NCBI GenBank assembly: GCA_025201365.1
Contig: JAIXMF010000077.1
Location: 1 to 45,553, forward strand
DNA length: 45,553 nucleotides
Reading direction: 5' to 3'
DNA from: Syncephalis plumigaleata
Taxonomy: Eukaryota > Zoopagomycota > Zoopagomycetes > Zoopagales > Piptocephalidaceae
In this document: positions 1-45,553 of the stretch, piece by piece
Position numbering within the stretch: position 1 is the stretch's first letter
How the letters are laid out: every line of letters starts with the position of its first letter
Program-made: the position numbers and the translations under genes
Notes under the pieces: generated by a model
The model's database searches: none
Told to the model about the DNA's origin: nothing
Seen by the model: only the letters and a program-made list of their open reading frames with translations

Positions 1-106
1 TGCTAAGTTACATTCACATAGTAAGCAAGCATGTTAATAGAATTTTCATATGCTAGTATGACACATATATATATGTGTGTACAATACCTTGTGGAAGCGG
101 TGGCAT
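1..106 (-). CDS. Possible 5' end of a gene running off the left edge
   Basis: Tentative. On the minus strand an ATG at 106-104 opens a 19-nt first exon (106-88) reading M-P-P-L-P-Q plus one base. It is followed by a GTATTG donor at 87, the same donor type that the alpha-COP gene uses at 6355. An acceptor AG at 4-3 would close an intron of about 85 nt and leave two bases of exon 2. Nothing of the protein body is visible, so no family can be named. The case rests on a plausible splice pair and the A/T-rich intron interior. The gene could equally be absent. Confidence 0.2.
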
Positions 107-712
107 AGCGAGAACAATTTGCGTAAATGCAAAGAGCGGTATGCTGGATAAAAGCATAGTATAGACGTTATGAATATGCATCGTGATAAGTTATCCGTAC
201 AAATGGTAGATGATGGATAGCAGACAAGTGTTAATGGTAAGAGATAGATGAAAAAGTTTATCAAAAGTTGCTCGAATACCATTAATGATGATAATTGATG
301 GTAATTTATACATGATGGAATGCTAGCAAAAGAAAGCATAAATTTTCAAAAAACACTGTATTTTAAAATGATTATAGCTCCGACTTAGTCCGTTACTTGA
401 TTTGGTAGACAGCACATGGAAGGATACCGGATATTCATCATCTTACACGTTCTAGTATTCTATCAATTTACGGGCTTTTATCGTGCCATTTAACCGTCCA
501 GTATCTAGCTAGTGACATTCCGAAATACTATTACTTCTAGAAAACATAGAATTGGCAATAAATTACTTGTTAATACCATTAGTGATACATACTAAATGTT
601 ACTGGATGATGCAAGGGTTCTATCGTCGTTAATAGTTATTTAACACATTTGTATACAATAAACGTATGGTAATTACATCTATAATAAAATGGTTTATTGA
701 GTTGACGCGTGC
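107..712. other. Intergenic spacer
   Basis: No convincing coding region was found. The open frame at 46-339 on the minus strand has low-complexity composition and overlaps the possible splice structure at the left edge. A minus-strand AATAAA lies at 693-698, about 15 nt past the stop of the mucin-like gene, and is a likely polyadenylation signal for it. Confidence 0.5.
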
Positions 713-3700
713 TTATTGGGAGCCTTGAGAGAATGGACATGCAATCATGTTATTTGGACCGTTCTGACATTGAGTGCCTTTTGGACACTCCATCTTGTAT
801 AGGATGCCCGCTCCACATACGGAATAATGAGTAGCACCAACGCAGCTGCTGTGGCCATTAACGCAACGTGGGCTGGAGTCGGTAGCTGCAGGTTCAGTGG
901 TGCAACCGTCATTATTCATGTCGGTGCTTGGTAGTGTAGCTTCCTCAGTTTCACTGCACGTACAAGATACGGTAGGATCACCGGATGGTGAAGCGGTAGT
1001 ATTCGCCGTTGATGCATTACTGGCAACTTGTTGGCTATCATATGAGCTAGTGGCATTAGAAGATGAAGTCGAATTTGTACTATAGCTCATAGCAACACTG
1101 TTACTAGTGCTTGTGCAAGTGCAAGTTTTAACCTTATTAACACAGCGCTTTGATTGAGCCGAACCAGCATTGGTGTAATCGGCGGCTGCTGGTTGAGTGG
1201 CATTAACACTGGTAGAATCGGTGGCACCAGTGCTAGTGCTGTTGGAATCAGTGGCACCAGTGTTAGTGTAGTCAGCGGTACCAGTGCTAATGCTGTTGGA
1301 ATCAGTGGCACCGGTGCTTGTGTTGGTAGAATCTACGGCACCAGTGCTTGTGTAGTCAGTGGCACCAGTGCTAGTGCTAGTAGAATCGACAGCACCGGTG
1401 TTTGTGTAGTCAGCGGCACCAGTACTAGTGTTGGTGGAATCTACGGCACCAGTGCTTGTGTAGTCAGCGGCACCAGTACTAGTGTTGGTGGAATCTACGG
1501 CACCGGTGTTTGTGTAGTCAGCGGCACCAGTACTAGTGTTGGAGGAATCGACGGCACCAGTGTTAGTGTAGCCAGTGGTACCAGTGCTAGTAGAATCGAC
1601 GGCACCAGTGTTAGTGTAGTCAGCGGCACCAGTGCTAGTGCTAGTAGAATCGACGGCACCAGTGTTAGTGTAGCCAGTGGTACCAGTGCTAGTAGAATCG
1701 ACGGCACCAGTGTTAGTGTAGTCAGCGGCACCAGTGCTAGTGCTAGTAGAATCGACGGCACCAGTGTTAGTGTAGTCAGCGGCACCAGTGCTAGTGCTAG
1801 TAGAATCGACGGCACCAGTGTTAGTGTAGCCAGTGGCACCAGTGTTAGTGTAGTCAGCGGCACCAGTGCTAGTGCTAGTAGAATCGACGGCACCAGTGTT
1901 AGTGTAGCCAGTGGCACCAGTGTTAGTGTAGTCAGCGGCACCAGTGCTAGTGCTAGTAGAATCGACGGCACCAGTGTTAGTGTAGTCAGCGGCACCAGTG
2001 CTAGTGTAGTCAGTGGCACCAGTGCTAGTGCTGTTGGAATCGACGGCACCGGTGTTAGTGTAGCCAGTGGTACCAGTGCTAGTAGAATCGACGACACCAG
2101 TGTTAGTGTAGTCAGCGGCACCAGTGCTAGTGCTAGTAGAATCGACGGCACCAGTGTTAGTGTAGCCAGTGGCACCAGTGTTAGTGTAGTCAGCGGCACC
2201 AGTGCTAGTGCTAGTAGAATCGACGGCACCAGTGTTAGTGTAGCCAGTGGTACCAGTGCTAGTAGAATCGACGGCACCAGTGTTAGTGTAGCCAGTAGCG
2301 CCAGTGCTAGTGGAATCTACGGCACCGGTGTTAGTGTAATCAGTGGCACCAGTGCTAGTAGAATCGACGGCACCAGTGTTAGTGTAGTCAGCGGCACCAG
2401 TGCTAGTGCTAGTAGAATCGACGGCACCAGTGTTAGTGTAGCCAGTGGCACCAGTGTTAGTGTAGTCAGTGGCACCAGTGCTAGTGCTGGAGGAATCGAC
2501 GGCACCGGTGTTAGTGTAGTCAGTGGCACCAGTGCTAGTGCTAGTAGAATCGACGGCACCAGTGTTAGTGTAGCCAGTGGCACCAGTGTTAGTGTAGTCA
2601 GTGGCACCAGTGCTAGTGCTGTTGGAATCGACGGCACCAGTGTTAGTGTAGCCAGTGGCACCAGTGCTAGTGCTAGTAGAATCGACGGCACCAGTGTTAG
2701 TGTAGCCAGTAGCGCCAGTGCTAGTGGAATCTACGGCACCGGTGTTAGTGTAATCAGTGGCACCAGTGCTAGTAGAATCGACGGCACCAGTGTTAGTGTA
2801 GTCAGCGGCACCAGTGCTAGTGCTAGTAGAATCGACGGCACCAGTGTTAGTGTAGCCAGTGGCACCAGTGTTAGTGTAGTCAGTGGCACCAGTGCTAGTG
2901 CTGGAGGAATCGACGGCACCGGTGTTAGTGTAGTCAGTGGCACCAGTGCTAGTAGAATCGACGGCACCAGTGTTAGTGTAGTCAGTGGCACCAGTGCTAG
3001 TGCTAGTAGAATCGACGGCACCAGTGTTAGTGTAGCCAGTGGCACCAGTGTTAGTGTAGTCAGTGGCACCAGTGCTAGTGCTGTTGGAATCGACGGCACC
3101 AGTGTTAGTGTAGCCAGTGGTACCAGTGCTAGTAGAATCGACGGCACCAGTGTTAGTGTAGCCAGTAGCGCCAGTGCTAGTGGAATCTACGGCACCGGTG
3201 TTAGTGTAATCAGTGGCACCAGTGCTAGTAGAATCGACGGCACCAGTGTTAGTGTAGTCAGTGGCACCAGTGCTAGTGCTAGTAGAATCGACGGCACCAG
3301 TGTTAGTGTAGCCAGTGGCACCAGTGTTAGTGTAGTCAGTGGCACCAGTGCTAGTGCTAGTAGAATCGACGGCACCAGTGTTAGTGTAGTCAGTGGCACC
3401 AGTGCTAGTAGAATCGACGGCACCAGTGTTAGTGTAGTCAGTGGCACCAGTGCTAGTGCTGTTGGAATCGACGGCACCGGTGTTAGTGTAGCCAGTGGTA
3501 CCAGTGCTAGTAGAATCGACGGCACCAGTGTTAGTGTAGCCAGTAGCGCCAGTGCTAGTGGAATCTACGGCACCGGTGTTAGTGTAATCAGTGGCACCAG
3601 TGCTAGTAGAATCGACGGCACCAGTGTTAGTGTAGTCAGTGGCACCAGTGCTAGTGCTAGTAGAATCGACGGCACCAGTGTTAGTGTAGCCAGTGGCACC

Positions 3701-5161
3701 AGTGCTAGTAGAATCGACGGCACCAGTGTTAGTGTAGTCAGCGGCACCAGTGCTAGTGCTAGTAGAATCGACGGCACCAGTGTTAGTGTAGTCAGTGGCA
3801 CCAGTGCTAGTGCTAGTAGAATCGACGGCACCAGTGTTAGTGTAGCCAGTAGCGCCAGTGCTAGTGGAATCTACGGCACCGGTGTTAGTGTAATCAGTGG
3901 CACCAGTGCTAGTAGAATCGACGGCACCAGTGTTAGTGTAGTCAGTGGCACCAGTGCTAGTGCTAGTAGAATCGACGGCACCGGTGTTAGTGTAGCCAGT
4001 GGTACCAGTGCTAGTAGAATCGACGGCACCAGTGTTAGTGTAGTCAGCGGCACCAGTGCTAGTGCTAGTAGAATCGACGGCACCAGTGTTAGTGTAGTCA
4101 GTGGCACCAGTGCTAGTGCTAGTAGAATCGACGGCACCAGTGTTAGTGTAGTCAGTGGCACCAGTGCTAGTGCTAGTAGAATCGACGGCACCAGTGTTAG
4201 TGTAGCCAGTGGCACCAGTGTTAGTGTAGTCAGTGGCACCAGTGCTAGTGTTGGTGGAATCGACGGCACCAGTGTTGGTGTAGTCAGCGGCACCAGTACC
4301 AGTGTTGCCAGTAGCCGCGGTTTGATTTACATCAGCACCGGTACTAGTATAGTCCGTGGTCGTTGTCTGATTTACATCAGTGCCGCTGTAATCAGTGACT
4401 GGTAGTTGGGTGGTATTGGCACTAGTATTGTTAGCTGATGATATGGTACTATTGTCGGTATAATTGGCCGGTAAATCCATAGTTGCATTGTATATGGCGT
4501 ACTCAGTCGATGCCGTGCTGTCGTTATTGCTAGCATCATTACTGGAAGTATTAGTACTGTTTGCACTATTTGTTATTTTCGGAAATTCTATTGTCATTGG
4601 CGCTCTTTTAGAGAACAAATGTTTACCGAGTCCTTGGGAGCCTTTCCTCCAAGGTTCAATACTTGGGCCATTAAGAATATTGGCTACTAGCATCTCAGGA
4701 CCGGTAAAGCTGCCGCCGGTAACACCAACAATTTCCACATCGGCACAATTCATATAGAACCTGCTGTACTCGTCTGCGTCATACCATTGCAAGGCAAAAA
4801 CGACATTTCCAGCGGTAGGGAGATTGTCCGGGATTTTAACTTCATACTTGGTATCTGTAATGAAACAGTCGTCCAAAACGTCATGAATGACCGCAAACTT
4901 ATTTCCTCCATCGTACGAAAGAGCAAACTGGCAATGACGTCCTTTGCTAGCTACGCTTTTTTCAACTTCTACCGTCACACTACTGCCGGCTTTCATGGAT
5001 ACATTGGCCGGTGCTGCGGGGAAACCACCGCATAAAGAGGTAACTGGACTGTATGTGGTTTGATAGCGTGGTTCCGGTGCAGTTAGCTTTATCCCTGCAT
5101 AGGCAAGAGGTATAGTACACGCTGCCGTCAACGTAAGTGTCAATAATGCGTGAGTCTTCAT
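713..5161 (-). CDS. Secreted mucin-like repeat protein with LPMO-like head and CBM19-like tail
   Basis: A single-exon protein of 1,482 aa. Residues 1-22 are a signal peptide ending LAYA. Residues 23-150 carry a CGGF motif and a closing stretch with FYMNCADVEI. This resembles the ends of fungal copper-binding LPMO-like domains (BIM1/X325 or AA11-like), but the mature N-terminus is Gly, not the His that LPMOs need to bind copper. A dibasic KR near residue 185 could be a Kex2 site. Residues about 280-1335 are degenerate Ser/Thr/Gly repeats such as TGAVDSTSTSTGATDYTN, typical of O-glycosylated cell-wall stalks. A second KR lies near 1338. Residues 1431-1475 have the Cys spacing and the CPKGTQC motif of CBM19 chitin-binding modules. 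The likely role is a wall-bound or surface-exposed chitin-associated protein. There is no obvious GPI signal at the C-terminus. Domain names are by eye. Confidence 0.85.
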   Translation of the reverse strand: MKTHALLTLTLTAACTIPLAYAGIKLTAPEPRYQTTYSPVTSLCGGFPAAPANVSMKAGSSVTVEVEKSVASKGRHCQFALSYDGGNKFAVIHDVLDDCFITDTKYEVKIPDNLPTAGNVVFALQWYDADEYSRFYMNCADVEIVGVTGGSFTGPEMLVANILNGPSIEPWRKGSQGLGKHLFSKRAPMTIEFPKITNSANSTNTSSNDASNNDSTASTEYAIYNATMDLPANYTDNSTISSANNTSANTTQLPVTDYSGTDVNQTTTTDYTSTGADVNQTAATGNTGTGAADYTNTGAVDSTNTSTGATDYTNTGATGYTNTGAVDSTSTSTGATDYTNTGAVDSTSTSTGATDYTNTGAVDSTSTSTGAADYTNTGAVDSTSTGTTGYTNTGAVDSTSTSTGATDYTNTGAVDSTSTGATDYTNTGAVDSTSTGATGYTNTGAVDSTSTSTGATDYTNTGAVDSTSTSTGAADYTNTGAVDSTSTGATGYTNTGAVDSTSTSTGATDYTNTGAVDSTSTGATDYTNTGAVDSTSTGATGYTNTGAVDSTSTGTTGYTNTGAVDSNSTSTGATDYTNTGAVDSTSTGATDYTNTGAVDSTSTSTGATDYTNTGATGYTNTGAVDSTSTSTGATDYTNTGAVDSTSTGATDYTNTGAVDSTSTGATGYTNTGAVDSTSTGTTGYTNTGAVDSNSTSTGATDYTNTGATGYTNTGAVDSTSTSTGATDYTNTGAVDSTSTGATDYTNTGAVDSSSTSTGATDYTNTGATGYTNTGAVDSTSTSTGAADYTNTGAVDSTSTGATDYTNTGAVDSTSTGATGYTNTGAVDSTSTSTGATGYTNTGAVDSNSTSTGATDYTNTGATGYTNTGAVDSTSTSTGATDYTNTGAVDSSSTSTGATDYTNTGATGYTNTGAVDSTSTSTGAADYTNTGAVDSTSTGATDYTNTGAVDSTSTGATGYTNTGAVDSTSTGTTGYTNTGAVDSTSTSTGAADYTNTGATGYTNTGAVDSTSTSTGAADYTNTGVVDSTSTGTTGYTNTGAVDSNSTSTGATDYTSTGAADYTNTGAVDSTSTSTGAADYTNTGATGYTNTGAVDSTSTSTGAADYTNTGATGYTNTGAVDSTSTSTGAADYTNTGAVDSTSTSTGAADYTNTGAVDSTSTGTTGYTNTGAVDSTSTSTGAADYTNTGAVDSTSTGTTGYTNTGAVDSSNTSTGAADYTNTGAVDSTNTSTGAADYTSTGAVDSTNTSTGAADYTNTGAVDSTSTSTGATDYTSTGAVDSTNTSTGATDSNSISTGTADYTNTGATDSNSTSTGATDSTSVNATQPAAADYTNAGSAQSKRCVNKVKTCTCTSTSNSVAMSYSTNSTSSSNATSSYDSQQVASNASTANTTASPSGDPTVSCTCSETEEATLPSTDMNNDGCTTEPAATDSSPRCVNGHSSCVGATHYSVCGAGILYKMECPKGTQCQNGPNNMIACPFSQGSQ
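1190..4310. repeat. Coding minisatellite, about 48-bp units
   Basis: A tandem array of variant units reading, on the plus strand, like ggcaccagtgttagtgtag, with gaatcgacggcaccagtg segments. Full units of 48 bp are mixed with 36-42 bp derivatives, roughly 60-70 units in all. All unit lengths are multiples of three, so length change keeps the host frame. Blocks of several units recur nearly exactly: the segments beginning near 2295, 2705, 3165, 3540 and 3850 share the cagtagcgccagtgctagtg variant. This indicates higher-order duplication and recent unequal exchange. Copy number in the assembly could be collapsed or expanded. Confidence 0.9.
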
Positions 5162-5783
5162 CTTGATGCGTGTTACTCGAGAAATATGTGGATAATATAT
5201 ATATTTGTGGCCTGCACAAATAGCTTATATGAAATGATAGAAACTTAAGAATATAGAGGAGGTAAACGTTCGCAATTATATGGGTGGTTTATAGAAATAC
5301 GGGTGGGTTATGTGAATCTCGGGAATATTTATATTATATACAATTTTGCTTAACAATTAGTTTAAATACCGCAATCGGGTGTTAAACATTGTTTACCATA
5401 TTTGGTGCAAATGTTACCTGATATAAAGCTTTATTTAGAACTCAATTTGGTAATTGTGTTTCGAATTTAAATGGGGACTCATAGTTGCATTTCGAAAGCG
5501 TATGTTTTTCTCAATTAATATCGTCCAAATATAATGTCGCCATCTGTTATGGTTCCCTCGTGTGAAATCAATTATTAATATACATGGTATCAGTTGAATG
5601 AACATTAGCATTATTACATGAATATGCACAAACACATGGATACAATTTAGCAATAATCAATAACAAGCAATATTGATGAATAGTGTAAGATTTCAACAGC
5701 ATTCAAACATCATTTTATTATCAATTAGAAATAAAAAACTATACAGTAGTATAGTTCCATGCAAGTCATAGGCGAGTAATCGT
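5162..5783. other. Intergenic spacer upstream of the repeat protein gene
   Basis: An A/T-rich spacer of about 620 bp. It holds the promoter of the minus-strand repeat protein; a TATA-rich stretch at 5192-5205 lies 30-45 nt upstream of its ATG. It also holds the 3' end of the alpha-COP gene, with a minus-strand AATAAA at 5714-5719. No coding region was seen. Confidence 0.5.
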
Positions 5784-8700
5784 TCAGAATTGACGTAGAC
5801 CAGTGCCATTTGTGCCAATCTTGGCTAGCTGACATACTGGACATAGTGTACCCTTGTGCTCCGGACGATAAATGGCCGTGCAGCACGGACAACGTACATG
5901 AGCATCTCCCTGGTAGATAGGCTGGTACGAGATAGCGCATACAATGAACTCGCTATAATGATCATAGTCGAGTGGGATCTCGTCGCGTGGCGTACGATCC
6001 GATACCTCCTTAATCTGTTGGGCTTGCTTGGCTAGACTGGCCATCGGACGTAGATCGAGCAAGCGACGAGCGAATGACGATGCGCTCAAAAAGTTCTTTG
6101 CCTTATAGGCTTGCGCCATAGCCGCCCTTAGAGTGAGGATTTGATGCGGTGTTCGCATTTTACAATGGGAGAAGTAAGCGGCAAGCTCCAAAGAACGCTT
6201 ATTTGCCTCGAACGAGTCTTGTGTGGCAATCTCACGTCGTGCCACCTCCATGGAGAGACCGATAATGTACTCGCGACACTCCTCCATTACTTGGCGTAGC
6301 TATACGTGTATCGTGTTAGTACTAATGAATACGAGGACATATCGCGCTACAATACCTGTTGAGCATCACTGGCCGATGTGCCCACCGTGAGCAATAACGA
6401 GTGTAATGCATCACGGAACTGCACGATAGTCTCCTTGAATTGTCCGCTAATAAATGATTTATAGGCCGGTTGCAATAGCGCGGTATCGATGGTTGATTGA
6501 GAGTACGGCTGCACCGGTAACACTTTGCGTAGATCAGTCTCCTCCCAGTTACGACGCATCGGGAAGGAGAAAGGCGGTAGAGTGGGGACACCGGAAAGCC
6601 AAGCGCGTGAACAGCTGTAGATCGTAAGGAAGTGCTCCTTTAATGGTGCAAAGTTGACAATACCAGCTTGTCGATGTAATAACTAGTGCAGTAGGGAGAG
6701 CAAACGATTTGTATAGGTAAGTTATACAATAATCTATGTTTGCGTAATAGTATACATTCAACATACCTGCATGGCTGATTCAAAGTTACCCGCTGCTACA
6801 TGATCGGCAGCCAATGGAGAGTTATGACACCATAGTTCGGTTTCCGGTGTTCCTTCGGCAACATTGCCCGTTCTACCACTTGCTACTCCTCCGATTCCAC
6901 CGGCACCTGCTATATCTGTATCGAGCTGCAGATCCATATCATCACCTAGTCCCCAGCCAGCACCGACTTCCACCTCCTCTTCTGCTTCAAAGCTCTCCAA
7001 TGCATCAAATGCTAGCGATGATGATGCTGCAGTAGTAGTAGCGGCAGTGGTGGCCGTAATCTCTGTCTCTGCCATATCGGTCGAGTCAAGCTGTCCACTA
7101 ACGAAGGCACGTTCAAAGGCATTACGCTGGAATTCCTTAAGTGGCCAGTTACTATCGTCAAGTCGATTGACCGGTACGGGTGGACGAAGCAATTGGCCCG
7201 GTGTCGGTAGATCGGTTAACTCTTCTTCGGTCTTGTTGGCCAATGCCAATATCTCCACTGCCTCGTCATCAAGTCCGTGAGATTTGGCAGTTAAATAGGC
7301 CAATGGATCTAAACAAACGTACGAATGTTAACGTTTATTCATTCATCCGCACGTACGATCATCAGTGGCCCACTTACACATATGCATTTCAGTTAGGAAT
7401 TTGACACGATCGCGTATATCACCCAGATAGAGAGCGTTGTGGAATCGGGACATACCATCACCGCGTAATCCGGCAATCTTTAACATTTTACGTTGATTCT
7501 CGGTGTTACCCGTGGCCATGTAAAGGAAGGAGAGACGTTCAAAGTTTTTGGTGCGTTGATAGGCTGTTTCGGTGATCTTTTTAATAATATTAATACATAA
7601 ATGTAAGCAATTATCGTTGAAATACGCAATTACGAGTGATATTCACCTTTGTATTGCCTTGTTTCAACGCTTCGGCACCTAGTTTACTCCAGCATTCCAC
7701 ACGATCTAGTTTCTTCGCTTCCTCCATGGCAACAGTCAAATTACCACACTCGATGGCTAGTTCAAATCGCGTCTTGGTATCTCTTACGAATTGTAATGCC
7801 ACCTAGATAGACATGATAGCAATGGCATTCATTGTTAGCGTGTGTTTTTATTTTATATTTTTATATTCTTGTTATTCATGACTAGCTAGTCTTACCTCTG
7901 GATAGCCTTTCTTTTGCAAATAGGCGATGATCGATTGACCGACCAAGTTCGAGGTACGAATAATCTGTAATACTTGATCGAATCGTTCGCGTACCAATGC
8001 CAACTTAAATTGGTACTCGGTAGGATCGATGGTAATGCTATGCACTTCACCGTCACGCTCCATACAACATATATTGGCGCCTTTTGAACGAACCAAATAG
8101 ACGGGTTGCTCGAGTGTACGAATAATGCCGTGATCACCATTAACTAGCGTGTACTTGATATGATTCAATGTCGTGTATAGGAAAACGCCGCTTTCATCCC
8201 AAACACCACTCTTGATGCGGATAGTCTCGTGGATGGACGCCTTCTGCTCCAGCGTCTTTGTGGCAAGGTAGATGGCTAAATAGATGCAACAAAAATTAGT
8301 ACATGTGTATCATTTATCGTGCCAAATCCACTAGACTTACTATGCTTGCTCATCAAGGCAATATGCGTCATGTCCGCCGACCAGGCAACATACTTGACAT
8401 TGGCAGCAGCCAGTTCAGCTACTGCTTGACGTTGCTGCGTGTCAAATAGAATTACCGCCGTGGGCGTGGCGAGCAATAGATAGTTGGCGCCGGCAAAGAA
8501 GATTTCCGTCACCTGATGGGTGGGCTTAATTGTTTTGGTAACTGTATTCGACATGTCTTTAATGTAGATTTGTTGCTCTGCTTTATCCAATACAGCAAAT
8601 CGAGTGCGCGATGTGAAAATGGCCGTAGTACCACTACCACGTTTAGGCTCTGGACAGTCGCGTAAATCTCCACTAAACTCCTTGGGTAACGAGTATAAAT

Positions 8701-10349
8701 CATAGGTACCACCATCTACCGCCTATAGCCATAATAGTCAATAATAGCAGCGACAATAGTCAAAGGTTAGTCGAGTAGCTGAAATGTATTCTATAACTTA
8801 CCGAGCAAACAAGTACTGCACGCTCAGCTGGATTAAATGAAATGGAACGCGGTTGCGTGTACGGTGTAGCCGATCGACGAATAGACATGATTGGCTGGTC
8901 AACATTACGCGTAAAGTCATAGAGTCGTAGTACTCGATCACGAACGAAGAATAACGAATTCTGACTTTGTACTGAGGCGGGTCGTTCACGATCCAGTTTA
9001 AATATAAGTAGACCATTATCATGTCCTATTTCATGATTGTTTAGCCCGCGTGTACTATACCACTAATTAACTGATATAATGATTAGTATTATTTACCTGC
9101 AGCAAATAGGTTTAGTTCCGGATGTGAGGCTAGAATCCAAAATCGATCCTGATCTCGTCTGAATGTTTGAACTGCAGTGCGTGTCTGCATATCCCATACA
9201 CGAATGGTTTTGTCTTCCGAGTCGGAAATGAGCAACTCCTTTGTCGGATGGAATAGAACGCAAGACACGTTGTTCATATGGCCTCGGAATGAATCAACCT
9301 CCCATGCCTTAACATCTAGTAATGCATCATGTTTATATATGTATATATACGTGTGTGTGTGTGTACATTACTACTTACCACTCATTCGCCATAGTTTAAT
9401 CTGGCGATCATCACCGCTCGATAGAATCAATGGCATGGTTGGATGAAAGGTTACCCAGTCGACACCACGATCGTGACCCTCTAAAACGAACTTTACTGAG
9501 CAATCGGAATTACCGAATAGATCTGGCTGACCGGTGGCACGACTAACTAAATCCTCCACGGTGACGGCATTCTTTGACTTGTTCTTCTTGCGTAAACCTG
9601 TGAAACATTCAATGCTATTTAGTAAGGGTCCTACTGCTAAAGAGAAGACATTATTGCAACGTGTACCTACCAGAGATATCCCATACGCGTACCGTTTGAT
9701 CCATAGATGCCGACACTAATAGATCCTCGCTAGGATGGAATTGCGCACACATGACATAGTGATTATGACCGGTGAGTACGGCCACGCAAGTACGAGATTG
9801 CCAGTTCCAAATACGAATCGTTTGATCATCTGAACAACTCACAATCCACGGGTGTTCATGATGGAAGAACACCGTGCGTACATAGTCGATATGTCCCGAG
9901 AAGGTGAAGAGACAACGACGCGTCTTGTAGTTCCATAGTTTCACGCGATTGTCGTCACCGCCCGAGACGAATAGTGGCTGCGAAGGATGAAAATGAACAC
10001 CGCGTACAGGACCTAAACAAGCGGTAAATCAAAAAGAACAGCAACAACAGCAACAACCTATAAGTTAAAGTGTGCATACACTATGAGAAGTAGAAATCAC
10101 TGATATACCTTCGTGCTCCTCGTACTTTTCCAGCAAAGTACCCATACGATAATCCCAAAGCTGAATAGAGCCATTATGCAACGAGGCGAGAATCCATGGT
10201 CGTTTAGGATGAAACGAGAGACCCTTGACTCGATTGCTCTTAGACTCGAACTATATGTGCGTATAACGAGAGGAACTGTTAGTATATACATACGGGTTAC
10301 AACTTGCATATAGGAATTGACTATAGTCTACCTTAGTGAGCATATGCAT
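5784..10349 (-). CDS. COP1: Coatomer subunit alpha (alpha-COP)
   Basis: Largest subunit of the COPI coat, acting in Golgi-to-ER and intra-Golgi vesicle traffic. Thirteen exons read on the minus strand: 10349-10332, 10250-10109, 10012-9671, 9597-9379, 9315-9097, 9025-8802, 8722-8341, 8275-7896, 7802-7647, 7576-7378, 7308-6767, 6682-6356, 6299-5784. The phases sum to a 1,221-aa protein, against about 1,200-1,225 in yeast and human. The start [20 protein letters not shown] is the canonical alpha-COP N-terminus. Residues about 1-330 form WD40 repeats with IRVWD, IRIWNW and IKLWR ends. The C-terminal 300 residues carry the coatomer alpha C-domain with a Cys-rich zinc-ribbon-like CPCC...CPVCQ. The first exon is only 18 nt. 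Donors include non-consensus GTATTG and GTAGAC. Intact by inspection. Confidence 0.97.
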
Positions 10350-10866
10350 CTTGATAGCTTAAAGACGCGTTAGACGGTTTATGAGATGAGTCTCGGTTGA
10401 TGCATACACGTACAAGTACACGCACACGAGATCAACCAAATACTGGCTAATATCGACAATAGTCTCAGTTATAGAAACTGTTCACTATGACTAGTAATAG
10501 AAAGGAAATGAGATAACTGCTAGATAGTAGTGGCAGTAGCAGTAGTGACAGTAATAAAGAAGAGGAAGAAGAAGAGGAAACGAACGACGACAACAAGTAT
10601 TGACACGTTGCAAGAAGATGAGTTGAAATGACGAGAGTATATTCAACGGTGAAAACTGCCGTATCGGACTGACGAGAAAGTGACACGTCAACCAATCAAT
10701 TCCACCTCCTTAACCATTAGAATGATTTTGTACAAAGTTTCCCCTCTAACCGATTAACGCAGCTAGCCTTTTGTTTTACTAATAAATAATGGTTATGATA
10801 ATAATACTTGTGTATTTTATGTGTGGAAGCGATAACCATCAACTGCTAGTGCCATGACAGCTACTC

Positions 10867-10909
10867 AATAATAATAGCAATGCGATAATGGTGCTAACAA
10901 TTGTGCAAA
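10867..10909 (+). repeat. Direct repeat copy A, 43 bp
   Basis: Begins aataataatagcaatgcgat. It matches 16213-16255 at all but two of 43 positions, and both copies are preceded at slightly different spacing by acagctac. Copy A lies upstream and copy B downstream of the microexon gene. Function unknown; it could be a relic of a larger duplication or a dispersed element. Confidence 0.8.
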
Positions 10910-11392
10910 ATGCATAATATCTATGTTTATTCGAGTATGTATATCGTGAATACGGCAATGTAAGCTTCGTGTTATTTAATACCATTGATAACTTTGCTGC
11001 AATGGTATAACACCGCCTATAGCTCAGCAACAAACAGATAAAAGCAACAAAGGATGGTGGTATAATGTTGAGCATTGCTAGTAATTGTACTAGTAGGATT
11101 CAGTATGTGCTACGTAAGTCTATGAGCAATTGGAGAAGCTGTTGGTAGAGTATACTGCATGTGTATGTAAATGAATGAATGGATTTATTAGATCATCAAG
11201 TATGCTGGTTTATACAGTGTAATTAATAATGATAATAGATTGTATTGATTAAATGAATGTCGTATCGCATTATAGATAGCATCGAGTATGCTCATGTCCA
11301 TATGATTGTGGGATCATTCGATGACATGTCGTGATGCATTGCAATCAGTATCAATCATGTCAAGCGACAATGGAATGAACAATGATAGATGA

Positions 11393-11445
11393 CATACAAA
11401 TGAACATGTCATGTAGATGTCATGATAATGAATGACATTTGTATG
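11393..11445. repeat. Inverted repeat with 10-bp arms
   Basis: Arms catacaaatg (11393-11402) and catttgtatg (11436-11445) are perfectly complementary, separated by 33 nt containing two direct atgtcatg words. No associated gene. It may be chance in an A/T-rich spacer. Confidence 0.4.
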
Positions 11446-12638
11446 GATGTGACAATCAAGTCAGAATAATAATTACATGCACGCTCTATTATTGGAAGCT
11501 ATCGTGTATTGTTCGTAATTCGCACGTATTTCTATGCTAAATGAGCACAATATCGGCTACTCAACTTGATTTGCCATCACTGTCCAACTAGGCAGGCATG
11601 CTTCCTATTCTTACCTATCCACTTCTTAATCGACTTCATCGAACAGCCGACTATCCTCACCACACATGCATGTAATACGCATAACAATCCGAGCATAGCA
11701 TAATGTCTAATGGTGGTGAAATGCGGGACTAAGGAGTTAAAACAAATGATGATGGAAATGAGTACTTTTATTGGCTGGGAAGAATGATGTCGAACAAATA
11801 GGTGGATGTAAACGAGCTACGTCAGTTCCTAGACTAATGATAGTTGCATTCGATAATTCAAAGCAAGTAAACACTCCCTCCTTCGGCAAATACTCATATT
11901 CCCCAGCTTGCTTGCATTGGACTGATCGATCCGACTACTTTGAAAGCAACGGATATCATTAAACACTCCTACATTGTTGTATGCTTGTATTTGTGTCATG
12001 TATTGCAGATGACGGTTGCTTTTAATTAAATGGTTGGCTATTCTAATGATTTAGCCCAGACCTCTATTCCAAAACGAAATGGCTCTAACACGTTCTGTTG
12101 AACTGATCTGTTTTACTCAAACTGCGGTTAATTGCTTAATCCTTAACCAGCAAATTGTCATCCATCTTCCTCATATGAGGTTGGTGAAACATATGGACAA
12201 AAGCCATGGTGCTGGTGCATTCCGGTTTTCTTCTTTCAAAGGTTGGCCTATCCAAATACCAGTCCTGCTACCTTTGGACAATGATGACTTCTATCACACC
12301 ACCACCAAAATAACCCCAATGCAAATGTTTCTCCTTGGGGCTAACAGGTAAAAAGAGAAATGGAAGTGGCGAGTATGGAGGAAATAGTGGATAACAACAT
12401 AGGATTGGGTTATAAGGCCCCATGAAAAGAATCTCAGATGAAGGAAATAAGAAGAGAAGGCCTTTGAGCTAAAACAATGCAATGAAATGTGTAATGCAGC
12501 GTTATAATATCATTTCATGTCGTTACAACATGTCGGCATGCGAAGTAGATGCTTAGAGCAATTACTCGTGTGGATAATGAATGACGCCACGATAGCCATC
12601 ATCATGTTTTCCATCTAAATATTTAGCACCATCTCGGC

Positions 12639-12645
12639 TATAAAT
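12639..12645 (+). promoter_or_regulatory. TATA box of the microexon gene
   Basis: A perfect TATAAAT at 12639-12645, 128 nt upstream of the ATG at 12773. The sequence between is strongly pyrimidine-rich (repeated ctctacta and ctatac words), as in leaders of highly expressed fungal genes. This supports transcription of the gene starting around 12670. Confidence 0.65.
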
Positions 12646-12772
12646 CAAGCACTTTTTAGCACACTCACCTTGCCATCTTCATACCCACTCTTCTGCTATA
12701 CTCTCTACTATACTTTCTACTCTCGTTCTAGTCAGCTTATCTGTCTATCTACCCCTCTAGGCCAATATCAAC

Positions 12773-15700
12773 ATGAAGTTCTCTGCCATTATCGCTATTG
12801 CCGTCGCCGTCGTCGCTGTCGCCAGCCTGGTCGCCGCTGAAGTCAAGCCCACATTGATTCGTCGTGGTATGTCTGGCCGTGACCCTATCAATTGATGTAC
12901 TAATCGTAGCCTATTGTTTCATTGTCTACCGATGATTACCGACAGCTCGTAAGTTCATGTATATTAAATGGCTGTTTTGACATGCTAATCACATCATTAT
13001 GTTTATTCTCCCTATCAATTTGTTAGCTCAAGGTAATAATCTATCTTATTGACCATAACAAGTACTATACTAATCGTAATATAAATCAAATCATGTGTAA
13101 TGTCATTTCTAAGAATCTGTAAGTCATCATTCTGCTTGCAGTGTAAAGTGTACTAATCAAAATATGGCACACCAATCTATACGTTGTGTGTGATAGGGCG
13201 TAAGTGAGCAGTCCAATTATTAGAGGGTATGTTGTACTAATTATGATACGTCATATATTGTGTATAACAGCCTGTAAGTTATTATTCTATTTGTAATCTA
13301 TGGTATACTAACCATAATATAACACATGATCCACGTATGCTTGTGCATAAATAGATCGTAAGTTAACACTGTTATGGCTGTAATGCGTGAAATATTAACC
13401 GTAATATGACTCATTATCCACGTATACTCATCTATAATAGAGTGTAAGCTACCATTCTGGTTGTAACCTATGAGGTACTAATTGCATATGGCCTTCGATT
13501 CACCCTATGCTCGTGTATAAATAGAGCGTAAGTTAACACTGCTATTGTTGTAATGCGTGAAATATTAACCGTAAATGACGCTCGATCCACGTACGCTTAT
13601 TTATAATAGACTGTAAGTTACCATTCTGATATAACTTATGAGGGACTAATCACATATGATTGTATATACACAGCCTGTAAGTTGATACTATTATTGTAGC
13701 CCATGTGGTGCTAATCACATACGACATTCGGTCCACGTATGATTATCTATAGCAACCTGTAAGTTAGCATTATTATTGTAACCCTGAGGTACTAATTACA
13801 TATGCCCTTCGGTCCACGTATGATTACCTATAGCATCCAGTAAGTTAACATTATTATTGTAACCCTGAGGTACTAATTACATATGCTCGTGTATAACAGA
13901 CTGTATGTTACCATTCTAGCCGGAATGAATAAGTACTAACTCCATATGCTTGCGTATAACAGATTGTAAGTTACCATTCTAGCCGGAATGGATGAGTACT
14001 AATTGCATTATGGGCATGCAATCGACGCATGTGCTTGTATATCAGACTGTAAGTTGTCACTTTGTCTGCAATGAACGAGGTACTAACCATGATATGACAC
14101 ACAATTAACATATGTCTGTGTATGATAGCCCGTAAGTTATCATTCTGACTAAATGTATGGCATGCTAATTACGATATGTCACATGATCCACGTATCTTTT
14201 TGAATTATAGGAGGTAAGTAATCATCCTGACTGCAGTGAATGAATGTACTAACTGTAACGTGGCACACAATCCGCGTATGCTTGCACCTGGTAGGAGGTA
14301 AGTTAACACTTCGATTACAAACTATGGTATACTAATCACGCTATGGCACTCGATAGGCAGTAAGTTATTAGTCTGATGGCAATATGCGCTGTACTAATCA
14401 CGCTATGACATACGATCCACTTCTGTTCCCGTATGATAGCTTGTAAGTTACCTTTCCAATCCTCAACTACGCTGTACTAATCATCCTATGGCACATGATT
14501 CTGATATACTTGTGTATGATAGAGAGTAAGTCATCATTCTGTATGAAATGTATGGATGCACTAATCATGGTATGGCATATGATTCACTTCTGTTCCTGTA
14601 TGATAGCTTGTAAGTCAATGTTCCAGTCATAAACTATGCTTTTACTAATCATGACATGGCACGTTCGCATACGTTCGTATGTAATAGCAAGTAAGCCATT
14701 ATGCTGGTTATACACAATGATGTATTAATTATGACATGTGACACACGATCCACGTATGTATGGATACAATAGGCCGTAAGTAATCATTCCCATTGTTGTC
14801 TACGGTGTATTAACTACGATACGACAATCGATCTGCATATGTTTTTAACTAATAGGAGGTAAGTGGAAGATGCTTACCATTGTCTAAGGTACTAACAGCA
14901 ACACGATGCATGATTCACGTATGCTTGTGTAAATAGAAGGTAAGCCATCATTTGGACTGCAACATATGGATGTACTAATTGTAGTATGGCGCACAATCAC
15001 CGTATGTTTATTTGTGGCAGGAGGTAAGTCATCATTCCAACGATAATGCATGGCGTACTAATTACAGTATGGCATGCAATCCACGTATGCTTGGATATAA
15101 TAGGCCGTAAGCTACCATTCTGATTGCAATGGATGGATGTACTAATTATGATATCGCACATGGTCCACCTATGTTTTCGTATAATAGAAAGTAAGTTCTC
15201 ATACTCTTTACTATAACGAATGGATGCACTAATGACAGTATGGCATGCAACCAATCTATGCTTATGTATGATAGGAGGTAAGTCAATATTCTAATTGTAA
15301 TATATGGATGTACTAATGACAACATGGTGCACGATCCACATATGTTTGTGCATAACAGGCTGTAAGTTGATGTCTCAATGATAATGGATGGATGTACTAA
15401 TGACAATCTGGCACACCATTCGCGTATACTCGTTCATCGTAGAACGTAAGTGAGCATCTCGATTGAAGTGTATGTGATACTAATCGTGATATGTGACATG
15501 CAATCCACGTATGCTTTGTGACTGATAGGAGGTATGTTAACACTTTAATCATCGTGTATGAGATACTAACGAGAATATGACACACCACTCATGCATGCTT
15601 GTATACAACAGCGGGTGAGTTGTCATTCTGACGATAATGTGCCGTGTACTAACTGTGTGTGCGATGCATATTTGTGTATATCAGGCGGTAAGCAATCATT

Positions 15701-15853
15701 TCCCGATTGAAAACTACGGCATACTAATCACAGTATGACACATGATCCGTGTATACTTGTGTACAATAGCAAAAGGTAAGCTATCATTCCAATTGCGATA
15801 TAAATGTACTAATCACAGTATGGCATGCCCTATTTTTACAGAATCAGCCCTAA
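12773..15853 (+). CDS. Secreted peptide encoded by about 38 exons, 31 of them single codons
   Basis: Unrecognised protein of 75 aa. Exon 1 (12773-12866) encodes a hydrophobic signal peptide and propeptide ending LIRR, a Kex2-type site. The rest is read from microexons between AG and GTAAGT-type donors. First exon base and residues: 12946 with 13027 and 13114 give A,P,Q,E,S (3, 6 and 5 nt). Phase-0 exons follow: 13197 G; 13271 P; 13355 I; 13441 S; 13525 S; 13610 T; 13674 P; 13753 QP; 13834 HP; 13900 T; 13963 I; 14046 T; 14129 P; 14211 E; 14295 E; 14357 A; 14440 L; 14523 R; 14607 L; 14688 Q; 14773 A; 14856 E; 14937 K; 15021 E; 15104 A; 15188 K; 15275 E; 15359 A; 15443 N; 15529 E; 15612 R; 15685 A; 15770 QK; 15842 N,Q,P, then stop TAA at 15851-15853. 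The 228-nt CDS is spread over 3.1 kb. No in-frame stop occurs earlier. The mature part is Pro-rich, then helix-like. Confidence 0.85.
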
Positions 15854-15907
15854 GCAGTAAGTAATAATCCAAATGATCATACTCATACTAATCCATTATG
15901 ATTACAG
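12867..15907 (+). repeat. Tandem array of homologous introns (intron-plus-codon units, about 83 bp)
   Basis: Thirty-eight introns of 51-84 nt, most 78-83 nt. Each runs from a GTAAGT, GTAAGC, GTATGT or GTGAGT donor (GTAATA once) through a branch site close to TACTAAT about 35-42 nt later, to TAG or CAG. Similarity is not limited to splice signals: the interval after the branch site repeats a word close to gatccacgtatgcttgtgta, and the donor side repeats gttaccattctg-like words. Introns 7 and 9 share a nearly identical 5' 45 nt, and introns 12/13 and 14/15 also share long identical starts. Introns 20 and 22 share their 3' halves and both precede a CTT exon. The array therefore looks like tandem duplication of one unit, sometimes two units at a time. 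Confidence 0.85.
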
Positions 15908-16150
15908 AACAAGACAAGGACATCATCAAGTAGATATTATAGGTATTCAAGTCAAGAATGGATTGGTACAACAAGACCCTCAATTAGTGTCCACGCTATT
16001 CAAGTCATTATTCCTTGGTACAACAACAAGTATATCTACAAGATCATCATTCGATCATTTATTGAATAAATATGTCCTTTCCTGACCATTACATCCGTAA
16101 TTAGTGATCAAGCATATCAATCGTTTAGTACCTTCATTATATTTGACAGG
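15857..16150 (+). other. Last intron and 3' exon of the microexon gene (probable 3' UTR)
   Basis: A donor GTAAGT at 15857 and an acceptor at 15907 define a 51-nt intron, so a final exon would start at 15908. If exon 38 is used as read, the TAA at 15851 makes this exon untranslated; AATAAA at 16064-16069 would serve polyadenylation. However, 15908 onward is open in two frames for about 58 codons. Joining exon 37 through a 2-nt exon (15855-15856) would continue to a TGA at 16083-16085. Joining exon 37 directly would continue to a TAA at 16065-16067. Transcript data would decide. The untranslated reading is preferred because the acceptor at 15841 has the best pyrimidine tract. Confidence 0.5.
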
Positions 16151-16542
16151 TCATTACATTATTTATACACATCGTCAGATTGATGGTACAGCTACACTAG
16201 CATAATAATAATAATAATAATAGCAATGCGATAATGGTGTTAACAATAGTGCAAATCTATTCATTAATAAACGGCAAAAGTTAAAGACTAACATTGTTAA
16301 TTGGTTGGAAAAGTCCTGTAATCTCGTTTAAATCCGAATTAATCCAATCCGCTCTCTCTCTCTCATTCCTTGCTCGTCATCAACGACAGGGTCGGAAATA
16401 GTATGCGATGAGAGTGACGCGATAATCACACAGACGCATTTACATTAATAAGCTAGTGCTTGTCGCTTTTTTCCCACTCTCTCTCCTCTCTCATTGCTTT
16501 GATCTTGGTTTTCCTTCTTTCTTCTCAATACTAATAGCAGCT
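16086..16542. other. Intergenic spacer
   Basis: Holds the second copy of the 43-bp direct repeat, preceded by an (ATA)n run, and the pyrimidine-rich leader of the thiolase gene (ctctctctctc near 16350 and 16480). No coding region seen. Confidence 0.5.
16213..16255 (+). repeat. Direct repeat copy B, 43 bp
   Basis: Partner of 10867-10909, with 41 of 43 positions identical. The copy sits in an extended ATA run between the microexon gene and the thiolase gene. Confidence 0.8.
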
Positions 16543-18100
16543 ATGCTTCGTCGAGTAGTTATTGCCGGTGCAGGTAAGTTAGCATACGATAACTACATAT
16601 ATACAATGCTTGTATGCTTATTACTAATTGCTGTTGCTGTTTAAATAGCACGCACGCCAGTTGGTTCCTTCCGTGGTTCCTTGGCTAAGGTTGTAGCACC
16701 GCATCTTGGTGGTTTTGCTATTCGTGGTGCGCTTGAGCGTGCTGGTATGTATATACAATGTTATAGATAACTTTCTATTCGATATCGCGACGATATTAAC
16801 GTAGTGATTACACTGCTATTTGTTCTAGGTGTCAAGGCCGACCAAGTTGAAGAGGTCTATATGGGCAACGTGCTACAAGCGGGTATTGGTCAGTCGCCGG
16901 CACGTCAGGCTGCATTCGCAGCAGGTTGTCCCGACACAACTGAAGCCACCACCATTAATAAGGTGTGCGCTTCGGGTATGAAGGCCATCACCATGGCTGC
17001 ACAAGGTATTCAAGTAGGCACGCGTAATATCATGGTAGCAGGCGGTATGGAGAGCATGTCGAACACACCGTAAGTAGATATAGCTAGCTATAATCTATGA
17101 TCTATCATCATAATAATAATAGTAACATCTTTTGATCATTAGATTCTACGCGCCACGCGGTGTAGAGTATGGTAATCAGACCATGGCTGATGGTATCGTT
17201 AAAGATGGTCTCTGGGATGTTTACAACCAGATCCATATGGGTAACTGTGCCGAGGAAACGGCGACCAAGTACAAGATTAGCCGAGAGGTGCAGGATGAAC
17301 ACGCGATCACTTCGTATAAACGAGCAGCCGATGCTTGGAGTCGTGGTGCATTCAACGCGGAGATTGTTCCGGTTCACATTCGTGGTCGTAAGGGAGACGA
17401 GATTGTCGCGGAGGACGAGGAGTACAAGCGTGTACGATTCGATAAGATTAAGAGTCTCCGACCGGTGTTCCAAGCGAAAGACGGCACGGTAACAGCTGCC
17501 AATGCGAGTACTATCAATGACGGTGCTAGTGCTGTAGTACTCATGTCGGAGGAGAGGGCGCGCGAACTCTCCATTAGTCCAATGGCCGAGATCATCTCGT
17601 ATGCAGATGCTGCCTGTGCCCCTAAAGACTTTACCATTGCTCCATCTAAAGCGGTGCCCATTGCATTGTCTAGGGCCAATCTCTCCATCAACGATATTAG
17701 TCGGTTCGAGTTCAATGAAGCATTTAGCGTGGTGGCTCGTGTTAATGAACAGGTAATGTCGTGACATTGATTCACACTGATGACTGTATACCATGTCATA
17801 TTATGTTATTTTATTTATACAATGCAACAATGACTAATACCCTAGTAGATTCTTGGATTGGATCCAACCAAGGTTAACGTGCTAGGTGGTGCTGTTGCCT
17901 TGGGTCATCCTATCGGGTAAGTTAATTATCATATAATTGCTTAGTTAGTTCATTAGTTAGTTAACATTGTCATTACTAGATCATCGGGATGTCGTATTGT
18001 AGTGACACTTGCCCATCAACTAGAGAAGGGTCAATATGGATGTGCTGCTGTTTGCAATGGTGGTGGTGCTGCCACAGCTATCGTCATTCGTCGACTATAA
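16543..18100 (+). CDS. ERG10: Acetyl-CoA C-acetyltransferase (thiolase)
   Basis: Condenses two acetyl-CoA into acetoacetyl-CoA, the first step of the mevalonate/sterol pathway. Six exons: 16543-16573, 16649-16744, 16829-17069, 17143-17752, 17849-17916, 17980-18100, giving 388 aa, a normal length. The three catalytic residues are present: Cys89 in NKVCASGMK, His346 in LGHPIG and Cys374 in CNGGG. The GGMESMSN motif is also intact. The N-terminus [16 protein letters not shown] begins almost directly in the fold, with only a few basic residues. It therefore looks like the cytosolic form rather than one with a long mitochondrial presequence. AATAAA at 18243-18248 is a likely poly(A) signal. The third intron ends close to an (ATA)n run. 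Confidence 0.95.
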
Positions 18101-18638
18101 TGAAAGGAGAAGAATGCATACGCATACGTATACATGTATACGTATGTACGTATCTATCTATAGATAAGAACAAGCGATACCTTATTGAACATGACATGTT
18201 AACTAAGATAGTAATAATAATGATAATACAAGCATGTTTATCAATAAAGTTAATCTTATCATTAGTCATCTATTCAATTGGATCAAGTTGGTGGATCAAG
18301 ACAGAGATCAATTCGGCTTGGTATCATTTCTATCAAGGATGTCATTGTCAATGATTGTGTAACCACTCTTGCTTGTTCTACTATGTTGATTGGTTCCATT
18401 TAGTTGGTTGATATCATATCATATCACATCATATCATTCATGTTTACTACAATACGCGTGTGCAGTATGATAGTAACCATCCTCCTCTCCCGCTTCTTAT
18501 CGTATACTCACTCCTTTGCCAGTTGATTTGCACACTATAAAAGCGGCGTATCAACTTGCATTACCCGAGATATACCATCATCTAACTCTCTTCCTCGTCT
18601 CTCCTTTTTCTATCAATATCTTCATATACTTTACCAGG
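18101..18638. promoter_or_regulatory. Spacer with TATA box of the phosphatase gene
   Basis: Contains the thiolase 3' region and a catatcatat-type repeat near 18411-18438. A perfect TATAAAA lies at 18535-18541, about 100 nt before the chosen ATG. The TATA position argues against the earlier in-frame ATG at 18516, which would lie upstream of transcription start. Confidence 0.6.
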
Positions 18639-20170
18639 ATGGCTACAAACTTTATTCTATCTAAATGGTTTCTCCTATCACTTCTTATTACTAGCTCAGT
18701 ATTCGCTCGTGAAGAGACAAAGCTTAACTATGAGTACAACTATTGTCAGGCAGACTATCCCGATCACATTAATTATCGGCCATTGGTAATTATATAATCA
18801 TCTAAATACCATTTTATGTATTACTAATTGATCCATTTGAATATCATACTAGCCAAATGCTCGTCTCGTTCATGTACAAATGTTAATTCGTCATGGTGAT
18901 CGATCACCCGTGATGACCGTGTTTCCTGATGAACTCGCGGACTGGCAATGTCAAGATGTTCACGAGATTAATCAGATTATCGGCGATCATCCCTCAGAGC
19001 CGAGTACAGGCATGGTGACGCAACAAGTCGAAATACCCAAGCGTAAGCCATATCGTAGTGCTATATGGTCGAGTGGCACCTGTGTGGTGGGTCAACTCAC
19101 CTCGAAGGGTGTACGACAACATTTGGCACTGGGTCAGCAAATCAAGCGTATCTACACGGATCGATTGGCGTATTTACCGTTGCATCTGGATGAGCCAACT
19201 CTTAAGCAGCGTCTCTACTTTCGTAGCACGGATATATGGCGTACGAAACAATCGGCCACCGCACTATTAACGGGTATATGGCCTGGTGAGCGACGTAGTC
19301 AACGTGCTAAAGCATTACCGCTACACACCTATCCGGATGTGATTGAAACGATGCTCGGACATAGAACGGCCACCGAATGCCCGAGATTAATGGAGGCCTA
19401 CAAGGAGGCGTATAACGCCACCGAGTATCAAGCCTATTTGCAACGACATGAACCGCTTCGACATCACTTGGAGACCGTGCTCGACACGACTAATCTTACC
19501 CTTTATCAGAATAGCTTCATTTATTACGTTGATTCGCTTAGAGCTCGTGTATGTCACGACATGCCATTGCCTTGTCGCGATAATCGGTGTATCGACAGGA
19601 CGCACGTAGCCGAATTAACGCAAAGTGTCAATGAAGAGACGAAACTTGCGTTGAACGCCCTACCTCAAGCGAAGGAAATTAATCGTTTATCGATCGGTTA
19701 CTTTCTAGGTGAATTGAAGGATCGTCTCATGGAGGCTATCGAGGCAACTCGTCAGAATCGTATCTATCGTAAATTCGAACTATTCTCCGGTCATGACGAT
19801 ACGGTACACGCGATTAAGGGCATGCTAGATGCTCATGACATGTTATGGCCACCCTATGTAAGTAGATTAACCAATATAGATATGTGTATATAGTGTAATT
19901 AACGAGTATTTGTGTATACATATACATATATATATATATATATATCATGAATAGGCATCCAATATGCTATTTGAATTATGGCAAGCAACCAATCGAACAG
20001 CAACAGATGAACAGTTCTACTTGCGAATCATCTATAATGGACGTGTTCTCACCACTTCTTGGTGTGATATGAATGCTTGTCCCATACAACAATACTTTGA
20101 TCGTATAACACCGTTTATTCCCGATGATCTTACCGCTGAATGTCATTCTAATCATACCGTACAATCCTAA
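18639..20170 (+). CDS. Secreted histidine acid phosphatase
   Basis: Branch-2 histidine phosphatase, hydrolysing phosphomonoesters through a phosphohistidine. Three exons: 18639-18785, 18853-19857, 19955-20170, giving 455 aa. Residues 1-24 form a signal peptide ending VFA. The catalytic RHGDRSP motif is at 62-68 and the proton-donor His-Asp pair is at 363-364 in FSGHDDT. Several N-X-S/T sites (such as NLT, NRT and NHT) suggest a glycosylated secreted or vacuolar enzyme. The sequence falls in the acid phosphatase family that includes ACP2, ACP6 and PXYLP1-like enzymes; substrate cannot be told from sequence alone. The start at 18639 was chosen because it directly begins the signal peptide and lies downstream of the TATA box. 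Intron 2 contains a (TA)n run. Confidence 0.9.
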
Positions 20171-20377
20171 TGGTTCTCGTTGTTGTTATTGTTATTACAC
20201 AACATGTATATATTTATTATAAAGTAAATCATTAGTATGGTGTCATGTATTGGTGTATATACATATAGTGCAATGATAAACATATATTTATTTATACATT
20301 CATAGACTACCATGACAGTAGCAATAATCATAATGACTATATCGGTCATCATCATTATAATCATTACTATTTGCCTG

Positions 20378-22771
20378 TCATGCAACGGTAGCATGAGCTG
20401 TATGATTAGTATGATCAGTGTTGGTGGCAGTAGCGGGCATAGTACGAGTGGCTGAACGAGAACGAGAACGCGTCACTATATTGCTTTTACCGTATTTGGA
20501 GATAGGGATTTTACTGGCCGGTTTACGTTGTGGTGTACGCATACGAGCAAGTGACGAGGCAGTTGGTCTGGTTAAAGTAGCAAGACGACTCGACTTGTGG
20601 GCTTGCAATGACATAGTGGTCGCGATACTCGGTTTATCAATACTTTTTCTTAAAGTACGTCCACGGGTTGGTTTGATCATAGTATTAGTAGTAGTGGCCA
20701 TGGCTTTCTGAGCTGATATCAATCCTGCATTAGACATGGTTGACTTCTTGCTTGATGTAGATGATGGAATACGCTTGGCTTTACTGGCAGCTGGACGAAT
20801 ATTGTTGTTGTTATTATGATGATTATTCACATTGATATTGACGGTTTCACGTAGTACACGCTTTGCACCGGTTAGTACACGACTACGAGGTGTGGGTTTC
20901 ACCACTATAACATATTGTTGTCGTTATTAGTACAAATAAATAACGTAGATCAATGGAAATACACTTACCTGCACCATTACGAGTACGGGCAGTCAATGGA
21001 ATACGAGCGGCACCGGCTGCTTTGTTAGTTGCCGTGGTGTTATTGCCCGTTTTTGGTGAAGTGGTACTACGCAATGAATGGCTTAGTGAACGCTTAGTCG
21101 ACTGAGTGCCATCAGTTACACGACTAGCAACACCTAATCCACGTTTAGTACTAGTATTGGCAGTGGTTACCGCTTTACTAATACCAAGATTAGGATATGA
21201 GTTGGCGTATTTAGCGTTAATGTTGCTTGTAACAACATTCGTAGATTGAGTAGTTGTCTCGCTTTTACTCGATTGTTGCGAGGAAGTTGATGATGATGAT
21301 GATGATGATGAAGTGGGAGGTGATGGTCCTTTAGCTGCTTTATCCATGCTTATTGGCAATGCATCTGTAGCGGCACCAGATGTTGTTGATGATGAGACAC
21401 CATTATTGGTCATGCCACCACTTGTTGTCGAAGTACCATTTCCATTTGATATGTTAGCATTCCCGGTATGAGTTGCTCCATTATACTGAGTAGCATTGTT
21501 ATCACCATTACCATTACCGTTATTGCCATCATCTTCATCGTCATCGGATGTACGTCGTGCCACAGATGGTGCTTTCTCTTCACATCTTGGCGATGAGGCA
21601 GGCTTCTTAGCATCTCCATTTGCTGATGATGATGATGAGGTAGTGTCCTTGTTATCCTGTTGAACCGATGAAGATTGCGGGATATATATTTCAATGTCAT
21701 TGCTGTTGTTGTTGTTGCTCGCTTGTTCGGCAGCCTTCTTACGCTGCATCAGATGCTGCCTAATGTTGGATCGACCGGCAGCAGATGCACCCGGGCGAGC
21801 CTTACTCGATGATGGTTTAGCACCGCTACTACCGAGCATCTTTTGAGTACGTGGTTCTAGTGTTTCCATGAATCTAAATGTAGCACGCTAGTTAGCATGG
21901 TTATCTCGTTCGATTAGTAATACGGCAATACATACGCTGGTACTCGTTGCTCGAATGACTTGGCATATACTTCGTAGGCTTTGCGTGCTTCGGCACGTGA
22001 ATCGGCATCAGCATCGACTAGACCAGCACGAATCATCGTTTCAATGATGTTTACATGGTTGTTATTAAACTCGCTGGCAGGAATCTTCTGGATGACCATC
22101 TTGAGGCATTCAACCGAGCATCGGCGCAAACCTTTACTCGCACTCTGCTGAGCTTCTGCAAGTGGCGACAAGAATTCCGGTAGTTGCGAGAATTGGATGG
22201 ACCGCTCCAGGCTGCTCATCGCACGCTTGACGAACACTTTGTTCGTTCTGGCGCACAAACGAACAAGGGGAGGAATAAGTATCTCGAACACTTGGATAAA
22301 GTCCTTGCGTAGAACACGGGCTAGTGTTTGCACGAGTTCAACTGCAGTACCAGAGAGTTGAGTACGTTCCGTATTGATCTGGATAAGAAGAAAGCATATC
22401 GATGATGAATGATTAGTAGGATGTTATCTCGATAATCACGCTAAAGCGATACTAATCTACTTACCGAGTTTACAAACGAATCACGAATACTCTTGATGCC
22501 AGGAATGAAACCGGGCATTTTATAGGCTCCGCCCAAACTAAGGGCATTCAGACGTTGGAGTGCTTGTTGCATTTGATGCCAGTTCTCCTCGGACTCCTTC
22601 TGGTTCATGGTTGTACGTATCTTACTAAATTCTGCCTCAAACTGGGCATTATTAGTAACCTGTTGCCAATTAACACACACACACACACACGACAGCAGAT
22701 TAGTAAACACTCGTACTATAGAGATCTGGTAATAGCACAGCACTTACATAGATAAGCTCTGACGTGTCCAT
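20378..22771 (-). CDS. CLASP N-terminal (TOG) domain microtubule-associated protein
   Basis: Five exons: 22771-22748, 22659-22465, 22378-21936, 21873-20969, 20904-20378, totalling 697 aa. Residues about 1-230 match the CLASP N-terminal TOG fold: helical repeats with LLSLGGAYKMPGF-like and RLCARTNKVFVKRA segments and a closing RAEARKAYEVYAK helix. TOG domains bind tubulin, and CLASP proteins stabilise microtubules and spindles. The remaining 470 residues are disordered, rich in Ser, Thr, Asn and Ala, then increasingly basic (repeated SRV, KR and RTR), which suits microtubule-lattice binding. It is shorter than animal CLASPs and shows only one TOG domain. A poly-Ser run near 21295-21315 comes from a trinucleotide repeat. 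A minus-strand AATAAA is at 20287-20292. Confidence 0.87.
22673..22690. repeat. (CA)n microsatellite in CLASP intron 1
   Basis: About nine CA units just upstream of the 3' splice site of the first intron of the CLASP gene (gene on the minus strand, so the transcript reads TG repeats). Confidence 0.8.
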
Positions 22772-23803
22772 CTTGCTAGATTGTTGTTATGGGTGGTTGA
22801 AAAGTAAAAATCGGAAGAAAAAGTAGAGAACGAACAGACTTCTTTAGCAATAGTGAGTGTTTTCCCTAATAATAAAGGAAGCAGTAGTGTGAGGTGAAAA
22901 GAACATATGGCACACGCGTGACAATAGACTTACGCGTGGATTGGGCACGTATGGTGATGATAGAAGACACGCGTGGGTATTGTGTGCGTGTGTGATTCAA
23001 GAATCGTGTGGAGATAAACTTGATAGATAGTAAGCGTGGTAGTTAAGAAAGTGCAGACAACTAAAGAGATTGTTGAAGCAGTGAAGGCGCGTAAACAGAA
23101 ACGATAAAGTGAGGAGAAGTAGGAAAAGAAAAGGAGCCTCAGGTGCGCGTGATATGTGGGCGATTGTTGTTTACCCTGGTAATTATGTGTGTGTGTTTTT
23201 AATCCACACACATCGGCATTTACATATTAATACCATTCCAAATGGAAATGTAAACAAATCCATCACGTTATTTAAACCGCGTATATATTATATGAATGTA
23301 TACAAATACACAGCATGTTGGTTAGTATATTGTTGTCAATATATAACTACATAATAATTGGTGTTTAACATGATCATTGAAATGTATAAACTAGAGAACA
23401 ATACTATTCAATTAACTCTTACAACAATTGTAAATAACATAGATAAATGTTACCAGTATAAGTTGCTAATGTTTATGCTTTATTAAACGTGCTATATTCC
23501 AATAATGATCATTAGTATCGTTTTTAATTTATATACATGTATATACAATGTTTTATTCTATTGAATGGAAAGCAAACACGATACAATGATGTCCCAGAAA
23601 TCATAACAATAGCGGTGATTCTGTGTATGAATAACCAATCATGCCCAGAATCACCTATAGGATTGATCATATCTATTGGGATTGAACGGGGACAATCGGC
23701 TAGCGTTTTGCCTTTTTCTTCACTCTTTACACATTGGCTCGTGATCCGTGAACTGATTGCCCCTGTCGTGAATTAAGCGTTGCGTGTATCCTGCTATATC
23801 GTC
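22772..23803. other. Intergenic spacer of about 1 kb
   Basis: Divergent promoter region between the minus-strand CLASP gene and the plus-strand ATP synthase g gene. It contains several acacgcgtg-like words near 22914-22990 but no supported coding region. The open frame at 23537-23776 has no recognisable domain and abuts the next gene's leader. Confidence 0.5.
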
Positions 23804-24398
23804 ATGTCTGCCGAAGGTGCTTCCGCTAAGATTGCTCAACTAGCCAACTCGGCTCGAGCCAAGATTACAGCCAATTTGAACGCTGATTCGGCGCGTAAAG
23901 TACTAAATGCTGCATCTGCTAGTGCACGCAAGGCTGCCGATTCCGCATCTAACTCGGCCCAGCATATTCCAGGACGTTTCGGTAGTAAGTAGTTTTGTTT
24001 GTTCATCTATCTATCTATTTATGGGCTATAATACTAGTAATATGGCGACGATACGCGTCATCATAAGCAATTATATCATTTATTTACTAATGTTATCATT
24101 ATTATTATTATTAGCAATTACGCAACGTGTCATCTATCAAAGCAAGGTGGCCGTAGAGATCGCCAAGGAGACTGCTCGTCGTGAAAAACTCGGTATACCT
24201 GCTGCATCCGAATGGGAGGCTGCCAAGAAGGAACTATTTGAATCGGCCAAACAGTATCAGAACATTCGTCAGCGTCTATCGCAACTCACGCTACGTGATG
24301 CTGGACGTGCTGCCGTGGCATTAACGGAGATCTACGGATTCTTCTTGGTCGGCGAGATTATTGGTCGTCGTAGCTTGGTCGGTTACAAGTTGGACTAA
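23804..24398 (+). CDS. ATP20: Mitochondrial F1Fo-ATP synthase subunit g
   Basis: Inner-membrane Fo subunit that promotes ATP synthase dimerisation and crista shape. Two exons: 23804-23984 and 24115-24398, 154 aa. The second exon carries the conserved core: a VIYQSKVAVEIAKETARREK segment, then WEAAKKELF, and a C-terminal single membrane helix with the GxxxG-like GFFLVGEIIGRR that family members use for dimer contacts. The N-terminal exon is rich in Ala, Ser and Lys and amphipathic, suitable for a matrix-targeting presequence. The donor was set at 23985 (GTAAGT) so that the frame joins as G-T-I-T-Q. Confidence 0.9.
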
Positions 24399-24801
24399 TA
24401 ACAACAACAATAATAACAAACAACGCGCGATACTCATCAGTGCTCTCTCTCTCTCTTGTTATTCATGGCAATCTTCTTTATCATTTCAAATTAAATTCAC
24501 CGATTGTTTTCGCATTTGGTCTTTTTTTCCCCTATACAAAGTGGATAACATGTCATTATTATGGTTATATCACTTCTTTTACCATTAGAAATATCTATTA
24601 AAAAGATGTGTTCATCTACTTTTTATAAACAAAACACTATTAGACTAGTTACAATGTAATTACTAGATAATCATGTCACTGTACACGTATAATATGCATC
24701 TGCTAATTATTACAAACAATGTCAGTTGCTTGTATACAAACATTATTGCAATAATCAATGAAATAGAACGTGTATATATTCATATTCATAGTGGAAGCTG
24801 A
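24399..24801. other. Convergent 3' spacer
   Basis: About 400 bp between two converging genes (ATP synthase g and the Cox14-like gene). It is A/T-rich with no coding region seen. Confidence 0.5.
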
Positions 24802-25104
24802 CTATTTTCCATTTGATAAACTCTCCAATTCTGCCTATAATACATTTATACATTAGATATAGCAATATTACGGTATTGCTGTTCATTACTCACCTTGGCT
24901 TTCTCTTGTTTACGTTCTTTGGCCAGTACCATTCGTTGTCTGGCGAGCGAAACTGTTACTACCATACCGTAAACTAGTAATTACATAAAGGTTGCATTAA
25001 TTGCCTTGTCATTCCACTATAACATTATCTACTATTCGTCTACCTGTAACACCAGCGAGTACCGCCACTGTTGTACGGTGGATAAAATCAGACATTGACA
25101 CCAT
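24802..25104 (-). CDS. Cox14-like cytochrome c oxidase assembly protein
   Basis: A 57-aa protein from three exons: 25104-25044, 24973-24894, 24834-24802. One membrane helix (about residues 11-30) is preceded by DFIHRTTVAVL and followed by a basic, Gln/Glu-rich coiled tail. The pattern D-x-x-H-R-x-T-V with a following short helix and charged tail matches the COX14/C12orf62 family, which couples Cox1 synthesis to complex IV assembly in the inner membrane. Too short for the usual ORF filters; found from splice sites. The first donor is GTAGAC, a form also used in alpha-COP intron 1. The family call is moderate because the protein is so small. Confidence 0.72.
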
Positions 25105-25692
25105 GACTTTCTTGTTGTTGTTGCAGAAATAATCGCTAAATTGCAAGACGGAGAGTTGAGGAAAAGAAGAACAAGTGGTTTAAAGTTGAAAAACAAAACA
25201 CATTCAAATCAATGATGAATTGAGAAACATTAGTTGATTATTTTGATGCAATCCAATGGCTAATCTTAACCATGATCACTTACACCATTGTATATACGAT
25301 GTATGAATCTAGCTGAATATCACTATCCATGCTTGATTGACAAATCGTTTACTATCATAACTATTTACTTAGTCTACTTTGCTTTACTCTAAATACTCTA
25401 TGATTATACGTAGATATCGGCTAGTTATACTTTAGCCATGGATAAACATCGAAATCAATAGTTGATACACGTGTACTATCCAAAAATACTAATGAACTCG
25501 GAGTAGACATGATATAAATGTCGTTTGCCACATGCTCAATAAAAAGAAAAGAAAAGAAAGAACGCGATAATCACCATATAAATGCAATCATGACAATCAT
25601 CGTATCAATTTTACACTACATTCTCTCAACAATACTCGCTTACTCTTACGATTTCAAGACTATACAGATAAAGAAAGATTTAATACTGCATC
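25105..25692. other. Divergent promoter spacer
   Basis: About 590 bp between the Cox14-like gene (minus) and an orphan secreted protein gene (plus). A GATATAAATG element near 25510 may be the TATA box of the latter. The overlapping 87-aa open frame at 25518-25781 is in another frame from the secreted protein and is not supported. Confidence 0.45.
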
Positions 25693-26794
25693 ATGTATCT
25701 CAATACAAGTGTGATCAGTATAGCAGCTGTTATTGCCGTACTATTCATGAATACAGAAACATCAGCCGGGATTTTCGATAAGTTATTAGCGAAACCAGGT
25801 AAGTGTATACCACATACCAGTTAATAATTGCATTATACTAACTTAACATCTAATGTTTAGGTAAACCGGATTTCTATCAAAAGCAACAGCTAGGTGAATG
25901 GAATGCCTTTAATCAAGCCGGGCTTAAACTCAACCATATCTATTTCGCATCAAATGGAGTCGACTATTTAACGGGAAAGATGAAGGCACGAGAATGGAAC
26001 ATTTATACTAATGCATATGTGATAAAGGAGAGAGCTGCATTTATTACATGCGTGGTTCCGGATTCATTCTACGATAAGACATTGGCAAAGTTATATCCGG
26101 TAATATACACCAGCAATATGTGTGCATTTCCTACGAGCTAATACATGAATTTGTAGAATATCATTTTGTACAACAACCAGAATGATGATACGATGACAAT
26201 GGCAGAAATTTACCATTCTAGAGGCTATTTCAGCTTTTCAACTGGTGAAAAGAAATGCTATGTTAGTGATTCCGTATGTAAGGGTGCGCTCAGCGAGGTT
26301 GTTCAGACAAGATACTCGCTTAGTGATCGGTATAAATTCGATACAAACTCGCTGGAACATGCCATAACATCAATTGCGAACAGTATGTGTATACCAGTTA
26401 CCTCTATACATATGCTAACATTGTTGTTATTGCTGTTTAGTAATAATCAATCTAGGGCTTAGTGATATAGCCTATGATATCAACATTAACAGTAGGTTAT
26501 AGAGTAGAGTAACATGATAGATAATACCCGTTCTAAATCATTATTTGTTTATTAGATGTTTGCTTTAATTCTAAAGGAGAGGTGGTACTATTAAGATACG
26601 ATCAGGCTAAGTCATTAAGCCATTTGGACTATAACGCCGTCAGTGATATGAATATCAATCTTTATGCAGTATTCGATGCACTATGTAAAAAGACTGTCAT
26701 TATTAATGAAGCAGATTCTTATAATCATTGTAAACAATCACTAATAATGAGATTTAAAAAAAGAGACTGGCTTGAAATATATCTTGCCCAGTGA
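25693..26794 (+). CDS. Orphan secreted protein, 269 aa
   Basis: Not recognised. Four exons: 25693-25798, 25861-26099, 26157-26382, 26556-26794, with phases that close exactly. Residues 1-26 form a clear signal peptide ending TSAG. The mature part has about seven cysteines, mixed hydrophobic/aromatic content (WNAFNQAG, HIYFASNGVDYL, KRDWLEIYLAQ) and no transmembrane segment, so a globular extracellular domain stabilised by disulfides is likely. Poly(A) signal AATAAA at 26809-26814. The splice model was deduced here; the four exons appear individually only as fragments in different frames. A lineage-specific secreted protein or effector is possible, but nothing in the sequence shows function. 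Confidence 0.78.
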
Positions 26795-26940
26795 TTCTTT
26801 CTTTATGGAATAAACATACTGCTACATTCATTACTGCAACCATTACTAATGTGATAAGTTTATTCAATTATTCCTATACCGCTATTACACGCTTATTATT
26901 TTTCTATTACTATTACTGCTATTATTAATGTTAGATATCA

Positions 26941-28008
26941 TTAGCTATTAATGGACTGATAGCCATCATGACGTTGACGTGCTTTATCCATAATACTCTG
27001 TCCACGACGACGAGTAGTTGCGTCGCTCTGACTAAAGTAGCGAACGTATAGCCATGCCTCGGCTGCTGCCACCGCTAGACTAACGAGGATAGCCCATAGA
27101 ACACGCTAATGCAATGGAATATTCATTGATTACTATATAGACATAGAAATAGCTAACTAGAATGCAATCGACTTACCATTGCAATATCATTGGTAACCAT
27201 ACCGGTTGCCCAGTATACGGCAGTGAATACACCAGCAATACTAAATAGTACATTAAGAATGGCCACCAATTGTCGTTGTGTTTGTCGTGCCTCGTAGATG
27301 TCATTGCCATCGTTATCGTATCCGTTTGCACCAAAGCCTGGAGCAACATCCCGCACCATATGAGCATACTCTCGATTAGCCTGTTCCACTCGAATGGCCT
27401 CTAGTTGAGCAGCCAATACTGGATTCTAGTGGGATCATCATCAATTACTATTGTTATTATTGTGATCATCATTGCTAAATCCTACCTGAGGTGGTGCCGG
27501 TAAAGGTGGATCGATAATAACGCCACTATCGCGTAATAGTTCATGTAACCAATATTGGGATTTTTCTACGAGATAAATCATCATCATCATTGTTAGTATC
27601 GTCAATAGACAATCCATCGATCAATCATGTGGCCTACAAAATAAACTCACCTATAGTCCTACCAATGCTTCGTTCATAGGCTAGCATACGACGCGATAAT
27701 TCCTCCACTACTGCTAGTGGCACTCCCTTAGGAGTAGTCGTTGTACTTGATATTTCTTCGAAACCATCCACGCTCTCTTCTAGTGCACTAGAAATCGAGG
27801 TTTTTCGCGTGGAATCAGCTACCGCCGACGATACTATTGACGCGGCGTTATGATGGATATTACCGCGTTTACGCAGTGCAGTGCCAGAATCGTTAATGCC
27901 TGGTATACTTTTTTGTAGTCGACTGCAAAAGTTTATATCTTTATCGAGGTAAAGCTGCGCATTACGAGCTGCCTGACGGATACGTTCGGTAACGTGAAGA
28001 TGTAGCAT
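26941..28008 (-). CDS. VMA12: V-ATPase assembly factor Vma12/TMEM199
   Basis: ER membrane factor needed to assemble the V0 sector of the vacuolar proton pump. Four exons: 28008-27651, 27565-27486, 27425-27177, 27105-26941, 283 aa. The order is typical: soluble helical N-terminal region, SQYWLHELLRDSGV segment followed by a PPLPAPPQNPVLAAQLE linker, then two membrane helices (about 198-222 and 230-250) with the loop between them, and a basic C-terminal tail. The linker motif 'NP.L..QLE.IR.EQA.REY..M' is the hallmark of the family. Confidence 0.9.
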
Positions 28009-28448
28009 ATTCCTTTACTTAAAGTACCACTTGTCACTAATGTACAAATAGTGTAGCCTGTGTCGACCACCACAAGTTATATAGACGAAAAGACAAGGAG
28101 ACAAAGACGAGGCGTAAGTCAACAACAACAACAACGACGACGACGATAAAACAACCATATGTATGTGCGCGTTTGTGTGTGGGTATATTGATATATATAC
28201 ATAGGTTACTCCTTAATAAACGTCATTCAATTCTCCATTTGTGTATACACGCTTGTTACTAAATTGCCAGTTTTAAACCAATAATAGTTTATTAAATCTC
28301 GCTGTGATAATACGTGGTTGGTATATCCGACTTCCGTTTGCCTTTCTCCTCTTGTCTTTGGCATCCTTCCTTTCGCCGTTTATCGGAAAAACTACGTGTG
28401 CTTGTGTGCTTCTACAATTCTACGCGATAACAAATCGTTGATATCATC
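28009..28448. other. Divergent promoter spacer
   Basis: About 440 bp between VMA12 (minus) and the ATP synthase k gene (plus), with an AAC/GAC trinucleotide run near 28120-28145. No coding region seen. Confidence 0.5.
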
Positions 28449-28801
28449 ATGGGTGGCTACTACATCGTTGCTGGTCGTAAAATCGCCAATGAATACGTAA
28501 GTACTCGAGTCTGTGTGTCATCAATAGGGTGGTCTATCAATTCGATTAACTAATACTGTTAATAACCATAATCAATCATATGTATATATGTGTGTGTATA
28601 CGTGCGTGTGATGATCGCTAGCTTTCTCTCGGTGTTCTTGGCACTATTGCAGCCGGTGTTACTTGGGCTAAAATGGCGTCTGCTCGCAAGAACGATATCA
28701 AGAATGGTCCACCTATCGTTGCTAGTTCCAGCGACGAGGAATCGTTTATTCGTCAATTTTTAGCCGCGGCTGAGGAAAAGAAAGAGCCGGAAACTCATTA
28801 A
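28449..28801 (+). CDS. ATP19: ATP synthase subunit k
   Basis: Small dimer-associated subunit of mitochondrial ATP synthase. Two exons: 28449-28496 and 28622-28801, 75 aa. It starts MGGYYIVAGRKIANEYLS and continues into a single Gly/Ala-rich membrane helix. A soluble tail follows with KNDIKNGPPIVAS and SDEESFIRQFL, matching the fungal Atp19 pattern of a short helix followed by DEE-x-FI. It sits within 4.5 kb of the gene for subunit g. Too short and spliced for simple ORF calling. Confidence 0.85.
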
Positions 28802-29068
28802 AGCTTTGGTCTTCTAGCGAGGAACTCATTGCCATCAATATCTAATGGATATATATATTACTACTACTATCCATAAGATGATCGAGGCTGCTTTATTCTT
28901 TTTGACAATCAACTAAAGAATTTGATAGTAAACATAATCAGATTAAGCGAGATCATATTCGATACTTTTATATATGTGAGCGAGTGCGTGTATTGTGTAT
29001 GATTTATTGTTAATAATGTATTGCAAATCAATTCAATAGTAGTAAGATAAACGACATAAGCTGTGATG

Positions 29069-30571
29069 TTAATACCATAAAAGTACAAGCTCAGTACGTG
29101 ATGTAGAGATACGAGTAGCAATGGATTGCCATGCCGTCCTTGCCTCTTCATCCTTGGTCGTGTCAACATTACCGGCCAGCTCTAATTTACGTAGATTTGG
29201 TAGTGCACCTGCCACTAAAGCATCGGCAAGTCTTTCGAATGCTGCCGTGTCAATCTTGTTGCCACTCAAGTCAAGTAGTGTAATGGCCATACGGGATGAT
29301 GTCCATTTTGTTGTGACTTGTTCGAAAAAGGTCTCCGATAAACTGATTTGATTGCCGTAAAGTACGAGCTGCGTAATTGCTGAAGTATCCGATACTAATA
29401 GCGCTGCCAAACCCTCATCAGTAATGTTGTTCTCTGATAGATCCAATAGTATACCGGTTATATCGGCCGTAACCGTGTGATTACTAACTATACGAGTGTC
29501 TGCTGCTGCTGTACTCGGTAATGGTACGGCAGGTACTGCCAATTGACTGACTCCCTCATCGCCTAGGGTATTGCCACGTAGCGTGATCTCACATAGTCGA
29601 TTACCAGGACGTGCCAGTAGTTGCGCTAGATGATTGGCACCAGTGGCAGTTACCGCACATCGATCTAGCTTTATCTCCTCCAAGTCCAAGGTGGTTGCCA
29701 GTACATCCTTGCTCGTCTCGTTTAATGCCGCTAGAAAGGCATCGCCCACTGTAATCTCATGGGTGGCGTCGTTCTTTTGTCCTTCAGCCGTGTTCTCTTC
29801 CGTGGCATGACAATCGGATAGAATGATCTTACGACAAGCGGATGCTGGATGCGATAGGGTACAGCCCAACTGCGTCATACCCGTGACACCGATGTCTGGA
29901 TTGCCCGAGAGATTCACTTCACGTAGACCGTGTTTAGGCTCGCGAGCAACTGCCGGTATTAGCGCGGTCGTTAAACTAGTAATGGCATCGAGACCGAGTT
30001 TGTTATAGCTTAGATCGAGATTGGCGAGTGCACCCTGCGCAACATTGTTGGCTCGAATACCGGCAGCAATACTGCTAATGATAGTATTGCCCAATTCATT
30101 ATGCGATAATGTTACTTGCGATAGACCAGCATTACGCGCCAGCATCTTCTCTAACGACTCGCCTAGCTTCTTTAATGTCGCTTCCTCCGTCAGACCAAAT
30201 CCACAATTGCTCCAATCAAGTGTCTGCAACGTCTTATTGACACCAATCGCTACACATAACGACTGGAAACCGTGAAATGCGTTGGAGGTTAGTTGAGGAT
30301 CACCCAGAGTTAGCGACTGTAGTGTACGATTATACTGGCCAAGTGCCTCGGCTAAAGCGGAAAGCGACGCATCCGACTGAGTATGTCCGGCACAGTATAG
30401 CTGCGCTAATGTATGGTTTTTACCTAGTGCATTGAATAGCTGCGTAAACTGTTCTGTCGTTAAGCGACGCGCTGTCATAATATGCAACGATACAAAATGC
30501 GCATCATTGGTATGTAATCGGTGAATCCAACCGTCAACCGTTGCTTGATTATCGCTATTTCCCCATACCAT
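29069..30571 (-). CDS. Leucine-rich repeat protein, ribonuclease-inhibitor type
   Basis: Single exon, 500 aa, no signal peptide or membrane helix. At least nine LRRs of the RNI type are visible, with ends such as LANLDLSYNKLG, LREVNLSGNPDIG, LCEITLRGNTLG, ILLDLSENNITDEG, QLVLYGNQIS, LLDLSGNKID and LRKLELAGN. The set resembles RanGAP- or NLRC3-like horseshoes used for protein binding. There is no catalytic loop or nucleotide-binding domain, so partner and role are unknown. The ATG at 30571 lies 210 bp from the ATG of RAD51C on the other strand, which implies a shared promoter. Confidence 0.85.
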   Translation of the reverse strand: MVWGNSDNQATVDGWIHRLHTNDAHFVSLHIMTARRLTTEQFTQLFNALGKNHTLAQLYCAGHTQSDASLSALAEALGQYNRTLQSLTLGDPQLTSNAFHGFQSLCVAIGVNKTLQTLDWSNCGFGLTEEATLKKLGESLEKMLARNAGLSQVTLSHNELGNTIISSIAAGIRANNVAQGALANLDLSYNKLGLDAITSLTTALIPAVAREPKHGLREVNLSGNPDIGVTGMTQLGCTLSHPASACRKIILSDCHATEENTAEGQKNDATHEITVGDAFLAALNETSKDVLATTLDLEEIKLDRCAVTATGANHLAQLLARPGNRLCEITLRGNTLGDEGVSQLAVPAVPLPSTAAADTRIVSNHTVTADITGILLDLSENNITDEGLAALLVSDTSAITQLVLYGNQISLSETFFEQVTTKWTSSRMAITLLDLSGNKIDTAAFERLADALVAGALPNLRKLELAGNVDTTKDEEARTAWQSIATRISTSRTELVLLWY

Positions 30572-30781
30572 AGTGACGGACGTAACAGGCCAGTTGAAGT
30601 TGATTCACAGAGGAATAAATAGAATATGAAAGTCAGCAGTATTTGACAGAAAGAAAAACAAGAAGTTGAATCAAGCAAAGGAAAGCTACACTAATTAGAT
30701 GAATAGTTTCTACTTTATTTCAACTCGCGTTCCTGTATTTATTACGTTGTCAACTTGACTGATTAGACCTGGCTAGTAACG
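30572..30781. promoter_or_regulatory. Bidirectional promoter between LRR gene and RAD51C
   Basis: Only 210 bp separate two divergent start codons. No strict TATA box is present; the spacer is A/T-rich with a CT-rich strand toward RAD51C. Confidence 0.5.
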
Positions 30782-32448
30782 ATGGATACTGGCACTGCTA
30801 GAGTTGTCGTCTCGTCTGCTCACCGACCGCTTAGACTAGATTCCACACGTCCTATTGATACATTACCAATACGGCCTACATTACGAGCACGACTCTACGC
30901 TCAAGGTTATCGTACTGTAGGTGATTTAGCCACTGGCTACCATCAAGGACAAGTAACTACGCGTAAATAGCCGATAAATACATAGGTACCACGGTAGTGA
31001 TTGATGTGCGATATAGGTATTGGTGTTTCCGAGAATGAACTGGAGCAGATACGCAAGCATTTACAGCTATTACATCGAGAAGGTACGTGTACATGTACAA
31101 ATAGCTGGACAATGCAATTAATCAATTGATAAACAATGGTAGAAGGCGATGCAAGAATAAGCAATGGATTGACCGGTCTAGATTTATTGCAACAGGAGGA
31201 GGAACCGAATCGACGAATTACTACAGGTATCCAGCAGTTGGACAGTCTACTCGGTGGCGGTGGTATTCCCTGTGGTCAACTAGTGGAGATATGTGGCGAG
31301 CCGGGTATTGGCAAGACGCAGCTTGCGTGAGTGTACACCTCTTCATAACATAGCATATCGTGTAATGGTTGTTTTTGCTTATTGTTCCTCTCTCTACGTA
31401 TATTACTATTCTACATAGAATGCAGCTATCTGTTAATGTACAACTACCGCAAGCCTTGTCGGGAGTATCAGGTGAAGCTGTGTATATTGGCAAGTAATCA
31501 ACTTGGCATCATTACGATATGTACAATGCATATGATGGTTAACTATCAAACAACAGATACGGAGGGTAGTTTTCGTGTAGAACGTGTACGACAACTCGCT
31601 GAATATGTAGTTAAACAAACGAATTCACGATTAAAATGCAAGTAGACTCTATGTATATAGTATTTGCTAGTTTTACTTACTTTGATGATTGACTAGTCAA
31701 TGCTATGCGTGTACTTGATGTGCTGCATCGTATTCACTATTATAGAGTACACACACACGTAGAACTGATTGCATTGATACATACACTCGAGGATTTTATT
31801 CAAACACGACCAAAGGTATGCATGCTTAATGATTACCATGCCGTCTATTATTACTCCTCTAATTCCATATGTAGATTCGTCTAATAATTATTGATAGTAT
31901 TGCCTTTCCGTTTAGACAAAGCTTCGCCAATATGTCGCAAAGAACACGATTGGTCACCAACATTGCTCGTACACTTTTATCGCTAGCTCGACAGCATCAA
32001 CTTAGTGTAAGTGGCAACACGTAAATACTTGTACCATCACTCATGACGATAATGCAGGTGGTGCTCATCAATCAAATGACAACACAATTCAATGCTGCTC
32101 AAGGAGCATCAACTCTAGTACCGGCACTAGGCGATAGTTGGGGCCATATGTCGAATATGCGATTAACTCTGTTTTGGAGACATAGTATCAGGTATGCGAT
32201 TGCCGGAATAGTTATACAGTATGAGAAATGATAATGGTAACCATCATTGCAATATTACTAGATATGCATTACTATTCAAGTCGCCTACTAGGGAAGATGC
32301 ACTGGCTACATTTACCATTACGGTAGGTTATTAGATTTACGTATATATATTTATATACACTTGACAGAACATTCATTAACTAATTATATCCTTAATACAG
32401 CCAAATGGATTAACCGATGCTAATATTGATGTCACAGAATCATCATAA
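30782..32448 (+). CDS. RAD51C: RAD51 paralogue RAD51C
   Basis: Homologous-recombination ATPase of the RecA/Rad51 family. Ten exons: 30782-30962, 31017-31082, 31143-31326, 31419-31489, 31557-31637, 31697-31815, 31875-32006, 32058-32191, 32262-32322, 32401-32448, 358 aa. Walker A GEPGIGKT is at 134-141 and Walker B LIIID at 237-241; both are intact. The helix-hairpin-helix N-terminus (LRARLYAQGYRTVGDL, then GVSENELEQI), the GGGIPCGQLVEICGEPG lead-in and DSIAFPFR match RAD51C rather than RAD51 itself. Two introns (31490-31556 and 31638-31696) begin with GCAAGT instead of GT; no GT donor gives an open frame there. AATAAA at 32460-32465. Functional by inspection. Confidence 0.92.
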
Positions 32449-32708
32449 CTTATTTGACAAATAAATGATTGTTACATTAGCATATATATATATACTGTTG
32501 AATTACGAATACAAGTAGGTATAGATTTAAATAGCGGAAATTAGTTCATATTCAGATTGTTTAATATAATGCATTTATTGTTTTACTTGGATAAAAAGAG
32601 AGAAAGAGAGTACGGTTATTAATAACTCAATAATAACATTTCCATAATATTTTCTTCTTAATTATATTGAAACTATCATACTAAAGTTTCTACAGTCTAT
32701 TGTGTTGT
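32449..32708. other. Convergent 3' spacer
   Basis: Short A/T-rich spacer between RAD51C (plus) and the orphan 438-aa gene (minus). Contains the RAD51C poly(A) signal. No coding region seen. Confidence 0.5.
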
Positions 32709-34025
32709 TTATCTGATACGTCCTACAACCGAAATACGACCTTTATGGGCGGCACCCACCACCGGCACTGAGATGTCATCTTGTACTTCTGTCAAGACAC
32801 GCGGTGACGAGCTAGTAATTGGCTCGTGACTTACGGAACTCTCGCCCGTCTCGGGATTGATCACCGTGTGTCCACCGCGCATAATCTCCGTGAATGGTAC
32901 ATCGATCTTGTTGGCCATCTCACGTACGGCCGTGACCGACTTGTCCTGCACCACACCAGCAACTGCCGTACCGATCGTCTCACCAAACAATTCTGCTCCC
33001 TTATCGCCGAATGCCTTAACAATAGGCGCGGCTTTAGCGGCTTTCAAGAAGATACCACCACCCACGGCACCACCAAGGGCACCACCAACCATATTCGGAA
33101 TCAGTCCAATGGTCGTGTCTTTGATACGTTCACCGCGCGAACGTGGATCCGCCGTAACATTGCGTACACCGATACCGAATAAATTACGCTGTAACGCGGT
33201 TTCCGAACGATTCCAAGCGACTGTACCCGCTACACCGGAAAGCGTGAATCCAGCCAGGTTCGATCCCACCAGGCCAAGTACACCGAGACCCGCAGCTGAA
33301 GCGACAGCACCGGAAATAAGCGTTGGCACCAGCAGCTTGATCATTTTCCTTCTACGCGTGCTTTTACCGGGATTCGACGGGAACACGTCGTTCTCCACGG
33401 GTGGTAGCGTGCCATTGTTGGCAGCGATAGCAGCGGCCTTCTTCTCCTTCTTAATCTCGTCCACTTCTACCGCGGTGAGTGCGCCCACCTTGAACGCCGT
33501 AGAAACAGTGCCACCTACACCATCGGCCGAATTCCCTCCTAGACCGCCCTTCCTCAATACTTGGCCCAATCCATTGCTGATGAAACCAGTTACGAGACTG
33601 GTACCAAATTGCACACCTACATCCTTTGCCTGTTTAGCGACCTTATCACCGAATGTGGTACCGTTTTTCTTTGGTTGATCAAGAAAGATGAGCTCTTTTT
33701 GCTTGTTGCCAGAGGCGGGCGGTGTATTCTTCTCGGTTGTCGATGCGACATTGTTAGATGTAGGCTTTTCCGGTGCTGGCACATTCGGTGTCGTAGTATC
33801 ATTAGCAGCAGTAATGTTGAGAGCGGCTTTTTTAGCAGCTATAAAATTTTCAACGAATTGTATATCGCTAGACACTGATATAGGCGATGCAGTCGTGGTC
33901 TGCATCATTGTAATAGTATATAGACATGATAAGGAAAGAAGAAAGAAAAGAAAGCCAAAACGCTTTATAGGAAATTTGTGACTATGAACACAATACGCGG
34001 CGCTATTGGTTGATTTCATGTTCAT
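32709..34025 (-). CDS. Orphan secretory-pathway protein, 438 aa
   Basis: Single exon, not recognised. A hydrophobic stretch at about residues 24-46 (FGFLFFLLSLSCLYTIT) is a signal peptide or anchor after a basic N-tail. Then comes a Thr/Pro/Asn-rich region with NIT and NDT glycosylation sequons. The second half carries several Gly/Ala-rich hydrophobic segments (such as GALGGAVGGGIFLKA and SAAGLGVLGLVGSNLAG), typical of membrane-inserted or hairpin-forming proteins. KKPPV-like basic patches and an RRRK occur near residue 222. No enzyme motif was seen. A homology search is needed for family; it may be lineage-specific. Confidence 0.7.
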   Translation of the reverse strand: MNMKSTNSAAYCVHSHKFPIKRFGFLFFLLSLSCLYTITMMQTTTASPISVSSDIQFVENFIAAKKAALNITAANDTTTPNVPAPEKPTSNNVASTTEKNTPPASGNKQKELIFLDQPKKNGTTFGDKVAKQAKDVGVQFGTSLVTGFISNGLGQVLRKGGLGGNSADGVGGTVSTAFKVGALTAVEVDEIKKEKKAAAIAANNGTLPPVENDVFPSNPGKSTRRRKMIKLLVPTLISGAVASAAGLGVLGLVGSNLAGFTLSGVAGTVAWNRSETALQRNLFGIGVRNVTADPRSRGERIKDTTIGLIPNMVGGALGGAVGGGIFLKAAKAAPIVKAFGDKGAELFGETIGTAVAGVVQDKSVTAVREMANKIDVPFTEIMRGGHTVINPETGESSVSHEPITSSSPRVLTEVQDDISVPVVGAAHKGRISVVGRIR

Positions 34026-34037
34026 TGCAAATTATAT

Positions 34038-34076
34038 AGTAGTAATAGTAGTAATAGTAGTAATAATAGTAATAAT
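34038..34076. repeat. AGT/AAT trinucleotide run
   Basis: An imperfect run of agt and aat triplets immediately upstream of the ATG of the orphan 438-aa gene, in its leader or promoter. Confidence 0.8.
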
Positions 34077-34170
34077 TCGTGGCTATCGTAGTAGTTTTTT
34101 TGCTTGTAAGGATAAAGAAAAAAGAGTATCAATTCGTAAATGGTAGGATAACGTCACTGGACAAGAGTAA

Positions 34171-34220
34171 GGATAGGACAGGACAGGATAGGACAGGATA
34201 GGACAGGACAGGATAGGATA
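34171..34220. repeat. GGAYA pentanucleotide repeat
   Basis: Ten tandem 5-mers alternating ggata and ggaca with no other variants, in the spacer between two divergent genes. Confidence 0.9.
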
Positions 34221-35406
34221 TGTGTATATGTGCGTTTGTGTTTATGAGGCGGACACAATGAAGAGAAATACTAAAGTGTAATTAAAAAAGGGAAAGCCAG
34301 CTAGTACAAAGTAATACGAGCAGCATCGACATTTATGTACTAGCGATGATCACGCATCATGATGTACTGATGGCAAATCAGTTTTTTTTCTTTGCTTTAT
34401 CGCAATAGTCCAGATAGATAATATGAATAAGCGTGCATGTGTTCACTGATCAGTAATAGTAAGTTTGCACATGGCTCGAATGGCTGTGCATGTGTTTAAG
34501 AAAGAAATACGTTGTAGTATTTGTACAGACATGCGTCTATAGAAGGTTTATATGGAAAAGACGCGAGAACCATATTTGGGTACACACACAAGTAGCAGCT
34601 AATAAAATAAGTTTTTACTTCCAAGGCGACACGTGTTCTATGAACGTATTCGACTATCGTCCAATCGGAGGCTGAAAAGTTTTATCGATGGATGTGCATC
34701 TACGTTGATATTGCTTCATTCATGTTACAACAGTCTCGAGATGTTAAATATCCGATATCGGCTTTAATTAGACGATGATGAAGTATATGGAAAGTGAGTA
34801 AAAAAAGGATAAATAAAGATGTGTTTATCCATGACAACCAATAATATTTGTATGGGACATTCGGTAAAATGGTTTTATACGTGAATTATACTAGCACCTG
34901 TTGTAGTAGTAGTAATGACAATAGCGCAAGGCCTACACTTGGCACGTTGGTAGAAATATCGCATTATACGGTTCAGGTATACAATCACCTACTTTGGCAT
35001 GTTGTACAAGAAACCCTTATTTAACAAAAGTGTTGACACGGCATGCTGAATGACAAGGAGAACAAAGAAGAAATAAACGACGAAACAAATATGACGCCAT
35101 ACTGCACACAAATTGGTTGTTTATCCACGTTAGAATCATGTAATGCATGACGTATCTTCTTTATTATGTTGGAACAAATCACTGGATCAAATGATCAGTT
35201 AAGCGACATATTAATCGAGTAAAACAGATTCAAGCATAAACACAATGGTAGATTGTTCATTGCTTTATACGCTAAAACAAATACTAAAGTAGTTGAAATA
35301 CTTGATTGCAATTGCTCATATAATAACAACTAATTATTACGGTAGTCAATTTGATTTACTCATTCAATTATCTTACCATTCCTTCTAGTTATACATCATC
35401 ATTATA

Positions 35407-36243
35407 ATGCCTACTTATCTACCATTCATCGTTCTTTTAGCATTGCCATTACTGTTCGTGTCATGGGCCGGAGGATGGACCATCAATAGGAATGCACTAC
35501 TGCTTAGTGAGAACTTTAAAAAACCACTTGATGAGAACATTTGGAATTTCGATCTTGGTGATGGTTGCGAGCAGAACATTTGTCAATGGGGTAATGGCGA
35601 GCAGCAAGTCTACACCAAAGAGAATGTACAAACGAACGCCAATGGCCATTTGAGGATTGTGGCACGTCGTGACAATGGCAAGTGGACCTCGGGTAGGATT
35701 AATACAAAGGGTAAATTCACGTTTAGGTATGGACGTGTGGATGTACGCGCGAAACTACCCGTGTCCGATGGTATGTTTCCCGGTATATGGATGATGCCAC
35801 AGAACAGCACCTATGGCAGTTGGCCAAATAGCGGTGAAATCGACATTGCCGAATATCAATCGGCGTGGACGAAGGATAAACGCGTGTCGCTTCAGTCGTT
35901 GCACTTTAAGGATCGACATGCTGGTACGGCCATGTCATTCAGCACGAAGAGCGATCCATCTGACTGGCACATCTACACGGTGATGTGGTCGCCCGATTTC
36001 ATCAAGTTCATGCGAGATAACGAGTATATCGGCTCGTATGTACGTCCGAAAGACGCCACACCCTCATCATGGCCGTATAATCAGGAATTCTACCTAATTC
36101 TTAACTTGGCCGTTGAACCCGAATGGGGAAGTAGAGCGGATTCTAATGACAATCAACATGTTCTAGAAGTTGACTGGTTACGTGTAAGCGAGAAACTCGA
36201 TGCTTCCGCGTTATCGTGTCATCATCCAAACTGTCGAATGTAA
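35407..36243 (+). CDS. Secreted GH16 beta-glucanase
   Basis: Single exon, 278 aa. Residues 1-22 are a signal peptide (ends SWAGG). The GH16 catalytic signature EIDIAE is at 144-149, with nucleophile Glu144, the aspartate at 146 and acid/base Glu149. The beta-jellyroll has typical strands: FRYGRVDVRAKLP, GMFPGIWMMP, WHIYTVMWSPDFIKFM and FYLILNLAV, and ends with LEVDWLRV. It lacks the GPI signal and long Ser-rich stalk of the Crh transglycosylases. An endo-1,3(4)-beta-glucanase of the laminarinase type is the best fit; exact linkage cannot be assigned. AATAAA at 36251-36256. Likely works on fungal or host glucan outside the cell. Confidence 0.92.
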   Translation: MPTYLPFIVLLALPLLFVSWAGGWTINRNALLLSENFKKPLDENIWNFDLGDGCEQNICQWGNGEQQVYTKENVQTNANGHLRIVARRDNGKWTSGRINTKGKFTFRYGRVDVRAKLPVSDGMFPGIWMMPQNSTYGSWPNSGEIDIAEYQSAWTKDKRVSLQSLHFKDRHAGTAMSFSTKSDPSDWHIYTVMWSPDFIKFMRDNEYIGSYVRPKDATPSSWPYNQEFYLILNLAVEPEWGSRADSNDNQHVLEVDWLRVSEKLDASALSCHHPNCRM

Positions 36244-36436
36244 TGTATTCAATAAACAGTCCACGTATCTGTGTGTGTGTATACGATCTATTTGTATAAT
36301 CTATTGCAATGAATTATATTTAACTGCAATCTCATACATCATCATTTGTTTATTATACTTGATTGCTGCCCGTTAATGCAGTGCTAACACTAAAGAGGAA
36401 GCGCGTATTTATTGTATATCTCTTTCTCTCTCCCTA

Positions 36437-37940
36437 TTAAATATCCAAATCATCATCTGGGTCCTCTTCATCGAAATCATCATCTGAATCCGGCGTGTAA
36501 TATATCGACGTAGAGCCTGAAGTAGCCTTACCGGTGGATGTGTTATCTAATACAATAGAGTGTGAATACAATAGACTATAATCACAAGTGATTATCACTT
36601 ACCCTGTGCCTGTAGATAAGGCAGCAACAACTTTTCCTTTGCTTGTCTCTGTTCATCAGTCAGATTCAAATTAAAGGAAAGATGTGCCGTTGGATCAGAC
36701 TATATATAGCGTAGTTTATAAGTAAGTGAGATATTCCTACAATGACATGGATGCATTACCTCGTTGGTTGATGTAGCATTCGCACCACCATTATTACTAT
36801 CCTCTTTCATGCCTATTACATCCATAGATGGAGGAGTGTAAGCAGTAATACCCTTAATATTGCCATACTCTATTTCAATTTGTGTACTCTATCATAGTAT
36901 TATTGCACATTAGTTGTGGAATTGACAGTAAAAGGCTATTCCATCCAATTACCTCGGTTACTAATTTGCCATTTGTTTTTCGATGAGTCAGATTGCATAA
37001 AAGTGTATCTAGTGAGTTGCTAGACGATGAAAATCGTGGTATATGCTCATCCAAGAAAGCGTCACCAGTAATGCCCCGTGCCTCCGTAAGTGACTGATTA
37101 CTAATGGTCAAGCGGGTGGTCGCTTCTTTGTCGATATTCTCAAAGAACGGTGCCATAATAAGCATGGACGACGATGCTTTCATTTGACAAGCTGTTTGTT
37201 GCAAGTAAGCATCAATGGGTAGATCCGCGTGTACACCCATTAATAGTTGACCATTGATTACTATATTATATTATTTATCCTTAATCAGTTTAACTAGGTA
37301 GGAACATCATCAGATCATTATACAATTACGTTCTAGCTGCTGGTTAATTTGTCGCAATCTGGAGAATAGCAATGGAAATGGCGTATCCAATGCTAGTTCT
37401 GTAATATCTTCAATGACTACAAGTAAATCTATCCAGATTAGATGAACGTATTAGTGCTCGTGTCGTTAGCGCATCATTAACATAACCAATATACGTATAG
37501 CCTACTTGTTTGTTTGCCCGCTTTATCCACTTGCTCCTTTAGCTGATCAATCAGTCTATTGGTACACGTATTTGTTAGGGAACCACCAAATGTTCGATAT
37601 AATTCAATAATGGCTATATTCCTAGATTATCTCCCGTTAATATTATACATTTATCGTTTCTCTTGACTTACTGTTGTTCGTTAGCTGATAATCCAGCAAG
37701 CACATTGGAATTCAAATCATTCTGGCAGAATAGTACAGGTATTCGACTAGTAAGTGTGAGTTGACGTTTAGTACACGGAATAGTACTGCGTTGTTAGTAT
37801 TGTTATTCAAATTACCGCTGACAAGCTCGTAGAATCCATGCTTGTAGAATAGGCACTCCCGACTGTTCAAGCGTGTCTTCTACTGTAACCCACGTACTCG
37901 TTTCTTTACCGTCTAGTAGACGTTCTAACCACAATGACAT
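36437..37940 (-). CDS. ELP5: Elongator complex subunit 5
   Basis: Part of the Elp456 subcomplex of Elongator, needed for wobble-uridine modification of tRNA. Eight exons: 37940-37816, 37746-37672, 37621-37506, 37416-37330, 37260-36953, 36888-36760, 36699-36603, 36546-36437, 348 aa (yeast about 309). Typical features are RIPVLFCQNDLNSNVLAGLS near residue 45, the RecA-like fold without a Walker motif, FNLNLTDEQRQAKEKLLLPY near the end, and the acidic tail ...DEEDPDDDLDI that marks Elp5. The frame was assembled from fragments in several frames, and the closure of all phases supports it. Confidence 0.88.
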
Positions 37941-38062
37941 GATGGCAATAATCAGCTGAAGAAACTATAAAAATAAAGCAATGTAAAATGAATGTCATCA
38001 CTTTTTAGATCATATCTATTTATTTTCCTACTTTTTTTCTAATCAATAAAGCTGTTATGCGG

Positions 38063-38706
38063 TTAATCCATCGGGAAAGCACCACCACCACCACCGCCAC
38101 CAAGTCGACTGGATTTACCCGCTGTATTGCCTTCATTTAATGTATCAAATTCAGGCATATTTACAATCTTACGAGCTGCCTTAATATCCTCACTCATACG
38201 AATAAGCTCTTCAACGCGTGCCAGTTTCTTACTATCATGTCGTAGCACGTATTTAAAATCATCCACTGTCACTTTGTTCTTATTACTCGATAAACGTGCT
38301 GCTTGATGACACTGAATAGCAGATATACATACAACGATTAGAGACATGCTATTCTTATTGTTGTTGTTGTTGTTGTTCAATGATGACTACGTCTAGACTT
38401 ACCATGTCGGTTATATAATCGATGACCATTTCCTCTAGTACATTGACCGTATCCATATCTGGATGTGGCACATCGCCAAAGCCAAACATCATAAGACGTA
38501 CTAGATATAACCAGATAACCAGATAACCAGATAATAGTCAATATTTGTATGTAACCATAGTATCAATATGAAATAGGCTTACAATCTTTAGTAAATACTC
38601 GTTTACGGTTGTATTGTGTACGCGATGTATTTACATTGCCACCACTATGACTGGCACTAGTTGACGCGCCATGACCGCCTGTTCTTCCTTCATGATACTG
38701 GGACAT
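38063..38706 (-). CDS. TAF13: TFIID subunit TAF13
   Basis: Histone-fold subunit of general transcription factor TFIID, pairing with TAF11. Three exons: 38706-38583, 38500-38403, 38311-38063, 156 aa. After a disordered Ser/Gly-rich N-terminus comes the fold: LMMFGFGDVPHPDMDTV, then EEMVIDYITDMCHQAA, and DDFKYVLRHDSKKLARVEEL. These three helices are diagnostic of TAF13. A Gly-rich tail follows. The gene shares a 317-bp divergent promoter with ASCC2. Confidence 0.93.
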
Positions 38707-39023
38707 GATGTGTTGAAATGAGAAAGAAAAGCAACAGTAAAAGAATAATATCATGACGCAGCCTGACCCTTTCAGCTTACAGAGTTGTGTTTTCCCCTAA
38801 ACATGGTTGTCATCTCTACCTTCTCTCTTCCCTCCTATGACTGACAGTAGCATTAGTAGATTCGCCACCTCGCAGGTTTCATACTATTGCATCTTACTAG
38901 TATAAGTGACTATTATCATTATTATCATTGTTATCATTATTAGTATCATAGCCGAGTTCATTGTAGTATTTTCCTTGCCTGAACGCCTGATACTGAACTA
39001 TCGTCTGCACAGTTGCATCCGTT
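38707..39023. promoter_or_regulatory. Divergent promoter between TAF13 and ASCC2
   Basis: Holds a (TTATCATTA)-like A/T-rich run near 38910-38945. The 87-aa frame at 38906 overlaps the start of ASCC2 in another frame and is not supported. Confidence 0.45.
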
Positions 39024-42008
39024 ATGACACCATTGTCGTCATCGTCGTTGTCGTCCTCATTAGCTACTTGCCCACCCTTTCTATCTGCAAAACTATGGCT
39101 ATCCCTAGGGAGAGATCAACGGATAAAGGCGTGCCAATGCTGGCAGCGGCATTGTCAATCGTTACTTAACGCGCCTGCCGATCTATTCTGGACGGTAGTG
39201 CTCGATACACCGGCTATTATACGTTTTTTACGTACATTTATATCGTCGTCTCGCTTTGTACTAGCCGAGCAGGAAAAGGAAGAATGTGACGATAGCGAGT
39301 CTAATGCTATGATCCATCATGCTCTATTAAGGGTAGGACACCAAGTGCTATTGATATTGTCACGTCTTACCGAGCCAACTGAAGCCGCCGATCAACAATG
39401 CGCGCCACTTACCGCTATGGATTATCTGATGCAGATCGGATTATTCGATGCACCGGGTATCTTTGATATGGCAGCCACCTACGGCTTCTCTAATACCTCG
39501 ATGGTATTGGATCTATTGAATGGTGTCATTCTATTGGCACCGACATTTGTAGATCAATTCGAGCAATTACTCGAAGAGATCATGCAGATATTCAAGTATC
39601 CCAATATTACCTTGACATTCTCGCAACTATCCCTCAATGAAGATGAAGGTGATGGTAAACAATCGTCAAAGAATAAAGGTAAAGGCAATGCCGATCTATT
39701 ATGGCCAGATCCTTCACTATCATCATCATCCTCATCGACATTCATTGATTATCAAGAAGTTGACTGGCCAATACTACTCGACTTGATTACGGCACTTGAT
39801 GCATTCACCAATGTCATGGCTACTGGGTGCTTTCCATTACAGATACGACTCTATAGTCGATGGCATACCTGGTTACTCATTATAGATAGATTGTATCTAC
39901 GTATTAAACAAATATCACCAGAGACTCGTCGATGCAAATACGCCCTCTTGATTATTGCGTATAAACTGTTGGAGTATCGGTATTTCGCGACACTCTCTAT
40001 TAAAGAGGATGATGGCAGCACTACGGTAACGACCCCGTCTTACGAAGGAGAGATTTGTCTTCATAAAGGCGAACAAATGGCTAGTGCGGCCACTCATTGT
40101 TGCGATATATTACTAGGACTATTGTCCACGGTGGATGAAGCCACCAATGATTGTACACTTGAAGAGTACGAGTTTCTAGAAACTACACCGTTACTCGTCG
40201 ATTTAGAGATTGAGTTCAAGTTATCCGATCGTATTACGGGTATGCTACCGAATTTTAAACAATCGTAAGTAAATAATACTGATCTCCTGTAGATGAGAAG
40301 CATGACTAATCCACATCATTATATTACGATCATTATTGCTACTACTACTAGACACGAGGATAGAATCGAGTACATATTATTATCATTGAAACACTTTAAA
40401 GAGACGTTCCCCAATGCAAAGAGTCTACGCGAACAGTTTACTCGATTGGCCACGGAGAGACAACGACAAAAATCCATTATTAACTATAATAATAACTCGA
40501 ATGGTGGCAGTCGTGCCTATCATAGCTATCCTATCGCTTCTTCTACAATAACTGCAGTAACTGCTGCAGCATCATCATCCACTACACCATCCACAGCAAC
40601 AACAACAGCCATCGTAGTAAGTGCATGATTCATTCAACTTCTTGACAGTCTAATCAAATCTATTTATTTATCTATTTGTATTAATAGTCAGCAAGAGATA
40701 AATTATCGGCAGCCATTGACCAGATCGATGCTATATTTCCTGGATTGGGGCATGGATTCATTGTGGCATGCCTTAAATGGTATCAAGGAGATGTGGAGAA
40801 GGCTATTACTCATTTATTAGAGGAAGACTTGCCATCTGAACTAAAGAACATGGATCGACAAACACCCAGGTGAGTATTATCATGTCACTTTTTATTTATC
40901 CTTATACAGTTCTCGTTGATAATATTACTAACTTGACCTTTAGAGTATTAAGCACTATAGAAGAGGAGGATGACGAGATTGCATGTATATATGGAAGTGT
41001 CAAGACCAATGGTACAGAATACGAGGAACATTTGGAAGTTGCAAATACAAGTTACGACGATGAGCAACCCTCTTCTGGTATGATAAAGGCTCGATTAATT
41101 CGAATAACCATGACTAATCATTGTACTCATGATAATAATCATAGAGAATCTATTATCCACACGAAGGAACATCTACGATAATGATGAGTTTGACCTATTT
41201 ACACACACTGCACTTGATCACAAACGAGTCTATCAAGGAAAACGAGAGTGAGTGTGATTATACGTTATTATTTGATATATTGCTTACACTATGATTTAGT
41301 ATGAATTCAGAATTAAAGGATGACGCAGCATTGACTCAAGCCTACAAATCACGTATTATCGAGCGTGTTATGGCAAGCGATGAAGATGAATATGATGACA
41401 CGTACGATGGTATCTATACCAATGGTGAAGATGTTACCACCACAGGAGAGACAATCACTAGTGGTGATGGTCAGTCCACATCATCGACCACTTTCAAGCA
41501 ATCATCGTCTGCTCTTGCAACAGATCCTACATTAGTGCATGAACCGGTACTAATACAGCAGTACATTTCAAATCCTAGTCTATTTGATCGATCGGCAGCA
41601 TCACGTAAAAGTGCAGAACGAACACAATTACGCGATGCTACCGGATTATCGAATGAACAAATCGAAGGATGGGCCAGTCAATTGGCACGCGATGTAAGTT
41701 CATCATTATAATTAGAGTGGTCATTGTATACAAGTAATATTAATTGCATCTTTATAATAATTCATCTACTCTAGTCTAAACGACATCAAAATCTAGTCAA
41801 TGATACAGCATGGAGAGGTGAACAAACGTCTATTGCATCGACGACACCTGTTGTTTCCCAGTCATCAGAAACCGCGTCAACGCCATCACAGGCACAAACA
41901 CAAACACGACGCAATTACGCGTTTAAAGATCGACACAAAGCTCAACGAGCTAATCACAATCGTAAACGAGGTTATGCTCGTAAAATGCGGGATACACTAC
42001 CGCAATAA
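39024..42008 (+). CDS. ASCC2: ASCC2/Cue3-like ubiquitin-binding subunit of the ribosome quality trigger complex
   Basis: In yeast (Cue3/Rqt3) and human (ASCC2) this protein binds ubiquitin on collided ribosomes and helps split them. Seven exons: 39024-40264, 40352-40616, 40688-40869, 40944-41077, 41145-41247, 41300-41693, 41775-42008, 850 aa. A helical N-terminal body (RHCQSLL, FWTVVLDTPAIIRFLR, MQIGLFDAPGIFDMAATYGF) precedes the CUE domain at about 510-552, with IDAIFPGLGHGFIVACL, WYQGDVEKAITHLLEE. Next is NIYDNDEFDLF, the family's post-CUE motif, and a basic C-terminal tail. The initial ATG at 39024 follows an in-frame stop 30 nt upstream; an additional 5' exon is possible. Confidence 0.88.
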
Positions 42009-42102
42009 TAATAATATATCAATATATTGATATACATACCTATCTTATATGAATATAATCATTAGACATCAACTATCAATTATTATTTATAGTTATACTT
42101 TA

Positions 42103-43411
42103 TTAAAAATAAAAGACTTGAGTTGAAATAGCTGTATTGGAAGTGGCACGACTATTGTTGGTTGATGCATTGTCATCGGCCGATGAAGGTGAGACCATCG
42201 ATATTGGTGTTGACTGTGATGCGCCTTCATTTTGAGTATCTGAGGTGGTTGTCGTAGCCGATGAGTTTAGTATATCCGTTAACTTTGGATAATTAGCGCG
42301 TGCATCAAGTTCTCGTTGAGACCAGAATAGCGTATGCAATAAGGTGGGCAATTTCGAATTCTGCGGTAGACTCTGAGCTGCCAACATGGCTGCATTCAAT
42401 TCACTGGCTGTTTGTTGTCGATGTGCCTCTTGCATTAAATGGGCAAGCGGTGACTGTTGAGCATCCTCGAATGCAAACAATGCCATTGTACGCTCCAACT
42501 CTTCTAATAATGCAGGCTATAAATATACACATATGTGGGTATAACAATGATACATTACTATAAGTAGACAACAAGTAAATGAAGAATGCTACACCTACAT
42601 TTTCAATGCCTCGTTGAGCTAATTCTTCCTGAGCAAATGTCAATGCCTCTTGTATTTTGTCTTGACGTAGATACTCTATCAATCGTTGTTGTTGCAATTT
42701 AAAATACAAATCTGCTTGTGCATCCAGCAACTATAGAGGATTATAATAATAACAGCAATAATAGCAATAATAGTAATAAAGACAATGACATTAACATAGG
42801 ATCAATTAAGCAATAAATAGAAAAGTATAAAATATATAGGCATATTTAATCATAGATACAATAGAGCAGAGTAGAGAGTAGAGATTAAATGTGAAAATAG
42901 TATACGAGTCAAGAATGTTCAACTTACCTCAGGATCCTGCTCGTTAATACGTTCAATGGCATCTTCAATGTGACCCTGTTGGATTGCTTGTCGTATTTCC
43001 ATACGTGCCTGGATTGAATCCAATTCAACAGCTGGTCGAACATTGGTGGTTCTGGCCAATGCTTCAGCGGCATCCTTGTATCCTTCCACCAGTAGATAGT
43101 GCATAACAAGACGATTTAGCTCACTATAACAAATAGATATTGTTAGTTATTATGTCATTGTGTGTATATCCAGTTCAATTGAATAGCAAGCTATTATAAT
43201 GGATCAGTATCAAGATTCAAGTACTCCACAAATATTGTATAGGATTAGTATACTTCAGAGAGATTCCCAACTTGATGAGTGCATCATTTCTCGTATATAG
43301 AACAGGGGTATTACACGCATATTATAGTTTGAAATAGATTACTTACTCTTTACTAATATCAACGTTGTTCAGCTGTTGTTGCCATTGTTGATTCAGATCG
43401 AGTTTCGGCAT
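42103..43411 (-). CDS. GID8: CTLH/GID E3 ligase scaffold subunit GID8
   Basis: LisH-CTLH-CRA scaffold subunit of the GID ubiquitin ligase, which degrades gluconeogenic enzymes in yeast. Four exons: 43411-43347, 43123-42928, 42730-42599, 42516-42103, 268 aa. LisH is seen in LNRLVMHYLLVEGYKDAAEALA, CTLH in the RMEIRQAIQQGHIEDAIERIN segment, and CRA in YFKLQQQRLIEYLRQ and EELERTMALFAFE. A Ser/Thr-rich extension after LTDIL is longer than in the human protein. The stop overlaps an AATAAA near 42100. Confidence 0.93.
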
Positions 43412-43771
43412 AATGACATGTACAATATAAATGGATAGATGACAAGTTAAGTAGATGGATGGATGGATGGATGGATGTATAGATGGATAGATAGATAGAT
43501 AGATGGATAGATGGATAGATAGATGCACAGAATAAAGAATGGCTTTGTGATAGAACAAGGAAAGAGATGATACGATTACAGAGATTAGTGTGGTTAATGG
43601 TGACGATGCATCATGTCAATTATTGCTTATTGCTTATGTGAGGGTAGTGAGGGAGAAGGTGATAATGTTTTGATTTCAAGAATGTGTTTATATACATTTA
43701 GGATCATATATAGGTTGCATAATTGAGTATTTATTCAATGACGACGCTACTATACGAGTTCATTATATGAT
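43412..43771. other. Spacer with GATA/GATG microsatellite
   Basis: A 360-bp spacer upstream of GID8 and downstream of PBDC1. Its main feature is the tetranucleotide repeat at 43453-43524. No coding region seen. Confidence 0.5.
43453..43524. repeat. GATG/GATA tetranucleotide microsatellite
   Basis: About 18 units of gatg and gata in mixed order, close to the start codon of GID8 and so probably in its leader or promoter. Short open frames across it are artefacts of the repeat. Confidence 0.9.
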
Positions 43772-44422
43772 TTAGGCTTTTTTATATAAAAATGAGTTAA
43801 GACCCTCTCGATTACGAGCAATTTCAATGCAAAGGAACTAGATAATAGGAATATTAGTAAATGCAATAGATTCACTGATAAATAACGCTACTACTTACTT
43901 GTGTACGCATTGCTAATATCATGTATATGTATATGTATAATAGTCGATGATGGTGTATAATGAGTATATCATATAATCTATAGCAATTGATATCACTTAC
44001 CGAACATCGTGTTCTCCTCTGTATAATCCTTTGTAACATCAATGCGTAAGAGAGAACCAAAGTTATAGTCGGTAATTCGTTTCTCGTAAGGCATGATCAT
44101 TTCACGCCACTTCTTTTTGGCATCTTCAGTCTTGAAATCTTCCTCGTTTAGCATGCGTACATCCATGTCAGGGAAATTAGTACGGAAATCCGCTAAAAGT
44201 TCATCATCGATACTACGTGTACACAAGTTAGTTCGTATTATCACGACTATTTCATTCATGTAATATATATAGAGTGGGTACCTACTTGGTGAGACGTAAA
44301 TTGGCACCGTCCATAACTTGCAATAGATTCATGTAGGTTTCAGCGTGGTGCATAGCTTTGACTGCCCATTGCTTCTCAATTTCTGGCAGCTGTCCTAATT
44401 CCTCAGGTTTTGGTAGTGACAT
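43772..44422 (-). CDS. PBDC1: PBDC1 family protein (yeast YPL225W)
   Basis: Conserved small cytosolic protein; the yeast homologue has been reported to act as a chaperone for elongation factor eEF1A. Four exons: 44422-44286, 44212-44001, 43912-43899, 43837-43772, 142 aa (yeast about 146). Family motifs seen are EIEKQWAVKAMHHAETYMNLL, FPDMDVRML, KKWREMIMPYEKRITDYNFG and a closing IEIARNREGLN. Exon 3 is only 14 nt and is needed to keep the frame and the protein's AMRTQ segment. The C-terminus extends a few residues past the usual GLN end. Confidence 0.92.
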
Positions 44423-44749
44423 ATTGACGACGTAAAACTAAAGAAAGAAGAAGGGTAAACGTAAACTTGTAGGTGTGTGAGTGAGAGAGTGAGTAAACAA
44501 GTAGAGGATGAAAAAATAAAATAAAATATAACTGGCGTAGAATGCGTGGATTATAGGACTTTCCTATTGCTTACACTTTCACGTATTCCATTGTGTGTGC
44601 GTGCGTGTGCGTGTACTTTATGCACTCCTTTCTAACTATCTATACTACAGTTCAATTCTAGCGAGATATATATATATATATAAATAGATAGTTGAACGAT
44701 ATTTATTGGATAATAGAAGAGAAACGAACTATACCGACCTTATTACACC
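44423..44749. promoter_or_regulatory. Divergent promoter spacer
   Basis: A 327-bp spacer between PBDC1 (minus) and the edge gene (plus), with a (TA)n run at 44665-44680 and gtgtgtgcgtgcgtg near 44590-44610. No coding region seen. Confidence 0.45.
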
Positions 44750-45541
44750 ATGTTGTGCACGTCAGTGAGTTCGCCCTTATTACGAGCTCGTCATGTTCGA
44801 CGAGTAGTAGGTATTACTAGTCAGTATCGTCGTGGACTAGGTCAGTTTACTCGAGTAAGTAGTAATAGTGGTCAAGTATTGAAATCTATCTATAACTATT
44901 ATTATTGTTGTTGTTGTCTATGGTTGAAAAGGTATCGGAACAAGCTGCGCAAGCTAATGCTACTGCTCGATCAACTGAAAGATTACGCTACCACAATAGT
45001 AATAACAGGAATCAGCAATCCTCAACAAATAACGCGAATGCAAGTCAGAATAATGCGCAAATGTCAGCTCAGGATCGTTTAGCACTACTTAAATCGATGC
45101 AATCGAGTAATAAATGGGCTAAACCTACTATTCCAGATACAGCAACACCAAATAATCACTTGCCGTATACAAAGACGGTACGCGATCGTGGTCATGCTCC
45201 CGTTACTAGTCAGTGGACAAACACGGAGAGTCGGCGTAATCCGGAATCGGTGAATGAATCGCATCCACCGGCTAATAAGCATCATAGCAATCCTAGTAAT
45301 TCAGCAAGAAGTATGTTTAATCATATAAATCAACATAGCGGTAGCAATAGCAATCATCAACAGATAGTCAGGCAAGCCATTGGCTAAACGGAAACAGTTG
45401 GATCGTGAACGACAAGCACGTCGTAATCAATCCTCCCGTATTAAGCCATACGCGAAACATAATGGCGATGATGTCGATCACGATAGTTCAATAGTGGCGG
45501 AACGACACAAGGAGAAACAACAAAGAAGCAACCGGTTGTGA
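44750..45541 (+). CDS. Right-edge gene with predicted mitochondrial presequence, identity unknown
   Basis: Not recognised. Exon 1 (44750-44854) encodes an Arg/Ser-rich, acid-free N-terminus (LLRARHVRRVVG, RRGLGQ) typical of a mitochondrial presequence. Exon 2 (44932-45310) is low-complexity, Asn/Gln/Ser-rich. A GTATGT donor at 45311 and acceptor at 45371 join an Arg/Lys-rich third exon from 45372 that reaches a TGA at 45539-45541. If that intron is not used, exon 2 instead ends at 45387. Another splice could continue past the window edge, since bases after 45526 also read through in a different frame (KQPVVKVAP). A disordered N-terminal part of a larger mitochondrial protein is possible. Confidence 0.5.
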
Positions 45542-45553
45542 AAGTTGCTCCAG

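Follow-up and report, generated by a model that had tools for sequence, protein, structure and literature searches.

Schistosome micro-exon genes (MEGs), whose exons mostly measure 6-36 nt, and aphid bicycle genes, which have larger exons than those considered here and encode CYC motifs, are the closest described counterparts of the fungal gene family presented below. The available part of the MEG literature describes secreted, fast-evolving genes whose coding region consists mostly of very small symmetrical exons (PMC4350168). Bicycle genes encode putative secreted effectors and have many small exons that share a phase; the accessible sections of their description give about 17 exons on average, mostly of phase 2, and over 100 microexons for megacycle (PMC9168663). 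Shorter exons still are on record. For instance, from the portions of the sources at hand, a 3-bp exon of Drosophila homothorax is spliced (PMC7392893), and for the 1-nt exon of Arabidopsis APC11 intron definition, with a one-after-another removal of the surrounding introns, has been proposed (PMC4674806). Introners, or introner-like elements, form families of near-identical spliceosomal introns in ascomycete fungi among other organisms, as stated in the part of the source available (PMC9860276). The initial annotation of the present locus knew of no gene built mainly from one-codon exons. A literature search likewise showed no gene family of this kind among the records listed, which in several cases were the 8-20 best out of as many as 533, with few subscription journals and with preprints excluded.

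The window, the whole stretch of DNA analysed here, covers 45,553 nt from the fungus Syncephalis plumigaleata. At 12773..15853 of its forward strand a run of single-codon exons had been noted, and sequence reading together with a donor scan of 12500-16500 yields 38 in-frame coding exons that would encode a 75-residue pre-peptide. Exons 2-38 (12946-15856) bear out the earlier description: 31 of the 37 are exactly 3 nt long, four have 6 nt, one has 5 nt and one has 15 nt. Exons 1-38 amount to 231 bases (225 coding, 3 of the stop and 3 of UTR) within 3084, and 137 of these 231 nucleotides sit in exons of at most 15 nt. Judged from sequence, it very likely encodes a secreted peptide and belongs to a large fungal family whose genes devote almost one exon to each codon of the mature peptide.

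By structure, the family consists of micro-exon genes in a fungus, with the exons reduced as a rule to a single codon. As in the schistosome genes, in the part of their description available (PMC4350168), the coding region consists mostly of very small symmetrical exons. It differs from them in belonging to a fungus, in having 3-nt exons as the rule, in drawing its introns from a single sequence family and in possessing intronless sister genes; the two are likened by structure. The resemblance to bicycle genes is equally structural; here the exons are of 3 nt and phase 0 and the recurring peptide motif is C..CC..C. Whereas the ultra-short exons of APC11 and homothorax stand singly, 30 such exons follow in a row in the window gene.

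The gene begins downstream of a TATA-type promoter element, CTATAAAT, at 12638..12645 (+), which was read by eye from an alignment; its letters are identical in 10 of 12 microexon genes (the window gene counted). Exon 1 (12773..12866, 94 nt) encodes a hydrophobic leader, signal-like as judged by eye, that closes with the dibasic site ..PTLIRR, and it ends in phase 1 at 12866 with the donor GTATGT. Exon 2 (CTC, 12946..12948), exon 3 (CTCAAG, 13027..13032, with the weak donor GTAATA) and exon 4 (AATCT, 13114..13118, 5 nt behind an AAG acceptor) were placed by frame-aware models. Exon 4 sets phase 0, and 17 of the 20 other loci compared likewise show, as parsed, an AAG acceptor ahead of a 5- or 2-nt exon. 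Among exons 5-37 (13197..15775), 30 have a length of 3 nt and the other three a length of 6 nt (CAACCT at 13753-13758, CATCCA at 13834-13839 and CAAAAG at 15770-15775). As the initial annotation had it, all of them are in phase 0 and the first stop appears only in exon 38 (AATCAGCCCTAAGCA, 15842..15856), as TAA at 15851-15853. For the start of this exon the first AG after the branch was adopted, while the frame-aware model picks a second acceptor, from which the exon would start at 15848 (..QKP); the TAAGC[AG] ahead of its donor recurs in paralogs. A terminal 3'UTR exon (AACAAGACAAGGACATCATCAAG.., 15908..16070, AATAAA at 16065-16070) has similar sequence in paralogs and, like exon 38, takes its coordinates from direct sequence reading. 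The predicted product, MKFSAIIAIAVAVVAVASLVAAEVKPTLIRR-APQESGPISSTPQPHPTITPEEALRLQAEKEAKEANERAQKNQP, contains in order a putative signal peptide, a dibasic site, the Pro-rich stretch and TPEE-capped helix that had been foreseen, and the stop. No Pfam family was found in a scan of this peptide, nor was one above the cut-off for seven family members.

In a frame-blind scan, the locus stands out from the rest of the window. It holds 36 introns joined by exons of at most 15 nt, against 3 on the entire reverse strand, 2 on the forward strand downstream and 7 on the forward strand upstream, a minisatellite included. Frame-blind chains miss exons 3 and 4 because of the GTAATA donor and the AAG acceptor, and place a 56-nt exon in that region instead; the frame-aware model recovers both. 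On the reverse strand, at 713-5161, an open frame of 1482 aa with a signal-like start and a Cys-rich C-terminal part contains a long Thr/Ser/Gly repeat (1215-4305), which lies on a minisatellite of 24-102 nt and is open on both strands. This frame matches no Pfam family.

The arrangement recurs throughout the organism's own 32.6-Mb assembly. With the 31 residues of exon 1 as the query, 150 scored matches were obtained from 161 candidates. The unit pattern TACTAAT-N20..50-AG-N3-GTAAG occurs 1184 times genome-wide (593 + 591), compared to 51 (27 + 24) for the reversed-pattern control, while the corresponding AG-N4 and AG-N2 versions give 50 (23 + 27; control 70, 36 + 34) and 75 (47 + 28; control 65, 33 + 32), respectively. 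Units with N3 thus exceed those with N2 or N4 by 16-24 fold. The strict pattern fits 213 of the 488 three-nt exons of the gene models, and by extrapolation the assembly, in which haplotypes are uncollapsed, may hold some 2,600 one-codon exons. Collinear DNA is found on C329, with exon 1 at 653023 and a 99% identical GH16 gene at 676247, and the window contig (C359) is therefore probably the other haplotype. Four matches to chitin synthase (PF01644), a mainly fungal family, point to a fungus. Elsewhere in the assembly, the region of C223 near 612-618 kb resembles another copy of the locus of the largest gene model (L022), and on C63, C85, C318 and C362 one 40-base sequence forms five pairs about 6.49 kb apart, resembling the terminal repeats of a retroelement.

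When every interval was taken from the first YAG after a branch to the next donor in 21 arrays, among which three nearly duplicate others, 404 of 481 intervals had 3 nt and 472 were multiples of 3. Frame-blind chains over 29 non-redundant genes, from which 12 redundant members of 41 loci had been removed before counting, gave 3 nt for 581 of 701 internal exons. Among the exons of at most 24 nt, 664 of 694 were multiples of 3; 27 of the remaining 30 had 2 or 5 nt, and 24 of these 27, as counted in the frame-blind models, shift the phase from 1 to 0. Seven frame-blind exons exceed 24 nt, including one in the window gene, and look like skipped weak sites. A final model, in which GC donors were allowed, turned 34 loci into 32 gene models, 22 of them complete and 20 of these non-redundant, in which 455 of the 543 internal coding exons have 3 nt. 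The models of L014 and L039 are doubtful, as are some partial ones. As this model forbids early stops and rewards a TAAGC ending, its open frames are no independent test of frame.

Signatures of translation are apparent as well. Not one of the 581 frame-blind three-nt exons is a stop codon, where 15.1 would be expected from positional base frequencies (P=2e-7). Third-base usage follows the genetic code: over 541 exons, purines occupy the third position in 21 of 216 codons of the fourfold boxes versus 121 of 268 in the AA/CA/GA/TG/AT boxes (P=1e-18), with 2 of 31 in the TT/TA boxes and 12 of 26 in AG. Leucine microexons are mostly CTY, and purines persist where K, Q, E, W or M require them. The share of fourfold purines in microexon codons, 7.8% (14/180), lies close to that of the leader (7.0%, 38/542), compared to 19.7% (65/330) in the mature parts of intronless paralogs and 49.8% (621/1247) in ordinary open reading frames of the window. 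The counts of N3 against N2 and N4 and against their controls, the absence of stops and the third-base pattern speak against a single giant intron, recursive splicing in which the 3 nt are lost, and a chance array, all of which were rejected. Very probably, to judge from these signatures, the exons of the family are spliced and translated.

The introns between exons 5 and 37 belong to a family with a common 81-nt consensus. Over 424 family introns, donor and branch letters are strongly conserved, in line with the GTAAGT-type donors and TACTAAY-like branch sites described at the outset. Such uniformity would suit a non-coding array, that is, one long intron grown by tandem duplication with a 3-nt spacer copied along, and pairs of introns with at least 80% likeness show a roughly 3-4-fold enrichment at distances of up to six units. 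The spacers, however, are not free of coding constraint, the hallmark of a non-coding tandem repeat in one intron: they are diverse, lack stops, and track code degeneracy and the codon bias of the leader. Moreover, those lengths that are not 3 nt are mostly 6, 9, 12 or 15, and some junctions recur as continuous DNA in intronless paralogs, which makes a non-coding array extremely improbable. Adjacent introns are on average no more alike than distant ones (0.683 versus 0.682; 0.676 for introns of other genes), so simple duplication from neighbor to neighbor is not visible. A conserved RNA fold was sought in 30 sampled introns and none was found (mean z +0.4).

Several of the inferred splice junctions are present as continuous DNA in intronless sister genes. 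Fetching 45 short loci for a longer-open exon-1 frame led to 24 being taken as intronless with a continuous mature part, a set that contains several near-identical pairs and one wrong entry (L044, where a second start with an intron donor was used). Most of them carry a 3'UTR resembling that of the microexon genes. In L053, L058, L059, L067, L072 and L076, TAAGCA is joined to A[AG]CAAGAC, the predicted last-intron junction, although in three of these six genes it lies behind an earlier stop. L060 contains CGTCGTGCTCCTCAAGA uninterrupted, the counterpart of CGTCGTG|CTC|CTCAAG|A in the window gene, and so carries the junction of exon 2 as continuous DNA. Furthermore, the intronless L069 and L082 read RRAVVERR, while the alanine was absent from the initial models of L033, L034, L036 and L038; a missing CTG exon was therefore predicted and then found. 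It lies between GATAG and the GC donor GCAAGT and was reported in five of six loci (L033, L034, L036, L038 and L020); for the sixth, L073, no match was reported, yet the same letters are present in its sequence. Counting repeated words, 55 of 2711 15-mers that span at least two inferred junctions are continuous in intronless paralogs (12 genes), versus 19 of 54492 when exon order was shuffled. The 12 commonest of these 15-mers, those listed, all come from the end of exon 1 together with the few exons after it, and the middle exons of the window gene have no direct 15-mer junction match in intronless paralogs. In a tblastn search of the organism's own genome, 13 predicted mature peptides joined with X gave no candidates, a blank answer that is itself uninformative.

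Among seven intronless genes whose upstream DNA was compared, four have CTATAAAT and a fifth has a variant; L090 and L094 have further upstream DNA in common with microexon genes, while L088 and L091 align poorly. At least some intronless sisters are therefore not simply scattered cDNA copies. Intronless copies of APC11, in the part of their description available, provide a parallel (PMC8831610). Introner-like insertion is a possible origin of the introns, and such elements are known in fungi from the available part of one report (PMC4457414). Unlike introners, which insert across many genes, the introns described here belong, among the matches listed, to one gene family at one-codon spacing: for two intron patterns with 245 and 1184 matches, the first 100 listed in each case fall, by eye, almost entirely in this family. 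That introner-like elements invaded intronless secreted-peptide genes whose products are now decaying would agree with the existence of intronless sisters, some with the same promoter. The decay fits badly with the lack of stops among the three-nt exons and with the retention of a cysteine framework, and this scenario is very improbable. Two intronless members of the leader family, L044 and L046, have long Gln/Asn/Lys-rich helical mature parts with a common FLxWQxSHSxIWxQQAxEKL and match no Pfam family above the cut-off.

The predicted peptides combine a constant leader with a divergent mature part, an arrangement reminiscent of conotoxins and many fungal secreted peptides. Among 26 mature peptides (the 32 models minus six redundant or doubtful ones), 10 share a C..CC..C framework, compared to a mean of 0.58 and a maximum of 5 in 2000 shuffles, the pattern having been picked after inspection of the peptides. 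This framework also occurs in the intronless pair L053/L065. From their sequence, the members with C..CC..C would be small two-disulfide peptides, whereas the window peptide is predicted to be of a linear, helix-prone type. The largest model, L022 on C58, uses 69 coding exons for 118 residues, and its exons 40-68 form a Pro/Arg-rich tail of mixed 3- and 6-nt exons unlike other family members. In L010, L024 and L031, GC-AG introns lie within the microexon arrays and their GC donors add one tryptophan codon each; in L031 the letters TGG stand directly before GCAAGT. Exon 1 is frameshifted in L009 and L018 and odd-sized in L007; L009 and L018 have near-identical intact copies and are either decaying alleles or sequence errors.

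Once the phase has switched, small exons are almost always phase-0 multiples of 3, such that any subset of them would stay in frame. The main output of each locus could then be a library of in-frame peptides generated by free skipping of single-codon exons, as proposed likewise for schistosome MEGs in the part of the source available (PMC4350168). Such skipping would break the cysteine framework that 10 of the 26 peptides keep, and the strong conservation of donor and branch letters across the 424 introns also speaks against it. So does the codon CAG, which is absent among the frame-blind three-nt exons (0 versus 5.7 expected), as would be expected if a codon must avoid mimicking a second acceptor, and which suggests selection for exact splicing; avoidance of AAG (4, next to 29 AAA) is unclear given an expectation of about 6. 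A peptide library as the main output is thus unlikely. The initial annotation regarded the locus as a working secreted-peptide gene, and this is supported by the family-wide keeping of frame, the absence of stops, the code-dependent third bases, the common cysteine framework and the intronless paralogs that contain some of the inferred junctions; that the gene works is what we infer.

Within 3 nt of exon there should be no room for acceptor and donor to be occupied simultaneously. As both splice sites can hardly be bound together, the introns must leave one after another, most likely by intron definition. Starting with transcription from the gene's own TATA promoter, the spliceosome would recognize introns of about 80 nt through a strong donor and a TACTAAY-type branch. 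Removal would most simply run from 5' to 3', with every ligation extending the message by a single codon and uncovering the donor that follows, and the growing exon 1 would supply that donor with an exon of normal size after every step. This order is inferred, and the 9-nt exon of potato, where the downstream intron leaves first according to the available portion of the source, argues against a strict 5' to 3' course (PMC4674806). The product, a constant leader of putative signal peptide and dibasic RR followed by a variable mature peptide, would be secreted and cleaved after RR by a Kex2-like protease. The released peptide would act outside the cell, either as a C..CC..C cystine peptide or, for the window gene, as a linear helix.

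Since nearly every unit consists of an intron and a phase-0 codon, duplication, loss or exchange of units shifts whole residues without a frameshift, and such editing would let the peptides diversify fast. Between the window gene and its own allele on C329, there are 0 differences in 231 exonic and 65 in 2909 intronic positions (P=0.013). When five near-identical pairs are pooled, microexons do not clearly change more slowly than introns (5/442 versus 135/8683 differences), a comparison that uses a first parse in which the window gene has about 45 intronic bases counted as exonic. Over four diverged pairs, microexons differ more than introns (e.g. 31/53 versus 290/1265). The flanking codons match in about a third of 101 intron pairs that are at least 90% alike. 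Among 89 pairs with at least 90% likeness on either side of a codon, the codon itself is identical in 49%; change or exchange thus affects codons at a faster pace than introns. Peptides that are secreted, processed at dibasic sites and diversifying fast appear to be what these genes make. A bolder reading, in which codon equals exon, more than 2000 sequentially spliced, heritable units edit secreted cystine and helical peptides residue by residue through their duplication, loss and exchange, and partial skipping may add a peptide library to each gene, is offered tentatively, with somewhat less than even confidence.

Taken together, the new feature is that exons as a rule hold a single codon, some thousands of times by extrapolation, in a fungus and alongside intronless sisters. 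Ordinary gene finders and read aligners would fail to detect genes of one-codon exons, and comparable families may therefore have gone unnoticed elsewhere. Whether the arrangement arose by intron gain or by loss through cDNA can be tested with the help of the intronless sisters. This family would provide a natural system for the handling of splice sites three bases apart, dozens in succession, and would set a practical limit on how finely a still-expressed eukaryotic gene can be split.
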